Of a stretch of 64,000 nt of DNA, positions 1 to 64,000 are shown one piece after another. The notes below the pieces were generated by a model, which worked only from the letters and a program-made list of their open reading frames with translations, made no database searches and was not told where the DNA came from. The first letter of the stretch is position 1; each line of letters starts with the position of its first letter. The stretch is taken from the NCBI GenBank assembly GCA_020444205.1, contig JAHLLJ010000006.1, forward strand, positions 1 to 64,000. The letters run 5' to 3'. This DNA comes from Deltaproteobacteria bacterium. Its GTDB lineage: Bacteria > Desulfobacterota > Desulfarculia > Desulfarculales > Desulfarculaceae. The position numbers and the translations under genes are program-made.

Positions 1-279
1 GCGGCCCTTGGGCAGCATCCAGCCGAACATCTTGGACATGAAGTCCTTGCCCCCTACCTTCTTCTTGGCGTCGCGCAGGGCGGCGGTGCCCCAGAAGGTG
101 AAGAACATCACCACTTTCATGCCCATGGCCGCCGCGCCGGTGGCGATGATCATGGCGGCCAGGAGTTTGTCCAGGTCGCCGGAGAAGACCACCATGGACA
201 GCTTGTTTTCCAGGGCCACACCGGCCGGTTTGGGGGCGGGGGCCGTTTCTTCCATTTTGCGTGCGGGTTCCGCGCTCAT
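1..279 (-). CDS. DsrE/DsrF-like family protein (partial, runs off the window)
   Basis: Reverse complement from ATG at 279 after GGAGG: MSAEPARKMEETAPAPKPAGVALENKLSMVVFSGDLDKLLAAMIIATGAAAMGMKVVMFFTFWG...; DsrE-like Rossmann start. Confidence 0.75.
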   Translation of the reverse strand, partial: MSAEPARKMEETAPAPKPAGVALENKLSMVVFSGDLDKLLAAMIIATGAAAMGMKVVMFFTFWGTAALRDAKKKVGGKDFMSKMFGWMLPKGR

Positions 280-325
280 GTTTCCTCCAGGGTCAATAAG
301 GTCTTATAGGTTTGTATCGGGCGTT

Positions 326-622
326 TCAGGCGGCCTGGCATCCGTCCAGGCAGGCCAAAAGCTGGCGCAACTGGGGGTTGGCCAGGGTGTAAAACACCTC
401 TCCTTGGCGGCGCTCAGTGCTGACCAACCCGCTCATGCGCAGGATACGCAGCTGCTGGGAAACCGCGGCCGGAGTCTTTTCCAGGCGCTCGGCCATAAAA
501 ATCACCCTTTGATCCTCCTGGCACAGCAGAGAGATGATCCTGAGGCGGATCGGGTGGGCAATGGCCTTGACCATCTCGGTGACGGCGTCGGCCCGTTGCT
601 GGCTTTCGGCTAGGCTGCTCAT
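326..622 (-). CDS. ArsR-family winged-helix transcriptional regulator
   Basis: 98 aa; AIAHPIRLRIISLLCQEDQRV...AAVSQQLRILRMSGLVSTERRQGEVFYTL. Confidence 0.9.
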   Translation of the reverse strand: MSSLAESQQRADAVTEMVKAIAHPIRLRIISLLCQEDQRVIFMAERLEKTPAAVSQQLRILRMSGLVSTERRQGEVFYTLANPQLRQLLACLDGCQAA

Positions 623-835
623 ATTCGGCCTTTTGAAACTCCCAAGTTATGAAGTTCTGCAACTCGCTTCCCCCGCTACATGAGCAGGTTGCGTGCCAAA
701 AAGCCGATTTTTTTGATATGAGTTATAACTATTTGTTATCTATGACTTATATTTTTTCATAGAAAGACTTGTCAAATTACGAGTGTTTAAGTAGACTATT
801 AATATGTTTAGACACTGTTTAAACGGTAGGTAGAC

Positions 836-2206
836 ATGGACGTTGATATCGCTTCCCACTGGGGAACCGTGGCCGACACCCTGCACGACACGGTGCTGGT
901 GGTTGATCCCCAAGGGCGCATAGTGCGCATAAACCAGGCTGGAGAGCAGCTTACCGGCTATACCCAGGAGCAGATCGAAGGCCAGTCCTGCCGGGTTCTC
1001 AACTGCACCGGGTGCAAGATCATCGGCAAAGGCAGCGGAGTGGATTACTGCGGCCTGTTCAGTGCTGGAGAGGTCCGCTCCAAGCGCTGCACCATCACCA
1101 ACCGCGCGGGCGAGCGGGTGGTGGTGCTCAAGCGGGCCAGCGTGCTCAAGGACGACCTGGGCAACATCACCGGAGCGGTGGAGACCCTTACCGACCTCAC
1201 CGAGCTGCACCAAAAGGAACGCGAGATATCTCAGCTGCGCCGCAGCTTGCGCGCGGATGACGGCTTTGAGGGCCTGGTGGGCAGCTCCCCGGCCATGACC
1301 GCCCTGTACCGCCTGATCGACACGGTGGCCCAATCCGAATACCCGGTGCTTATCCAGGGGGCCAGCGGCTCGGGCAAGGAACTGGCCGCCGAGGCCATCC
1401 ACCGCCGGGGGCCCAGGGCGGACAAGCCCTACGTGAAGGTCAACTGCGCGGCCCTGAACCCCAACCTTTTGGAGAGCGAGCTTTTCGGCCACGTAAAGGG
1501 CTCCTTCACCGGCGCGGACCGCGACCGGGTGGGCCGTTTCGAGGCGGCCGAGGGCGGGGACATCCTGCTGGACGAGATCGGCGAGATACCCCCGGCCACC
1601 CAGATCAAGCTGCTCAGGGTGTTGCAGGAAAAGGAGATCGAGCGGGTGGGTGAAAACCGTCCCCGCAAGGTCAACGTGCGCATCTTAGCGGCCACCAACC
1701 GCGACTTGGCTGAGCTGGTGCGCCAGGGTTCCTTTAGGGAAGACCTGTACTATCGCCTGGACGTGGTGCCGCTGCACATGCCCAGCTTGGCCGAGCGCCG
1801 CGAGGACCTGCCCTTGTTGGTGGAGCACTTCATGGCCCAGGCCGCGGCCAAGTCGGGCAAGGAGATCACGGGCATGTCGCCCGAGGCCTTTGACCTGCTC
1901 GACGCCTACCCCTGGCCGGGCAACGTGCGCGAGTTGCGCCACGCGGTGGAGTATGCCTGTGTGCTCTGCTCCGGCGGCTTGATTACCCCCGAGCACCTGC
2001 CGCCCAAGCTGCGTCAGGCTGTCGCCGCGCGGCCCTCCGCCTCTTCCCAGGCGGGCAAGCGCATGGCCCAGCGCCAGGAGCTTATCGAAGCCCTGCGCCA
2101 GTGCGGGGGCAACAAGAGCAAGGCCGCCGAGATGTTGGGCGTGTGCCGGGCCACCATCTGGAACCGGATAAACCGTCTGGGCATAGACTGCGATCAGGAT
2201 CTGTAG
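836..2206 (+). CDS. PAS domain sigma-54-dependent activator (AAA+, Fis-type HTH)
   Basis: Walker A GASGSGKE, GSFTGADRD, C-terminal GGNKSKAAEMLGVCRATIWNRINRLGI. Confidence 0.93.
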   Translation: MDVDIASHWGTVADTLHDTVLVVDPQGRIVRINQAGEQLTGYTQEQIEGQSCRVLNCTGCKIIGKGSGVDYCGLFSAGEVRSKRCTITNRAGERVVVLKRASVLKDDLGNITGAVETLTDLTELHQKEREISQLRRSLRADDGFEGLVGSSPAMTALYRLIDTVAQSEYPVLIQGASGSGKELAAEAIHRRGPRADKPYVKVNCAALNPNLLESELFGHVKGSFTGADRDRVGRFEAAEGGDILLDEIGEIPPATQIKLLRVLQEKEIERVGENRPRKVNVRILAATNRDLAELVRQGSFREDLYYRLDVVPLHMPSLAERREDLPLLVEHFMAQAAAKSGKEITGMSPEAFDLLDAYPWPGNVRELRHAVEYACVLCSGGLITPEHLPPKLRQAVAARPSASSQAGKRMAQRQELIEALRQCGGNKSKAAEMLGVCRATIWNRINRLGIDCDQDL

Positions 2207-2314
2207 GACCGCCCGAGGGGCCGCACAAGCATAGTGTCGCGGTGGACATTGCCCACCGGTTTATCTTAACCTGAAGTTACTGGTCCGCACCCTCACCATG
2301 GTGAGGTAAAGCCG

Positions 2315-3757
2315 GTGAATCCGTACGCCCTGCCCTTTCTGATGTCCTTTGTGCCCCTAATCCTGTTGGGGCTGGCCATCATTCTGCAAAATCCCCGCAA
2401 CCGCCTTTATCAGATCGTCTGCGCCTTTTGCATCGGCAACGCCCTGGTCGCAGGCGCCGGAGGCATGCTCCACCTTGCCGCCACCCGGGAGCAGGCCATT
2501 TTTTGGAACCGCCTGCCCTATTTGCTCAACTGCTTCACCTATTGGCTTTTCCTGCAATACACTCTCATAATCTCGGGCGGCGAGCCGCGCATGAGCGAAC
2601 GCTTCATGTTTCTGCCCATCAGGTTGCACTACTGGCTCACCATAGGCGTGCTGGCCCTGGTTTTCGCCCTGGTGGGATTCAGCGACCTGGTGGTGGCCGC
2701 TCCGACCCACAACCCCATTACCGGCTGGGAGCATGGCTATGGACCCGTTCACCGGCCGGTGATCCTTGCCAATATCTATTTACTGGCATTGCTGCTTTTT
2801 ATTTTGCACCGAGGCATAAAGACATCGACCGATCCCATCCTGCGCCGGGCGCGCATCATCTCCATGGCCGCCATCGGCCTGGCCCAGTCATGGGTTATCG
2901 TGGCCGGGCTCATCCTGCCCGATTTTTTCGGGGTGCCCACCCATAGCTTTGCCGCAATTGCCTGGCTGGTGCTGTGTTTCCTGCTTATATACGGTCTCAT
3001 GCGCCAACAATGGGAGACCATTCACGAGTTCAGCGCCAACCTGGAAGAAAAGGTGGCCATGCGCACCGAGGAGCTGGCCCAGGCCAAAAACAACCTCGAA
3101 CAGGTGCAGGCTCAGATATCCAAATACCTGGACCCCAACGTGGTGGAGAAGATCTTCTCCGGTGAATTTAGCGCCGAGCTGACCTCCCGGCGGGCTCGGC
3201 TGACCATGTTCTTTTCCGACATCAAGGACTTCACCCAGTTCACCGATGCCTCGGACCCGGAGGAGGTAGCCCGCCTGCTGAACGAATACCTGGGCGAGAT
3301 GGCCAGGATCGTGCGGCACTGGGGTGGGACCATACCCCAATTTACCGGAGACAGCGTTTACGCCATTTTCGGAGCCCCGGACAGCCGGGGGGCGCGTGAG
3401 GATGCCCTGAACGCCGTGCGCATGGCCATTGAGATGCAAAGCCATATGAGCTTGGTTCGCGGCAAATGGTGGAACGAAGGTATACAGTTCCCCTTCCAGA
3501 TCCGCTGCGGCATCCATTCGGGAATGGCCAATGTGGGCAACTATGGCTCCGAAGGCTTCATGGAGTTTTCCGCCATAGGGCTGAACGTGAACCTGGCTTC
3601 ACGCCTGGAGCAAATATGCCAGCCAGGGCAAATCTATATATCTCACGCCACCTGGGCCCTGGTTAAGGACGAGATACCATGTGAAGACGTTGGCGCCATA
3701 GAGGTCAAGGGATTCCATTATCCCATTCAGGTCTACCAGGTTGAACTAAGCCAATAA
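2315..3757 (+). CDS. Membrane-bound class III adenylate/guanylate cyclase
   Basis: N-terminal multi-TM region, C-terminal FFSDIKDFTQFTD...GDSVYAIFGAP...GLNVNLASRLE. Confidence 0.88.
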   Translation: MNPYALPFLMSFVPLILLGLAIILQNPRNRLYQIVCAFCIGNALVAGAGGMLHLAATREQAIFWNRLPYLLNCFTYWLFLQYTLIISGGEPRMSERFMFLPIRLHYWLTIGVLALVFALVGFSDLVVAAPTHNPITGWEHGYGPVHRPVILANIYLLALLLFILHRGIKTSTDPILRRARIISMAAIGLAQSWVIVAGLILPDFFGVPTHSFAAIAWLVLCFLLIYGLMRQQWETIHEFSANLEEKVAMRTEELAQAKNNLEQVQAQISKYLDPNVVEKIFSGEFSAELTSRRARLTMFFSDIKDFTQFTDASDPEEVARLLNEYLGEMARIVRHWGGTIPQFTGDSVYAIFGAPDSRGAREDALNAVRMAIEMQSHMSLVRGKWWNEGIQFPFQIRCGIHSGMANVGNYGSEGFMEFSAIGLNVNLASRLEQICQPGQIYISHATWALVKDEIPCEDVGAIEVKGFHYPIQVYQVELSQ

Positions 3758-3867
3758 GCCTTCCGGCTTCTTCATGACTAGTACATTTGCGTACCATATA
3801 ATATTCTGGCCCTGGCATAGTCTGTAGAGATCATCCCCTACTCGCGTTCAACGGCCTTGGGAGGATC

Positions 3868-5328
3868 ATGAGAGAACAGTGGAACTCGCGAACCGGTTTT
3901 GTCCTGGCCGCGGTGGGCTCGGCCATAGGCATAGGAAATATTTGGCGCTTCCCCTACATGGCTTATGACAATGGGGGCGGCGCCTTTCTAATCCCCTATT
4001 TCTTCGCCATGCTCACCGCCGGCGTGCCCTTCCTCATCATGGAGTTCGCCCTGGGTCACCGCTACAAGAGCGCGGCTCCCCTGACCTTCCACGCCATCAA
4101 AGCCCGCTGGGAGGGCTTGGGCTGGTGGCAGGTGCTGGTCTGCCTGGTCATCTCCTTCTACTACGTGGTGGTATTGGGCTGGACGGTTTGCTACCTCTTC
4201 CTAAGCTTCCACCAAAGCTGGGGCAATGACCCCTCGTCCTACTTTTTCAAGGACTTTTTAAAGCTCACCGCCGGGCCCCTGCACACCGGCGGCATGCGTT
4301 GGCCCATCGTGGCGGCCAACGTTTTCTGTTGGCTGGCCACCTGGGTGGTGCTGTGGCGGGGGGTGCGCGCGGGCATCGAGCGGGTCAGCAAAATTTTCAT
4401 GCCCGTGCTTTTCGTCCTGGTATTGATCCTCTTGGTTCGGGCGGTCACCCTGCCTGGTGCGGCCGACGGACTGAACTGGTTGTTCAGGCCGGACTTTTCC
4501 CACCTATGGGACTACAAGGTTTGGACCGCCGCCTATGGTCAGATATTTTTCACCTTGTCCATCGGCTTCGGCATCATGATCGCCTACTCCAGCTATTTGC
4601 CCGATGACGCCGACATAACCAACAACGGCTTTATCACCGTGTTCATCAACTGCGGCTTTAGCCTGTTGGCCGGCACCATGGTGTTCGGGGTGCTGGGCTT
4701 CATGGCCGCTCAACAGGGCGTACCCATCAAGGAGGTGGTCTCCCAGGGAGTGGGTCTGGCCTTTGCCACCATCCCGGCGGCCCTGAACATGATGCCCGCC
4801 GCCGGAATATTCGGCATAGTGTTTTTCCTGGCCCTGTTGTTCGCCGGTTTCTCCAGCTTCCTATCGGTGGTGGAGGCCTGTATCGCCCCACTCATGGAAA
4901 AGCTGGGCTGGACCCGGACCCGGGCGGTGAGCGTGTTGTGCGGCGTGGGTCTGGTGGGCAGCCTGCCCTTTTCCACCGGCGGCGGCTTGCTGGTGCTGGA
5001 CATCGTGGACCACTTTATCAACAACTACGGCATCGTCTTCGGCGGTCTGGCCGAAATTATCCTGATCGCCTGGTTCGGCCGCTTGGCCGAGATGCGCGAG
5101 TACGTGAACCAAGTTTCCGACTTTCCCCTGGGCTCTTGGTGGGCGGTCTGCCTCAAGGTGGTGACGCCCCTTACCTTGGGAGTCATGGCCGTGTCCAACC
5201 TGGTGGGGGACTTGGCCCAGCCCTATGGCGGCTATCCCCTTACCGCGCTCATCGCCTTTGGCTGGGCCCTGATGGCGGCCATCGGCCTGGGCGCTTGGTG
5301 GCTGGCCACCAAACGATGGGCTTACTAA
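3868..5328 (+). CDS. Sodium-dependent NSS/SNF-family transporter
   Basis: 486 aa; NSRTGFVLAAVGSAIGIGNIWRFPYMAYDNGGGAFLIPYF is the NSS signature. Confidence 0.95.
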   Translation: MREQWNSRTGFVLAAVGSAIGIGNIWRFPYMAYDNGGGAFLIPYFFAMLTAGVPFLIMEFALGHRYKSAAPLTFHAIKARWEGLGWWQVLVCLVISFYYVVVLGWTVCYLFLSFHQSWGNDPSSYFFKDFLKLTAGPLHTGGMRWPIVAANVFCWLATWVVLWRGVRAGIERVSKIFMPVLFVLVLILLVRAVTLPGAADGLNWLFRPDFSHLWDYKVWTAAYGQIFFTLSIGFGIMIAYSSYLPDDADITNNGFITVFINCGFSLLAGTMVFGVLGFMAAQQGVPIKEVVSQGVGLAFATIPAALNMMPAAGIFGIVFFLALLFAGFSSFLSVVEACIAPLMEKLGWTRTRAVSVLCGVGLVGSLPFSTGGGLLVLDIVDHFINNYGIVFGGLAEIILIAWFGRLAEMREYVNQVSDFPLGSWWAVCLKVVTPLTLGVMAVSNLVGDLAQPYGGYPLTALIAFGWALMAAIGLGAWWLATKRWAY

Positions 5329-5342
5329 ATAAGGAGTTCGCC

Positions 5343-5453
5343 ATGACCTTGGGCGCATGGATAATGATGATCGGCGGATTCCTGATCACCCTGGGCGGGG
5401 CCGCCGTGTGCCTGACCGTGGCCATAAAAAAAGGCCGCGCGGACAATCCATAG
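5343..5453 (+). CDS. Small single-TM protein, MetS-like NSS accessory subunit
   Basis: MTLGAWIMMIGGFLITLGGAAVCLTVAIKKGRADNP, immediately downstream of the NSS transporter with GGAG upstream. Confidence 0.7.
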   Translation: MTLGAWIMMIGGFLITLGGAAVCLTVAIKKGRADNP

Positions 5454-5788
5454 TTTTTAAAAGACCGTAAACGGTTGTGGGGTTGGGCTTTCCGGCCTCA
5501 CCCCCCCAATGGTATTTGGCGCACTCGGCCTGATTTGAATAATCATCCTAGTGCGCCTTGCGGTTAAGCATCCCGAATAAATTCATGCTTTCAGACGCTT
5601 ACCCGACCCGGTAAGGCTCGGCGGGTAGCGCTTTGCGCCTGGGCAAGCCGGCCGGGATATGCGATTGACACGGTTTAAAACACAGTGTATTGTCTTTCAC
5701 AATCAACACCTTGGGCTGAAGGCCCAGAGAATCGCATAAGGGTAGCCCGTGGCTATCCGCCCAAAAATAGCGCTGATTGGTCATGAAG

Positions 5789-5820
5789 GCCATCCTCCCC
5801 CAGGGAGGGTGGCTTTTTTT
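5789..5820 (+). terminator. Rho-independent terminator
   Basis: GCCATCCTCCC-CCA-GGGAGGGTGGC (11-bp stem, 5789-5813) followed by T7. Confidence 0.8.
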
Positions 5821-5835
5821 GTTCATGCGCGGAAA

Positions 5836-5930
5836 GGAGGGATGAAAAGGCGACACAAATGAACAGCGTGGGAGCAAGCATGGTAAGTGGGAGAGCGGCA
5901 GTCCTCCGGCAAGAGTCGCCACCGCCCTCC
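5836..5930 (+). promoter_or_regulatory. Candidate structured 5' leader (riboswitch-like) of the TonB receptor gene
   Basis: Nested helices GGAGGG(5836-5841)/CCCTCC(5925-5930) and GGCGAC(5849-5854)/GTCGCC(5915-5920) in the leader. Confidence 0.4.
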
Positions 5931-6027
5931 CGGGTGACGGATGGTTGGCCCCATCCATCGAATTGAATTTTACCTCTTGCTCCTTTCCGAAGCCAAAAGA
6001 TTTGTTTTTATTTCGGAAAGGATAATC

Positions 6028-8067
6028 GTGAGAAGCTTTACCCCCTGGGCGGCGGCCCTGGCGATCGTGGCACTGCTGTGTTTCCCGGTGCCCTCCCCGG
6101 CCGCCCCGCAAACCAATGATGCGGACAAACCCGCCAAATCTAAAAGCATAGGCCTGGGCGACATAGTCGTCCGCGGACAAGTGACCTCCGAAGACTTGCA
6201 GGCCACCAGCGCCACTGTCCTGGACAACGAGGAAATCACCAACCGGATCTACGTAACCCCCCTGGACATCCTCAAACTGGTGCCCGGCATTTCCATTCAA
6301 CAGTACCACCAGGGCGGCACGGCATCGGCCTTTCAGATGCGCGGCTTCACCAGCTGCTCTCATGGGCCCGACGCGGCCATCTTCCTGGACGGCGTGCCCC
6401 TCAACGAGACCGACGGTTACGCCGACACCAACATCGTAATCCCCGAGGAGATCGAGCGGGTGGAGGTGATCAAGGGCCCCGCCTCGGCGCTCTACGGCAA
6501 CTATGCCAGCGCCGGCGTGGTGCATTTCATGACCATAAAAAGCGGCGACTTCACCCGCTTCAAGGCCCGCTACGGTAGCTTCAACACCCAAGACGCGGTG
6601 TTTTCCATGGCCCGCTCCGACGGCAAGTTGGACCAAGTCTATACCGGCCAGTTTTATCACACCGACGGCTACCAGGATAACTCCGACTGGGACAAGCAGA
6701 ACGCCTCGGGCCGCCTCACCTATCACTTCAACGACAAGTTGAGCGCCAGGGTGGGCATGCGCTTTTTCAACAGCACCTGGGATGCTCCGGGATACATCCC
6801 CCAGCCCGTTTATGACAGCCGTCCCGAATCAGCGGTATCCGACGTCAACGGCGGCGAGAAAAAGCGGGTGGACGGCCGAGTGGACGTGGACTATGAGCTG
6901 AATGACAGCAGCAAGCTCATGTTCTACGGCTGGGGCTATGACCAAGACTTCACCCGTTGGTATCAGAACTGGATATCCCCCAGTCAGCAAGAGGGCCAAA
7001 ACTACGGCAACGAGCGCTACTTTCAACGCAAGGTCGTGGGCACCGGCGCTTCTTACAACTACCTGGGCCAGATTTGGGGCCGCGACACCAGCTTTGTCCT
7101 GGGCGTGGACTATATGCGCGAGGATGACGACCGGGAGCGCTGGTACCTGACCGTGGGCAATGGCCGCAACAAAGGCTCCAAGTACCAAGACTACAACATC
7201 GTCCTCAACACCACCTCGGTATACAGCGAGCTGGACTACACCCTGTTCCAGCCTCTGCGGATGATCCTGGGCGGGCGCGTGGACATGTTCAGCGGCGAGA
7301 TGGACGACAAGATGCCCTCGCAGAACTATGATCTGAGCGGGCCCAACATATTCAGCCCCAAGGCCCGCCTGATCTACACCGTGGTGCCGGGCTGGGATGT
7401 GTTTGCCAACTACGGCCGCGGCTTTGCCCTGCCCACCGACAAGAACCTGTTCGTGGACGACAACCTCAATCCGGCCATCCGCAATCAGTACGAGGTGGGC
7501 CTGCGCGCCCAGCCCCTGCCCTGGGCCAAGTTCATGGTCGCCCTGTGGCGCTTGAACACCACCGATGACATACAGGCCTCCCTGGATGACCCCGACCAGT
7601 TGGAGAACGCCGGCGAGACCCGCCGCCAAGGTGTCGAGGTGTCGGCGGACTTTTCCTGGGAAAACGGCTGGTATGCCCATGCCGACTACTCCTACATCGA
7701 CTCCGAGTACCTCGACTACATCAGCGGCGGAGTGCAGTACGCCGGCAACGAGCTGCGTAACGTACCCCACGATATCGCTAACTTCGAGGCCGGTTACCGG
7801 CCCGAGCAGGGTTTTGGCGGCCGGCTGAACCTGCGCTATGTGTCCGACACCTACATCGACTCGGCCAACACCAGGACCCTGGACGGCTATGTGGTGGTGA
7901 ACGGGCAAGCGTCCTATCGCTTTAAAAAGCACTATGTGCTGGAGCTGGACGTGGTGAACCTATTTGACAAGAAATACTCGGAATACGCCGGATATACCAA
8001 CGGCCAGATGACCTACGCTCCGGCGGACCCGCTTTCGGTTTACCTGACCTTCCGGGTTGAGTTCTAA
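6028..8067 (+). CDS. TonB-dependent outer membrane receptor
   Basis: GTG start after GGAAAGGA, signal peptide, plug domain (GDIVVRGQV...QMRGF...IERVEVIKGPASALYGNYASAGVV), C-terminal aromatic VYLTFRVEF. Confidence 0.93.
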   Translation: MRSFTPWAAALAIVALLCFPVPSPAAPQTNDADKPAKSKSIGLGDIVVRGQVTSEDLQATSATVLDNEEITNRIYVTPLDILKLVPGISIQQYHQGGTASAFQMRGFTSCSHGPDAAIFLDGVPLNETDGYADTNIVIPEEIERVEVIKGPASALYGNYASAGVVHFMTIKSGDFTRFKARYGSFNTQDAVFSMARSDGKLDQVYTGQFYHTDGYQDNSDWDKQNASGRLTYHFNDKLSARVGMRFFNSTWDAPGYIPQPVYDSRPESAVSDVNGGEKKRVDGRVDVDYELNDSSKLMFYGWGYDQDFTRWYQNWISPSQQEGQNYGNERYFQRKVVGTGASYNYLGQIWGRDTSFVLGVDYMREDDDRERWYLTVGNGRNKGSKYQDYNIVLNTTSVYSELDYTLFQPLRMILGGRVDMFSGEMDDKMPSQNYDLSGPNIFSPKARLIYTVVPGWDVFANYGRGFALPTDKNLFVDDNLNPAIRNQYEVGLRAQPLPWAKFMVALWRLNTTDDIQASLDDPDQLENAGETRRQGVEVSADFSWENGWYAHADYSYIDSEYLDYISGGVQYAGNELRNVPHDIANFEAGYRPEQGFGGRLNLRYVSDTYIDSANTRTLDGYVVVNGQASYRFKKHYVLELDVVNLFDKKYSEYAGYTNGQMTYAPADPLSVYLTFRVEF

Positions 8068-8087
8068 ACCAGCAAAGGAGACATTTC

Positions 8088-8855
8088 ATGAAGAACCTAG
8101 CCAAATGCTTGACCTTGGCCGCCCTGGTAGCGGCCGCGCTCATGATTCCCCTCGGCGCCCAGGCCCATGACCTTTGGGTCACCACTCCGGGCGCGGACCC
8201 GGGGCAGAACCTGATCATAGAGCTGGGCTATGGGCACGCCTTCCCCCAGGGCGAGCCCCTGGATGCCAAGCTCATCGTAGTGCCGCGCGTGGTGTCCCCG
8301 GCCGGGGTGATCCAAAGCAAACCAGTGGCTGAGATGAAGTACGAAAGCCTCAAGCCACTGGCCAAGGGCTCTTACGTGGTCACCGCCGGGCGCGAGGCCC
8401 AGTGGTACACCAAATCGCCCGAGGGCAGTGTGAACAAGCCCAAGGACCAGGTGCAAGGCGCCCTGAGATGCGTGCGCACCGTGAAGTATGGCAAGGCCAT
8501 CGTCAACGTGGGCGGAGCCTTGGATGACGTCAGCAAGCCCGTGGGCACGGCCCTGGAGATAGTGCCCCTGGCCAACCCTGGCAGCATCGCTGCGGGTGGA
8601 GAGCTGCCCGTACAGGTGTTGTTGAACGGCAAGCCCCTGGCCAAGACCGAGGTAATGGCCACCTTCGCGGGTTTCACTCCCGAGGGAAGGTCCATGGCCT
8701 TCTACGCCAAGACCGACAAAAAAGGCATGGTAAAGGTGAAGCTGTGGCACTCCGGTCTATGGCTGGTTCGCGCCTATCATAAGGAGCCTTACAAGGATCC
8801 CGCCAAGTGCGATACCTTTGGCCAGACCGCCGTGCTCACTTTCAGGATCAAATGA
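8088..8855 (+). CDS. DUF4198-like periplasmic protein
   Basis: Signal peptide, AHDLWVTTPGADPGQNLIIELGYGHAFP, adjacent to TonB receptor. Confidence 0.7.
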   Translation: MKNLAKCLTLAALVAAALMIPLGAQAHDLWVTTPGADPGQNLIIELGYGHAFPQGEPLDAKLIVVPRVVSPAGVIQSKPVAEMKYESLKPLAKGSYVVTAGREAQWYTKSPEGSVNKPKDQVQGALRCVRTVKYGKAIVNVGGALDDVSKPVGTALEIVPLANPGSIAAGGELPVQVLLNGKPLAKTEVMATFAGFTPEGRSMAFYAKTDKKGMVKVKLWHSGLWLVRAYHKEPYKDPAKCDTFGQTAVLTFRIK

Positions 8856-9373
8856 TGCGGCACAGCAGTGAAAACCGCGGCTCCGGCCTCCTGCCGGGGC
8901 CGCGGCCCCTCATCGTTTGGGCGGGGCTGGCCTTGCTGTTGCTCTGGCCCGTGTCCTGCCCGGCCCACGGCGTGAGCATAAACTGCCGGGAGGGCCGGGC
9001 CATGGTAGTGGAGGCTGCCTACGACGACGGGGAGCCCATGGATTATGTAAAGGTCCGGGTGAAGGGGCCTGATGGCAAGACCTTCCAGGTAGGCAACACC
9101 GACGGGCACGGCCGTTTCGCCTGGGTGCCCGACCGTAGCGGCCAATGGACGGTCACCGCGGCCGACGGCATGGGACACAAGGCCGTGACCAAGGTGCAGG
9201 CCGCTCCGGGGCAAGAGACCCGGCCCGCGGCCCCCATAGCCACGGCCGCGCCTCCGGCCAAGCATCCCCGCTGGGCTAAAGTAATCTGGGGCCTCAACGC
9301 CCTGTTTTTCGTCTTTGGTTTTCTATCCTGGATGGCTTCGCGCCGGCGGCGCAAAGGCGGTAACCGGGCTTAG
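8852..9373 (+). CDS. Secreted Ig-like/carboxypeptidase-regulatory-like protein with C-terminal TM
   Basis: ATGA overlap with upstream gene; signal peptide; VRVKGPDGKTFQVGNTDGHGRFAWVPDRSGQWTVTAADGMGH; C-terminal TM. Confidence 0.65.
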   Translation: MMRHSSENRGSGLLPGPRPLIVWAGLALLLLWPVSCPAHGVSINCREGRAMVVEAAYDDGEPMDYVKVRVKGPDGKTFQVGNTDGHGRFAWVPDRSGQWTVTAADGMGHKAVTKVQAAPGQETRPAAPIATAAPPAKHPRWAKVIWGLNALFFVFGFLSWMASRRRRKGGNRA

Positions 9374-10274
9374 TTTTTGAAATTCGACTAAACAGAGCCG
9401 CCGAGTCGTCTTGGCCTTATTATGTTGCATGGGCATTTTAACCAAAGGAGTTTGCCTATTCAGATGATGAATTCGAGGCAGCAATAATACGGATTAGGTG
9501 TAAGGTTGCCCTTCCTCAAAAACAAATCAAGCAGAACGTGCAATACACCATTGAGCCCAACGGGTGTAGCGGCATCGACGGCGCGGTGGTTGTGGGTTTG
9601 TGGCCTGTTTGACGCCAAAATATTTAGGAGCAAAGGTTAACTTTTTGAGAAAAAGCCTAGTAATTTTTATTATAAAAACTAATGTTTTTATATTTCTGCT
9701 AGCTTTTTACTCGCAGTACATCCAGCCAAAGATCAACATCGGAAAGGCGAACCGCCTCTAAGCAAGCACTTCCGATAGTAAACTCTTCTCTGCACCATTT
9801 GAATTTCCGTTTATTGAATGAGGATGCAGCTTGCTCAGCCCACAATAAAATATTGTCTCACCAGAGCATCTTTTCAAAATTGAAAGCCCATTGAATCAAA
9901 AATTCTGATCGCGGTAAGTTAACAATCCCAACCCTCGCGCTGGCTAAAAATTAGGGGGTCAATTATGCCGGAGCGGCCGAGGACCCGTCTGCGAAAAATC
10001 AATTGAACCCAATAATTATTAATTTCCAAGCGCTCAAATGATCAGTTCTACCCTGATATTTGACTAATCATTAACCGATATTGCCTTTTTACTAGTACTT
10101 ACCCTCAAAATTATACAAATGCATTACTCTTGGCTATGAAAACGTCTGGTAAAGGCGGATGCTTTTCGATTAGCCGATAATGCAACGCGCTCATAGATGT
10201 TCCAGAAGGTAAAAGCCGAAAAAGTATTTTTCAGCTTTTAAGATATTTAAGTAATAACACTGCAGGAGGGCGGT

Positions 10275-11120
10275 ATGAAAAAGTCTCGCAAGGTGCGTAC
10301 AAGGGTGTTACTCACCGTGATTACTTGCGCTGTATTTATGATCTGCAGTGCAAGTGCGTGGGCTCAATGTACAGATTGTGGTACCACGAATGTTGACAAT
10401 TCAAGCACTAACCTTTCAGCAACATCGTACTCAGTGCAAGAGTCTGTTCAGTACTCCAACAATAACCCGATATCCCAAGCGGCCGGAGGGCAGGGGATTG
10501 CCTTCCTTGATCTGTCCAACAGCTTTAACACCAAGATCAACGCTCCTATTGGTGACCAGCTCCCAGCCTTTCCCCTGAACGTCACGCCTCTTTACCGTAA
10601 TGGTCCCCAGAACGGCGGCGGACTGTTCCCTCTGCTGGACGCCATTCCCGAAGGCGATGTGGAGGCACTTGCCACCGAACCAACGGAGACCGAGTCCGGG
10701 GTTATGGTCTGGGCGGGAACCGAGCACGTTTACGCCCTGTATAAGGGTGATGCCGAAGAGACTGAGTGGACCGCCATCGCCAAGGCCCTTCACGCTGCCA
10801 AGCAGTCCGGCGGATCAATCAAGGGCCTTTCCACCGACATCCATGCCAAGAACGGACGCCTGAATGCCCTTTACACCAGATCGGGCCGGGTTTGGATGGC
10901 CAAGCCGAGCCTGACCGGCATCTTCATCAAGCGTCGCCTGAAGCCTGAGGCTTGGGGCTTGGGTCTCGCTGTGGGCGCGCAGCACGGGCGCCTGGAGGGT
11001 GATGGCCCCGGTGTGTTCACCGCCCAGGTTAGCGGCGCCTTTGGCTTCGGTACCTCGGAGGTCTTGGTGCGGCCGGTTGTCATGGTGGTGGCAGCTGTAA
11101 CTAAGACCGCCAAGAAGTAG
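10275..11120 (+). CDS. Secreted protein of unknown function
   Basis: 281 aa with signal peptide and GGAGG upstream; no family recognised. Confidence 0.75.
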   Translation: MKKSRKVRTRVLLTVITCAVFMICSASAWAQCTDCGTTNVDNSSTNLSATSYSVQESVQYSNNNPISQAAGGQGIAFLDLSNSFNTKINAPIGDQLPAFPLNVTPLYRNGPQNGGGLFPLLDAIPEGDVEALATEPTETESGVMVWAGTEHVYALYKGDAEETEWTAIAKALHAAKQSGGSIKGLSTDIHAKNGRLNALYTRSGRVWMAKPSLTGIFIKRRLKPEAWGLGLAVGAQHGRLEGDGPGVFTAQVSGAFGFGTSEVLVRPVVMVVAAVTKTAKK

Positions 11121-11354
11121 CCCTGGCATACCGCCATAAACGTACGCAACCAAGTCCTAGTTGAAAGGGTTTTTATTCAACTTAACCAAGACAATGCTTT
11201 TCATTGTCGCTCATCGTGGAGGCATGCACCAGAGAGCACTATTGATCGGCCTCGGGAAAGGAGGGTTCGCTAGCACCAAGGCCTTCTCTAAATCCTGGTG
11301 AATGGCTCTTGATTAACCGCAATTTCGTCAACCAAGTAGAAGGAGAGGAGAGCT

Positions 11355-11840
11355 ATGAGAAAGCTAATGATCTTTGCTTTGGGCGCCGCTCTGGTGCTCG
11401 CTATGACCGGTTCCGCCATGGCGCTGGACCTGAACGCCGACATCAAGCTTAGCGTAGGCGGCACCAACTTCTCGGCCATCAGCATTGGAGACCTGCAGCA
11501 GCAGGCTAGCGCTGATGTCTTTGGCCTTGATAAGATCATCACCAAGAACGATGGTAAGGTGATCTCCAAGGTGGACCTGCCCAACGTGGACATCGACCAG
11601 TGGGGCGTTGTTCTGGGCACGGTGAATGTTGACTTGGGTGCCCAGGCTGGCCTTATCCAGATTACTGATGTTGAGGCTGCCTGCACCGACTTCGCTCTTT
11701 CCAAGAACGAGGGATTCGTGCTCGCCAAGGTCGAGGTCGGCGAGGGTGGTGTTTACGTCAACAACATCAACCCGCTTGGTCTGTACCCCTATGATCCTTG
11801 GAATGGCCAGCAGGAGTTTTTCAATAATCCTCCTTGGTAG
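11355..11840 (+). CDS. Secreted protein of unknown function
   Basis: 161 aa, signal peptide MRKLMIFALGAALVLAMTGSAMA, RBS AGGAGAGGAG. Confidence 0.75.
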   Translation: MRKLMIFALGAALVLAMTGSAMALDLNADIKLSVGGTNFSAISIGDLQQQASADVFGLDKIITKNDGKVISKVDLPNVDIDQWGVVLGTVNVDLGAQAGLIQITDVEAACTDFALSKNEGFVLAKVEVGEGGVYVNNINPLGLYPYDPWNGQQEFFNNPPW

Positions 11841-12037
11841 GCCTTAACCGTTAAGGTTGCCGCGGCCTTCGCCGAATGGCGGGGGCCGCGGTTTTTTCTG
11901 GTTCTGCTGAAAAGCTTGGACAGTTTACAATGACATGGAAGCAAGAAATTACATTAATTTAAAAAAGGTAGCATATTATTTAACCAACACTAAATGTTAT
12001 CATTGTTAAAATACTAAAAGGAGGGAAAGATATTTCC

Positions 12038-12730
12038 ATGAAAAAGCTTTTTTGGCTGATGCTGTTTCTTTTGTGCCTATCGCAGCCGGCCTGGGCTGGC
12101 TTGAAAGAAGGGCATGAAGCATTCCTGAACAAGGATTACAAAAAAGCCTTTGCTGAAGTCAAGCCTGTGGCCGACAAGGGCAACCCTAAGGCGCAAAGAA
12201 TTATAGCCTTCTTTTTTTTGAATGGTTACGGCGTAACTAAGGACCCCCAAAAGGCTTTTGACTGGTACAAAAAATCAGCTACCCAGGGTGATGCCAGGGC
12301 GCAATATGCCGTGGGCTACATGTATGAGCAGGGAAACGTTGTGGGAAAAAACCTCGAAGAGGCAGCTCTTTGGTATAAAAAGTCAGCCAATCAAGGTTCC
12401 CCGCTAGCTCAGAACAACTTAGGCCATTTATACGAGATCGGCGAAGGGGTGCCCCAAGATAATAAAGAAGCCTTTCAGTGGTATACCAAGGCCGCGAATC
12501 TTGGCAACCCAATATCCCAATTGAACTTGGGACGAATATACACAGTCGGCAAAGGGGTGCCTAAGGATTACGTCAAAGCATACAAGTGGTACACACTTGC
12601 CATTCGCCAGGGAAACCAAGAGGCAATAAAGTGGAGGATTCTGGTAGCCAATAAAATGACCCCTCAACAAATCGACGAGGCAGAAGAACTGGCAGGTGAG
12701 TGGAAGCCGCCTGCGCCGCAAGAAAAATAG
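12038..12730 (+). CDS. Sel1-like repeat secreted protein
   Basis: Repeats AQYAVGYMYEQGNVVGKNLEEAALWYKKSANQGSPLAQNNLGHLYEIGEGV. Confidence 0.9.
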   Translation: MKKLFWLMLFLLCLSQPAWAGLKEGHEAFLNKDYKKAFAEVKPVADKGNPKAQRIIAFFFLNGYGVTKDPQKAFDWYKKSATQGDARAQYAVGYMYEQGNVVGKNLEEAALWYKKSANQGSPLAQNNLGHLYEIGEGVPQDNKEAFQWYTKAANLGNPISQLNLGRIYTVGKGVPKDYVKAYKWYTLAIRQGNQEAIKWRILVANKMTPQQIDEAEELAGEWKPPAPQEK

Positions 12731-12786
12731 CTACCATACGGATTGCCCGCTAAGCATCGCGGAGAAGAACAAGAAAGGATTATTCA

Positions 12787-13071
12787 ATGAAAAGGTTAAT
12801 ATCCTTGTTCTTAGCTGTCTCGTTGTTGGCTCTCTACAACACGGCTGTATGGGCCGCTGGGTCCGTTTCCGAAAAAACCGTAATTCAGGGGCAGTATTCT
12901 GGAGAGCGAAGTGTAGTGGAGCAGTATTCCCAGGATTACATTGGACCAAGTGTGGCGGGTGAAAAAAGAGAACGACCGATTATAATTCATGAACATGACA
13001 GCGAGTGGTCAGACATTGAAGAGCCGGCCAGTACCGAAAAGGCCGCCAAGAAGTGGAAACCGAATCACTAA
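12787..13071 (+). CDS. Small secreted protein of unknown function
   Basis: 94 aa, signal peptide MKRLISLFLAVSLLALYNTAVWA, RBS upstream. Confidence 0.65.
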   Translation: MKRLISLFLAVSLLALYNTAVWAAGSVSEKTVIQGQYSGERSVVEQYSQDYIGPSVAGEKRERPIIIHEHDSEWSDIEEPASTEKAAKKWKPNH

Positions 13072-13279
13072 GCCAACCCGGCTTTTCCAGAGGCTTATTT
13101 ATTTAAGTCAGTCCCTCCGTTAATTGTCTCAGGAACTAGTGCTTAAATAACCGTACCGGCTGACCGGTACTAATGGAGAGCGCCCTCCAGGAAACTGAGG
13201 ACCTCTCGGCCCTCCGGGCCTTGAAGGTGCCACCCTACCTCCCCCGTTTAGGTTGGCTCCCCTCCTTGACGTAAGGGAC

Positions 13280-13891
13280 CTACTGAGCCGCGGGCGATTT
13301 GACGCGTTTCATGAAGTAACTTTGCCATTTCTCAAAAAACTGGTTTTGCGCCCTAGCCAGCTTGGCCTGCAGATCAACAAGCTTGTCGGCTGATGCTTTT
13401 ATGCGGTCTGGTTTCGAATTTGGGCTGTGCACCAGGGTGTCCAGTTCCAACTGCTTTTCCATCAAGTCCTGGCGCAATTCAAGGGTGTCGTTGAGGTACT
13501 GGTTGTACATGCCACGCCACGTCTGCCGTTGTTTGGGAGACATTGCGTACCAGATCTGTCCCCTGCCTTGCCAATAGCTGGCAGGGCCCATCATACCCCA
13601 GCCATAACCGCCGCCCGGTCCCATCATGCCAAATCCCACGCCGTAGCCATAACCAGGGCCCAACCCGGGCCCCATGACCGTGGGGCTCATGCCATAGCCG
13701 TAGTATGGGCTCATTATCCCGTAACCAGGCCCCTTAGAATGCTGTAAATCTTCAGGATTGGGGTAGTAATAAGAATAATATACATCCTTGTTGTTGTTGT
13801 TCGGACTCGGGGTTTTAAATTTTGCCCACAATAAGCTAGGGGCCGACAACAGGCTCATAGCCAGCAATGCGATAAAAATGACCTTTCGCAT
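13280..13891 (-). CDS. Periplasmic Gly/Tyr/Met-rich protein with Spy/CpxP-like helical C-terminus
   Basis: MRKVIFIALLAMSLLSAPSLLWA signal; GYG-rich middle; helical LRQDLMEKQLELDTLVHSPNSKPDRIKASADKLVDLQAKLARAQNQFFEKW. Confidence 0.7.
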   Translation of the reverse strand: MRKVIFIALLAMSLLSAPSLLWAKFKTPSPNNNNKDVYYSYYYPNPEDLQHSKGPGYGIMSPYYGYGMSPTVMGPGLGPGYGYGVGFGMMGPGGGYGWGMMGPASYWQGRGQIWYAMSPKQRQTWRGMYNQYLNDTLELRQDLMEKQLELDTLVHSPNSKPDRIKASADKLVDLQAKLARAQNQFFEKWQSYFMKRVKSPAAQ

Positions 13892-14188
13892 AAAGGCCTC
13901 CTTCCTCAACGACAATGCTTAGTTAGCATTCTATTCGCAGCTTCGGCCGATTCTTGCTTCCCATAGGCCCCTAAGTTACTTACAGCGCAAAAAGTTATGC
14001 TCAATCGCATTGATAATCCATATTCAACCAGTTGAGCCTCCCCAAAGCGTGGGATTTAACCATAGCCTGTGGACCATTAGCACCCGCAGCCCCCCACGAA
14101 AACCAGTAAGTATGAGACATACCGGCAGTGGGGGACGCTTGAAATCGCTATGGCCAATGCTCAAAGGAGCTTTTTGTTTTGTTCCTCG

Positions 14189-15481
14189 TTACTTACTTCG
14201 CTCTTTTCCCTTGGGGCCCTTACTGCTAACCTGGCCCAATATCGATGATTCGATGATTTGCTTGCACTGGGGACGAACCGAGCAAAACCTGGCGGTAGCC
14301 TGGTCCAATGCCTGGTTCACCATGGCATTGTCTTCGAAACCTGGTGTATCTGCCGCCTGGTAGGCCAGATCGACAGCTTCCTTGATTTCGGTAATTCTGG
14401 ACGACGACATCTTGATTTTGGCCAAATAGACCAAGGAGTAAACGTGGTTGGGGTTATTTCTCGGAACCATGGAAGTGGCCTGAGTAAACTCATGTTCGGC
14501 CAGTCCATATCGACCCATCCCCATTAGGGCCACCCCTAGGTTGAATCGATATTTGGCCTCCTGCTCAATCAGCTCCGACCTCTCCTCAGGGGTTATTACG
14601 GTGTCCAGCTTGGCTTCGATCTCGTTAATTTTACTTCGGCTAAAGGCAATACTTTTTTCCTTGTTGTATTGCTCCACGAGAGCATTTAGCTCCTTCTGAT
14701 AAACGACTTTTTCCTTACCAGTCGATAGTTTCACCGCAGCTTGGAAATGTTCGACGACCTGCTTACTTACCCCGGTAATCCTGTAGAGCACTCGGCCGGC
14801 CATCGCCTGATCGCGTGCGCTCTTGGGATTGTATCTAATGGCATTCAGCCAGAGGCCGTAGGATGCCCTGAGCAGCTTTTTGTCCCAATTTTTGTTTTGG
14901 GCCATTGCCAGCATACAATCAGCCGCGCTCTGGTAGCCAAAAACTAAGTTGGCGCCTGGCATCTGAAGATAAGCCTCAAGAAGCTTTGACGATTTATCCA
15001 GGTCTTTCGTGAGGCGAATCTCAACTTCCATCAGATCCACGTCCTTGAAACCTGGATACCTTTTCTGGGTTAATTCAAGCCACTTGCGAGAGCTGTCAAT
15101 GCCCCCCAGCCTATAATAAACAACCGCAATTCTCGCGGACGCCATCGGCGAGTACTTTTCGTCTTTATAGGTGTCGGCCACCATGCGGTAGGAATGGATG
15201 GCTTCCGCGAGTTTCCCAGCTTTCTCTTGAGCAACGCCGAGCCTATACATAGTGCCGGGCCCTGGGTTTTCCTTGGCTTGGGCCACGGCTGCGGCGTAGG
15301 TGCCTGGCGCTGGTTTGGGGCCGGCTGCGCCTTGGTCTTCGCCATTACAGCCAGACAACGCGAACAAAGCCACCAACAGAACAGCGCCAAAAGCCTTACA
15401 AGGTTTTGTGTTTACTTGTCGTACCACTCTGGACTTACCCCTCCTGGTTGCATTTTGGGGGTAACCAAAAGCACCCACCAT
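14189..15481 (-). CDS. TPR-containing lipoprotein
   Basis: Lipobox-like LFALSGCN; TPR-like GTMYRLGVAQEKAGKLAEAIHSYRMV. Confidence 0.75.
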   Translation of the reverse strand: MVGAFGYPQNATRRGKSRVVRQVNTKPCKAFGAVLLVALFALSGCNGEDQGAAGPKPAPGTYAAAVAQAKENPGPGTMYRLGVAQEKAGKLAEAIHSYRMVADTYKDEKYSPMASARIAVVYYRLGGIDSSRKWLELTQKRYPGFKDVDLMEVEIRLTKDLDKSSKLLEAYLQMPGANLVFGYQSAADCMLAMAQNKNWDKKLLRASYGLWLNAIRYNPKSARDQAMAGRVLYRITGVSKQVVEHFQAAVKLSTGKEKVVYQKELNALVEQYNKEKSIAFSRSKINEIEAKLDTVITPEERSELIEQEAKYRFNLGVALMGMGRYGLAEHEFTQATSMVPRNNPNHVYSLVYLAKIKMSSSRITEIKEAVDLAYQAADTPGFEDNAMVNQALDQATARFCSVRPQCKQIIESSILGQVSSKGPKGKERSK

Positions 15482-15624
15482 TCAGGACGTTTTACTAACC
15501 GAGAGTCATGGCCTCATATTATTTTGAGTAGATGAACCCGCAAAAAGGCAACGCCTGTTAATAATTAGCTAACTATCAGGATAAAACTGATATTTCCGCG
15601 AACAAAAATTAATAATATTAGGGC

Positions 15625-16629
15625 TCAACTGATTCTTCGCAGACGGGCTGTCAACCGCTCCTTATCACCTATCAAACCCAGCTTTTTGCGTATGTTGTTG
15701 CGGTGATACAAGACGCAGCTCAGAGATATATGCAGCATCTCGGCGATCTCGTCACTGGTCCAGCCACTGCGGATCAAGTTGGCCACTTCCAACTCCCGAG
15801 GGGTCAAACCATAAATGGGAGATGAAAGCTTGTTGGCGAAGTCGACGGTCAATTTGTCTAGATTTTTGCGCAGGAGCTCTGCCAAGTTTTTTTGTTCATC
15901 AGTAAGTCTGCTCGAGGATAGCCTTTTGAGTATGGGATCGATAATGCGCGCTTTATTAGCGGCCACTGATTCCTTCAAATTCTCCAGTTGTTCTTCCTGT
16001 TTTTCCAGCAGGACCCTGAGAGCAACGTTTACCTCTTCAAGCTTATCGGATGTCTTTTGTTTCTCTGCGTGGTTCTTTTTCTGTGTGGACAGATCCTCCA
16101 TGGCAAGCAGGTATCCTTCCAATTCATCACCTTCAATAAAAATAGATGCAAGGTAAGCCTGGAAAGGAGGCCGCACTCCCAAAGCGATCTTCAGGGTAAT
16201 TTCCTGCTCAATTTTCCTCCCGTCATATGCCCCTCTGTGCACCAATCGGTGAAAATCCGAAATTGAGCTATCATCAATAAAGGTGGTGAAAAAGCTCCCC
16301 AATAAATGACGCCTGGGTCCAAACAACTCAAGCGCCGCCTTGTTGGCGTCAGCGACTTTCAGGTTTTTATCAAGACGCACTATGGGCAAGGGGTCCAGGT
16401 TGAACAGACGGTAATACAGCCGGTGAGATCGCTCCAGGAGTCTCTGGTTTTCCTGAAAACGTTGATTTTGTAATTCCAATTGTCGGCGGTTTTGGTGCAG
16501 TTCATTGATCAGCCCCATGATGTCCCGAATCTCAGGACTATTAGGCTCAACCCCGTTGGACTCAATAACCTGATCTATTAGCTCGCGCAAACGGGTCCCG
16601 CTTTCTTTCGGACGCTGGGGCATCAGCAC
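15625..16629 (-). CDS. PAS domain, LuxR-type HTH transcriptional regulator
   Basis: YRLFNLDPLPIVRLDKNLKVADANKAALELFG; C-terminal LTPRELEVANLIRSGWTSDEIAEMLHISLSCVLYHRNNIRKKLG. Confidence 0.88.
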   Translation of the reverse strand: MLMPQRPKESGTRLRELIDQVIESNGVEPNSPEIRDIMGLINELHQNRRQLELQNQRFQENQRLLERSHRLYYRLFNLDPLPIVRLDKNLKVADANKAALELFGPRRHLLGSFFTTFIDDSSISDFHRLVHRGAYDGRKIEQEITLKIALGVRPPFQAYLASIFIEGDELEGYLLAMEDLSTQKKNHAEKQKTSDKLEEVNVALRVLLEKQEEQLENLKESVAANKARIIDPILKRLSSSRLTDEQKNLAELLRKNLDKLTVDFANKLSSPIYGLTPRELEVANLIRSGWTSDEIAEMLHISLSCVLYHRNNIRKKLGLIGDKERLTARLRRIS

Positions 16630-17421
16630 CCCCGTTGGTCATGGCATGGATCGTAAAGGGGCAATTTAGCTGGGTTTATGGTGGTCCGGACCCGTGGCAG
16701 GCGTGTTTAACGGAGGGTGATTTGTGTCCTCTGGGTGCGGCCTGGCCCAGCGAAAATGCCCCCCACCTAGCTCCAACCCTATTATTTCTAATAAAAGAGG
16801 AGCAAGCATTTATATAATATTTGAGGGGAAGAACTAGTAAAAAGGCAATACTGGTTATTAATTAGACAAATATCAGGATAAAACTGTTTTTTCGCGTTAG
16901 TTTACGATTAATAAACTAGTGGATTCAGAGAAATTTTCCTAGACGGTTATATTTTCCAGCTATCCAGACGCATCCTCAGGTTAATATTCAACAGAATTTA
17001 AGCTGTATTTACCATAGGGGACTTTATTGTGTAGATGTCCGGATTCACCGGCAGGGAATTTAAGGCATTTTTACGTAGAATGCGCCATAAATATAGGATG
17101 TTATCAACCACCAACAAAAAGCAAATAGCGCAGGTCATGTTGTAATGGGCTATTATTTTATCTTTGCTTTGTTCTATCCAAAATTTACAAAAAAGTACAA
17201 GTTGCTCAAGGTACTCACGCCTATTCGGTGGGGTTGGTTCGGCATTTACATCACCAATTTTATAGTCTTGATTTTTTAATACCAAAACTGATTTTCCCAA
17301 GCACATCACCATGCCCCATGAAAATTCCCTCAAATCCTACCCATGTAATCTTCTAAACTCACCTGGGTTATGCTATAATTTAATTTTAAAGTTATCTAAA
17401 ATATCAAGCGGAGGGCATATA

Positions 17422-18999
17422 ATGCTTGCTAAGCTTAAGCAGATAGGAATGGCATTTTTACTGTTATTCCTGTTGGTTGGCTTAACTGCCACTTTTGCCT
17501 GGTCCGCGCAGTCAGGCAAACCGCACATCGTGATCATCTGGGGCGACGACATCGGTGTGACTAATTTGAGTGCTTACTCCAAGGGCCTAATGGGGTATCG
17601 CACCCCCAACATCGACCGAGTGGCCCGCGAGGGCATGATCTTCACCGATTACTACGGTGAGCAGAGCTGCACCGCCGGGCGCTCGGCCTTTATCACCGGC
17701 CAGAGCGTGTACCGCACCGGCCTGAGCAAGGTGGGCCTGCCCGGCGCCGACCTGGGCCTACGGGCCGAAGACCCCACCATCGCCACCCTACTCAAGGCCC
17801 GGGGCTATGCCACCGGCCAGTTCGGCAAGAACCACCTAGGCGACAAGGACGAATTTCTGCCCACCGCACATGGTTTCGACGAGTTCTACGGCAACTTGTA
17901 TCACCTCAACGCCGAGGAGGAGCCGGAGCTGCCCGACTACCCCAAGGACCCGGCCTTCAGAAAGAAGTATGGCCCACGCGGGGTGATCCACAGCTACGCC
18001 AACCCTGACGGCACCCAAAAGATAGAAGACACCGGCCCGCTGACCAGGAAGCGCATGCAGACCATTGACGACGATGTCGCCGCGCGGGCTTGCAAGTTCC
18101 TGGAAGACAACGTCAAGGCGGGCAAGCCGGTGTTCCTGTGGGTCAACTTCACCCACATGCACTTCCGCACCCACGCCAAGCCAGACAGCGTGGGGCAGGC
18201 AGGACGTTGGCAGGGTGTGTACCACGACGTGATGATCGACCACGACAAGAACGTGGGCACCGTCTTGGATAAGATCGACGAGTTGGGTATTGCCGACAAC
18301 ACCATCGTCTTCTACAGCACCGACAACGGGCCGCACATGAACACCTGGCCCGACGCAGCCATGACCCCCTTCCGCAATGAGAAGAACTCCAACTGGGAAG
18401 GGGCCTACCGGGTGCCGGCCATGGTGCGCTGGCCGGGCAAGATCAAGCCCGGCAGTGTGTCCAACCAGATCATGTCCCACATGGACTGGCTACCAACCCT
18501 GCTGGCCATCGCCGGAGAGCCCAACATCAAGGACAAGCTGCTCAAAGGCTACAAGGCGGGCAAGCGCACCTACAAGGTGCATCTGGACGGATACAACTTC
18601 GTGCCCTACTTCACCGGCAAGGTTGACAAAAGCCCCCGCGCGTCCTTCTTCTACTTCTCCGACGACGGCGACCTCACTGGTCTGCGTTTCGACAACTGGA
18701 AGTTCGTGTTTGCCGAGCAACGGGCTCGGGGGCACCTGCAGATATGGGCCGAGCCTTACACCCTTCTCCGCCTGCCCAAGCTGTTCAACCTTAGGGCCGA
18801 CCCCTATGAGAGGGCCGACGTGACCTCCAACACCTACTGGGACTGGTATTTGGACCATGTCTTCCTAGTGGTCCCGGCCCAGCAGTATGTGGCCAATTTC
18901 CTGTCCACCTTCCAGGAGTTTCCGCCGCGCCAGAAGGCGGCCAGCTTCACCATCGACCAGGTCTTGGAAAAGTTGAAGACTCCGGCGGCCGCCCAATAA
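17422..18999 (+). CDS. Secreted arylsulfatase-type sulfatase (Cys-type active site)
   Basis: Signal peptide; GEQSCTAGRSAFITGQ sulfatase signature; FGKNHLGD; ATG at 17422 with GGAGG upstream. Confidence 0.92.
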   Translation: MLAKLKQIGMAFLLLFLLVGLTATFAWSAQSGKPHIVIIWGDDIGVTNLSAYSKGLMGYRTPNIDRVAREGMIFTDYYGEQSCTAGRSAFITGQSVYRTGLSKVGLPGADLGLRAEDPTIATLLKARGYATGQFGKNHLGDKDEFLPTAHGFDEFYGNLYHLNAEEEPELPDYPKDPAFRKKYGPRGVIHSYANPDGTQKIEDTGPLTRKRMQTIDDDVAARACKFLEDNVKAGKPVFLWVNFTHMHFRTHAKPDSVGQAGRWQGVYHDVMIDHDKNVGTVLDKIDELGIADNTIVFYSTDNGPHMNTWPDAAMTPFRNEKNSNWEGAYRVPAMVRWPGKIKPGSVSNQIMSHMDWLPTLLAIAGEPNIKDKLLKGYKAGKRTYKVHLDGYNFVPYFTGKVDKSPRASFFYFSDDGDLTGLRFDNWKFVFAEQRARGHLQIWAEPYTLLRLPKLFNLRADPYERADVTSNTYWDWYLDHVFLVVPAQQYVANFLSTFQEFPPRQKAASFTIDQVLEKLKTPAAAQ

Positions 19000-19303
19000 T
19001 AGCCAAGCATTTGGTGATCATTGCAGCCGCGCCCGGTTTTTAGCCGGGCGCGGCTGACTGTTTTCTCCAGCAGAGGGCCGTAAGTTTTGGCAAAAACCGC
19101 CGGGAAATATTTGCTCTACCACCTGCCTTCCCGGGTATTTTCTTTCCACTTCCCAAAGGAATTTGACTCCTCCCCAGACAACGAATCGCTCCTAAGATAC
19201 CGTTTTCACGGTTAAGCCCCTTAAGTTAACCCAAGGCCTCCAACTGGCACATTGGCTGCAAACTTATCAGAGTGGACCCCCATCTCTGAAAAGGAGGCCC
19301 TCC

Positions 19304-19546
19304 ATGCTTCTCATTCGTAAAAACATAATTAGTCTTATGCTTATCTTGGGGCTGATCGCTGCCGCTATTAGCCTTAGCGGTTGCCTTTGGGTGGGACCGG
19401 GCCCTGGTCATCATCGGGGCGGCGGCGCGGTGCTGTATGTACCCTGGCCCAAGGGATACTACCACCGGAGCTATCAACCCAACCGCCGGCACTATGAACC
19501 TCGCTGGCAAAATGACTACAGACACTATGTTCGTCCCCGCGGCTAG
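19304..19546 (+). CDS. Small lipoprotein rich in His/Tyr/Arg
   Basis: Lipobox-like ISLSGC; RBS AAAGGAGG. Confidence 0.6.
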   Translation: MLLIRKNIISLMLILGLIAAAISLSGCLWVGPGPGHHRGGGAVLYVPWPKGYYHRSYQPNRRHYEPRWQNDYRHYVRPRG

Positions 19547-19822
19547 ACGATAATACTGATCCTGACCAAGTTATGCTGTTTTAAGCTGGCGATATTAAAC
19601 GGAGACAGGCATTTAACTCTGCGTTTACGCACGGGCTGCAGTTAAAAGGCCTATCAAAAATTAGCCCATGAAGACGTTTCCGATGACTACAAAAAATATT
19701 TGAAGAACAGAAGGCAGCCGGGCGGCAGTGAGCGAATTGGGCGGTCCCGATTTTCAAGTACCCCATCCGCACCCGAATAAAAAAGGGGCTAGACCATGTT
19801 GGCCTAACCCCTTGTTATTGCT

Positions 19823-19867
19823 TGGTGCGCCCGGCCTGATTCGAACAGGCGGCCTACGGATTCGTAG
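19823..19867 (-). tRNA. 3' fragment (anticodon loop to CCA) of tRNA-Arg(ACG); candidate att site
   Basis: Minus strand CTACGAA-TCCGT-AGGCC-GCCTG-TTCGAAT-CAGGC-CGGGCGC-ACCA: anticodon loop, T-arm and 3' acceptor strand present, 5' half absent. Confidence 0.85.
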
Positions 19868-19937
19868 TACGTATCCCTTTGATATAACTAATTTAAATTA
19901 CAGGTGCATTGCGACAGGTGTAGCCGAATTGTCGCAG

Positions 19938-21008
19938 TTAGAGGCCCTTGCTGGCCGCGTCGTAGAGGTCTGCCACCAAGGCTTTGGCGTATCTTTCGGT
20001 GGTTGAATAGTGGGCGTGACCAGCAATTTCCTGGGCAACCCTGAGCATCACACCCCGGCTCACCATCCAGGTGATAGCCGTGTGCCTGAGGTCATGCAGG
20101 CGGCAATCAAGCCCGGCCGCGCGGGCCGCCACCTTGAACCAGCGCGTTACCGTGTCTGGCTTGGGCACCACCATCACCGGCTCGGCTATGCCTGAGGGAT
20201 GGGTGGGCATAACCCACACCTGCCCTACTTCGGTCCGGGGCCAGACGCAAATGGGGCCGTCAACCTGATCCTGATCCAGGCCAGCCAAAAAGGCCACGGC
20301 GGCCGGCAGCAAGGGGACCATGCGTTGCTTGTCTCCCTTGCCCGTCACCAGCGCGGCAGGCTTGGGATCCCAAACAATGTGGTTCCAGCGCATGCCAAGG
20401 ACCTCGGCCCTACGCATGCCGGTCCAGAGCAAGAAGCCCCATAGGCGGCGACGGTCTGCGTTAGCTTCGGCCTTTAGCAGGGATTGGGCCTGCTCAGCGG
20501 TCAGATGGCGGGGAAGGTTCTGGGGCTCTTTGAGAAGCTTGATCTTGGGAGCCTTTTGCAGCATGCCCATGTCAAAGGCCCAGTTCAGGGCGCCTCGGAT
20601 ATGGCGCAGGTCCGTATTGACTCCGGCACGGCTCACACCCTGCTGAAGCCTCAGACCGGCCCACTGCTGCAGCTTGCGGGTGGTGAGAGAGCGCAGCAGG
20701 AAGTTCTTACCCAAATCGGCTTGGAGCATGCGTAGCGACACATCATAGCGAGCCAGGCTCTTGGGTTTGATATGCCCTTTGCGTTCACTTAGGTACTGAG
20801 GAATGAATCGGCCGAGGGTCAGCCGCGAAGGGTCCAGACGGGCTAGTTTTTCCTCCAGCCCTGCTTTTTCCAGCTCGGCAACGATGATCTTGGCTTGGGT
20901 TTCTGTCTTGACGGCTGGACCCAACGACTTGTAGCGCCGGCGGTCACCCTCCCACCACTGAAGGTAGTAGCGCTTGCCACGTTTAAAGAAGTTCACGGCC
21001 CTCCTCAT
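19938..21008 (-). CDS. int: Phage-type tyrosine recombinase/integrase
   Basis: TGMRRAEVLGMRW...LHDLRHTAITWMVSRGVMLRVAQEIAGHAHYSTTERYAKA catalytic motifs. Confidence 0.95.
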   Translation of the reverse strand: MRRAVNFFKRGKRYYLQWWEGDRRRYKSLGPAVKTETQAKIIVAELEKAGLEEKLARLDPSRLTLGRFIPQYLSERKGHIKPKSLARYDVSLRMLQADLGKNFLLRSLTTRKLQQWAGLRLQQGVSRAGVNTDLRHIRGALNWAFDMGMLQKAPKIKLLKEPQNLPRHLTAEQAQSLLKAEANADRRRLWGFLLWTGMRRAEVLGMRWNHIVWDPKPAALVTGKGDKQRMVPLLPAAVAFLAGLDQDQVDGPICVWPRTEVGQVWVMPTHPSGIAEPVMVVPKPDTVTRWFKVAARAAGLDCRLHDLRHTAITWMVSRGVMLRVAQEIAGHAHYSTTERYAKALVADLYDAASKGL

Positions 21009-21268
21009 GACATGGCCGCCCGCGCTTCGGCCACCGCGGCGGCCACTACGTCGACACCGAGTTGGGACTCTCGGTATGCATCCAGGGACAGGCGATCAAA
21101 TATCCACCCACCCCGCCCATCTTCCGGATCCGGCGCGCCAGCTATAACGCCCTCACGCGCCAGAGCCTTCAACCGCTTCTGCCCCAAGGCTGAATAAGCG
21201 GCTGCATCTCGAAGCGAAAGCCAGCGAGGTTGTATGGACAGACAATCGCCCAAACCTGGAGACTCCAA
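21005..21268 (-). CDS. Excisionase/AlpA-type HTH DNA-binding protein
   Basis: WLSLRDAAAYSALGQKRLKALAREGVI...GGWIFDRLSLDAYRES; overlaps int start; TTG start uncertain. Confidence 0.7.
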   Translation of the reverse strand: MESPGLGDCLSIQPRWLSLRDAAAYSALGQKRLKALAREGVIAGAPDPEDGRGGWIFDRLSLDAYRESQLGVDVVAAAVAEARAAMS

Positions 21269-21983
21269 GCTTGGGCGAGAGAACGGTCAAATAGGGTAAA
21301 TTCAAATTACAGGCTCCGTGCCCTGGCTGTCAACCCTTTCCAGGCGACAGGCCATGTTCAACAGAGCCAGAGAACCTGCCAGCAAAACCGTTACCATTAA
21401 ATTTCGAAACAATACTTCCCCCTGCTTTGGCTTGGAAGGTTTAAGAATAACCCCTCCGAATTTTTCATAATTTACCGTATCAAATGGTAGGACTTTATTC
21501 AAATCTTGAAAAATCTATTCAAACAATTTTTACACCTGTAGGGGTAAATACCCAAAACGGATAAAAACCTTTCCAAGCCGTTGCGCCTATGTGATCGATG
21601 TAATTCCCTAGACTTGCAAGTGGGGCAGCGATGAATGCCTATGGTAAATACTCTCACGATGTCCACCTAAACATCTTATGAGCTTCCTCCATGGAGCCAC
21701 GGTGAAATATTCCAGATTGTTCAGACTGCTGTGAACTCGTCGGTGATTTTTTTATAGCTATATACGGTCCGAGAGCCTGGGGCAGATACGATGGCAGGGC
21801 TGGCAAACTAAAAAAACAGGCGAGACGGACCGAGATTTGTTGCTCATATTAAGAACCAATCAAGTTATTTGTCAATCCTCCAAGCAAGGAAATCCAGCTG
21901 GCACCCGGCGGGGGCGGTTTACAGCCGCATTATTCGCATTTAGACTATAAATAATTCGTGAAGTTGCTGGAAAAGGAGGAAAA

Positions 21984-22406
21984 ATGTACCAGCACATTCT
22001 GGTCCCGTTGGACGGCTCGGCATTGGCCGAAACAGTGCTTCCCCACGTGGAGGAATTGGCCAAGGAGAGCGGCGCGAAGGTTTCGCTTCTGCAGGTGGTC
22101 ATTGTCCATACCATGCCGGGAGCGGACCCCACTGATGATCAGGTAGAGGCGATTGATCAGGCGAATAAGTACCTGGAAAAGGTCGCCGAAAAGCTAAAGC
22201 AAGCCGGCCTCACGGTGGAGATACATATCCGCTATGGCCACGATGCCGAAGAGATTCTCGACCACGCCGAATCAAATGACATAGACTTGGTGGCCATGTG
22301 CTCTCACGGCCAGAGCGGCATAGGGCGTTGGAACCTGGGCGGAGTCACCAAGAGGGTGGTGAGCCACTGCGTCAAGCCGGTTCTCACCATACGGGCCAGG
22401 CCATAG
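21984..22406 (+). CDS. Universal stress protein UspA family
   Basis: MYQHILVPLDGSALAETVLPHVEELAKESGAKV...MCSHGQSGIGRWNLGGVTKRVVSHCVKPVLTIR. Confidence 0.95.
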   Translation: MYQHILVPLDGSALAETVLPHVEELAKESGAKVSLLQVVIVHTMPGADPTDDQVEAIDQANKYLEKVAEKLKQAGLTVEIHIRYGHDAEEILDHAESNDIDLVAMCSHGQSGIGRWNLGGVTKRVVSHCVKPVLTIRARP

Positions 22407-22478
22407 ACCGAGCTTGCACTCGTTATCGCAAGTTCACAATTTTTTTATTAACACTTATTAGTGTTTATAAATAAAGAA

Positions 22479-22552
22479 GCCCCGAGAGAAGGCATCCGGC
22501 CGGAGGCAGGCAAGTTCATCCACCAGGGTCATCTCTCGGGGCAAAGCTTTTT
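22479..22552 (+). terminator. Long-stem hairpin downstream of the uspA-like gene
   Basis: GCCCCGAGAGA (22479-22489) / TCTCTCGGGGC (22532-22542), 11-bp perfect inverted repeat, 42-nt loop, followed by AAAGCTTTTT. Confidence 0.5.
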
Positions 22553-22700
22553 GCAAGTCAATCCTAACCCGGGCTCCCTGCCTTACCCTGCCATGGCGCG
22601 CGACGCCGTCCGTGCAGACGGCGGTCGTCAATTACCCTAATCTGTTCGGTGATGCGCCGACCGGCTCTTGTGCTTGCTGCAAACGCCGGGAAGCCTTCTC
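22553..22700. repeat. Dispersed repeat family A, copy 1
   Basis: GCGCGACGCCGTCCGTGCAGACGGCGGTC...GCGCCGACCGGCTCTTGTGCTTGCTGCAAACGCCG. Confidence 0.75.
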
Positions 22701-22767
22701 CTGCGTTGGGACAAGACCAACTGCCATCGCTTCGCGACCAACAGGCCCGGCCGGACCGGGTGGCGGC

Positions 22768-24126
22768 CTACTTGTCGGTCAGCAGGTCCACGTCGCCGCT
22801 GGTGCGGCGGTCGTGCTCGATCTGTTTGTCCAGGGAGGGATCGAGCTCCACGTCGGCCGCGCGGGCGTCCTGCATGAGCCCGTCGTGTGAGGAGGGCGTA
22901 TCGGGCGACGCAGCCTCGGACGGCGCTGAGATAACCTTGCTGATGGGCACGGGCACGTCCACCCCGGCTTGGTCCAGGGCCTCCTTGAGCATGCGCACCG
23001 CCTCGCTACGCACCTTGATGAAGTCGGCCGTCCCCTGGTCTACCCAGCCGAAGAAGCGCACCAGCATGGCGCTGTCGCCAAACTCCAGGTTGCGCATGCC
23101 CGGCGGGGGATCCTCGGCCACCCCATTCATGGCCGTGAACACATCCCGGCCGATTCCGGCCACCCGGGACAGGTCTTCCTCCACCCCGATGCCCACGTCG
23201 ATGTCAAAGCGGCGCAGGGGATTGCGGGTGTAGTTGTAGACGACGCTTTTAAAGACCTGGGAGTTGGGGATGCGCACGTGGTTGCCCTGCAGGGTCATGA
23301 TGACCAGCTCCCGAGCGGTGACCCGCACCACGCTGCCCTGGTGGTCCCCCACCGCGATCCAGTCGCGATAGGCGAAGGGACTGCGCACCCCCAGCAAAAA
23401 CCCGGCCACGTAGTTTTCGGCGATGTCCTTGAAGGCGAAGCCCAGGGCCAGGCCCAGGATGCCCGCCGCGCCCATGAAGGCGCCGATCAGGGCGGTGAGC
23501 CCCAGGATCTCCAGGGCCACCAACAGGCCCAGGAACAAGAAGGCGTAGCGCACCATTTGGCGCACCAGGTTTTGCAAAAGCACCTTGTCGGCCAAGCGGC
23601 GGTATAGCAAATCCCAGGAGGTGGCCCAGCGCCCGGCCAGGTAGAAGGCCAGGGTAACCAGGGCGGCGAGGCCGATCAGGGGCGCGAAACCCAGGACCTG
23701 GTCCCCTATCTGGCGCAGCTTGCGCCAAGCGGGGGCTATGTAGGAGCCCACATGGGCCTCCACCGCGATGTTATCCACCACGTAGACCACCCCCGCGATC
23801 TTGGCGGCCATGTCCACCGCTTTCTGGTTGGCCGCGAAGGAGGCGGTGTCGCCGCTGAGCACCACAACCCCATGGGACACCTGGGCCTTGATGCCCTTGA
23901 ACTCGGGCACCCGGGCGAATACGGCGGTCAGGGTGCTCTGGATGGCCCGGTCGGCCGCCGCGCCGGGCTGGAGCTCCGGCTTGCCCACCTGGTCCCCGGC
24001 CAAGGCGGGCAGAGCCAGGCCGGCCAGCAGGAGCATCGCCGCCAGCAGCGGGGTCCATTTCCTCAGGAACGCCCTCAAATCGCCATCCTTTGGCCTGATG
24101 CCCGGTGCAGGGATGCCAGCTTCCAT
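22768..24126 (-). CDS. BON-domain MscS-type mechanosensitive channel
   Basis: Signal peptide, BON-like segment, MscS TM3 and beta domain (MGAAGILGLALGFAFKDIAENYVAGFLL...NHVRIPNSQVFKSVVYN). Confidence 0.92.
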   Translation of the reverse strand: MEAGIPAPGIRPKDGDLRAFLRKWTPLLAAMLLLAGLALPALAGDQVGKPELQPGAAADRAIQSTLTAVFARVPEFKGIKAQVSHGVVVLSGDTASFAANQKAVDMAAKIAGVVYVVDNIAVEAHVGSYIAPAWRKLRQIGDQVLGFAPLIGLAALVTLAFYLAGRWATSWDLLYRRLADKVLLQNLVRQMVRYAFLFLGLLVALEILGLTALIGAFMGAAGILGLALGFAFKDIAENYVAGFLLGVRSPFAYRDWIAVGDHQGSVVRVTARELVIMTLQGNHVRIPNSQVFKSVVYNYTRNPLRRFDIDVGIGVEEDLSRVAGIGRDVFTAMNGVAEDPPPGMRNLEFGDSAMLVRFFGWVDQGTADFIKVRSEAVRMLKEALDQAGVDVPVPISKVISAPSEAASPDTPSSHDGLMQDARAADVELDPSLDKQIEHDRRTSGDVDLLTDK

Positions 24127-24250
24127 CGTGGTGAATCCCGGTTAACGCCAACGCGTAAACCAGTCCCCCAAGGGAATTTTCCAGGATAGAAAGAGGCCGT
24201 ATATGGTAATTCCCAATGCGCGTTCGATGTTAGCGCTTGCCCTTCCCCCT

Positions 24251-24356
24251 AGTCAATCCCTCGGCCTGCTCGCCCCGCAGCCCCCTGCCCTGCCGGCTTA
24301 GCGCCCACCAGCCCTTGTGCTTGCTGAAAACACCGTGGTCTTGAATTCCGGCGAGT
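24251..24356. repeat. Dispersed repeat family A, copy 2 (lacks the hairpin core)
   Basis: GTCAATCCCTCGGCCTGCTCGCCCCGCAGCCCCCTGCCCTGCC then GCGCCCACCAGCCCTTGTGCTTGCTGAAAACACCG. Confidence 0.65.
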
Positions 24357-24467
24357 AGCGCCGCCGGGAAGATTTGTGCCCGCTTGATCGCTTGGTCACG
24401 GATCACATCTCTCGCGAAATTTACTCGCTTAAAGAGGTGTCCATTGAACTGGGCAGGACCAATAAGC

Positions 24468-25604
24468 TTAATGATCCGGTTCGCCCATTTTTCGCAGCCA
24501 GCGGTAATGGGCCGCGATACCCGACCAAAACGAACGGTGCTCCCTGAAAGCCAAACCATGATCCCGACAAGTTTGCTCCACGATGCTGCTGATTGCGGGA
24601 TAATGGGCATGGCTGATGGTCGGGAATAAATGGTGCTCTTTGTGGAAGTTCAAGCCGCCGAACAACCAGCTCACGATGGGGCTGCGGCGGGCATAATCCA
24701 CGGTCACGCTTGACTGATGAACCGCCCAAGGTTTTTCCATCCGCCCCGTGTCGCGGTTCGGTAGCGGGAAATCCGCCTCTGCCACGCAATGGGGCAATTG
24801 AAATACGATGCTCAGGAACCCGCCCAAGACCAAGACACCAATGCCATAGTAAAAAAGAACCGCATACCAGGGGTGGAAAATCCAGGGTATCAACAGTGCC
24901 CAGATGAAAAAAGCGGCTTTCCCCGCCACGAAAACCACCAGTTCATGGGTAGTGGGCCGCGGAAAGCGATGCTTGCCCACGCCACCCATGATCATCTTTT
25001 GAAAATCGCCGACAAACTCCCAATGGACAGCCAAGAACCCGTATACGAACCAAAGATAAAAGTGCTGCCAGCGATGAAAGGGCAGCCGCTTCTGGTGCGG
25101 CGACAGCCGTCCCAGGTAGCCCAAATCAATATCCGTGTCGTAGCCGGTGATATTGACGTAGCGGTGATGGACCACGGCGTGCTTCCAAAACCACATGTAG
25201 GAGCTGCCTCCGACCAGGTCCATGGTCCAGGCCATGATTTTGTTGACCCATGGCGTCTTGGCGTATGCCTTATGCCCTGCGTCGTGGGCGATGTTGAACC
25301 CAATGCAGGCCGTGGACAGTCCAAGCAAAAGAACAAGGAGAAGGCCTTGCAAAAGGTTTTCAGCCACGAACACCAGAAGAAAATAAGAGACCGCGAAGCT
25401 GGTCAGGATGATCGCGGTCTTAAGGTGCAGCCTCCAATCGCCCGCCTTGGAGCGCCCGCCTCCTTGCTTAAAATATTGGTTGACCCGTTGGCGCAGATCG
25501 GTCTCAAAGTCCTTATCTTGGCCGAACTCCAACTTCATAATCGTTCTGTGGGCTGGATTCGGCTGATTTGGGTTTGGCGGGGAGGGTTCCTGCCGTAGGG
25601 TCAT
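24468..25604 (-). CDS. Membrane fatty acid desaturase
   Basis: His boxes HDAGHKAY, HAVVHHRYVN, HKEHHLFP. Confidence 0.93.
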   Translation of the reverse strand: MTLRQEPSPPNPNQPNPAHRTIMKLEFGQDKDFETDLRQRVNQYFKQGGGRSKAGDWRLHLKTAIILTSFAVSYFLLVFVAENLLQGLLLVLLLGLSTACIGFNIAHDAGHKAYAKTPWVNKIMAWTMDLVGGSSYMWFWKHAVVHHRYVNITGYDTDIDLGYLGRLSPHQKRLPFHRWQHFYLWFVYGFLAVHWEFVGDFQKMIMGGVGKHRFPRPTTHELVVFVAGKAAFFIWALLIPWIFHPWYAVLFYYGIGVLVLGGFLSIVFQLPHCVAEADFPLPNRDTGRMEKPWAVHQSSVTVDYARRSPIVSWLFGGLNFHKEHHLFPTISHAHYPAISSIVEQTCRDHGLAFREHRSFWSGIAAHYRWLRKMGEPDH

Positions 25605-25702
25605 GCGAACTCCATTGGATGGTCACGTTGGGTCACGGGGGGGTGATCAACACTGACGCCGGGTTCAACCGCCATCACCCTGCCCAAACAGATTAATTTC
25701 AA

Positions 25703-25815
25703 TTATGCGGCAGTCGCCGCGTTTCATTTCGTTTTGAGCCTTCTGATGATCCCGATGCATTCCGTCACGCAGTTGGACCGCATCTACCAACTTCATTACC
25801 CAATGATTGGCAGGC
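25703..25815. repeat. Dispersed repeat family A, partial copy (left part)
   Basis: ATTATGCGGCAGTCGCCGCGTTTC...CTTCATTACCCAATGATTGGC resembles the starts of the copies at 27.68 and 29.07 kb. Confidence 0.5.
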
Positions 25816-25837
25816 AGGGCCTGCACAGGTCTATATC

Positions 25838-25950
25838 TTGTGAGGGTCTGGATTTGACAAAGAAGAAGCTAAGGCGGCACCCCATCAGCTAACTCATGCC
25901 CATGGTTCGCTTCAGGGGCTTGGGATCACCAGACCCCCTAAAATTTCATA
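25838..25950. repeat. Dispersed repeat family B
   Basis: GTGAGGGTCTGGATTTGACAAAGAAGAAGCTAAGGCGGCACCCCATCAGCTAA...TTCAGGGGCTTGGGATCACCAGACCCCC, related to 26390-26470 and 32700-32860. Confidence 0.55.
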
Positions 25951-25955
25951 ACAAA

Positions 25956-26216
25956 TTATATCTTACCCTTGGCAACCAGATATATGCCAAACCCCAAGCC
26001 GGCTAAAGAAACCGCGCAAGCCAGCCAAGTAATGAACAACCAATCGTCCCCAATGACTGATGGGAAATACCGCCTGACAAAGAAAAACACGTAATTGGAC
26101 GCTGTAAGGACGCACGCGGATGTCAACATCCTTACCGTGTATTTCTTAATGAATGTGTAAACGCAGGCGGCGCCCAGAATTACCTGAATAATTGCCAAAA
26201 TTTCTGCCATGCCCAT
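25956..26216 (-). CDS. Small multi-TM membrane protein
   Basis: 86 aa, three hydrophobic segments. Confidence 0.65.
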   Translation of the reverse strand: MGMAEILAIIQVILGAACVYTFIKKYTVRMLTSACVLTASNYVFFFVRRYFPSVIGDDWLFITWLACAVSLAGLGFGIYLVAKGKI

Positions 26217-26449
26217 TTTTAACCTCTCAACACTTTAGTCAATTTAAGTTGTCCTGCAATCGTTACTCTATCATTTGCTGCGCTCAAATCCGTAAAGGGA
26301 ATTATCCCTTCTTCATTGTAACAAAAAAGAGCGGAAGTAACCTTACATGCCCCCTGACCAGCCTACTAAACTTCGCCCAGACAATAAGTTAGTCCAGTTC
26401 AGGGGCTCGGAATCACCAGCCCCCGAAACTTCTAGGCACCCGGGAGATA

Positions 26450-26640
26450 GCCCGTGTCACAGGCGAGAGTCAATCCCCTCGGCCTGCTTGCTCCGCAGCC
26501 CCTCCCTGCCCTATCCCGTTATGGTGCGCGACGCCGTCCATGCAGACGGCGGTCACCAATCACGCGCTCTATCCGGCAGTGCGCCAACCAGCCCTTGTAT
26601 TTGCTGAAAACGCCACGCCGGTATCGCCCGGGGCCGGGCG
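26450..26640. repeat. Dispersed repeat family A, copy 3
   Basis: GTCAATCCCCTCGGCCTGCTTGCTCCGCAGCCCC...GCGCGACGCCGTCCATGCAGACGGCGGTC...GCGCCAACCAGCCCTTGTATTTGCTGAAAACGCC. Confidence 0.75.
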
Positions 26641-26684
26641 CGGGCATGCGAAAGGACGGCCGAAGTGAGAGCTGACTCCCTGCA

Positions 26685-27056
26685 TCAATAGTTGCGCGAC
26701 AACTCCTCTCGCAGTACCTCGGCGTTGTTGCGCTCCCTGTCCTTGGCCGCATAAAGCAATGTGACCACGTCCACATCGATCTCCTGGGCCAACTCCAGTA
26801 GCTTGGCCTTCTTGGTCTCGGCCTTCAGCTCCAGGCGGTATCGTCTCTTAAATTCCTTCCAGCGGGCGGGGTCGTGTCCGAACCATTGGCGCAGCTCGTC
26901 GCTCGGGGCTAGTTCCTTGAGCCAGCCAGCCAGGGATGCCTGTTGTTTGCTCACCCCGCGAGGCCAAAGCCGATCGACCAAATAGCGCTTGCCGTCAGCA
27001 GACTCGACTGGATCATAAATTCTCTTGAGGCGTGGGCCCTTGCCTTGCATGGTCAC
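26685..27056 (-). CDS. DUF488 family protein
   Basis: LKRIYDPVESADGKRYLVDRLWPRGVSKQQASLAGWLKELAPSDELRQWFGHDPARWKEFKRRY. Confidence 0.93.
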   Translation of the reverse strand: MTMQGKGPRLKRIYDPVESADGKRYLVDRLWPRGVSKQQASLAGWLKELAPSDELRQWFGHDPARWKEFKRRYRLELKAETKKAKLLELAQEIDVDVVTLLYAAKDRERNNAEVLREELSRNY

Positions 27057-27067
27057 CTCGGGCGTTG

Positions 27068-27616
27068 CTATTTCTCCGCTTCGTAACCTTCGACCTTGTC
27101 CTGGAAGAAGTGATGGATAAGCTTGCGGTCGAACTCGTAAAAGTCTGCAAGCATGCGGTCCATCTCCTCCCGGTTGAAGTACTCCATGACCGGGAAGAAA
27201 AAGCGCTTGTCCTCCTTTTCAATGTGCTCAGGGTAAAAGCCGGCAAGCTTTTCCAATAAGCGAATTATCTCTTGGGTGCCGGTGCCTGTGTCTCTATAGG
27301 TTAAGTTGGCTTCGTTCAGGCTTTTCACCATGCCGCGACCAAGTTTGTGCTCCTGGACCAACTCGTCAGTTATGGCCGATAGCTCGGGAGGGAGCTCTTT
27401 GTTACGCAACTCCACGAAAAGCAGGTCTTCTTCCTTGCCGTGGTGGCAGCGGTCGGCATAGACACGAAAAAACTCCACCGCGTCCGCGATGAACTTCGAG
27501 TCCGGCTCAGCGCCCCCCTGAAGTTGCTTGGCTTGTTTTTGAATCAGGTCTACCATGCGCTCAATCAAGCGGTGTTCATGCATTAAGGGACCTATCGGTT
27601 GCATTACGGCCTCCAC
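27068..27616 (-). CDS. Hemerythrin HHE-domain protein
   Basis: MHEHRLIERMVD...HHGKEEDLLF...EHKLGRGMV...YPEHIEKEDKRFFF. Confidence 0.93.
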   Translation of the reverse strand: MEAVMQPIGPLMHEHRLIERMVDLIQKQAKQLQGGAEPDSKFIADAVEFFRVYADRCHHGKEEDLLFVELRNKELPPELSAITDELVQEHKLGRGMVKSLNEANLTYRDTGTGTQEIIRLLEKLAGFYPEHIEKEDKRFFFPVMEYFNREEMDRMLADFYEFDRKLIHHFFQDKVEGYEAEK

Positions 27617-27671
27617 ACAGCCGGATTTGTCGGCTCTCCGGCCGATTTGATTTGGTTATGCTTGTCTAATC

Positions 27672-28035
27672 TCTAATTATGCGGCAGCCACAGCGATTCG
27701 CCCATATTGAGCCTTCTGCCGCCCTCGCTGCGCTCTGTCACGCGTTTGGTCCGCAGCCAAAGGCTTCATTGCCTACCAGACAAAGCAATTGCTCGCTCAA
27801 ACCCCGGCGATAACCGCAATCTCCAGTATTTTTATATGGTAATCCACCTCATTGACCCCGGTCAATCGACCACCTCCCGACCGCCCCTCCCCTGCCCTGC
27901 CCCACCATGGCGCGCGACGCCATCCATGCGAGCGGCGTTCACCAACCACGCGCTCTATCCGGTAGTGCGCCGGCCAAGCCTTGTGCTTGCTGGAAACGCC
28001 GCGCAGGCATCCCCCGGGGCCTGGCGCAGCTATTG
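27672..28035. repeat. Dispersed repeat family A, long copy 4
   Basis: Near-identical and colinear (offset 1400 bp) with 29072-29435. Confidence 0.9.
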
Positions 28036-28174
28036 GTTAGTATCCGTCGACAGGGGACCGTGCCAGGCCGCGGGCATGGCGGAGGGACAGCTTAGGCCAG
28101 TTCTAGCGGGAGCAATACACCGTCACGAATAGATCACGGGACGGCGGACGTTGGCTTGCGCGGGAGCTCGGCCC

Positions 28175-28984
28175 CTAGTTGATGGTGACCGTGGGCTTCA
28201 TGGCCCGCTTGGGGTTCTTTTCCGCAGCCTGGAGCAGCTTGGCCACCTGGTCCTGGGGCAGCCAGCGCACCTTGCCGTGGGCCAGGTCGTAGATGGCGCC
28301 CACCACCATTACCTTCTTGGCCGTCACCATCTCCCGGGTGGCCGGGCTCATCAGGAACAGGTCGCTGATGGCCTGCCACACGTTCTGCTCGATGGCATAG
28401 GGCACGATCTGTGCCCCCTTGACCTGGGGGTGGGCCTTCATGGCAGCCTGCACCGCCGGGAAGATGGGTTCCACCAGGGGCGGGATGTTGCGCTCCAGGG
28501 TGAGGCGATTGCCCTGGGCCGCGGCAGCCACCGCGGCCACCGCGCCGCAGCGGGTGTGGCCCAGCACCACCAGCAGCGGGGTCTTCACATGGGCCAAGCC
28601 ATACTCGATGGTGCCGACCTCATCGGTCTGGGCCACGTTGCCCGCCACCCGCACTACGAACAGGTCCATGATCCCAGCGTCAAAGATATGCTCCAACGGC
28701 ACTCGCGAATCCGAGCAGCTCAGGATGGTGGCATAGGCGTACTCGGCCTGGTTGGAGATATCGGCCAGCTGGATGCGTGCCGCGTCCTGATGTTCCCTCA
28801 GGGGCTCGCCCGCTAAAAAACGGGCGTTGCCCGCCTTGAGCATGGCCAGGGCTTGCTGGGGGGTTGGTTCGATGAGCGCTTTTTGGGCCAGGGCCGGAGG
28901 CGGGCTTGCCAAAAGCAAACTCAGCAAGGTGATTAGTGCCGCCGCACCCAAGCTTTTGGTAAACATGATAGCTCCTTTATTCAT
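28175..28984 (-). CDS. Periplasmic beta-class carbonic anhydrase
   Basis: Signal peptide; ILSCSDSRVPLEHIFD...VLGHTRCGAVAA zinc-ligand motifs. Confidence 0.93.
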   Translation of the reverse strand: MNKGAIMFTKSLGAAALITLLSLLLASPPPALAQKALIEPTPQQALAMLKAGNARFLAGEPLREHQDAARIQLADISNQAEYAYATILSCSDSRVPLEHIFDAGIMDLFVVRVAGNVAQTDEVGTIEYGLAHVKTPLLVVLGHTRCGAVAAVAAAAQGNRLTLERNIPPLVEPIFPAVQAAMKAHPQVKGAQIVPYAIEQNVWQAISDLFLMSPATREMVTAKKVMVVGAIYDLAHGKVRWLPQDQVAKLLQAAEKNPKRAMKPTVTIN

Positions 28985-29071
28985 GGCGAGTCGGGCCGCA
29001 TATTGAGGGCACCCGGACTGGAAGCAGGCCGGGCGCGTTAATTAAGGGTCATCTATCTAAAGGAACCAACC

Positions 29072-29435
29072 CATATTATGCGGCAGTCGCCGCTCTTGAC
29101 TTCGTTTCGTGCCGTTTGGCGCTCCTTGCGCGCTCTCCCACCCGCTTAGGCCGCACCCACAGGCTTCATTGCCTACCAGACAAAGCAATTGCTCGCTCAA
29201 ACCCCGACGAGAATCGCAATCTCCAGTATTTTTATATGGTAATCCACCTTACCGACCCCGGTCAATCGGCGACCTCCCGACCGCCCCTCCCCTACCCCAC
29301 CCCGCTATGGCGCGCGACGCCGTCCATGCAGGCGGCGTTCACCGATAACGCTATCTATCTGGCAGTGCGCCGGCCAGGCCTTGTGCTTGCAGAAAACGCC
29401 GCACTGCTACAATCCGGAGGCCTAGCGCATTGGAC
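29072..29435. repeat. Dispersed repeat family A, long copy 5
   Basis: AGGCTTCATTGCCTACCAGACAAAGCAATTGCTCGCTCAAACCCC...TATTTTTATATGGTAATCCACC shared with 27761-27893. Confidence 0.9.
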
Positions 29436-29442
29436 GAAGGCA

Positions 29443-29940
29443 CTATTTGTCTACTAATATAATATTAGCGCGTGTAACATTTTTCGGTACTACTACCAAT
29501 CCCTCTCTAATATCGCCGCGTGCTAATAGTTGTTCTTGAGGTAATTTTATATATACATCATTGAGTATCTTTTGGTCATGGTCGTACATGACGACTCTCA
29601 TTTTTGTAGAATTATGTCCAGCGTGACCAGACAAGACAATATACTCATATACAAGATATTTTGGTGATTTAGGATTATCCCAATATAGTTTGACTAGTTT
29701 GATATTTTCATTGTTACTGTTGCCGACAATCGAAGGTGGCAAAATCTCATGATCATTCAAGCTAGGCGGCTTTTCTTCCCTTATTTTATTTGGAATAACG
29801 TAGTATGCAATGCCAGCCAATATAAAGAACAAAGTAACAAAACTAAAAATGTAGATTATCACTTTTTTGGTTTTAGCACTTTCAGCTTTTTTTGCGGCCC
29901 ACACATTAATTTGTTTACCTATAAAGTACAACAAAAGCAC
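29443..29940 (-). CDS. Membrane-anchored protein of unknown function
   Basis: 165 aa, N-terminal hydrophobic segments, AT-rich. Confidence 0.55.
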   Translation of the reverse strand: MLLLYFIGKQINVWAAKKAESAKTKKVIIYIFSFVTLFFILAGIAYYVIPNKIREEKPPSLNDHEILPPSIVGNSNNENIKLVKLYWDNPKSPKYLVYEYIVLSGHAGHNSTKMRVVMYDHDQKILNDVYIKLPQEQLLARGDIREGLVVVPKNVTRANIILVDK

Positions 29941-30173
29941 TAGGAATATAAATATAGCCGCGCCAATAAATCCGTACTTTTTAAGTAGTTCTTCTATAGC
30001 CGAACTGAACCAAGCAGATGTAGTTAACGATTCCAGATGCTAATCCTCGCGCGATGGTAAGGGTATCGCTATTTATAGGCTCGCCAAATTTTTGCGTGCC
30101 TAAAAGACTAGTGCATTTATACCAAGCATTTATGACGTATCATAAATTAACACCGCTTTTAATTATTAGATGC

Positions 30174-30596
30174 CTATTTGTTTTGCTTCTTGAATTTGTC
30201 GAAATTGAAATTAACTGCTTTTGTTGGCCATAGTTTATATCCATAGTTTTCTTCTCCCGTATAGCGAGTAGGATTAAGGCTCATCACATAATCATAAATT
30301 TCCTGTGTAATGCGGGAGGAAGGTGTTTCATTATATAAAATTATTTCACGCCTATACATTTTTTTATCTCGGTGCCACCACAATTTTCCAGCCACGGCAT
30401 TAGTTTGGTCCTTGCCAGGATCAGTTATGCGTTTTACCGCGGGATCACCAGGCATTATTTCGCATGGAACATTTATAGCTTCTGCTATGGATGCCGCCAA
30501 ACATAGCATCACCATTATCGATAATATAATAAGTACTCTACTCATCATCGCTTGGTTCCTCCAACCCCAGATTATACGGCGCCACCTACGTTTCAC
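30174..30596 (-). CDS. Secreted small protein, surface-adhesin-E-like
   Basis: Signal-like MMSRVLIILSIMVMLCLAASIAEA; DKKMYRREIILYNETPSSRITQEIYDYV. Confidence 0.5.
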   Translation of the reverse strand: MKRRWRRIIWGWRNQAMMSRVLIILSIMVMLCLAASIAEAINVPCEIMPGDPAVKRITDPGKDQTNAVAGKLWWHRDKKMYRREIILYNETPSSRITQEIYDYVMSLNPTRYTGEENYGYKLWPTKAVNFNFDKFKKQNK

Positions 30597-30767
30597 TTAA
30601 TTTGAAGTCTTCTAAAAGACCATTGTGATCACTGGCGCTTAGTTAACTCCTCAGTATCAGAGTTGCTTCTCCTTGCCCTTGTCCGCCCCTACCGTTGGAC
30701 GCCATCGTCTAAACGGTGAGGTTGTTGGGGTGTCCAGGCAACCTGCCGCCTGGGCGCCACTACGTCC

Positions 30768-30926
30768 TCACTTCTTCTTTTCGTTCCTCTTCGTGGCAGC
30801 ACGCTTCTTTGCCGCAGGTTTCTTCTTAGCCGGCGTCTGCGCCAGAGCGCTGCCCGCAGCGGACTTGGAGGCCTTGCTGGCGCGCTTATCGGTTAGCGTT
30901 TTGGAAGCGCCGGTAGCTGCTTTCAC
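30768..30926 (-). CDS. Small Lys/Ala-rich basic protein (absent from ORF track)
   Basis: GTG start after GGAGG: MKAATGASKTLTDKRASKASKSAAGSALAQTPAKKKPAAKKRAATKRNEKKK. Confidence 0.6.
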   Translation of the reverse strand: MKAATGASKTLTDKRASKASKSAAGSALAQTPAKKKPAAKKRAATKRNEKKK

Positions 30927-30957
30927 GCTGGCACCTCCACATGCGGGCTGTAATGGT

Positions 30958-31230
30958 CTACATATGCTGATGCAGCCAATCGTTGCATTCCTTGCTTAAA
31001 TTCTGGGTCGCCCAGGCTCCCGATAGCGCAACCACCATGAGGTGATCATTGTTGTCAATATACTGCTTCAATTCGTCGCGTATGTCGGATGGGCTTTTAT
31101 CGGTTACGACCAACCACGTTGAATCCAGATAATGCCACCAGGTGCTCCCCACTTTTTTGATGCCATCATATAGGGGTTTATAATCTTTTCCGGGCTTGTT
31201 GAGGTCGTAACCAATCAATCTAACAGCCAT
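30958..31230 (-). CDS. SinR-family / Cas2-like ferredoxin-fold small protein
   Basis: MAVRLIGYDLNKPGKDYKPLYDGIKKVGSTWWHYLDSTWLVVTDKSPSDIRDELKQYIDNNDHLMVVALSG. Confidence 0.65.
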   Translation of the reverse strand: MAVRLIGYDLNKPGKDYKPLYDGIKKVGSTWWHYLDSTWLVVTDKSPSDIRDELKQYIDNNDHLMVVALSGAWATQNLSKECNDWLHQHM

Positions 31231-31290
31231 ATCTTTCTCCCTGGGCAGGCAGATTTATGGTCAAATACGATTTTATTTGTTATGCATGAT

Positions 31291-31611
31291 CTATCTACGG
31301 TCCAAGCCATCCCTAGTCATCCACAGCGTGGAGGTGGATCCAGCTGGCCGCACTTCCATCATGTCGCTGAACATTGAAACATCTTTTAAAAACACTTTAA
31401 TCCCCGGTTTGACAATAGTGCAGCGCCGACCATCCATCATTTTAACAAAGGCTATCTTGTCCTTTTGCACGGCGTAGGTGATAGCCTGGTCTAGGTACTT
31501 TTTACTAGTGCAGGCGATCGCATTTTTTTTGGTGTAGTACTCACCAGCTGAAGCAAGTGCCGGAGCTAAAAGAGAAAAGATTATCATCCCACAAAAAAGC
31601 AATCTTTTCAT
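31291..31611 (-). CDS. Small secreted protein, paralog of the adjacent gene
   Basis: MKRLLFCGMIIFSLLAPALASA signal; IACTSKKYLDQAITYAVQKDKIAFVKMMDGRRCTIVKPGIKV. Confidence 0.6.
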   Translation of the reverse strand: MKRLLFCGMIIFSLLAPALASAGEYYTKKNAIACTSKKYLDQAITYAVQKDKIAFVKMMDGRRCTIVKPGIKVFLKDVSMFSDMMEVRPAGSTSTLWMTRDGLDRR

Positions 31612-31618
31612 AGCCCCC

Positions 31619-31939
31619 TCACTTGTTGTAATTGTGCAACTCGGTGTATCCCGACCCTGCTTCGCCAAAAACGCTTACCTTGACGAGACCGGTGGCGTGC
31701 CCTTCTTCCAAGTAAACGATGCGCCCCTTCCCATACACTTTACATCTGCCGCTTGACACCATTCCCTTCACGGCATCGCGGTTTCCCCTTGCCACGAGCT
31801 GAGTCGCCATCTGATAAGAAGACTTGCTGTTGCAGATCAGGGTGGGCGCCCCCAACTCCACTAGGTCGTCCGCCCAAGACGGAACACACCACAATATCGC
31901 CACTGAGGCGGCTAATAAAACTGATAGAAGTTTTTTCAT
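31619..31939 (-). CDS. Small secreted protein, paralog of the adjacent gene
   Basis: MKKLLSVLLAASVAILWCVPSWA signal; LICNSKSSYQMATQLVARGNRDAVKGMVSSGRCKVYGKGRIV. Confidence 0.6.
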   Translation of the reverse strand: MKKLLSVLLAASVAILWCVPSWADDLVELGAPTLICNSKSSYQMATQLVARGNRDAVKGMVSSGRCKVYGKGRIVYLEEGHATGLVKVSVFGEAGSGYTELHNYNK

Positions 31940-32012
31940 GGTTTCCCCTCGGTGGTTGCTGCGAATAGGCTAGCCTGTGCTCAGCAAGCCACATCTTGCC
32001 CCCTTTTATGGT

Positions 32013-32654
32013 CTAGAGGTCAAGTACGTACTCAGCCCAGTGCTGTTCAGCAACTAGAGCCAGAGGAAATCCTTTTCCCTTGATCTTTACTGCCGTTTCT
32101 ATCTTCCGGCCGTAGGAGCTGTGTGCCCAGTCTCGGCTTCCCAGGTCTCCTATGACCACGTAGTGCGTCTTCTGGGTCGGCCTTTTCACAGCCATGCCTC
32201 CCAGCTGCTCGACCATTGCATGGCATTCCGGGCGCGTGCCAGACACAAACTGCCCTGTGAAGCAGAAGATACGATCTTCGAAAACCACGTCTGGAGGAGG
32301 GTCGTCCAAAGGCAAAGAAGTTGAGATATTTTTGGGTGAAGGACCATTCCCTATGGGACCTGTCAATTGGTTCAACGTGTCCAAAAGCTCTACCTGCTCA
32401 TCGGCATCGAGCTTGCCATCAACCAGCATCTCGCAAACCCGCCCATAAAGGATGTTGGCCGGCCATTGTCCGGTAACCTCTCGGTTGGCACTTAGCCACT
32501 TGAGTAGTGCTTCTGCTTCTGCCTGGTTAACCACGCCATCGGCGGCCATGCCTTTGCAAACGCCAATGAGTTCATCGACGCTGCGATCCCGCCTTCTCGT
32601 CCGGTTGAATATCAGACTTCTCGGTTGGCCCTGTTCATCCAGCTTGCTTACCAC
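32013..32654 (-). CDS. BRCT-domain protein with an N-terminal helical (TerB-like) segment
   Basis: FEDRIFCFTGQFVSGTRPECHAMVEQLGGMAVKRPTQKTHYVVIGDLGSRDWAHSSYGRKIETAVKI. Confidence 0.8.
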   Translation of the reverse strand: MVSKLDEQGQPRSLIFNRTRRRDRSVDELIGVCKGMAADGVVNQAEAEALLKWLSANREVTGQWPANILYGRVCEMLVDGKLDADEQVELLDTLNQLTGPIGNGPSPKNISTSLPLDDPPPDVVFEDRIFCFTGQFVSGTRPECHAMVEQLGGMAVKRPTQKTHYVVIGDLGSRDWAHSSYGRKIETAVKIKGKGFPLALVAEQHWAEYVLDL

Positions 32655-32699
32655 AACACTTCATCTCCCTGAGCAGGTAGGTATGGTTAGGCCTGGTTT

Positions 32700-32860
32700 T
32701 TGTGAGGGATTGTGATTAGATACCAAGGAAGTTAAAGCGGCCCCCACCAGCTAAAACGTGTGTCTGATCGATCTCAGGAGCAGGCGAACCACCAAATCCC
32801 CTGGAATTTTCTAGACAAGCGGAATGATAGCCTGTGTTTTAGGTGATAGTCAATCCTTGG
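32700..32860. repeat. Dispersed repeat family B
   Basis: GTGAGGGATTGTGATTAGA...CCCCACCAGCTAAAA...CTAGACAAGCGGAATGATAGCCTGTGTTTTAGGTGATAGTCAATCC; resembles 25838-25950 and 26390-26470. Confidence 0.5.
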
Positions 32861-32938
32861 GCCCTTCCTCCAGCTTCAGCACCAGGCTGAGCAGGCCGGC
32901 CGCGGCCGTGATAAGGGCAGTGGCCACCAGGTGTCTAA

Positions 32939-33250
32939 TCATTCGGCCGCCTTCCCATTGCCTTTGCGCTCGGCCAACAACTTTTGGGCCTTAAGGAGGT
33001 TTTGCCGCATTTCTTCGATGTAGTCATCCTCCCCAGCTGCCCCAAATACTTCAAGTGCTGCGCGATAGGCCTCCACGGTTAGTTCCAGCTTTTCCGTCCT
33101 ACGCTCATGATCGCCCCCAGGCTGGCTTGCGCATTGCCCAGGCTTTTGCCGTTCATAGCCACCTTCGGCAGGTAGACCCGAGCCTCCTCCTCGATGAGAC
33201 GATGGTAGAATCCCAGGGCACCCTCTTAGCAATATGTCAGATATGCCTTG
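32939..33250 (-). pseudogene. Frameshifted remnant of a TPR-like protein
   Basis: Upstream frame GFYHRLIEEEARVYLPKVAMNGKSLGNAQASLGAI continues in another frame as TEKLELTVEAYRAALEVFGAAGEDDYIEEMRQNLLKAQKLLAE. Confidence 0.5.
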
Positions 33251-33414
33251 GTGTAAAATTACGGTCTAATCAGTACTGGAAGGCCGTCCTGTTGCCGGAC
33301 TCGTTGCCGAAGCTTTAGAGATGTATCTGGCCAGACACAAATAGGCAACCGACACATTAATATTAAGCAGTTAGCACCATTTAAATTTGAATCCAAATAT
33401 TTGAATAGACCGAT

Positions 33415-34581
33415 TTATAACTTTATTGAATTGGATGAACGTTCGATTTTCGACACTTCACCATCGGGCTTAATCCATATTCTTATGTATCCAACCTCAG
33501 CGGAACCATCATCAATCACCGTCCAAGTGGAAGAATCTCTTCTAAGCTGATCCGCTATCCTTTTTTTATAGTATCTGTGCAGTTTATCGGTATTATTAAT
33601 ACTCGATGTAATGTAAATCGTATCGCATACTTCTTGATAAACTTTTATCTGTTCTACGGTGGGGAGTCCTTCGATAGTCCGGTCGAATGGAGCAATCAGA
33701 CCCACAGTGTTATGCGTTTTAGTTAATTCTTCCCATATTGGTTCATAAAATCCATTTTCTGAACCGTGATGTGAAACCTTAAAAATATTTGCATTTATAC
33801 TTGGTATTTCATCACACGTATAAATCCTTTTCCATCCTATTTTCTCATCCAACTCGACTTCAAGATCACCACCAAGTACAATCTTAATCTGTCCAAAATG
33901 TATTAACAGCACGACTGATATACGATTTAACGCGCTGTCTCTAATAGGAACACTTATTTCCCCTGTCTTTGCGATTGAATTAAAAAGTGCTTCTGTATAT
34001 TTTCTCTCGCTGTCAAATGAGGGACTGAGTGCAAGTATTGACGTATCTACCCAACCAAAATTTTTAGTATAAACTTTAGTCGGCATAACAACATTAGTTA
34101 GCTCTGTAAGCTTCTTACCAGTGGCTCCCTCAGCGACAGCTTTCTCCATGGCTTTTAAAACGGGTATAAACCCCTCTAGTTTGTCGTATCCTGCAATTCT
34201 TTCTCTTGCCAAATATTTCTTTAATTCAACAGTTCCATGCCCCGCATACCAGCAGACACGCTGAACGTTACCTCGATAATATTGCAGTATTGAATCAAGC
34301 CCTAGGTAGTGATCTTTATGGGGATGGGTCAATAGTAAAAAGCTAATTTTATCTAAATCAGGATACAAATATTTTAAATACTCTAAAGGTAAGACATAAT
34401 TTGTATCATTAATTCTGCTCTGACACGAATCTATTATTCCAACACCAACTCCAGGGATATTTAATATTATGCTTTCTCCATATCCAGGACCTATTATTGT
34501 AATTTCAACTTCTTCATCAGATGGCAAATTTTTTGATAAACTTGGAAACAGTTCATCCGCGCTATCAGCCTTAATTGCCAT
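33415..34581 (-). CDS. ComEC-type metallo-beta-lactamase-fold hydrolase
   Basis: LLLTHPHKDHYLGLDSIL (HxHxDH), GGDLEVELD, KVSHHGSENGFYE; AT-rich. Confidence 0.85.
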   Translation of the reverse strand: MAIKADSADELFPSLSKNLPSDEEVEITIIGPGYGESIILNIPGVGVGIIDSCQSRINDTNYVLPLEYLKYLYPDLDKISFLLLTHPHKDHYLGLDSILQYYRGNVQRVCWYAGHGTVELKKYLARERIAGYDKLEGFIPVLKAMEKAVAEGATGKKLTELTNVVMPTKVYTKNFGWVDTSILALSPSFDSERKYTEALFNSIAKTGEISVPIRDSALNRISVVLLIHFGQIKIVLGGDLEVELDEKIGWKRIYTCDEIPSINANIFKVSHHGSENGFYEPIWEELTKTHNTVGLIAPFDRTIEGLPTVEQIKVYQEVCDTIYITSSINNTDKLHRYYKKRIADQLRRDSSTWTVIDDGSAEVGYIRIWIKPDGEVSKIERSSNSIKL

Positions 34582-35143
34582 CTAAAAACAACCGCTTATA
34601 TGCATTCTCTGCTCTATCTTGAAGGGATTCATTCCAAATAAGAGGAGATGAGAATTCAATAGAACTATCAGGAACTTTCCTACCATTAGAAAATATTTTC
34701 GTTAAAACATAATATGCAAAAGTTGATCCTTCGAAAATATACAATTTTAATTCATCCAAATCATATCTTTTTTTCAACCTATTAATTGAAAACCTGGCGA
34801 TACTTTTTAACCCATCCAGGTCTTCAAGAACTGCCTCGAAATATAAAAAACCTTCATCTACGGCAGTAATTGTCCCCTTCCACCAGTTTTCCATATACTC
34901 GTATGGAACATCGGAAGTTGATGAGTAATCTAGTGTCTCCTTATTTAGCTCCTTAGCCAATTCCTGTAACGTGCTGCCATCGGTACCAGCGATTTTTAAA
35001 TCAGAAAATGGCTCGGTTCCCTCAAGAGGAGACGAGGTTTGATCGGAGCCAATAACAAGAGGTGCTTCCCACAAGTCAGGCTTTGCGAGGTCATCATAAG
35101 AGTCACTTTGTATTGGCTGGGGATTTGTAGACAGATAAGACAT
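34571..35143 (-). CDS. Uncharacterised protein in MBL operon
   Basis: ATG at 35143 (MSYLSTNPQPIQSDSYDDLAKPDLWEAPLV...); overlaps MBL gene start. Confidence 0.7.
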   Translation of the reverse strand: MSYLSTNPQPIQSDSYDDLAKPDLWEAPLVIGSDQTSSPLEGTEPFSDLKIAGTDGSTLQELAKELNKETLDYSSTSDVPYEYMENWWKGTITAVDEGFLYFEAVLEDLDGLKSIARFSINRLKKRYDLDELKLYIFEGSTFAYYVLTKIFSNGRKVPDSSIEFSSPLIWNESLQDRAENAYKRLFLDGN

Positions 35144-35153
35144 CGTAAGCTCT

Positions 35154-35840
35154 CTAGTGAATTGACCTGCCAATAAGATCAAGAATTTGATTTGTCCTCG
35201 CCAAATCAAGATCAAAATTACTTGAAATCACTTCGCTTGCAAACTTCAAATTTTTTTCAGACAAATCTCTGTGGTAATTAAACGTTACAACAACTCCTTC
35301 TTTATCTTTATCAACTTTACCGTTGATAGAACAATTTAAGGAACCATCAGGAATTTCTTGTTTTACAGAGGCCCCAACTAAAAATTCGTCAGTAAAACAA
35401 TTTGTCAGGGTCGCATTGTCACCAACAAAAATTTCCCTCAGTTTCATGGCAACGTTATTGGCTTCAATAAAACCAACAAAATTGATACCCACAGCTTTAG
35501 CTGGCGTGTGGCTTAGCATTAAACATACACGTAATACAGCATTTTTTAATTCATCAAAATAACTAGGGTTGGTAGTGCCTTGTTCAAATTTGCGTAACTC
35601 CACCTTTAAAACACTGGACTCAAAGTTAACAATTGCCTTGGTAGGCTCGATACTAATAATAGGCCCTTTTTCAATGAATAAAGTTTCTCCCTCAAGTTCA
35701 ATCTTTTGTTTTTTTGTTCTTTGAGATTTTGCCCATTGTGTTTCTTGTATAGGAAGAATTTTGTATCTTTCAAACCACTCCGGGTGGAAGATCGGAGGGT
35801 TAAAGTTGCCTTGTATGACAATTGCCGCTGTATTTATCAT
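35154..35840 (-). CDS. Uncharacterised protein, first gene of the MBL operon
   Basis: 228 aa, IQGNFNPPIFHPEWFERYKILPIQETQWA; stop lies 10 nt before the next start. Confidence 0.7.
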   Translation of the reverse strand: MINTAAIVIQGNFNPPIFHPEWFERYKILPIQETQWAKSQRTKKQKIELEGETLFIEKGPIISIEPTKAIVNFESSVLKVELRKFEQGTTNPSYFDELKNAVLRVCLMLSHTPAKAVGINFVGFIEANNVAMKLREIFVGDNATLTNCFTDEFLVGASVKQEIPDGSLNCSINGKVDKDKEGVVVTFNYHRDLSEKNLKFASEVISSNFDLDLARTNQILDLIGRSIH

Positions 35841-36459
35841 AATAGCGCTCTTATTAGTTAAAAAAGCAGTGGCTTAAAAAGCTTAGAGTAAAGTCAATCG
35901 AGGCAGAGGGAGCGATTATCTGCGAAGCATTATCATAATGCGTCAGATCTACTTTACACTCAAGATTGTGCAATATGGCACAGTACTCAATTTGGCAAGG
36001 AGTCTACCACACACCGTCTGCATGCAACAAATATTACTCAGGGCAGTCTCCCAAGACCTGGTAGGAGCCACGACAGGCTCACGGTAGGCCGTGGAATGAT
36101 TTACGCCATGGCAAGACATGCAACGGCTATCAGGTAGACCCACAGACATAATCATATTGGCTGTCTTAGTCTGCCTAAACATAAGCCCAATAAATTCCAA
36201 CAATCTCAATTATAACGCAATATCATTGTCAACGGGTGGTGGCGGGGAGTGCCACCGGCTCGGCCCGTCTGGCCGCGGCCTCGGCCGCCCGGCCCTTATT
36301 GGCCAAATTTCCGCTTGATCTTCTGTCATCACCTTCTCCTCAAGGGAAAATTTGTTCTGGATTATGCGGCCTAAACCACCCTCCCGGGGCAGGCAGGGCG
36401 TGGTCAGGTGGGTTTTCTCGGTGCGGGCTTCTTACGCCGCCGCCACTTAGCCAGATCGA

Positions 36460-36849
36460 TTATCCGGCCTTTTTGTTTCTACTCTTAGTCCCCCTGCTAG
36501 GGGCCTGAGCAGACAAGTATCCCTTAATCCAGCCTATTAGTTGGTCACGACCAGATTTTTCCAGATTTGCCAATTCAGGTAGAAGCGGCTGCAGCCAATC
36601 AGGCACAGCATGCAAGGGTCCCGCCGGCTCGGCATTACTAGATGCGACCAATGCATCCAAATTTGCACCAAGGCGAGATAGTGCAGCCAGAGAGTCAACT
36701 GAAAGCCTATCGGTTTCGCCATTCTCTAACCGAATGTAGGTTCTTTCAGCCATGCCAATTTGGCTGGAAAAATCTTTCTGACTCATACCAGTAGTCAGCC
36801 TAAACCTCTTTAATTGCGAGGCAAATGTAGAACTGCCACTTTTTACCAT
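36460..36849 (-). CDS. XRE/CI-like phage repressor
   Basis: LKRFRLTTGMSQKDFSSQIGMAERTYIRLENGETDRLSVDSLAALSRLGANLDALV. Confidence 0.88.
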   Translation of the reverse strand: MVKSGSSTFASQLKRFRLTTGMSQKDFSSQIGMAERTYIRLENGETDRLSVDSLAALSRLGANLDALVASSNAEPAGPLHAVPDWLQPLLPELANLEKSGRDQLIGWIKGYLSAQAPSRGTKSRNKKAG

Positions 36850-36856
36850 TTTACCG

Positions 36857-36886
36857 TTGACAATCCTGCCAAATTGGCACTATCCT
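36857..36886 (+). promoter_or_regulatory. Early-direction promoter with palindromic operator between -35 and -10
   Basis: TTGACA (36857-36862), 18-nt spacer, TATCCT (36881-36886); spacer holds TGCCAAATTGGCA (36867-36879). Confidence 0.6.
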
Positions 36887-36924
36887 CTACCCGTACACCA
36901 CAGCCAACCGGGAGAGACCAACCC

Positions 36925-37098
36925 ATGTCCAAAACCGACAAACCCATTGAGTCCTTCGTGCCCAATTCCACTCGCGGCCATGAATGCCTCGACCTAATCA
37001 ACTCCCTCCGCGCCTTGGACACCCCAGAAGACGACATCAGACGCGCGGCGCTCATTTACTGGACGGGTATGGAACCTTCCCTGTCTCAAGGAGCTTAA
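36925..37098 (+). CDS. Small phage early protein, unknown
   Basis: MSKTDKPIESFVPNSTRGHECLDLINSLRALDTPEDDIRRAALIYWTGMEPSLSQGA; first + strand ORF after the repressor. Confidence 0.55.
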   Translation: MSKTDKPIESFVPNSTRGHECLDLINSLRALDTPEDDIRRAALIYWTGMEPSLSQGA

Positions 37099-37120
37099 TC
37101 CGATGACCGCCGCCACACCC

Positions 37121-37426
37121 TCATGCCCGCCTTCCCATATGTGCGATTGCATAATCGTGGGCTTTGACATTTGCGAAACCCAAACGTCCTTTTGCATCGG
37201 GACGCCGTCCGTTGGCCCTGCACCAGGTCAAGAACTCTTCGACGTCCACCTCGACCTTGACGAAGATATTTCCCTGGCCCTCGACAAGGGCCTTCGCCTT
37301 TTCAAAACCCTTCGCGAAGTCGGCATGGGTGTGGGGCAACTTTTCGCTGTCGTCGCAGGCGGCGCGAAAGGCCTCATACCTTCCCTCTTCGATCCAGAGA
37401 ATCCCGAAAAAAATAGGCTGTTCCAT
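37121..37426 (-). CDS. Small phage protein, unknown
   Basis: ATG at 37426 after AAGGAGGGGGG: MEQPIFFGILWIEEGRYEAFRAACDDSEKLPHTHADFAKGFEKAKALVEGQGNIFVKVEVDVEEFLTWCRANG. Confidence 0.6.
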   Translation of the reverse strand: MEQPIFFGILWIEEGRYEAFRAACDDSEKLPHTHADFAKGFEKAKALVEGQGNIFVKVEVDVEEFLTWCRANGRRPDAKGRLGFANVKAHDYAIAHMGRRA

Positions 37427-37528
37427 CCCCCCTCCTTGCATAACCGGAAGACCACCGACCAATGAACAACCCCAAGCGCAACAAAACCAACGCCTGGCCA
37501 AGCTGGACGCCCGGGATGGAAGGTAACC

Positions 37529-37843
37529 ATGCCTGAGCAAGCCCACTCCCCCATCGTCACGGTCGCACCGGTTGTCCCAGCTAACCATATTCCAGCCTGG
37601 AGAGCAATAGTCCGCTCCCTGCCCACATCGCCCCGCCAAAAGATCAACGGAGCGCGGGAAATGCTCTTTGGCAAGACCTTCCGGGAAATGGAGATGGAGC
37701 TGGGCTACGCGGAGAACTACCTGCACAAGATCCTGAACATCGACGGCTGGTCCAACAAGGCCCGGGCGGCCATGGCCGGCTACATCTACTGCGACCTCGC
37801 CGATATCTGGACCCCTGATCATACGCTAAGGGTGGAGCAATAG
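37529..37843 (+). CDS. HTH-like small phage regulatory protein
   Basis: EMLFGKTFREMEMELGYAENYLHKILNIDGWSNKARAAMAGYIYCDL. Confidence 0.55.
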   Translation: MPEQAHSPIVTVAPVVPANHIPAWRAIVRSLPTSPRQKINGAREMLFGKTFREMEMELGYAENYLHKILNIDGWSNKARAAMAGYIYCDLADIWTPDHTLRVEQ

Positions 37844-38379
37844 TGAGCAACCCGCAATTAGCCACGATCGCGCCCCGGCTCATGCCCAGCTACGACCCCC
37901 GCGAGCACTGCGAGGTGGTGGCCGGCATGATCAACCGCTCCGGACTTACCATCGAGCGGGTGGCCCGGCTCATCGGCAAACACCCCACCACCCTGGCCCG
38001 CGAGCTGAACCCCGACGACGACGGGGCCAAGCTGAGCTTCACCGACGAGGTGAAGATCGCGGCGGTGTGCGGGCTCTTCGACTCGCGCGACTACGCCGAG
38101 TTCCATTTGGGCCGCTGCGCCTTCTTGCTGCCCCAGGCCGATGGTAGGTTCGCCGACGTGTTCGAGACGGTGGGACGGGCCACCAAGGAGTTCGGGGAGT
38201 TCATGACCAAGCTGGCCGAGAGCGCCCGGCCGGACTCCGAGGGCGGGGCCAGCATTTCCCCGGCCGAGGCCGCCGCGGCCCTGGAGGAGCTCAAGGACGT
38301 GGAGCAACAGCTCGCCATGGCGCGGGCTTTTCTAACCGGCATCCGCTCCCAAGGTGGGGGCGGGGATTATCAACCCTAA
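37843..38379 (+). CDS. Phage CII-like (Phage_CP76-type) regulator
   Basis: GTG start; MINRSGLTIERVARLIGKHPTTLARELNP...LEELKDVEQQLAMARAFLTGIRS. Confidence 0.6.
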   Translation: MSNPQLATIAPRLMPSYDPREHCEVVAGMINRSGLTIERVARLIGKHPTTLARELNPDDDGAKLSFTDEVKIAAVCGLFDSRDYAEFHLGRCAFLLPQADGRFADVFETVGRATKEFGEFMTKLAESARPDSEGGASISPAEAAAALEELKDVEQQLAMARAFLTGIRSQGGGGDYQP

Positions 38380-38422
38380 CGGGGCTTGGGCGGGGGGACG
38401 GTCAAATAGGGTGATCCGAACC

Positions 38423-38447
38423 CGCCCAACGCCCGGAGGGATTCATG
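38423..38447 (+). repeat. 25-bp direct repeat, copy 1
   Basis: CGCCCAACGCCCGGAGGGATTCATG, identical to 39078-39102. Confidence 0.95.
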
Positions 38448-38482
38448 GAATACATGGAATTGCAGGGTAATTGGAGGCGGTG

Positions 38483-38782
38483 ATGAATCCCAAGTTCATT
38501 GTCCGTGAACCACAAGACCCTTCACAGGTTGCCGAATGGCATTGCCGCGATCATGCAAGGGATATTTTGGGTCAAAAGCTAATGGACAAGCTCGAGAATT
38601 CGGGCCTGCAGGTGGTTCCCTCGAAGGAGGGGCTGGAGCAGGTGTTTGGCCCGGCGGCCGGAATTGCCGCGTCCCTGCTGCCCAGGGTGGAGGTTGTGGT
38701 CAGGACAGACCTCAAGGGCACTGATTTCATCGAGGCCTATGCCTTTTGCGCCCTAGAAATCCAGAAGCTAGGAAAAGACTGA
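38483..38782 (+). CDS. Small protein of unknown function inside the repeat-flanked insertion
   Basis: MNPKFIVREPQDPSQVAEWHCRDHARDILGQKLMDKLENSG..., RBS GGAGGCGG. Confidence 0.6.
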   Translation: MNPKFIVREPQDPSQVAEWHCRDHARDILGQKLMDKLENSGLQVVPSKEGLEQVFGPAAGIAASLLPRVEVVVRTDLKGTDFIEAYAFCALEIQKLGKD

Positions 38783-38950
38783 GTAGATGGTAACCGTATC
38801 CCCCTTTTTAGGCTTTTTCTTTACTCGGGAGAGATAGCATTGCACTCCGAAAACTATTTCTTGGCGAGTGAGCTGCCTATAGGCCATGACCACATAGGTA
38901 ACGTCACGACGCGGGTCTTTTATTACGTTTTTCACTCGCGGCAATTCCAT
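38768..38950 (-). CDS. Small basic protein of unknown function
   Basis: 60 aa MELPRVKNVIKDPRRDVTYVVMAYRQLTRQEIVFGVQCYLSRVKKKPKKGDTVTIYSVFS, convergent with previous ORF; AGGAGAG upstream. Confidence 0.5.
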   Translation of the reverse strand: MELPRVKNVIKDPRRDVTYVVMAYRQLTRQEIVFGVQCYLSRVKKKPKKGDTVTIYSVFS

Positions 38951-39077
38951 CTATCTCTCCTTAAAAAACCGCCCAAACACGACACCTGACGGCAAGCCAT
39001 GTCTGAGCATACAGACTACCGGACTGCGCTCGTCAACCCAGAAATGGCGTTTTCATCAATGAGCAGACCGAAAACAT

Positions 39078-39102
39078 CGCCCAACGCCCGGAGGGATTCA
39101 TG
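39078..39102 (+). repeat. 25-bp direct repeat, copy 2 (RBS and start codon of dnaN-like gene)
   Basis: CGCCCAACGCCCGGAGGGATTCATG. Confidence 0.95.
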
Positions 39103-40254
39103 AAGCTAACCGTCGCCGCCAATGACCTGGCCCGGCTGCTGGACAACGCCAAGGGGCTGGTGACCCGGGGAAAAACCTCCCTGCCCATCCTGCAAAACGT
39201 GTTGCTCACCGCCGAAGCGCCCGACCTTACCCTGCGCGGCACGGACTTGGAAACCACCTTCATCGGCCAGGTGACCGCCATGGTGGACAAGCCCGGCTCG
39301 CTGTGCCTGCCCGCGCACAAGCTGGCCGAGGTGGCCAAGGCCCTACCGGCAAAAAACGCCGCCCTGGAGGCAAAGGCCCACGCCCTGGTGGTGAACGCCG
39401 GGGCCACGCACTATCGCATCCTGGGCCCAGACCCGGCCGACTACCCGCCGCCGCCGGAAAACGGGGCCACCCCCGTGTCCCTGGAGGGCGAGGCCCTGTT
39501 GGCCGGGCTGAGCCGGGTGGCCTATGCCACGGCCACCGGCGAGAAACCCCTTTGGACCACCGGCGTGCTGTTCGAGGTGCGGGCCGACGGCGCGGATTTG
39601 GTGCTGCGCCTGGTGGCCACGGATGGCCACCGCATGGCCTTTTACGACCTTGACCTTAGCGAAAACGTGCAGCGCGAGGCCCTGCTGGAGCTCGGCCGAA
39701 CGGTGATAGTGCCCACCAAGGCGGTGAGCGCCATGGGCCGCCTGTTGGACTCCGGCGAAGCCACCCTGGGCCTGAGCAAAAAACTGGTGACCCTGCAGGC
39801 CCAAAGGGACCGGCTATACGCCCGCCCCATCGAGGCCGAGTTCGCGGACTACGACGTGGTGGTGCCCAAGGGCAAGGGGCCCCAGGCGGTTGTCAACCGC
39901 GAGGCCTTGATCGCGGTGGTCAAGCGGGTGGTGCTGATCGAATCGGATAAAACCCGCCGCCTGGAAATGAAGCTGGCCGACGGCGTGCTTGTCCTCAGCG
40001 CCCAGGACAACGCCACCGGTCAGGCCAACGAAAGCCTGGAGGTGGTGTGGGACGGCCCCCGCGTGGACCTGTCCCTAAACGGCAAGTACCTGCTGGACGC
40101 CTGCAATCCCTTGGAGAGCGAGGAAGTGACCATCGAGCCCGGCGACGGCAAGGGGCCGGTGATCATCACCGCCGATGGGTGCGACGCGGACGCCGGGTTC
40201 AAAGGGCTGATCATGCCCATGGCCGACCAACGCCCCAAGGGGCGCGCCAAGTGA
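39100..40254 (+). CDS. dnaN: Prophage-encoded DNA polymerase III beta sliding clamp homologue
   Basis: 384 aa; MKLTVAANDLARLLDNAKGLVTRGKTSLPILQNVLLTAEAPDLTLRGTDLE...VATDGHRMAFYDL...NGKYLLDAC...GLIMPM. Confidence 0.92.
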   Translation: MKLTVAANDLARLLDNAKGLVTRGKTSLPILQNVLLTAEAPDLTLRGTDLETTFIGQVTAMVDKPGSLCLPAHKLAEVAKALPAKNAALEAKAHALVVNAGATHYRILGPDPADYPPPPENGATPVSLEGEALLAGLSRVAYATATGEKPLWTTGVLFEVRADGADLVLRLVATDGHRMAFYDLDLSENVQREALLELGRTVIVPTKAVSAMGRLLDSGEATLGLSKKLVTLQAQRDRLYARPIEAEFADYDVVVPKGKGPQAVVNREALIAVVKRVVLIESDKTRRLEMKLADGVLVLSAQDNATGQANESLEVVWDGPRVDLSLNGKYLLDACNPLESEEVTIEPGDGKGPVIITADGCDADAGFKGLIMPMADQRPKGRAK

Positions 40255-40368
40255 GCCGGCCTGCCCGCATGGCCAAGGAGGCGGGGTTCTACCTGCTGGT
40301 GCTGGCCCTTGCCTTGGCCTGCATGTGGGTGGGGCCCTGGCCCGAATAACCGAATGGGGGAGAAACCA

Positions 40369-40695
40369 ATGTCTGAATTGCAAAAACTAGTGCGAGCCGA
40401 CAACCGCTTTGAGGAAGCCGTGGAGATGCTGCGCGATCTCCTAGAGGAAGAAAACCGCGACCGCCTGATGCTGGCCCTCAAGGTGTCCGGCGGGCCCGAG
40501 GTGGAGGACATGCAGCGCACCCTGCGCTTCATGGACTGGCTGTTCATGCAAGGCCAGGAACACCTGGACGCCATGCTGGCCGACATCCACGACATCGACC
40601 TGGCCCGGGCCAACCAGGAGCGCAAGGGCCTGCGCCGGAGCAACGCGGTGATGCGCAGGGCCTCGGAGATCATCAAGGCGGCCCGCCATGCCTAG
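40369..40695 (+). CDS. Phage protein of unknown function
   Basis: 108 aa helical MSELQKLVRADNRFEEAVEMLRDLLEEENRDRLMLALKVSGG. Confidence 0.6.
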   Translation: MSELQKLVRADNRFEEAVEMLRDLLEEENRDRLMLALKVSGGPEVEDMQRTLRFMDWLFMQGQEHLDAMLADIHDIDLARANQERKGLRRSNAVMRRASEIIKAARHA

Positions 40696-40930
40696 CCCAG
40701 CCCTGATCATCGTGATCATGCCGCCCTGGCCCAAGAGCAACCTGGTGCGCCACGAGTGCGAGCGCTGCGGCGTGGTGATCTACACCGGAAGCCGCCGCCC
40801 GCCCGAGGGCTGGCACGCTGACTGGTGCGGCAAGGTCGGCCCCGATCTTGGCGGCCCCGGCCGCGAGCTCTGCGGCAACTGCTCCCAGCCCCGCCGCGCC
40901 TGCGAGGCGCTGTCCCTGGAGGCTGCTTAA
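40688..40930 (+). CDS. Small zinc-ribbon-like phage protein
   Basis: RHECERCGVVIYTGSRRPPEGWHADWCGKV...LCGNCSQPRRAC. Confidence 0.5.
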   Translation: MPSPALIIVIMPPWPKSNLVRHECERCGVVIYTGSRRPPEGWHADWCGKVGPDLGGPGRELCGNCSQPRRACEALSLEAA

Positions 40931-40931
40931 C

Positions 40932-41366
40932 ATGTCCCCCCAACAGCCTGGGCCGGGCGTGGCCCCTCTCGCGCCCCGGCGTGCCCTTGGCTCCGTGCCG
41001 TCCGTGGCCCATCTGGCTGCCATGTCCTCGCTAGCCGAGACCAACCCTGAACCAACCCGCCCCCGGCAAGGCGCAACGGAGCAGCGCCGGGGGCCTTCCA
41101 GGAAGTGGCCCAGCCGCAAGGCAATCAGCGAGACGGCCATCCTGGGTTTGACCGGCACGGCCATCTGGCTGGCCAACAGCGGCCCTGCCTGGGCCTTGTG
41201 GGCCGGGCCCTTTGGCCTGGCCTCGCAATACTTTTGGATTCGCGACACCCGGCGCAACCGGGAGTGGGGCAAGTTCTGGCTTAGCTGGTGGTTCGCCCTG
41301 GCCTGGTTTAGGGCACTGTGCAAGCTGCTGGGCTGGCCCGACCCGGTGGCCCTGGTTTTTGGGTAG
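40932..41366 (+). CDS. Phage membrane protein, unknown
   Basis: Two hydrophobic segments; exact start uncertain. Confidence 0.45.
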   Translation: MSPQQPGPGVAPLAPRRALGSVPSVAHLAAMSSLAETNPEPTRPRQGATEQRRGPSRKWPSRKAISETAILGLTGTAIWLANSGPAWALWAGPFGLASQYFWIRDTRRNREWGKFWLSWWFALAWFRALCKLLGWPDPVALVFG

Positions 41367-41376
41367 GAGCAGCGGA

Positions 41377-41598
41377 GTGGCTCGCCCGAGCTTTCATGAC
41401 CTGGCCTACTCGGCCAGGGTGATCAAGCGCAAAAAGCGCCTGGTGCGGGCCCTGCTGGAGCTGGGCTGCGACCCACGGGCCACCCTCCGGGGTATCGAAA
41501 AACGGGCGGCGCAAGACCTGGAGCGGGTCAACGCCCAGGCTCGGCCTTTCATCGCCAGCGGCGCCAGCCTGGGGCGCATCAATGGCAGGGACGCATGA
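41377..41598 (+). CDS. Small phage protein, unknown
   Basis: GTG start: MARPSFHDLAYSARVIKRKKRLVRALLELGCDPRATLRGIEKRAAQDLERVNAQ. Confidence 0.45.
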   Translation: MARPSFHDLAYSARVIKRKKRLVRALLELGCDPRATLRGIEKRAAQDLERVNAQARPFIASGASLGRINGRDA

Positions 41599-41706
41599 GC
41601 CGAACAATGAAGCCCATGGAGCCGTGGTTAAAAGCGTCGGGCAAGCTTGGTGGCGAAAAGAGATAAGGCGATTCACCGACAACATCGACATCTGGGGGAG
41701 ACGTAA

Positions 41707-42667
41707 TTGTCCGGCTACTCGCAGATAAGGGGCGACCAGCTTTGGTATCAGCTTGCGCAAAGCGGGGTGGATGCCAACGCCCGCAATTTGTTTTTCTTCC
41801 TGTTGGCTCCGGCCAATGAGCGGCCCACCGCCGGGGTGCGCCGCTACCTGCCAACCGAGCCCCTGACTTTCATGCCGGAGTGGGACCAGGAAACGGCTCT
41901 GCAAGCGCTGAGCGCCCTGGAGAAAGCGGGCCTGGTCCTCTATGACCACCAAGCCGCGCTGATCTGCGTTCCCCTCCTGCTGGAAATGCAGCCCTACAAG
42001 GGCCACCCAGCGGTGGCCGGTGCCATGGCCTCCTTGGAGGTGTACCCCGACTCGCCAGTGATCATCCCCGCCCTGGAGCACCTGGCGGCCGCGGCGCGGG
42101 AAGCGGCCAAGACTGCGCGGGAGAAGGCCCAGGGCGACTCCAAGCGCCAAGAGGCGGCCCTGCGCTCTGCCGAGCAGGCCGAGGAGATCGCCCGAAACCT
42201 GGAGGCCCGCCTTGAGCGGGTAGACAACCTGGCCCGCGTCACGGATACCCCCCCGGGGGGGCATCCGGGGGGTATCGAGGGGGGCTGCGAGCCAACCGAA
42301 CAAGGGCAAATACCCCCCCGAGGGGGTATCGAGGGGGTATCGAGGGGGGGTGCGCCCGGAGAGGAAAATGAGGCGGATTCGCCCGAAAATGCCCCGGCAG
42401 AGGCCCCCCCGAGGGGGTATCGAGGGGGCCCCGGGGGGGTATCGGGGGGGTATCCTCGCGCGCGCGGGGGTGCGGCCACGCGGCCAGCATCGCCGCCGAG
42501 TGCATGGGGGGTATCCTCGCGCGCGCGGGGGTGCGCGCGGTCCCGATCCCGAACCCGAACCCGAGCCCGAGCCCTCCGGAAGGGAACCCCCCCATGCCCC
42601 CCCTTCGGCCCGTGGCGGCCCACCCCAAGCGCTGGGCCAAGTCCTGGACAAGGCAAGAGGCAAGTAA
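41707..42667 (+). CDS. Phage replication initiator-like protein (winged-helix-like N-terminus); 3' reading frame uncertain
   Basis: LWYQLAQSGVDANARNLFFFLLAPANERPTAGVRRYLPTEPLTFMPEWDQETALQALSALEKAGLV; frame +1 at start, frame +2 gives a natural C-terminus and stop at 42667; as written, frame +1 fuses to the downstream gene. Confidence 0.55.
42244..42515 (+). repeat. Iteron-like GGGGGTATC array; candidate replication origin
   Basis: Seven direct G5-7 TATC copies with TATC at 42273, 42327, 42338, 42418, 42440, 42451, 42512, plus inverted GATACCCCC at 42244. Confidence 0.6.
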
Positions 42668-42696
42668 AAAACAAGGCGGCCGAGGAGGCGAGAGAC

Positions 42697-43542
42697 ATGC
42701 AGGCACAAGCAAACCAAAGGCACCGACCGGACGCCCCAACCCGGAAACCGCACGGGCGCACCCAAAGGCCACCCGATGGGCGGTGCAGGCATTGCGGCGC
42801 AGTCACCAAGCCCCTTCGCATCGAGTCGGCCTATCACGCCGAAGGGGTTCACTGGCTGGAGCCGTCCACGCTCTGCGATGCTTGCGCGGCCCAGATGCAA
42901 GGCGCCGGAGACGAGCAGGAGCGTGGCCTTGCCTGCCGAAGCATCTTGACCAAGGCGGGGCTGCCCGCCTCCCTGCGAGGCTGGGACTTTGCCCAGGCCT
43001 GGGACGCGGCCCAGGCGTTCAAGGCGGGCGAGGACCTGGCCGGGTGGCAAGGGGCCTGGCAAGAGTGCAAGTCCTGGCACGGTGGGCGCACGGGCCTGCT
43101 TTTGCAAGGCCCGGCGGGCACCGGCAAGAGCGTGTTGGCGGTGTGCGCCCTCAAGGCCTGGGTCTTGGCCAAGGGCGAGAGCGCGGTTTTCCTGGCCGTG
43201 CCCGAGTGGTGCGGGCATATCGAGCGCCGCGACCGGGCCGAGGCGCGCGAAATGGTGCGCCAGGCCCTGGGCGCCGGCTTGGCCGTGCTGGACGACCTGG
43301 GGGTGGAGCGCATGCCCAGCGAGGCCCAGCGCGAGGCGGTGCGCATCATCGACCGCCGCCAGGCCGATGGCCGCCCCACCCTGGTGACCACCAACGCCGA
43401 CGTCGCGGAGATCGCCAAGCGCTTCAGGCGGGCCGACGCTCACGGGCGCTTTGCCGACCGCCTGACAGCCTATTGCCGCCCGGTTCAGGTGCCCGGGCAG
43501 AGCTTTAGGCGGCTCAAGGCGGCGGCGGGGGTGTGGTCTTGA
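42697..43542 (+). CDS. DnaC/IstB-like AAA+ helicase loader
   Basis: ATG at 42697 with GAGGAGG 8 nt upstream; zinc-finger-like CRHCG...CDAC; Walker A GPAGTGKS; GLAVLDDLGVER; TTNAD. Confidence 0.85.
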   Translation: MQAQANQRHRPDAPTRKPHGRTQRPPDGRCRHCGAVTKPLRIESAYHAEGVHWLEPSTLCDACAAQMQGAGDEQERGLACRSILTKAGLPASLRGWDFAQAWDAAQAFKAGEDLAGWQGAWQECKSWHGGRTGLLLQGPAGTGKSVLAVCALKAWVLAKGESAVFLAVPEWCGHIERRDRAEAREMVRQALGAGLAVLDDLGVERMPSEAQREAVRIIDRRQADGRPTLVTTNADVAEIAKRFRRADAHGRFADRLTAYCRPVQVPGQSFRRLKAAAGVWS

Positions 43543-43979
43543 GCAAGGCGGCGCTGGAGCATGTGGGCGAAACCCTGCCCTGGCCCAGCCCGGTGCCGGC
43601 GGGCCTGCTGGGCCTGTTGCACAAGTGGGCCGAGTGGCGCGTGGCCCAGGCGGCGCCGCGGCCGGTCAAGATGCCCGATCCCAACCTGACCTACAAGATC
43701 ACCGGACGGGGGGTGGTGGCCAGCCGCAGGTTCATGTGCCCGCGCCAAGAGCCTGCCCGCCTGGAGGAGTTCAACCTGGCCTTTTGGGGGATGGCCCCGC
43801 GCGAGCGCTTTTGGATCTTGGCCTTCATGGAGCTGGAGCAAGAGCTGTGGAAAGAAAACTCCCCGATTTTGCGGGGCTCGCTGACGCTGTTGGATGTGAC
43901 CTGGGAGCAATTCAAGACCGAGATCGTGGGCGCCCTGAAGAGCCTGGCCAAACAGGCCCGCCAGAGGGGCGTGCTGTGA
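43533..43979 (+). CDS. Phage protein of unknown function
   Basis: 148 aa ORF overlapping neighbouring genes by a few nt. Confidence 0.5.
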   Translation: MVLSKAALEHVGETLPWPSPVPAGLLGLLHKWAEWRVAQAAPRPVKMPDPNLTYKITGRGVVASRRFMCPRQEPARLEEFNLAFWGMAPRERFWILAFMELEQELWKENSPILRGSLTLLDVTWEQFKTEIVGALKSLAKQARQRGVL

Positions 43980-44185
43980 GGCCGGAGAAGGTGGACATCC
44001 TCACCGGCTGGCAGGAGATCGCCGACGAGCTAAACACGACGGTGCGCAAGGCTCAGCGCTGGGAAAAGCAGTTTGGCCTGCCGGTGGACCGCAAGGGCAG
44101 GAGTGGGCGCTTGATAACAACCAGCCGTGCCGCGCTGCAAGCCTGGGTGGACGGCGGCAATCAAAAGACAAGTGGAGGCCGATAG
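43976..44185 (+). CDS. Small HTH DNA-binding protein
   Basis: GTG start: MRPEKVDILTGWQEIADELNTTVRKAQRWEKQFGLPVDRKGRSGRLITTSRAALQAWV. Confidence 0.65.
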   Translation: MRPEKVDILTGWQEIADELNTTVRKAQRWEKQFGLPVDRKGRSGRLITTSRAALQAWVDGGNQKTSGGR

Positions 44186-44454
44186 TGCTCAACCTGGTGA
44201 CCTTGCTGGTCGCGGTGATCCTGGCGGCCTTGGTGGTGGTCAACCTGCCCGCGACTCCCCTGCTGGCCGGGCTGGCGGCCTGGTGGGCGTTGGGCGTGCT
44301 GCCTACCCGCTGGGCCTGGGAGGTTTTCGTGGGCCAGGACAAGAGCCGGGGGTGGAAATGGGCCTGGGCTGCGGCCCTGGGCGGGCTGTGGCCGGTGTGG
44401 GTGATGCTGGCCGTTTTGTGCCTGGTGGGTGAGGCCCGTGCCAAAAAGCGTTAG
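44185..44454 (+). CDS. Small membrane protein (holin-like possible)
   Basis: Three hydrophobic segments, 89 aa. Confidence 0.5.
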   Translation: MLNLVTLLVAVILAALVVVNLPATPLLAGLAAWWALGVLPTRWAWEVFVGQDKSRGWKWAWAAALGGLWPVWVMLAVLCLVGEARAKKR

Positions 44455-44567
44455 CGAATTCCCGAAAAGCGCTAATTGACGCTTTGTTGGTGGTTAATGT
44501 CGTTAAATGACGCTGGACATGGGGGGCACCAACTCATAAATTAGATACAATCTCTCGTAAGTGCGAC

Positions 44568-44593
44568 GGCGGGCCACCGAGCCCGCCTTTTTT
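44568..44593 (+). terminator. Rho-independent terminator
   Basis: GGCGGGC-CACCGA-GCCCGCC followed by T6. Confidence 0.8.
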
Positions 44594-44612
44594 ATTGGGG
44601 AGGGGGCCTAAG

Positions 44613-45242
44613 ATGGACCCTATTCTCGTCCTTGAACCAGAGAAATTCGACGAGGTGGCCGACAAGCTGGCCCGCATTCCCTACGGCCTAGCCAAGGTGT
44701 TGGAGCAAAGCCTGCGCCGCGCCTCCAAGGGCATGATCAGCGACGCCTCGCGCACCGGCCGTGAGATATACGGCCTGAAGCACCGCACTGTCCTGGCCGA
44801 CCTGAAGATTTTGCGGCCCTGGGCGGCGAGCGGCCGCTTTGAAGCCGGGGTGGATGTCAAGGCCAAGGCCCGCAAGCTCTCGCTGATGCGCTATGGTGTG
44901 CGTCCCGCCCAGCCGGTGAGCTCCCAGGGCGTGCCCAACGCCAGGCGCCGGCCCAAGGGCGGGCCGTCGTTCATGGTGCTAAAGTCCACCGGGCGCAAAA
45001 AGGTGCGCCGAGGCTTTGTGATCATGCCGCCCACCGATGCCGGCGAAGCGGACGGACCGGTGTTCTTTGCCCGCAGGGGCAAGGCCAAACTGCCTATCAA
45101 AAAGCTAACCGGGCCGGGGGTGCGCAGCATCCTGCGCCGCAAGCAGGTGCGGGAGGCGGTGCGAGGCAACGCCCTGGACCGCCTATACAAGCAGCTCGAC
45201 TACAACACCAGGGGGCTGTTAAGGCGCTACGGGCTCAAGTAG
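44613..45242 (+). CDS. Phage minor tail protein Z-like
   Basis: FDEVADKLARIPYGLAKVLEQSLRRASKGMISDASRTGREIYGLKHRTVLADLKI. Confidence 0.6.
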   Translation: MDPILVLEPEKFDEVADKLARIPYGLAKVLEQSLRRASKGMISDASRTGREIYGLKHRTVLADLKILRPWAASGRFEAGVDVKAKARKLSLMRYGVRPAQPVSSQGVPNARRRPKGGPSFMVLKSTGRKKVRRGFVIMPPTDAGEADGPVFFARRGKAKLPIKKLTGPGVRSILRRKQVREAVRGNALDRLYKQLDYNTRGLLRRYGLK

Positions 45243-45283
45243 AGCCGAGGTGCACGCAGGCCCTTACCCGCCGCGACCCGGTT

Positions 45284-45526
45284 GGTTGACAACCTGGCGG
45301 GGGCATCGTTGACACGCCGTTGACACGCGGGCCGGAGCCGAAAGGGCGGCCCGCAACCTACCGAAAAGCTACGCAATAACGATAAGTTAAAAAGGCTCGC
45401 TGCCCGCGACGCCGGCCCTCAAAGGTACTTACCCCGGGGGGCCCGCCTGCGGGTAGCATGAGCCGCGCAATAAATCTCTAGCTGATGCGGTCGAATTTGG
45501 GTTGACAGTTGACACGTTTTGTCAAC
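45284..45526. promoter_or_regulatory. Cluster of GTTGACA sites; candidate terminase-binding (cosB/pac-like) or operator region
   Basis: GTTGACA at 45285, 45308, 45319, 45501, 45508 and inverted TGTCAAC at 45520; tandem CGTTGACACGC at 45307-45328. Confidence 0.45.
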
Positions 45527-45626
45527 GTAGGTTCACGGTAGCAACGCCTCGTAATTTCAAATAGATAAGGCATACCGGTTCACGGGATCCGCCGCACTTC
45601 TCAGGCGATCTAAGGAGTAACCTTGC

Positions 45627-46172
45627 TTGCCCGAACTCATCTCCCAAGCCGAATACTCGCGCCGCCGCGGCGTCACCCGCCAGGCGGTCAGCAAGTGGGT
45701 TAAGCAGGGCACAATCCCCATTGACCCCGAGACGAAAAAGATAGACCCGGCCGCGGCCGACGCCGCCCTTGAGGCCAACCTAGACACCAGCAAGCAGCGC
45801 GATTCCAAGCCCGGCCCGGTCAAGGCCCGCGCCCCCAAGGGCGAGGGTGACAACGAGGCTCGCCCAGAGTCAACCCTGACCAAGGCACGCACCCAGCGGG
45901 AGATCATCCAGGCCCAAAGGGCCAAGGTGGAGCTGGACCTACTGCAGGGAACCGTAGTCAAAACTCAGCTCGTTGAGGACTCCACCTTTGAGGCCGGCCG
46001 CCTTTTTCGTGACCAGCTCCGGGGCCTGCCCGCCAAGCTGGCCAAGCGCCTGGCCGTGGCCGCCACCCCCGTCGAGTGCTCCGAAATTCTCACAGAGGAA
46101 ATAGACCTCATCCTGGGAGAGCTGCTCCGCAACCTGCAAGAGGTGCCCGTCGATGCTGGCCCTGATTCGTGA
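45627..46172 (+). CDS. Phage terminase small subunit
   Basis: MPELISQAEYSRRRGVTRQAVSKWVKQGTIPIDPETKKIDPAAADAALEANLD; upstream of and overlapping TerL. Confidence 0.8.
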   Translation: MPELISQAEYSRRRGVTRQAVSKWVKQGTIPIDPETKKIDPAAADAALEANLDTSKQRDSKPGPVKARAPKGEGDNEARPESTLTKARTQREIIQAQRAKVELDLLQGTVVKTQLVEDSTFEAGRLFRDQLRGLPAKLAKRLAVAATPVECSEILTEEIDLILGELLRNLQEVPVDAGPDS

Positions 46173-48054
46173 TGCCCTGTGCCGCGCCATAGCCCCCCCT
46201 GCCAAGACCACGGTGAGCGAGTGGGCCGACGCCAACCGGAAGCTTTCCGGTCCGGCGGCCGCCGAGCCCGGCCCGTGGCGCACCGACCGGGTGCCCTACA
46301 CCCGCGAGATAATGGACGCCTTCAGCAACCCGGCGGTGCATACGGTTAGCTGGATGGCTGCTTCCCAGCTTGCCAAGAGCGAGATCCTGCTCAACGTCGC
46401 CGGCTACTTCATAGCCATTGACCCTTGCTCCATGATGATCGTGCAGGACTCCCTGGACCGGGCCCGCGACTTCTCGCGCACTCGCCTCGATCCCATGATC
46501 GAGGATTCCCCCAGCCTGCGCGACATCGTGATGGAGCCCAAGGGCCGCGACCCGGACAACACCACCCTGCGCAAGACTTTCCGGGGTGGCCAGGTCACCA
46601 TCGCCAGCGCCCAGACCCCCGGCGACCTGTCCAGCCGCCCCAAGCGGGTGATCCTGGCCGACGAGCTGGGCCGCTACGAAAACACCAAAGAGGGCGACCC
46701 CGTTGCCCTCATGCGCAAGCGGGCCTCCAACTTTTGGAACAAAAAGTTCGGCTTCTTTTCCAGCCCGGCCGACAAGGGCACCTGCCGCATTGAGCAGCAG
46801 TACAACCTGGGCGACCGGCGCAAATACTGGGTGCCCTGCCCGGACTGCGGCCACCACCAGGTGCTCAAGCACGCCAACGTCGTCTGGGACAAGCTCCACG
46901 ACGAAGACGGCAACCTGGTCCTTGACGCCAACGGCAAGGCCGTCCACCTGTCCGAGACCGCCGGCTACGCCTGCGAAAAATGCGGCTCCGTTTGGACCGA
47001 CGCCAAGCGCCACCTCGCGGTGCGCTGCGGCGAGTGGCGGGCCGAGCGCCCCTTCAAGGGCCACGCTAGCTTTTGGCTCTCCGCCTTGTACTCGCCCTGG
47101 GTTTCCCTGGCCGAGTACGTGGCCGAGTTCCTGGAGGCCAAGAAACTGCCGGGCACCCTCAAGGTGTTCACCAACACCTTTATGGGCGAGACCTGGGAAG
47201 AAACCGGCGAGACGGTAGACCAGGACGAGCTCTACCGCCGCGTCCGCGCCGAAAACTGGAGCCCTACCCCCACCATCCCCGCCGGGGTGGCGGTGATCAC
47301 CGCAGCCATAGACCAGCAGGTAGACCGCCTGGAGCTGGAGGTCATCGGCTGGGGCCGCAACAAGGAAAGCTGGTCCTTGCTCTGGGTGCAAATCTTTGGT
47401 GACACCCTCTTGCCCAAGGTGTGGGAGGAAGCCGACGAGTTGCTAAAGACCCGGTTCACCACCTCCGACGGCCGCGACCTGCCCATCAAGGCGGCGGTGG
47501 TGGACACCGGCGGCCAAGAGGGCGCCTCGGATATGGCCTATGCCTTCTGCAAGAAGCGCTGGTTCCGCCGGGTGTGGGCCATCAAGGGCGACGCTAAGGG
47601 ATTCAAAAACCCTGTGTGGCCCCTGAGCTACAGCAAGCGCAACAAGGGCAACGTCCCCCTGTTTGTTATCAACGTTGACGCCGGCAAGAAGACTGTCACC
47701 GACCACCTCAAAATAGAGGTGCCCGGCCCAGGCTTTGTCCACTTTCCCGCTGACCGCCCGGCCAGCTACTTTCGCCAGTTCGCGGCCGAGAAGATCGTCA
47801 CCCGCTTCAAGCGCGGCTTCCCCATCAAGGAGTGGCACCAAGCTTCAGGGATGCCCAACGAGGCCTTGGACCTGCACGGCTACAACTACGCCGCACTCTG
47901 TGGCCTGGAGCGCCGCCTGCGTTTGGACCTCGACCGCGAGTGCGACCGCATCGAGCGCCGCCAGAAGGCCCGCCGCGAAAGCGCCCCGGCCGCCTCGCGA
48001 CCGGCCGCGCCGGTCGCGCTCCCGCCGGTCCGCCCGGCCGACCCCTACCTCTAG
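46153..48054 (+). CDS. Phage terminase large subunit (lambda GpA type)
   Basis: ANRKLSGPAAAEPGPWRTDRVPYTREIMDAFSNPAVHTVSWMAASQLAKSEILLN...PCPDCGHHQ...DELGRY. Confidence 0.95.
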   Translation: MLALIRDALCRAIAPPAKTTVSEWADANRKLSGPAAAEPGPWRTDRVPYTREIMDAFSNPAVHTVSWMAASQLAKSEILLNVAGYFIAIDPCSMMIVQDSLDRARDFSRTRLDPMIEDSPSLRDIVMEPKGRDPDNTTLRKTFRGGQVTIASAQTPGDLSSRPKRVILADELGRYENTKEGDPVALMRKRASNFWNKKFGFFSSPADKGTCRIEQQYNLGDRRKYWVPCPDCGHHQVLKHANVVWDKLHDEDGNLVLDANGKAVHLSETAGYACEKCGSVWTDAKRHLAVRCGEWRAERPFKGHASFWLSALYSPWVSLAEYVAEFLEAKKLPGTLKVFTNTFMGETWEETGETVDQDELYRRVRAENWSPTPTIPAGVAVITAAIDQQVDRLELEVIGWGRNKESWSLLWVQIFGDTLLPKVWEEADELLKTRFTTSDGRDLPIKAAVVDTGGQEGASDMAYAFCKKRWFRRVWAIKGDAKGFKNPVWPLSYSKRNKGNVPLFVINVDAGKKTVTDHLKIEVPGPGFVHFPADRPASYFRQFAAEKIVTRFKRGFPIKEWHQASGMPNEALDLHGYNYAALCGLERRLRLDLDRECDRIERRQKARRESAPAASRPAAPVALPPVRPADPYL

Positions 48055-48062
48055 GAGCAAAC

Positions 48063-48290
48063 ATGGCAGACCTGGCAACCTTAAAGGCTCGGCTGGACGA
48101 GGCCGAGACCGCACTGCATTACCTCATGATCGGCCGCCGCGAGGTTTCCGTGGGCCACGGCGATAAACAGGTCACTTACTCCAAGGCGACCGAAGACAAG
48201 CTCCGGTCCTACATACAGCGCCTCAAAAACGACATCGCCCTACTGGAGGGCCGCTCCGTCCGCCGCACCGCTTACCCGTGGCCTTTGTAA
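48063..48290 (+). CDS. Head-tail joining protein, gpW-like
   Basis: MADLATLKARLDEAETALHYLMIGRREVSVGHGDKQVTYSKATEDKLRSYIQRLKNDIALLEG. Confidence 0.8.
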   Translation: MADLATLKARLDEAETALHYLMIGRREVSVGHGDKQVTYSKATEDKLRSYIQRLKNDIALLEGRSVRRTAYPWPL

Positions 48291-49933
48291 TGAGCGACAT
48301 CATCCGCAAAATACCCTATGTCGGGGCCGACCAGTTCCGTCCCGGTGCTGTGGCACACCAAGCCGCCGACCTGACCGACCGCGCCTTGGCCACCTGGCTG
48401 CCCGCCCTTAGCTCGGCCGACGCGGAGATCCTGCCCGAGTTTGGCCCACTCACCTCGCGCAGCCGCGACCTTGAGCGCAACCACCCCATGGTCGCGGGCG
48501 TGGTCCAGACCTACGCCGACGGAATAGTGGGCCCAAAGGGGCTACGCTTCAGCTCTAAGCCGGACTACCTGCGCCTGGGCAAGGACCGGCAGTGGGCCGC
48601 TGAGCTGGCACGCCAGATAGAGGCCCTGTGGCGCGAAGCCACCGAGTCCACCGACATCGACGCCTCGCGCACCCAAAACCTGGCCGGCCTTACCGACACC
48701 GCGCTCCGGGGAGTACTCCTGAGCGGCGGCGTGCTGGCCCTTCCCCGCTGGGACAAAACCGGCCGCCGTGGCAGCCGCTTTAAAACCTATCTGCAGCTCG
48801 TGGAGATAGACCGGCTGAGCAATCCCCAGGAAGCGCCCGACAGTGACCGCCTGCGCGGTGGCATCGAGCTGGACCGCGAGGGAGCGCCGGTGGCCTACTA
48901 CGTGCGCAAGGCCCACCCCGGCGACGCCCACCTGGCCGGCGCTTCGCTCTGGCCCTACACCCGCCGCCTACGCACCGCGCCCGGCGGGGTCATCCTGGGC
49001 ACGGCCAATCTTATGTCGGCCTACGAGTGGGAGCGAATCCCCGCCCGCACCCCCTGGGGCCGCCCCCGGGTGCTGCACCTTTTCCGCAAGACGCGTCCCG
49101 GCATGACCAGGGGCAAGACCTTTTTAGCCCCTATCATGGCCGACCTTAAAATGCTTGGCCACTACAAGCAGACCGAGATGCGCGCCGCCATCGTCAACGC
49201 CATGGTCGCGGCTTTTGTAGAGACGCCGCTACCCGAAGAATTACTGAGCCAGCTTTTCGGCGACATCGAGCCCGACGCCTTGAGCGACCTGTTGGCGCAA
49301 AGGCAAGCGGCGCGGCCGGGGCTCAACGGCGGGGCAATACTCTCCCTCTACCCTGGCGAAAAGCTGGAGAGCTTCAACCCCAACCGCCCGGCAGGCAACT
49401 ACGCCCCGTTTGTGGACAAGCTGCTCAGCGAGGTGGCGGTGGGGCTCAACCTAGCCCCCAGCATCTTCCTCAAGGACTTCCGGCAAAACAACTACTCCAG
49501 CGCCCGTGCGGACGCCTTGGAGTCGTGGCGCTTTTTCCGCAACCTTACCCAGTTCCTAGCCTCCTACTGGAACGGCCAAATTCTGCGCCTCTACATGGAG
49601 GAATGGGTCAACGACGGCCTGCTGCCCATCGACCCCGAGGACTATTACCAGTTCCCCGCCGCCTACTGCCGCGGGCGCTGGGACGGCCCACCCAGAGGAA
49701 ACATCGACCCGGTCAAAGAAGCTACCGCCGACAAGATCAAGCTAGAAACCGGCACCACCACCCTTGAGGATGTATGCGCTAAGGACGGTAGCGACTGGGA
49801 GGAGATCCAGGACCAACAGGCTCTAGAACACCAACGAGCCGCCGAAAAGGGCCTCCCATTCTCTCCCCCTACCCAGATCACCGTGGTGGCCGGCGGCGAC
49901 GAGACCGCGCCCAAGGAGGACGAAGACAAATGA
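48290..49933 (+). CDS. Lambda-family portal protein
   Basis: ATG at 48290 overlapping previous stop; SRDLERNHPMVAGVVQTYADGIVGPKGLRFSSKPD...NLAPSIFLKDFRQNNYSSARADALESWR. Confidence 0.93.
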   Translation: MSDIIRKIPYVGADQFRPGAVAHQAADLTDRALATWLPALSSADAEILPEFGPLTSRSRDLERNHPMVAGVVQTYADGIVGPKGLRFSSKPDYLRLGKDRQWAAELARQIEALWREATESTDIDASRTQNLAGLTDTALRGVLLSGGVLALPRWDKTGRRGSRFKTYLQLVEIDRLSNPQEAPDSDRLRGGIELDREGAPVAYYVRKAHPGDAHLAGASLWPYTRRLRTAPGGVILGTANLMSAYEWERIPARTPWGRPRVLHLFRKTRPGMTRGKTFLAPIMADLKMLGHYKQTEMRAAIVNAMVAAFVETPLPEELLSQLFGDIEPDALSDLLAQRQAARPGLNGGAILSLYPGEKLESFNPNRPAGNYAPFVDKLLSEVAVGLNLAPSIFLKDFRQNNYSSARADALESWRFFRNLTQFLASYWNGQILRLYMEEWVNDGLLPIDPEDYYQFPAAYCRGRWDGPPRGNIDPVKEATADKIKLETGTTTLEDVCAKDGSDWEEIQDQQALEHQRAAEKGLPFSPPTQITVVAGGDETAPKEDEDK

Positions 49934-51255
49934 GTTTGCCGCACCTGCTATCCCTTGCCTTCAACGCGGCCCTGATGGTGTCGCCCGCCAAGCTGGCGGT
50001 TATCAGCGCCGTACTGGCCGACCGGCACGGCCTGGAGCTCAGCGGCCCTGAAGGCTGGTCGGTCCCGGACCTGTCGGCCATGACCGTAAACGCCGATCGC
50101 CGCACCCGCGCGGGCCTGGCGGTCACCGCCGAAGGCGTGGCCGTGCTGGGCATTGCCGGGCCATTGGTTCACCGCCGTTTGCCTTCGGCCGAAAGCGGTG
50201 GGCCCACCACCTACAAGAGTATCGCTTTGCAGTTCAAGGACGCGGTTGAAGACCCCAGCGTGCGCGCCATCCTGCTGGAGATCGACAGCCCCGGCGGCGA
50301 AGTAAGCGGAGTGTTCCAGCTCGCCGACTACATCTACGAGGCCCGCCAGTCCAAACCCATTTGGACCATCGCCAACGAAGGGGCCTACTCGGCCGCCTAC
50401 GCCCTGGGCAGCTCGGCAAGCCGCCTGCTGTTGCCCCCCACCGCTGGGGTGGGCTCCATCGGGGTTATCTGGCAGCACATGAATCAGGCCAAGTTCGACC
50501 AAGAGCTGGGCGTCGAGTTCAGCGTGATTCAGGCGGGCCAGAGGAAAAACGACTTTAACCCCCACTTCAAGGTGCCCCCCGAAGCGCGGGCCTGGGCCCA
50601 GGCCGAGGTAGACCGCATCTACGACATTTTCGTGGCCGCCGTGGCCCGCAACCGGGGCCTTGATGAAAAGGCGGTGCGGGCAACCGAGGCGGGGCTGATC
50701 TTCGGAGAGGCCGCCGTGGAGGCGGGTCTGGCCGACGGCATAGCCGGGCTTGACCAAGCCCTGGCCGAGCTCACCGACCACGCAACCAACCGGCTGGGAA
50801 ACGGGAACATCACCGCCCCGGCCGCCGGACCAACCGAACCCAAACAGGAGGAGTCAGAAATGACTGTCGAGGCTAATCAGCCGGCGGCCGGAGTCCCCAA
50901 CACCCCGGCCCCCGAAACCCAGGCCAACGGCCAGGCCGATATCCAGGCCGCCAAGGACGAGGCCGTGGCGGCCGAGCGCAAGCGCGTGGCCGACATCATG
51001 GGCTGCGACGAGGCAAAGGAGCGGCCCGCCTTGGCCGCCGCCCTGGTGGAGCAAGGCGTGGAGCTGGCCACCGCCCAAAAGCTTTTGGCCGCCGCGCCCA
51101 AGGAGGTCAAGGGCAGCCCGCTCGACCGGGCCATGGCCGGAATCGACAACCCGGACGTGGGCGCCGGTGCCGAGGCCGAGGCCGGTAAGGTGGACCTGGC
51201 GGCCCGGATGGAGGCCAGGGTCCAGGCCCGCTACGGGCAGAGGGAGGTGAAGTAG
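49930..51255 (+). CDS. S49 (gpC-like) capsid protease with C-terminal scaffold
   Basis: IAGPLVHR...AILLEIDSPGGEVSGVFQLADYI...NEGAYSAAYALGSSASRLLLPPTAGVGSIGVIWQH. Confidence 0.93.
   Translation: MSLPHLLSLAFNAALMVSPAKLAVISAVLADRHGLELSGPEGWSVPDLSAMTVNADRRTRAGLAVTAEGVAVLGIAGPLVHRRLPSAESGGPTTYKSIALQFKDAVEDPSVRAILLEIDSPGGEVSGVFQLADYIYEARQSKPIWTIANEGAYSAAYALGSSASRLLLPPTAGVGSIGVIWQHMNQAKFDQELGVEFSVIQAGQRKNDFNPHFKVPPEARAWAQAEVDRIYDIFVAAVARNRGLDEKAVRATEAGLIFGEAAVEAGLADGIAGLDQALAELTDHATNRLGNGNITAPAAGPTEPKQEESEMTVEANQPAAGVPNTPAPETQANGQADIQAAKDEAVAAERKRVADIMGCDEAKERPALAAALVEQGVELATAQKLLAAAPKEVKGSPLDRAMAGIDNPDVGAGAEAEAGKVDLAARMEARVQARYGQREVK
50860..51255 (+). CDS. Nested in-frame scaffold protein (Nu3-like)
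   Basis: Internal ATG at 50860 preceded by CAGGAGGAG; encodes MTVEANQPAAGVPNTPAPETQANGQADIQAAKDEAVAAERKRVADIMG... Confidence 0.6.
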   Translation: MTVEANQPAAGVPNTPAPETQANGQADIQAAKDEAVAAERKRVADIMGCDEAKERPALAAALVEQGVELATAQKLLAAAPKEVKGSPLDRAMAGIDNPDVGAGAEAEAGKVDLAARMEARVQARYGQREVK

Positions 51256-51256
51256 C

Positions 51257-51925
51257 ATGACCGTCCTTACCGAATCCAAGCATATCGGGGACGTGGTCAT
51301 CCAGGAGGCCGACCGCTACCGCAGCCGCGACCAGGTCATAGTCTTGGCCGGTGACGGCGCGGAGCGTGCCCTGGCTATTGGCGAGGTGATCGGCAAGATC
51401 ACCCACGGCACGCCCACCGTCGAGGCCGACGAGGGCAACACCGGCGATGGCGTCATGGGCGCCGTCACCCTGGGCGCCCTGGCCGAGCTGGGCGACTACG
51501 TGCTCACCTGCATCGAGGCCGTGGAAGACGGCGGCGTGTTCCAGTTGACCAGCCCCCTCGGCTACACCATGCCCCCGCTCACCGTGGGCGTGGCCTACGC
51601 CGGGGATCACCTCAACATGACCCTGGCCGTGGGCGACACAGACTTCGTAGCTGGTGACAAGATCACCATCAGCGTTCCCGCCGGCTTCGGCAAGGTGGTT
51701 GCCCTGGCCCCCGCAGCCGTGGACGGCTCGCAAAACGCCGCCGGCCTAATGGCCGCGGCGGTCACCGCCCCGGACGGCAGCGACGCCCCCGGCGTGGCCA
51801 TCAGGCGCGAAGCGGCGGTCAAGCTGGGCGGCCTCACCTGGCCCGACGCCATCACCGACGACCAGAAGACGGCGGCCCTGGCCCAGCTCGCGGCCCTGAG
51901 CATCATCGCCAGGCAGGAGGTCTAA
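51257..51925 (+). CDS. Phage head decoration protein (gpD-like)
   Basis: Position between scaffold and capsid; VLAGDGAERALAIGEVIGKIT...GNTGDGVMGAVTLG. Confidence 0.75.
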   Translation: MTVLTESKHIGDVVIQEADRYRSRDQVIVLAGDGAERALAIGEVIGKITHGTPTVEADEGNTGDGVMGAVTLGALAELGDYVLTCIEAVEDGGVFQLTSPLGYTMPPLTVGVAYAGDHLNMTLAVGDTDFVAGDKITISVPAGFGKVVALAPAAVDGSQNAAGLMAAAVTAPDGSDAPGVAIRREAAVKLGGLTWPDAITDDQKTAALAQLAALSIIARQEV

Positions 51926-51928
51926 CCC

Positions 51929-52945
51929 ATGGATCACATTCTTGACATCTTCAATAACGACGCCTTCAACGTCATCTCCATGACCGGCGCCATTAACAAG
52001 GTGCCCAATACATTCGGCCTGCTCAACCAGCTAGGCATCTTTAAGCCCGCCCCGGTGGACACCACCATAGTGGGCATCGAAATCAGCGAAGGCGTCATCA
52101 ACCTGGTGCCCTCCAGCGAGCGCGGAGCGCCGGGCACCCCCAACAAGCGCGGCTCCCGCAACATGCGCTATTTCAAGCTGCCCCACTTTGCCTTGGAGGA
52201 CAACATCACCGCCGACGACGTGCAAAACGTGCGCGCCTTTGGCGGAGGCGGCAGGCTGTTGGCCGTGGCCGAAAAAGTCCTTGAGGTGCAGATGCAGATG
52301 GCCCGCAAGCTGTACCTGACCATGGAGTTCATGAAGAACGGCGCCCTCAACGGCCAGGTTTTGGACTCTGATGGCACGGTTATCCTGGACCTGTGGGACT
52401 TGTTCGGCATCGAGCAAAAGACGGTGGACTTCCAGTTGGAGGTGGACGGCGCCAACCTGATCGAGCCCTGCCTAGACGTCAAGGAACACATCGAACTGCA
52501 CCTCAAGGGTGAGAGCATGACCAAGATTCTAGCCCTGTGCTCCCCCGGATGGTGGCGCAAGTTCATCACCCACCCCGACGTGGCCGAGTCTTACAAGTAT
52601 TACGCCCATAGCGTGAACCCGCTGACCAGCGACGTACGCAGCGGCTTCGAGCACCAGGACATCCTGTGGCGCGAATACCTGGGCCAGGCCACCACACATG
52701 ACGGCGCCACCCGCTACTTCATCCCCACCAACGGGTGTTTGTTCCTGCCCCTAGGCACCTTCGATACCTTCGAGGAAAACTTCGGCCCGGCGGACTACCT
52801 GGAGACCGCCAACACCCTGGGCCTGCCTCTGTACTCCAAGCTTGGCAAGCGCGACACCTACGACAAGGGACAGCCCGTCGAGGCGCAGACCAACCCCTTG
52901 CCCATCGTCAAGCGGCCGGAGGTTCTGGTGAAGGGCACCTTCTAG
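51929..52945 (+). CDS. Major capsid protein (gpE-like)
   Basis: IFNNDAFNVISMTGAINKVPNTFGLLNQLGIFKPAPVDTTIVGIEISEGVINLVPSSERGAPGTPNKRGSRNMRYFKLPHFALEDNITADDVQNVRAFG. Confidence 0.93.
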   Translation: MDHILDIFNNDAFNVISMTGAINKVPNTFGLLNQLGIFKPAPVDTTIVGIEISEGVINLVPSSERGAPGTPNKRGSRNMRYFKLPHFALEDNITADDVQNVRAFGGGGRLLAVAEKVLEVQMQMARKLYLTMEFMKNGALNGQVLDSDGTVILDLWDLFGIEQKTVDFQLEVDGANLIEPCLDVKEHIELHLKGESMTKILALCSPGWWRKFITHPDVAESYKYYAHSVNPLTSDVRSGFEHQDILWREYLGQATTHDGATRYFIPTNGCLFLPLGTFDTFEENFGPADYLETANTLGLPLYSKLGKRDTYDKGQPVEAQTNPLPIVKRPEVLVKGTF

Positions 52946-53010
52946 CCCAACCCCACCCGCAACCCTGAGCCGGCCCCCTTCGTGGGGGCCGGCTCCTTTT
53001 TGGAGCCACG

Positions 53011-53358
53011 ATGGTCGACTTTGGAGCAACGGCCCTAAACAGCACCCTTGTCGCCTTTGGCCATGACTACCCCTACTACCCCCCTGACTCCGAGGAGGTG
53101 GCGGCCACGGTGACCGGCGACTTTGAGCGCGCGGCCGAGATCGTGGACCTGGGCGGCGAGGTGCCCATAACCTCCTACGCCCCGGTTGTCACCGTGGCCC
53201 TGGCCAAGGCCAACACCAGCCCCGAGGTCAAGAAATTTCCCGAGAGCCTGGAGCCCGAGCAGGGCGGCCGTTTCCTGATCGACGGCCAGTTCTACTCCAT
53301 ACTTGACCGCAACGACGACGGCATAGACGGCGCCAAGCTCATCTTGCACGAGGCCTAG
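53011..53358 (+). CDS. Phage head-tail connector region protein, unknown
   Basis: 115 aa, colinear with head-tail junction genes. Confidence 0.55.
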   Translation: MVDFGATALNSTLVAFGHDYPYYPPDSEEVAATVTGDFERAAEIVDLGGEVPITSYAPVVTVALAKANTSPEVKKFPESLEPEQGGRFLIDGQFYSILDRNDDGIDGAKLILHEA

Positions 53359-53360
53359 CC

Positions 53361-53933
53361 ATGCTCACCCCACCACCGACCCTGATCCGCCGCGAGGCGG
53401 TGCGCTGCCTTACCCAAGAGGATACCGAGGGCGGCTACCCCACCCCGGCAATGGACCGGGTGTGGCCTGCCCACAAAATGCCCCTGCTGGCCGGCAAGGC
53501 CACCTGGCCCTTGCTCCTGGTCTACATCAACAGCGAGGGGGTGGACGGCCAGCAAGACAACGTGGACGTGCACACCCTGGAGATGGAGATCGAGGCCTAC
53601 GCCATTGCCAAGGACTCCGAGGTCCTGGACGACCTCATGGACCTCATAGCCTTGAGCGTTTACCGGACGGTCGAAATCAACGAGGGCTGGTTCACCACTG
53701 GTCCCGTGCTCTCCCTGCGCTACCAAGGCTTTGACAAGGTGCACGAGTTCAAAGGCGCGCAATTCTCCTGCCTGCTCACCCTGCGCTGGACCGTGCGCTA
53801 CACCATCCCGCTTTTGGAATCCGACGCACTCGACGACTTCTTACGCTTCCACGGGGATTACGACCTCGCCACCGCCGACGGTCAACTCGAGGCCAGTGAC
53901 GACGTAACCCTCCCCGGCCCTGAGGAGGAATAA
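53361..53933 (+). CDS. Phage minor structural/tail completion-like protein
   Basis: 190 aa; position upstream of DUF2635 and sheath. Confidence 0.55.
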   Translation: MLTPPPTLIRREAVRCLTQEDTEGGYPTPAMDRVWPAHKMPLLAGKATWPLLLVYINSEGVDGQQDNVDVHTLEMEIEAYAIAKDSEVLDDLMDLIALSVYRTVEINEGWFTTGPVLSLRYQGFDKVHEFKGAQFSCLLTLRWTVRYTIPLLESDALDDFLRFHGDYDLATADGQLEASDDVTLPGPEEE

Positions 53934-53936
53934 CCG

Positions 53937-54122
53937 ATGTTCCAACAAGTCTATCTGGTGCCCGCCCCAGGGCTCACGGTCCTGGACCCGGCAACCTATA
54001 AGCCGCTGCCCGCAGAGGGAGCGGCCAAACCCCTAAACAACTACTGGCGCCGCCGCATCAAGGACCGCGACGTAACCCAGGGTCGCCCGCCCGTGGCCGT
54101 TGCCCCGGCCCAGGAGGACTAA
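53937..54122 (+). CDS. DUF2635-like phage protein
   Basis: 61 aa; MFQQVYLVPAPGLTVLDPATYKPLPAEGAAKPLNNYWRRRIKDRDVTQGRPP. Confidence 0.75.
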   Translation: MFQQVYLVPAPGLTVLDPATYKPLPAEGAAKPLNNYWRRRIKDRDVTQGRPPVAVAPAQED

Positions 54123-54125
54123 GCC

Positions 54126-55592
54126 ATGACCATCAGCTTCAACAGTATCCCCAACATCATCCGAACCCCCGGCACCTTCATTGAGATCGACAACTCCCGC
54201 GCCTTGTCGGGCCTGTCGAACATCAACCAAAAAATGCTCCTGATCGGCCAGCGCTTGGCCACCGGCAACACCGCGGCCGGGGTGCTCACCCTGGTGGTGT
54301 CGGCCGAGGACGCCGACCGCCAGTTCGGCCTGGGCTCTATGCTGGCCCGCATGTGCAAGGCGGCCATCGCCAACAACGGTTACACCGAGATGTGGGCCAT
54401 CGCCCTGGACGACGACGACGCCGGAGTGCCGGCCACCGGCACCCTGACCATAACCGGTCCGGCCACCGCGGCTGGCACCCTGAACCTCTACATCGGGGGC
54501 GAGCGGGTGCGCATCACCATGGCCTCCGGTGACGCTGCCGCCGACGTGGCCACCGCCCTGGCCGCGGCCATCAACGCGGAAACCGAACTGCCGGTCACCG
54601 CCGCGGCCGTGGACGCGGTAATCACCCTAACCGCGCGGCACAAGGGCGTGGTCGGTAACTACATCGACTTGCGCCTCAACTACAACTGGGACGAGAAAAC
54701 CCCCGCTGGCATCGCCGTGGCCATTACCGCCATGACCAACGGAGACGGCAACCCCGAGGTGGCCGACGCCATAGCGGCAATGCCCGACGACCAGTTTCAC
54801 TACATCGCCATGCCCTACACCGACACCACCAACCTGTCGGACATGGAGGACGAGCTGGACGAGCGGTGGGGCCCCATGGAGCAAATGGCCGGGCACTGCT
54901 TCACCGCCGCCTCGGGCACCACGGGCACCTTGCAAACCCTGGGCGCCACCCGCAACAACTGCCACGTCACCATCCTGGGCACGGGCAAGAGCCCCACCGC
55001 CCTGGACGTGTGGGTGGGCGCGCTGGTGGGCGTGGCCGCCTACTACTACAACATTGACCCGGCGCGACCCCTGCAAACCTTGGTGCTTTCCGGCGTGCTG
55101 GCTCCCACCTTGGCCGACCGGTTCAGCCAGTCGGAGCGCAACACCCTTTTGCACGGGGGCATAAGCACCTTCATTGTGGACGACGGCGGCGACTGCATGG
55201 TCGAGCGCCTGATCACTACCTACCAGACCAACGCCCTGGGGGTGGAAGATCCCAGCTACCTGGACGTCAACACCATCATGACCTTGATCTACATCCGCAC
55301 CCAGGTGCGGGCGCGGATCTCCAACGTCTACCCCCGTCACAAGTTGGCCGACGACGACGCCAGGGTGGGCGCGGGCCAGGCGGTGGTGCGCCCCAAGGAC
55401 CTGCGGGTGGAGATCATCGCCTTGTTCAAGGAGATGGAGACGGCGGGCATCGTGGAAAACCTGGAGCAATTCAAGGACGACCTCGTCGTGGAGCGTGACG
55501 CCTCAGACAAGAACCGGGTCAACGCCTTGATGCCGCCCGACCTGGTGGGCCAGTTCCGCGTGTTCGCGGGTCAAGTCCAGTTCATTTTGTAG
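54126..55592 (+). CDS. Contractile tail sheath protein (Mu gpL-like)
   Basis: ISFNSIPNIIRTPGTFIEIDNSRALSGLSNINQKMLLIGQRLATGNTAAG. Confidence 0.93.
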   Translation: MTISFNSIPNIIRTPGTFIEIDNSRALSGLSNINQKMLLIGQRLATGNTAAGVLTLVVSAEDADRQFGLGSMLARMCKAAIANNGYTEMWAIALDDDDAGVPATGTLTITGPATAAGTLNLYIGGERVRITMASGDAAADVATALAAAINAETELPVTAAAVDAVITLTARHKGVVGNYIDLRLNYNWDEKTPAGIAVAITAMTNGDGNPEVADAIAAMPDDQFHYIAMPYTDTTNLSDMEDELDERWGPMEQMAGHCFTAASGTTGTLQTLGATRNNCHVTILGTGKSPTALDVWVGALVGVAAYYYNIDPARPLQTLVLSGVLAPTLADRFSQSERNTLLHGGISTFIVDDGGDCMVERLITTYQTNALGVEDPSYLDVNTIMTLIYIRTQVRARISNVYPRHKLADDDARVGAGQAVVRPKDLRVEIIALFKEMETAGIVENLEQFKDDLVVERDASDKNRVNALMPPDLVGQFRVFAGQVQFIL

Positions 55593-55604
55593 GGAGCGTA
55601 AACC

Positions 55605-55982
55605 ATGGCTGAAGCCAAAACTAACCAAGTCGCCGGCAAGCTCTACGTCCGGGTGGGCGGCGAGTTGCTGCCCATCACCTCTGAGGGCACCCATTCCGTC
55701 AAGGGTTTGGGCGGCATTAATCGCAAGACCGTGATGGGGCTCGACAAAGGGCTCGGCTATCAGGAGGAAGCCGTAGAGGCATCGGTGGAGACCACCATCG
55801 CACTCAAACAAGGTTACGACCCTATTGCCTTGAGCGATATCGTCGACGCCACGGTGCAGGTTGAAACCGACGCAGGCCACACATTCATCTTGGCCAACGC
55901 CTGGTGCAAAACTCCTGGCGATCTAGGCAAGGATGGCCAGATGACCGTCGTCTTCGCTGGCCCCGAGTGGACCAAGTCCTAG
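55605..55982 (+). CDS. Tail tube protein (Mu gpM-like)
   Basis: NQVAGKLYVRVGGELLPITSEGTHSVKGLGGINRKTVMG...DTGHTFILANAWCKTPGDL type; follows sheath. Confidence 0.85.
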   Translation: MAEAKTNQVAGKLYVRVGGELLPITSEGTHSVKGLGGINRKTVMGLDKGLGYQEEAVEASVETTIALKQGYDPIALSDIVDATVQVETDAGHTFILANAWCKTPGDLGKDGQMTVVFAGPEWTKS

Positions 55983-55997
55983 AAGGGAGCACCGAGC

Positions 55998-56336
55998 ATG
56001 CCTGACAACGACATCACCCCCCAAACCATCAAGGTCCAACTCTCCCGGCCCATCAAGGTGGGCGGCGTGGAGGTGGACGAGATCACCGTACACGAGCCCA
56101 AGGTTAGACACCTATCGATGCTCGACCCCTTGCGGTTGGGCGGAGACGAAAGCGGCAACGTAGCCCTCACCAATATGGGCTCGGTAATGCAGATCGGTAT
56201 CGAGCAATTATGCGGCCTCACCCCTGGGGAGGCCGCCGAACTCTCCGTTCCCGACGCAATGAAGATTGGCAAGGTCGTGCTGGATTTTTTCGGCTTTGCC
56301 CCCCTGGACCTTGGCGCGATCAAGTCTGGTCTATAG
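55998..56336 (+). CDS. Tail assembly chaperone (gp41-like), pre-frameshift product
   Basis: 112 aa; ITPQTIKVQLSRPIKVGGVEVDEITVHEPKVRHLSMLDPL; located between tube and tape measure. Confidence 0.8.
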   Translation: MPDNDITPQTIKVQLSRPIKVGGVEVDEITVHEPKVRHLSMLDPLRLGGDESGNVALTNMGSVMQIGIEQLCGLTPGEAAELSVPDAMKIGKVVLDFFGFAPLDLGAIKSGL

Positions 56337-56443
56337 CCGCTCACTTCCACTTTTCAGAATCCGACATCTGGAACATGCCCGTCCGCCGCCTCCGGTTTTG
56401 GTTGAAGGGAGCGGAATGGGTCAACAAGCAGATGGGGGACTAG
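56285..56443 (+). CDS. Predicted -1 frameshift extension of the tail assembly chaperone
   Basis: In-frame slippery heptamer T_TTT_TTC at 56285-56291; -1 frame open to TAG at 56443 (...SIAAHFHFSESDIWNMPVRRLRFWLKGAEWVNKQMGD). Confidence 0.7.
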   Translation, partial: FFRLCPPGPWRDQVWSIAAHFHFSESDIWNMPVRRLRFWLKGAEWVNKQMGD

Positions 56444-58354
56444 TTGGCCACCACCGCCGCCATAATAATCAAGGCCATCGACAAGGCCACCGGCCCCATG
56501 CGCTACATTCAGCAGCGCTACCGGGCCATGGACCGCGAGCAGCGGCGCATTGTCACCAGCTCGGTGCGCGGCATGGGCACGGCGGGAAAGGTCCTGGCCA
56601 CCTTGAGCGCCGGCGTGGCAGCGGTGTCCCTGGGCTACCGCGCTCAAACCGAGACCGCCCTGGGTGGCCTGGCCTCCGTGGGCATCAAGAAACTAAAGGC
56701 CTTGGAAAACGCGGGGCGCAGTTTCAGCAACCAGTGGGCCGTAGCCAGCAAGGCCGAGTTTCTAACTGCGGCCTACGACATCAAGAGCGGCATCAGCAGC
56801 CTTAGCGACGAGGGTGTGGCCGACGTCACCCGCCTGGCGGGCATCACCGCCCAGGCCACCAAGGCCACCGTGGGCCAGATGACCAGCCTTTTCGCCACCG
56901 CCTACGGCATGTACAAGAGCCAGTTCAAGGAGCTGAGCGACAGCGAGTTCGCCCAGCGCTTTGCCTCCGGCCTGGCCGCCACGGTGGAGGGTTTCAAGAC
57001 CAACGGCCCGGCCATCCAGCAGGCCATCGAATCAACGCGCGGCGCCCTGTCCGCCGCCAACGTGCCCCTTGCCGAGCAGCTCGTGCTGCTGGGCTCGTTG
57101 CAGGCGACCATGAAGGGCTCCGAGGCGGGCACCGCGGCCAAGTCTTTCGCGCTCAACGTGGGCCGGGCGGGCAAGGCCCTGGGCCTGCCCTTCCTTAATG
57201 CCCAGAAGCAGATGCGCAGCCTGCCGGAGGTCCTGGAGCTGCTGCGCAAAAAATACGGCGACACCTTGGACGCCATCGAAAAGCAACAAATCAAGGAGGC
57301 CTTCGGCTCCGATGAGGCCTTGGCGGTCATCGATGCCCTCTGGGGCAAGGAGAAAGACTTCCGCAAGGAGCTGGCCCGCACCAACCAGGAGATGGCCAAG
57401 GGCACCCGTCATGTGCAAATGGCCAAGCTCCAAAACGTCGGATTAGCCGAAGGGTGGAAGCTTTTAACCCACTGGGCGGGCAACATTGGCGACGCTATCG
57501 GCCGGGTGCTTTCGCCCGCCTTCAAGTCCCTGCAAGAGCCCCTGGGCAAGATCGCCAGGGCCGTACAGGGATGGATTGAGAAAAACCCGGGGTGGACCAA
57601 GGCCATACTCGGTGTGGCCGTGGGCCTGGGGATTTTAGTTGCCGCCCTTAGCGCCGGGGCCATCGCCATGATGGCCTTCAACGCCGCCGTGTGGGCCAAC
57701 CCCATTACCTGGCTGGTCGCGGGTGTTATCGCAGGCGTGGCCTTGCTCATCGCCGGTATCACCGCCGTGGTTGTCTACTGGGACGAGATCAAAGCCTGGT
57801 GGAAACGCTACTGGGCCGAGTGGGGCGACGTCATGATTCTGGCCCTGGGCACGGTGGCGGCCATCTTCTTCGGACCCGTGGGCGCCGCGGCCGCGGCCGT
57901 GGGCCTGATCATCAACCACTGGGACGAGCTTAAAAAGTTCTTTACTGAGCTATGGGCTTGGATCTCCGACACCTGGAGCTCCATCGACCTGGCCGAAGCG
58001 GGCCGGGCCCTGATGCTCTCCCTTTGGGACGGCCTTAAAAGCATCTGGGCGAGCATACAGGGCTGGTTCACCGGACAAATCGACGCCCTGTTCTCCTGGC
58101 TGCCCGACTGGGTCAAGGAGCGCTTGGGCATCGGCGGCGCCGGAGCCTCCCCCCCAGGCAGCGGCCCTGGCGGCCCTGCCACCGTGGCACCCGCTCCTGC
58201 ACCGGCCCCGGCCGGCGGCCGCAGCGAAGTTGACGGCATCATCCGGGTGGAGCTGGCCGGAGCCCCACCGGGCACCCGTATTACTCACGTTTCCCAAAAG
58301 GGCGACGCCGGAATCGACATCTACGGCGGCCTGACCATGGACGGCATGGAATAA
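56444..58354 (+). CDS. Tail tape measure protein
   Basis: 636 aa; AIDKATGPMRYIQQRYRAMDREQRRI...; central hydrophobic segments; TTG start. Confidence 0.9.
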   Translation: MATTAAIIIKAIDKATGPMRYIQQRYRAMDREQRRIVTSSVRGMGTAGKVLATLSAGVAAVSLGYRAQTETALGGLASVGIKKLKALENAGRSFSNQWAVASKAEFLTAAYDIKSGISSLSDEGVADVTRLAGITAQATKATVGQMTSLFATAYGMYKSQFKELSDSEFAQRFASGLAATVEGFKTNGPAIQQAIESTRGALSAANVPLAEQLVLLGSLQATMKGSEAGTAAKSFALNVGRAGKALGLPFLNAQKQMRSLPEVLELLRKKYGDTLDAIEKQQIKEAFGSDEALAVIDALWGKEKDFRKELARTNQEMAKGTRHVQMAKLQNVGLAEGWKLLTHWAGNIGDAIGRVLSPAFKSLQEPLGKIARAVQGWIEKNPGWTKAILGVAVGLGILVAALSAGAIAMMAFNAAVWANPITWLVAGVIAGVALLIAGITAVVVYWDEIKAWWKRYWAEWGDVMILALGTVAAIFFGPVGAAAAAVGLIINHWDELKKFFTELWAWISDTWSSIDLAEAGRALMLSLWDGLKSIWASIQGWFTGQIDALFSWLPDWVKERLGIGGAGASPPGSGPGGPATVAPAPAPAPAGGRSEVDGIIRVELAGAPPGTRITHVSQKGDAGIDIYGGLTMDGME

Positions 58355-58356
58355 TA

Positions 58357-59619
58357 ATGTCCTGGCGAGACAAAATTCAGCCCGCCTCCTTTCGGGGGGC
58401 GGGCTTTCACGTGCGCCGCCACCGCACCCGTGGCGGGCGCCGCCAGGTGGTGCACGAGTACCCCCTGCGCGATTTGCCCTACGCGGAAGACCTGGGCCGC
58501 AAGGCCCGCCGCGTCACCTTCGAGGCCTTTCTCATCGGCCCGGACTACATGGCCGACCGCGACGCCCTGATAGCCGCCTGCGAGGAAAAGGGCCCGGCCA
58601 CCCTGGTACACCCTTACCTGGGCTCCATGCAGGTCACCAACGATGGTTACAACCTGGAGGAAAACGTCGAGGAGGGCGGCTACGCCCGCCTTAGCCTTAG
58701 CTTCCTGGAGGCCGGCGAGGCCCGCTACCCCTCTCAAGCCACCAGCTACACCGACCAAGCGGGCCAGGCCGCGGGCAACTTGCAGAGCTCCTCCGCCAGC
58801 GTGTTGTCCCAAATCTACAGCGCGGTGGGCCCGGCCTGGCTGACCGCTGCAGCCGCGGGCAACGTGCAAACCGCTCTAGCCCTAGCCCGCGCGGTGGTCA
58901 CCGCCATCCCCAGCCCCTTCGACCAAGAGGCAGTCGCGGAGTTCCTGGACACCCTGGACGCGGCAGCCGACGCCGCCGACGTGGCCGCCAATGCCGACGG
59001 TGCCACCCTGGCCGAGTTAATCACCCAGGCAATTACCGGCCTGGGTGATCTGGCCACCGACGGCCAGGAAACATCAGCGGTGGATGCGGCCCTGGAGGTC
59101 AGCAAGTTCGGGGCCTCGGCCGACGACCCAGAGGCCAGCATCTACGGCGGCACCCTGGAAGAGGTGGCCGCCACCACCGCCACCCGCGCCGCCCAGGCCA
59201 CCAACCGAGACGCCATCGCGGCCCTGGTGCGCGAGCTGGCAGTCAGCGAAGGGGTAAAGGCGGGCCTGGCGGGCGACTACGCCAGCTATCAGGAGGCGGC
59301 CACGGTGCGCGACAGCCTGTTGGAGCGCATCGACGACTTGATGCTGGACGCAGGCGCGGACCCCAACCCGGAGAGCGACATCCGCTACGAGGCCTTGCGC
59401 AGCCTCTACGCCCGCACCCGCAGCGCCTTTGTTGAGCTGGGTGCGGACCTGGCCCGCGAGGTGCCCCTGACCACGGGTAACGGCTTCACCCCGTCCCTGG
59501 TGATGGCCTACGACCGCTACGGCGACCTGGCCCGGGCCGACGAGATCGTGGCGCGCAACAACTTGCGCCACCCCGGGGCCTTGCCGCCGGGCGCCACCGT
59601 GCAGGTGCTCAATGCCTGA
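58357..59619 (+). CDS. Mu gpN-like DNA circularisation / tail protein
   Basis: SWRDKIQPASFRGAGFHVRRHRTRGGRRQVVHEYPLRDLPYAEDLGRKARRVTFEAFLIG. Confidence 0.93.
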   Translation: MSWRDKIQPASFRGAGFHVRRHRTRGGRRQVVHEYPLRDLPYAEDLGRKARRVTFEAFLIGPDYMADRDALIAACEEKGPATLVHPYLGSMQVTNDGYNLEENVEEGGYARLSLSFLEAGEARYPSQATSYTDQAGQAAGNLQSSSASVLSQIYSAVGPAWLTAAAAGNVQTALALARAVVTAIPSPFDQEAVAEFLDTLDAAADAADVAANADGATLAELITQAITGLGDLATDGQETSAVDAALEVSKFGASADDPEASIYGGTLEEVAATTATRAAQATNRDAIAALVRELAVSEGVKAGLAGDYASYQEAATVRDSLLERIDDLMLDAGADPNPESDIRYEALRSLYARTRSAFVELGADLAREVPLTTGNGFTPSLVMAYDRYGDLARADEIVARNNLRHPGALPPGATVQVLNA

Positions 59620-60691
59620 TAGTGTGCGGCTGGCCATTGGCGGGGCCGATTACGATGGTTGGAAAAGCCTGAGCATCAGCCTGTCGCTTTCCCAGTTCGC
59701 GGGCGGCTTCGAGCTAACCACCACGGACCGTTACCCCGGCCACCCTGAAAAGTACAACTTCCGAATGGGCCAAGCCTGCACCGTCTCGGTGCGGGGCCAG
59801 ACGGTCATCACCGGCTACCTGGAGGACATCAAACCCTCCTACGACAAAGGCAGCCACGGCATCACCCTGAGTGGCCGCGATGCAACCTGCGACCTGGTGG
59901 ACTGCTCCCATGTGGGCCCGCCCTCCCAGTGGGCCAGGCAGAGCCTTTTGCAAATCTGCCGTGAGGTGTGCAGCCCCTTCGGCATCGCGGTCAAGGCCGA
60001 AACCGCCCTGGGCGAAGTGTTCGAGAGCGTGCGCACCAACGAGGGCGACACGGTCAGCGCCTTTATCGTGCGCCTGTGCCGTCAACGCGGCGTCCTGCCC
60101 CTTACCTATGGCGACGGTGCTTTGGTGCTCTCCAAGGCCGGAGCGCGCGGCAGGGGGGGCTCCCTGGTCTTGGGCGACAACCTAAAGCGCGGAAGCGCGG
60201 CCCAAAGCAACCGGGAGCGATTTTCTCGATACATAGTGAAGGCCCAGGGCCAGCGCGCCGCCTTGCCCGCCGATCCCCTAACCGAGGCCGAGGCCCAGCT
60301 ATTTAGGCAAACCTACACCTCGCCGGTGGCCGAATCCTTGGACACGGTCATAAGCCGCTACCGCCCCCTGGTGGTGCTGGCCGAGACCAAGGGCACTCAA
60401 GCCGATTGTCAGGCCCGGGCCAATTGGGAGGCGGGCGTCCGGGCGGGGCGGAGCCGTAGCGCAACCTATACCGTGCAGGGATGGGGGCCGGACAACGGCG
60501 GCCTGTGGCAAGTCAACACCACCGTGCCGGTCACCGACGCCCTGCTGGGGGCTTCCGGCGAATGGCTGGTGGAGGGCCTCGTTTTCAGCATGGACCCGCA
60601 AGACGGCACCCTTACAGAGCTCCAACTCGTGCCCCCGGATGCCTACTTGCCCCAGCCCAATGTGGCCGCGGCCATCGGAGGCTTTGATTAG
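59612..60691 (+). CDS. Baseplate hub protein (Mu gpP/gp44-like)
   Basis: YDGWKSLSISLSLSQFAGGFELTTTDRYPG...TGYLEDIKPSYDKGSHGITLSGRDATCDLVDCS. Confidence 0.93.
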   Translation: MPDSVRLAIGGADYDGWKSLSISLSLSQFAGGFELTTTDRYPGHPEKYNFRMGQACTVSVRGQTVITGYLEDIKPSYDKGSHGITLSGRDATCDLVDCSHVGPPSQWARQSLLQICREVCSPFGIAVKAETALGEVFESVRTNEGDTVSAFIVRLCRQRGVLPLTYGDGALVLSKAGARGRGGSLVLGDNLKRGSAAQSNRERFSRYIVKAQGQRAALPADPLTEAEAQLFRQTYTSPVAESLDTVISRYRPLVVLAETKGTQADCQARANWEAGVRAGRSRSATYTVQGWGPDNGGLWQVNTTVPVTDALLGASGEWLVEGLVFSMDPQDGTLTELQLVPPDAYLPQPNVAAAIGGFD

Positions 60692-61344
60692 TGGAACTAG
60701 GCGCCCTCAAGCGCGTTTTGGCCCCCTTGCGCCAACGCATCATGTTGCTCATCGGCCGGGCCCTGCTCAGCACCATTACAGAGTCCGAGGGTAAGCGCAC
60801 CGCCCAGGCCACCTTGCTGGCCGGCGAGGTGGCCGAGGGCCTGGAGATGTTCGAGCACTTCGGGTTCACCAGCCGCCCCCTGGCCGACAGCGAGGCGGTG
60901 GTGATCTTCCAAGGCGGCGACCGCAGCATGGGTTTTGTAGTGGCCACGGATGATCCCCGCTACCGCCCCCTGAACCTACAGCCCGGCGAGGTGGCCCTCT
61001 ACAACGTGGCCGACGTGCTGGCCGAAGAAGAGATCATCCCGGAGGTGCCCGGCGCCCCCGAGGGCTGGCCCACCATGCCCGCCACCGAGGAAGACCCGGC
61101 CCCTCCCCTGTGCCGCATCCAGCTTTTGCCGGACCGCACCGTGCGCGTCATCGGCGGCAAGCTCCAGCTCTACGGCCTGGAAGGAATCAGCCTGGCGTCG
61201 CCGGTGATCCTTTGGGGCGCACCGGGTGAGCAGGTGGAGCTTCCCCCAACCGGCGAGGGCCGGGTGGCCCGTGTGGGCGACTGCGTGGAGACCGTTATAG
61301 AGGGCGTCACCCATATCGGCCACATCGTGGAGAGCTGCGACTAA
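60691..61344 (+). CDS. Baseplate assembly protein V / Mu gp45-like spike
   Basis: GEVAEGLEMFEHFGFTSRPLADSEAVVIFQGGDRSMGFVVATDDPRYRPLNLQPGEVALYN. Confidence 0.92.
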   Translation: MELGALKRVLAPLRQRIMLLIGRALLSTITESEGKRTAQATLLAGEVAEGLEMFEHFGFTSRPLADSEAVVIFQGGDRSMGFVVATDDPRYRPLNLQPGEVALYNVADVLAEEEIIPEVPGAPEGWPTMPATEEDPAPPLCRIQLLPDRTVRVIGGKLQLYGLEGISLASPVILWGAPGEQVELPPTGEGRVARVGDCVETVIEGVTHIGHIVESCD

Positions 61345-61787
61345 TGAGCGACATCGCGACCATTTACGACGACGTGGAGCTGGGCGGCGACATGATGGTG
61401 TCCGGAGGCGCCCTGGTGGAAGAAGTCGGCCTACAGACCGCCGTGCTCATCAGCCTGTTCACCGACCGCCGGGCCCTGGACGACGACGTGCTCCCAGCGG
61501 GCACCACCGGCAAGCGTGGCTGGTGGGGCGACCTTACCCTGCCCACCGAGGGCGACCAATATGGCTCGCGCCTGTGGCAACTCAGCCGCGAAAAGCAAAC
61601 CGCCGCCGTGCTCCGGCGCGCGGAAGAATACGCCTCCGAGGCCCTGGCCTGGCTGGTAACCGACGGGGTAGCCAGCCAGGTAACGGTCACCGCCGAAGTG
61701 GTGCGCCGGGGGGTGCTGGGCCTGGGGGTGGAGATCACCCTGGTGCGCGGCAACGTGTTTGTAGAGGACTACCTGCTCACCCTGTGA
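61344..61787 (+). CDS. Mu gp46-like baseplate wedge protein
   Basis: LQTAVLISLFTDRRALDDDVLPAGTTGKRGWWGD...GSRLWQLSREKQTAAVLRRAEEYASEALAWLV. Confidence 0.92.
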   Translation: MSDIATIYDDVELGGDMMVSGGALVEEVGLQTAVLISLFTDRRALDDDVLPAGTTGKRGWWGDLTLPTEGDQYGSRLWQLSREKQTAAVLRRAEEYASEALAWLVTDGVASQVTVTAEVVRRGVLGLGVEITLVRGNVFVEDYLLTL

Positions 61788-61794
61788 GGAATGC

Positions 61795-62850
61795 ATGCCC
61801 TTTGAGCGCCCCAGCCTAACCGAGCTTATCGCCCAGGCCGACGCCGATATCGCCAGCCGTTTGCCCGGCGCGGACACCACCCTCAGGCGCAGCAACCTGG
61901 CCGTGTTGGCACGGGTGAGCGCCGGCGCGGTGCATGGACTCTACGGCTATTTGGGCTGGCTTGCCAAGCAACTCATGCCCGACACGGCCGAGGCCGATTA
62001 CTTGGCGCGCTGGGCCGGCATCTGGGGTGTGCAGCGCAAGGCAGCCACCGCGGCAACCGGGGCGGTCACCGTCTCGGGCACTGTGGGTTCGGTGGTGCCC
62101 GCCGGTTCGGTGATGCAGCGCTCCGACCTGGTCCGCTTCGCGGTGGTCGAGGAGGTGACCCTGGCGGCCGCCACCACCACGGTGGAGGTGCGGGCCGAGG
62201 AAACCGGCACGGACGGCAACACCGCGGCTGCCGCGCCCATGTCTTTCGTCTCACCCATAACCGGGGTCAACACCGTGGCCTCGGTTGGTGAGGACGGCCT
62301 GAGCGGCGGGACGGACGCGGAGAACGACGCGGCGCTCTTGGCCCGCCTGCTCTTGCACATCCAGGAGCCGCCCCACGGCGGTTCAGAGGCGGACTACGAG
62401 GCCTGGTCCCTGGAGATCTCCGGGGTAACCCGCGCCTGGGCCTACGCCAATTATCTGGGCCTGGGCACGGTGGGCGTCTGCTTTGTGATGGACGACAAAC
62501 CCGGCGGGATCATCCCCGACGCCGGGGAGGTGGAGGCGGTGCAGGCCTACATCGACGAGCTGCGCCCGGTCACCGCCCAGGTGACCGTGTTCGCACCCAC
62601 GCCGGTGGAGCTTGATTTTGAGATCTCCTTGACCCCGGACACCACCACGGTGCGCGCGGCGGTGGCGGCCGAGCTGGCCGACCTGATCGCCCGCGAGGCG
62701 GTGCCCGGCGGCACCCTGCTTATTAGCCACATTCGCGAGGCGGTGAGCATCGCGGCCGGTGAAACCGATCACGTCATCACCAGCCCGGCCGCCGACGTCA
62801 CGGTACTCTCCGGCGAGATAACCACCCTGGGCGACATCACCTGGAGCTAG
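61795..62850 (+). CDS. Mu gp47 / baseplate J-like protein
   Basis: MPFERPSLTELIAQADADIASRLPGADTTLRRSNLAVLARVSAGAVHGLYGYLGWLAKQLMPDTAEADYLARWAGIWGV. Confidence 0.95.
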   Translation: MPFERPSLTELIAQADADIASRLPGADTTLRRSNLAVLARVSAGAVHGLYGYLGWLAKQLMPDTAEADYLARWAGIWGVQRKAATAATGAVTVSGTVGSVVPAGSVMQRSDLVRFAVVEEVTLAAATTTVEVRAEETGTDGNTAAAAPMSFVSPITGVNTVASVGEDGLSGGTDAENDAALLARLLLHIQEPPHGGSEADYEAWSLEISGVTRAWAYANYLGLGTVGVCFVMDDKPGGIIPDAGEVEAVQAYIDELRPVTAQVTVFAPTPVELDFEISLTPDTTTVRAAVAAELADLIAREAVPGGTLLISHIREAVSIAAGETDHVITSPAADVTVLSGEITTLGDITWS

Positions 62851-62854
62851 GCCA

Positions 62855-63730
62855 ATGCCGCAACTGGACGTAGAGGGTTACACCCGGCTTTTGCAAGGGC
62901 TCTTGCCCACCGGCTCGGTTTGGCCCCGCGACCCGGAGGCCACATTGACCAAGCTGCTGGCCGCCTGGGCGGCCGAGCTGGCCAGGGTGGACGAGCGCGG
63001 CGACGACCTGGTGGACGAGGCCGACCCGCGCACCGCCTTTGAAATGCTCACCGACTGGGAGCGGGTTTGTGGCCTGCCCGGCACCTGCCACGACACGGCC
63101 GAGGGCCTGGCCCAGCGCCGGGCGGCGGTGACAAACCAACTCACTTTTCGCGGCGGCCAATCGCGGGCCTTTTTCATCTCCCTGGCAGCCGCCCTGGGCT
63201 ATCAGATAGGCATCGAGGAGTTTAAGCCCCTGCGCGCCGGAGACCTAGCCGGTTCCCCCGCCTACGGGGCGGACTGGGCTTTCGCCTGGCGGGTGCGCGG
63301 CCCGGAGGCCTCCACCGTCAGCGTGCTGCGCGCGGGCGGCGGCGCGGGCGAGCGCCTGCGCGACTGGGGCAACGACCTGCTGGAGTGCGAAATATCCCGG
63401 CGCTGCCCGGCCCACACTAACGTGCTGTTCGCCTACGTGGGTGTGCAATCGCTCACCTACCCCGGCGCCGCCACCTGGCCGGTGATCATCCCCAAGGGGC
63501 CTTTCAACCTACACGTCATGTGCGGCGATGCCGCCTCCTGGCTGGTGCAGGTGTCCTACGACAACGGCAAGACCTGGACCGTGCTGCCCCCTGAAAAGCG
63601 CTGGGGCCCGCTCAAGGAGACGCCCAGCGAGGGCGACTCCATGGGCGTGCTTTATCAAGTCGTGGCCCTGAGCCTCGAGGCAGAGGCCATCAACGTGGAA
63701 ATCGGGCCCGGTCAGCCGGCCACCCTTTAA
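62855..63730 (+). CDS. Mu gp48-like tail protein (DUF2313-type)
   Basis: YTRLLQGLLPTGSVWPRDPEATLTKLLAAWAAELARVDERGDDLVDEADPRTAFEMLTDWERVCGLPGTC. Confidence 0.9.
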   Translation: MPQLDVEGYTRLLQGLLPTGSVWPRDPEATLTKLLAAWAAELARVDERGDDLVDEADPRTAFEMLTDWERVCGLPGTCHDTAEGLAQRRAAVTNQLTFRGGQSRAFFISLAAALGYQIGIEEFKPLRAGDLAGSPAYGADWAFAWRVRGPEASTVSVLRAGGGAGERLRDWGNDLLECEISRRCPAHTNVLFAYVGVQSLTYPGAATWPVIIPKGPFNLHVMCGDAASWLVQVSYDNGKTWTVLPPEKRWGPLKETPSEGDSMGVLYQVVALSLEAEAINVEIGPGQPATL

Positions 63731-63743
63731 ACCGAGGGGCACT

Positions 63744-64000
63744 ATGTTTCGGATTGACTCCGACGGTAACCAAGACAACCTGTTCACCGACGGCGACCCC
63801 CTGACCGGCGCAAAGGCCACGGTGGTATCCGCTGCCTGGCTTAACGCCATCCAGGAAGAAGCCGCCAACGTCATCGAGGGCGCGGGCATCACCCTGGATA
63901 AGGCCGACAACACCCAGCTCCTAGCCGCGATCCTGACCATGGCCGGCGGCGGGCCGATGCGCATCTCCATACCCGGAGAGGGGTTGGTGGCCGCAAGCCT
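63744..64000 (+). CDS. Tail fibre/collar protein (partial, N-terminus)
   Basis: MFRIDSDGNQDNLFTDGDPLTGAKATVVSAAWLNAIQEEAANVIEGAGITLDKADNTQLLAAI. Confidence 0.8.
   Translation, partial: MFRIDSDGNQDNLFTDGDPLTGAKATVVSAAWLNAIQEEAANVIEGAGITLDKADNTQLLAAILTMAGGGPMRISIPGEGLVAAS

Follow-up and report, generated by a model that had tools for sequence, protein, structure and literature searches.

The direct repeats between the cargo genes of this 64,000-nucleotide stretch of DNA (hereafter the window) are real, but judged by sequence comparison they are copies of a decayed IS1380-type end joined to a scrap of the end of a pirin gene. The account that we consider probable is that this fossil pirin/IS junction was duplicated and has since acted as homology for the exchange of cargo. 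On this reading, the unit itself is neither a mobile element, an RNA gene nor a site-specific recombination site, and the suggestion of a new structured mobile repeat is removed as a false lead. A single dead IS and a scrap of a dead gene, once duplicated, could in this way split a cargo region into exchangeable modules.

Each unit is built from three parts: an IS-derived outer arm, a hairpin spacer of ~75 nt and a pirin-derived inner arm. The copies, the cargo genes between them and the neighbouring prophage are listed below, with the support for each in brackets.

22556–22700, minus strand: copy 1, hairpin spacer with a very short pirin-derived end (73–78% to copies 3, 4 and 5 and to the sister copy).
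22701–22755, plus strand: IS1380-type transposase fragment LRWDKTNCHRFATNR, directly after copy 1 and on the opposite strand (tblastn, 67% aa; blastn, 82–85% to transposase loci L039/L076 and L030).
22768–24126, minus strand: MscS-type mechanosensitive channel with a BON domain (Pfam; 94% to the sister contig where covered).
24202–24335, minus strand: copy 2, which has lost the hairpin stretch but retains the conserved box (alignments; sister copy 94% over 24272–24335).
24468–25604, minus strand: fatty acid desaturase, without a counterpart in the sister array (Pfam).
25691–25800, minus strand: isolated IS1380-family 3′ end ("partial copy"), without a core (nhmmer, E = 1e-20).
26466–26670, minus strand: copy 3, spacer with a perfect hairpin and a short pirin 3′ end (alignments).
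26685–27616, minus strand: DUF488 protein and hemerythrin, common to the sister array (Pfam; 93%).
27675–27892, minus strand: copy 4 outer arm, degenerate IS1380-family 3′ end with the terminal repeat at its left (nhmmer, E = 2e-38; blastn to L011 through 27915).
27893–27966, minus strand: copy 4 spacer, broken hairpin (alignment, fold tests).
27967–28110, minus strand: copy 4 decayed pirin 3′ end, the longest kept in this genome (73% to the pirin gene of G006, E = 3e-7; shuffle p ~1e-10).
28175–28984, minus strand: carbonic anhydrase, with a trypsin-like protease at this place in the sister (Pfam).
29068–29292, minus strand: copy 5 outer arm, IS1380-family 3′ end (nhmmer, E = 8e-40).
29293–29430, minus strand: copy 5 spacer with hairpin and a short pirin-derived end (alignments).
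36460–62850: contractile-tailed prophage, with repressor-like and CII-like regulators, sliding clamp, helicase loader, terminase, portal, head protease, major head protein, sheath, tape measure and baseplate.

Self-alignment of the window revealed direct repeats near 22.57, 24.29, 26.50, 27.89 and 29.29 kb, confirming the five copies between cargo genes that an initial annotation had described. The colinearity of copies 4 and 5 at an offset of exactly 1400, part of the same description, was reproduced over 292 nt at 85% identity; copies 3 and 4 aligned over 143 nt at 81% with a spacing of 1386, and copies 1 and 2 were joined by shorter matches. A common core had been assigned to all five copies, and in copy 2 its box and flanks are indeed kept, but the hairpin stretch is absent; furthermore, the sequence at 25.70 kb, previously read as a partial copy of the core, contains no core and has only the IS-end arm (25702–25800) in common with copies 4 and 5. 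With copy 5 as the query against its own genome, the other copies were recovered at E-values from 5e-95 to 4e-4 (copies 4, 3 and 1 at 5e-95, 8e-29 and 8e-17, respectively), far beyond chance. All of these matches lay on this contig save one 55-nt IS-end fragment on contig C44, and apart from that fragment the family is limited to this 7 kb of the 4.4-Mb assembly.

Besides this array, the full unit turned up only in its syntenic counterpart in one sister genome (G005, contig C12), so that the copies are bound to one locus in two sister genomes rather than dispersed, as they had been called. A pattern scan of genome contigs detected the box twice only in JAIPDO010000108.1 (Desulfarculaceae bacterium Tobar13.5m-G25), with the two boxes spaced as in contig C12 of the sister genome; three single box matches in unrelated phyla were about the chance expectation. 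Two matches on viral contigs were discarded as unrelated phages without further similarity.

We then traced each arm of the unit to its source. In copies 4 and 5 the outer ~210 nt correspond to a degenerate IS1380-family 3′ end that is scattered across the genus, and so does the partial copy at 25.70 kb. This arm (TTATGCGGCAGTCGCCGC...) recurs at many unrelated sites in same-genus genomes (family Desulfarculaceae), and in several relatives it continues into a transposase C-terminus, read on the opposite strand, that matches Pfam PF13701 (E = 6e-22), which we take to be the transposase type of IS1380 elements. A DNA profile made from the genus copies of the arm and run with nhmmer against the window matched 29068–29272 (E = 8e-40), 27675–27872 (E = 2e-38), 25702–25800 (E = 1e-20) and, weakly, 30564–30641. 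In pairwise blastn comparisons, one relative (L011) stayed similar up to 27915 and 29315.

One IS terminus was recognised in many copies; the second terminus and the 4–5 bp target duplications expected of the family were not recovered from these decayed copies. The transposase copies of the genus are broken or partial, a search of the family for an intact IS1380 element returned fragments only, and a search of a plasmid collection returned only distant transposases. An associated transposase, one of the features to look for around the repeats, is represented by the 55-nt fragment after copy 1, but neither the array nor the rest of this genome yielded an intact transposase or element. Because there is no transposase gene beyond this fragment, the outer arm is, as far as its sequence tells, an IS1380-family remnant and not an element.

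The arm shares homology with the 3′ end of an element with a PF13701 transposase C-terminus, as in the IS1380 family (ISEcp1 and ISEc9 included). The sequence at its end, CCAGATTATGCGGCAGT, is similar to that of the ISEcp1 end, CCTAGATTCTACGT, which is the reverse complement of the ISEcp1 IRL (PMC12116815), and as with ISEcp1, the IS end sits upstream of a cargo gene. Unlike in IS1380 elements, however, ~210 nt of the 3′ end are left here with no transposase and no target duplication seen, no intact copy was found in the host's family, and the unit additionally contains the pirin gene end and the spacer.

The inner arm is derived from a pirin gene, whose final codons, decayed and reverse-complemented, make up the most conserved box of the unit, CTTGTGCTTGCTGAAAACGCCG. 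In a comparison of the region with same-genus loci, window positions 27968–28074 matched G006:C1:679041–679150, where an intact pirin gene (PF02678 and PF05726) has its 3′ end, at 73% over 107 nt (E = 3e-7). Read on the minus strand, the conserved box (CTTGTGCTTGCTGAAAACGCC) gives GVFSKHK, compared with GTFIKHKA-stop in the intact pirin. The similarity in copy 4 and in the sister copy covers ~110 nt and ends close to the pirin stop codon, with shuffle p-values of ~1e-10 and ~1e-16, respectively. Similarly, a protein search with pirin independently found the sister copy (56% aa identity, E = 9e-4, two stops in frame). Elsewhere in the genus, intact pirin was found in just two genomes.

The pirin sequence is long enough for significance by itself only in copy 4 and the sister copy; the corresponding stretches of copies 1, 2, 3 and 5, individually too short, would share this origin through their homology to these two. 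Pfam gave no match on the short pirin fragments, as expected of their length. The inner arm thus resembles a pirin 3′-end pseudogene (PF02678/PF05726) in its homology to the last ~35 codons and its end near the stop codon, and differs from one in being present in several copies, in having lost the stop codon and frame, and in having no full gene adjacent.

Between the two arms, the ~75-nt hairpin spacer is explained by neither the IS nor the pirin source. A derivation from transposase codons (HGRR and WL..RI, noticed by eye) was rejected, since the resemblance was no better than for shuffled sequence at the DNA or protein level. The GCCGTC-CATGCA-GACGGC palindrome of the spacer is perfect in copies 1 and 3 only, and its basal pair is broken in the sister-genome copy. 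Much of the stem had been proposed to stay paired in copies 4 and 5; copy 5 retains the hairpin with a G-U pair, and two pairs are broken in copy 4. Fold energies of the unit were unremarkable for both strands (z from −1.3 to +1.1), an Rfam scan gave no match, and none of the six hairpin pairs (0/6) had changed on both sides among the five sequences. We found no evidence of selected structure in the unit, five sequences giving little power, and its description as structured finds no backing in these folds or in covariation.

A new dispersed structured repeat, either MITE-like or an RNA element, is thereby left with a very small share of the probability. The five intergenic copies and the palindrome, perfect in two of them, do recall MITE, REP and BIME sequences, which are likewise non-coding intergenic repeats with a small palindrome; but the unit occurs at a single locus, known from two sister genomes, it showed no paired terminal repeats and no conserved structure, and both of its arms have been traced to other sources. 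The initial annotation recognised no known element, and end to end the whole unit indeed matches none that is named; its outer arm nevertheless goes back to an IS of the IS1380 family, and its core is, in the right half, a decayed pirin 3′ end, so that derivation from a known IS largely holds.

We compared the array with that of the sister genome, whose contig is syntenic with window positions 23.7–42.7 kb. The MscS-type channel gene and the DUF488–hemerythrin pair showed 93–94% identity between the two, whereas the sister array has no desaturase and instead carries a MASE3 histidine kinase gene after the channel gene, ahead of the following repeat. The same repeats are therefore found with different cargo modules between them. 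Furthermore, the sister repeat at 2405–2498 resembles copy 2 on the left and copy 3 on the right, with the switch inside the box common to both, and this junction looks like a crossover between two repeats. These two genomes suggest an exchange of cargo around the repeats.

The probable course of events can be outlined from the arrangement of the parts. On the minus strand, the decayed pirin 3′ end is followed by the ~75-nt spacer, with an imperfect palindrome that would have arisen by chance, and then by the IS1380-family 3′ end with its terminal repeat. We infer that this junction formed once and was duplicated before the two sister species split, because most copies are ~73–85% alike compared with 93% for the orthologous modules. 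The copies may since have served as homology for RecA-type recombination, adding, removing and swapping cargo modules; homologous recombination is suggested by the comparison of two metagenome draft assemblies and by one clear hybrid junction. IS1380-type one-ended transposition may additionally have brought individual cargo genes, since the IS end of copy 4 points towards the start of the cargo gene that follows. It does not, however, account for the repeated occurrence of one and the same truncated junction.

One-ended transposition has been reported for ISEcp1/ISEc9 (PMC12116815), and a member of the IS1380 family whose right end faced a cargo gene could have moved genes here repeatedly in this manner, leaving only its 3′ end beside the cargo. 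We regard such capture as unlikely to account for the array. The terminal repeat of copy 4 does precede the hemerythrin start by ~60 nt, the same arrangement as between ISEcp1 and its downstream gene, and an IS-end fossil likewise lies beyond the start of a hemerythrin paralogue on contig C44. Transposition of an intact element, however, would not repeat the same truncated pirin/IS junction; copies 1–3 are without most or all of the IS arm, and the array offers neither an intact element or transposase nor recognisable target duplications. Still less probable, in our assessment, is a site-specific cassette array, in which the conserved box would be the att site of a tyrosine recombinase, each cargo module would have integrated at it and a copy of it would be left at each junction, as in integrons and tandem genomic islands. 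This model would accommodate the single module per repeat, the tyrosine recombinase 1.5 kb to the left (19938–21008), the common location of att sites at 3′ gene ends and the switch of the hybrid sister repeat within the conserved box. It is opposed by the homology at the repeats, which is far longer than a crossover site and unevenly decayed between copies, and by the recombinase itself. This enzyme, of the phage-integrase type, scored 43.7 bits on the integron-integrase model TIGR02249, far below the cut-off of 265 bits, and its likely att site is a stretch just downstream of its gene (19780–19872) that looks like a tRNA 3′ end, with a TTCGAA T-loop; this gives the recombinase a target other than the repeats.

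Stretches similar to this one recur in every genome of the genus, the pattern to be expected for tRNA genes and att remnants; an ARAGORN scan of the window returned no tRNA. The integrase score and the likely tRNA att site led us to reject an integron, and no attC boxes or R-box pair were seen by eye. The array is like integron cassette arrays in its short modules, mostly in one direction between direct repeats, and in contents that vary between relatives, and unlike them in having no integron integrase by score and repeats that come from IS and gene fragments.

The duplicated fossil junction, which we continue to prefer as the explanation, lies between the tyrosine recombinase and phage repressor-like, replication and contractile-tail genes (36–63 kb), and the array may represent the cargo-bearing part of a prophage or island. 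Somewhat speculatively, it could be regarded as an integron-like array without an integron, in which an island or prophage lineage uses the fixed, non-coding junction fossil as a repeated docking sequence with which to gain and swap small stress-related gene modules beside its integrase. If cargo changes in more sister genomes prove to be confined to the repeats, the locus would provide a clean natural case of repeat-mediated shuffling without an integron.

Several further fossils and repeats were observed in the window and its relatives. The hemerythrin paralogue, on contig C44 of the same genome (L008:8475–9112), is 86% identical at the nucleotide level to window positions 27033–27670, and IS1380-type 3′ end fossils lie near it at L008:9518 and 13335. 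A fossil 5′ end of an IS3-type transposase gene (24337–24462, minus strand) abuts copy 2 exactly; the related locus L070 reads RRRYSPEFKTEALGL, and relatives at 71–89% occur in G004, G008 and contig C44. A second repeat (TTCAGGGGCTNGGNATCACCA...), which also leads into AGTCAATCC, occupies 25811–25954, 26390–26512 and 32698–32863 of the window, and in the sister contig it lies at 5580–5793, beside a further core-like stretch. A cluster of short repeats of the type ATACCCCCCCGAGGGGGTATCGAGGGGG (42245–42467) was located inside the helicase-loader frame (41707–43542). Outside the cargo array, another diverged repeat of 56–74 nt occurs in direct and inverted copies at 9970–10109, 15523–15661 and 16820–16893, including a 67-nt inverted pair at 87%.
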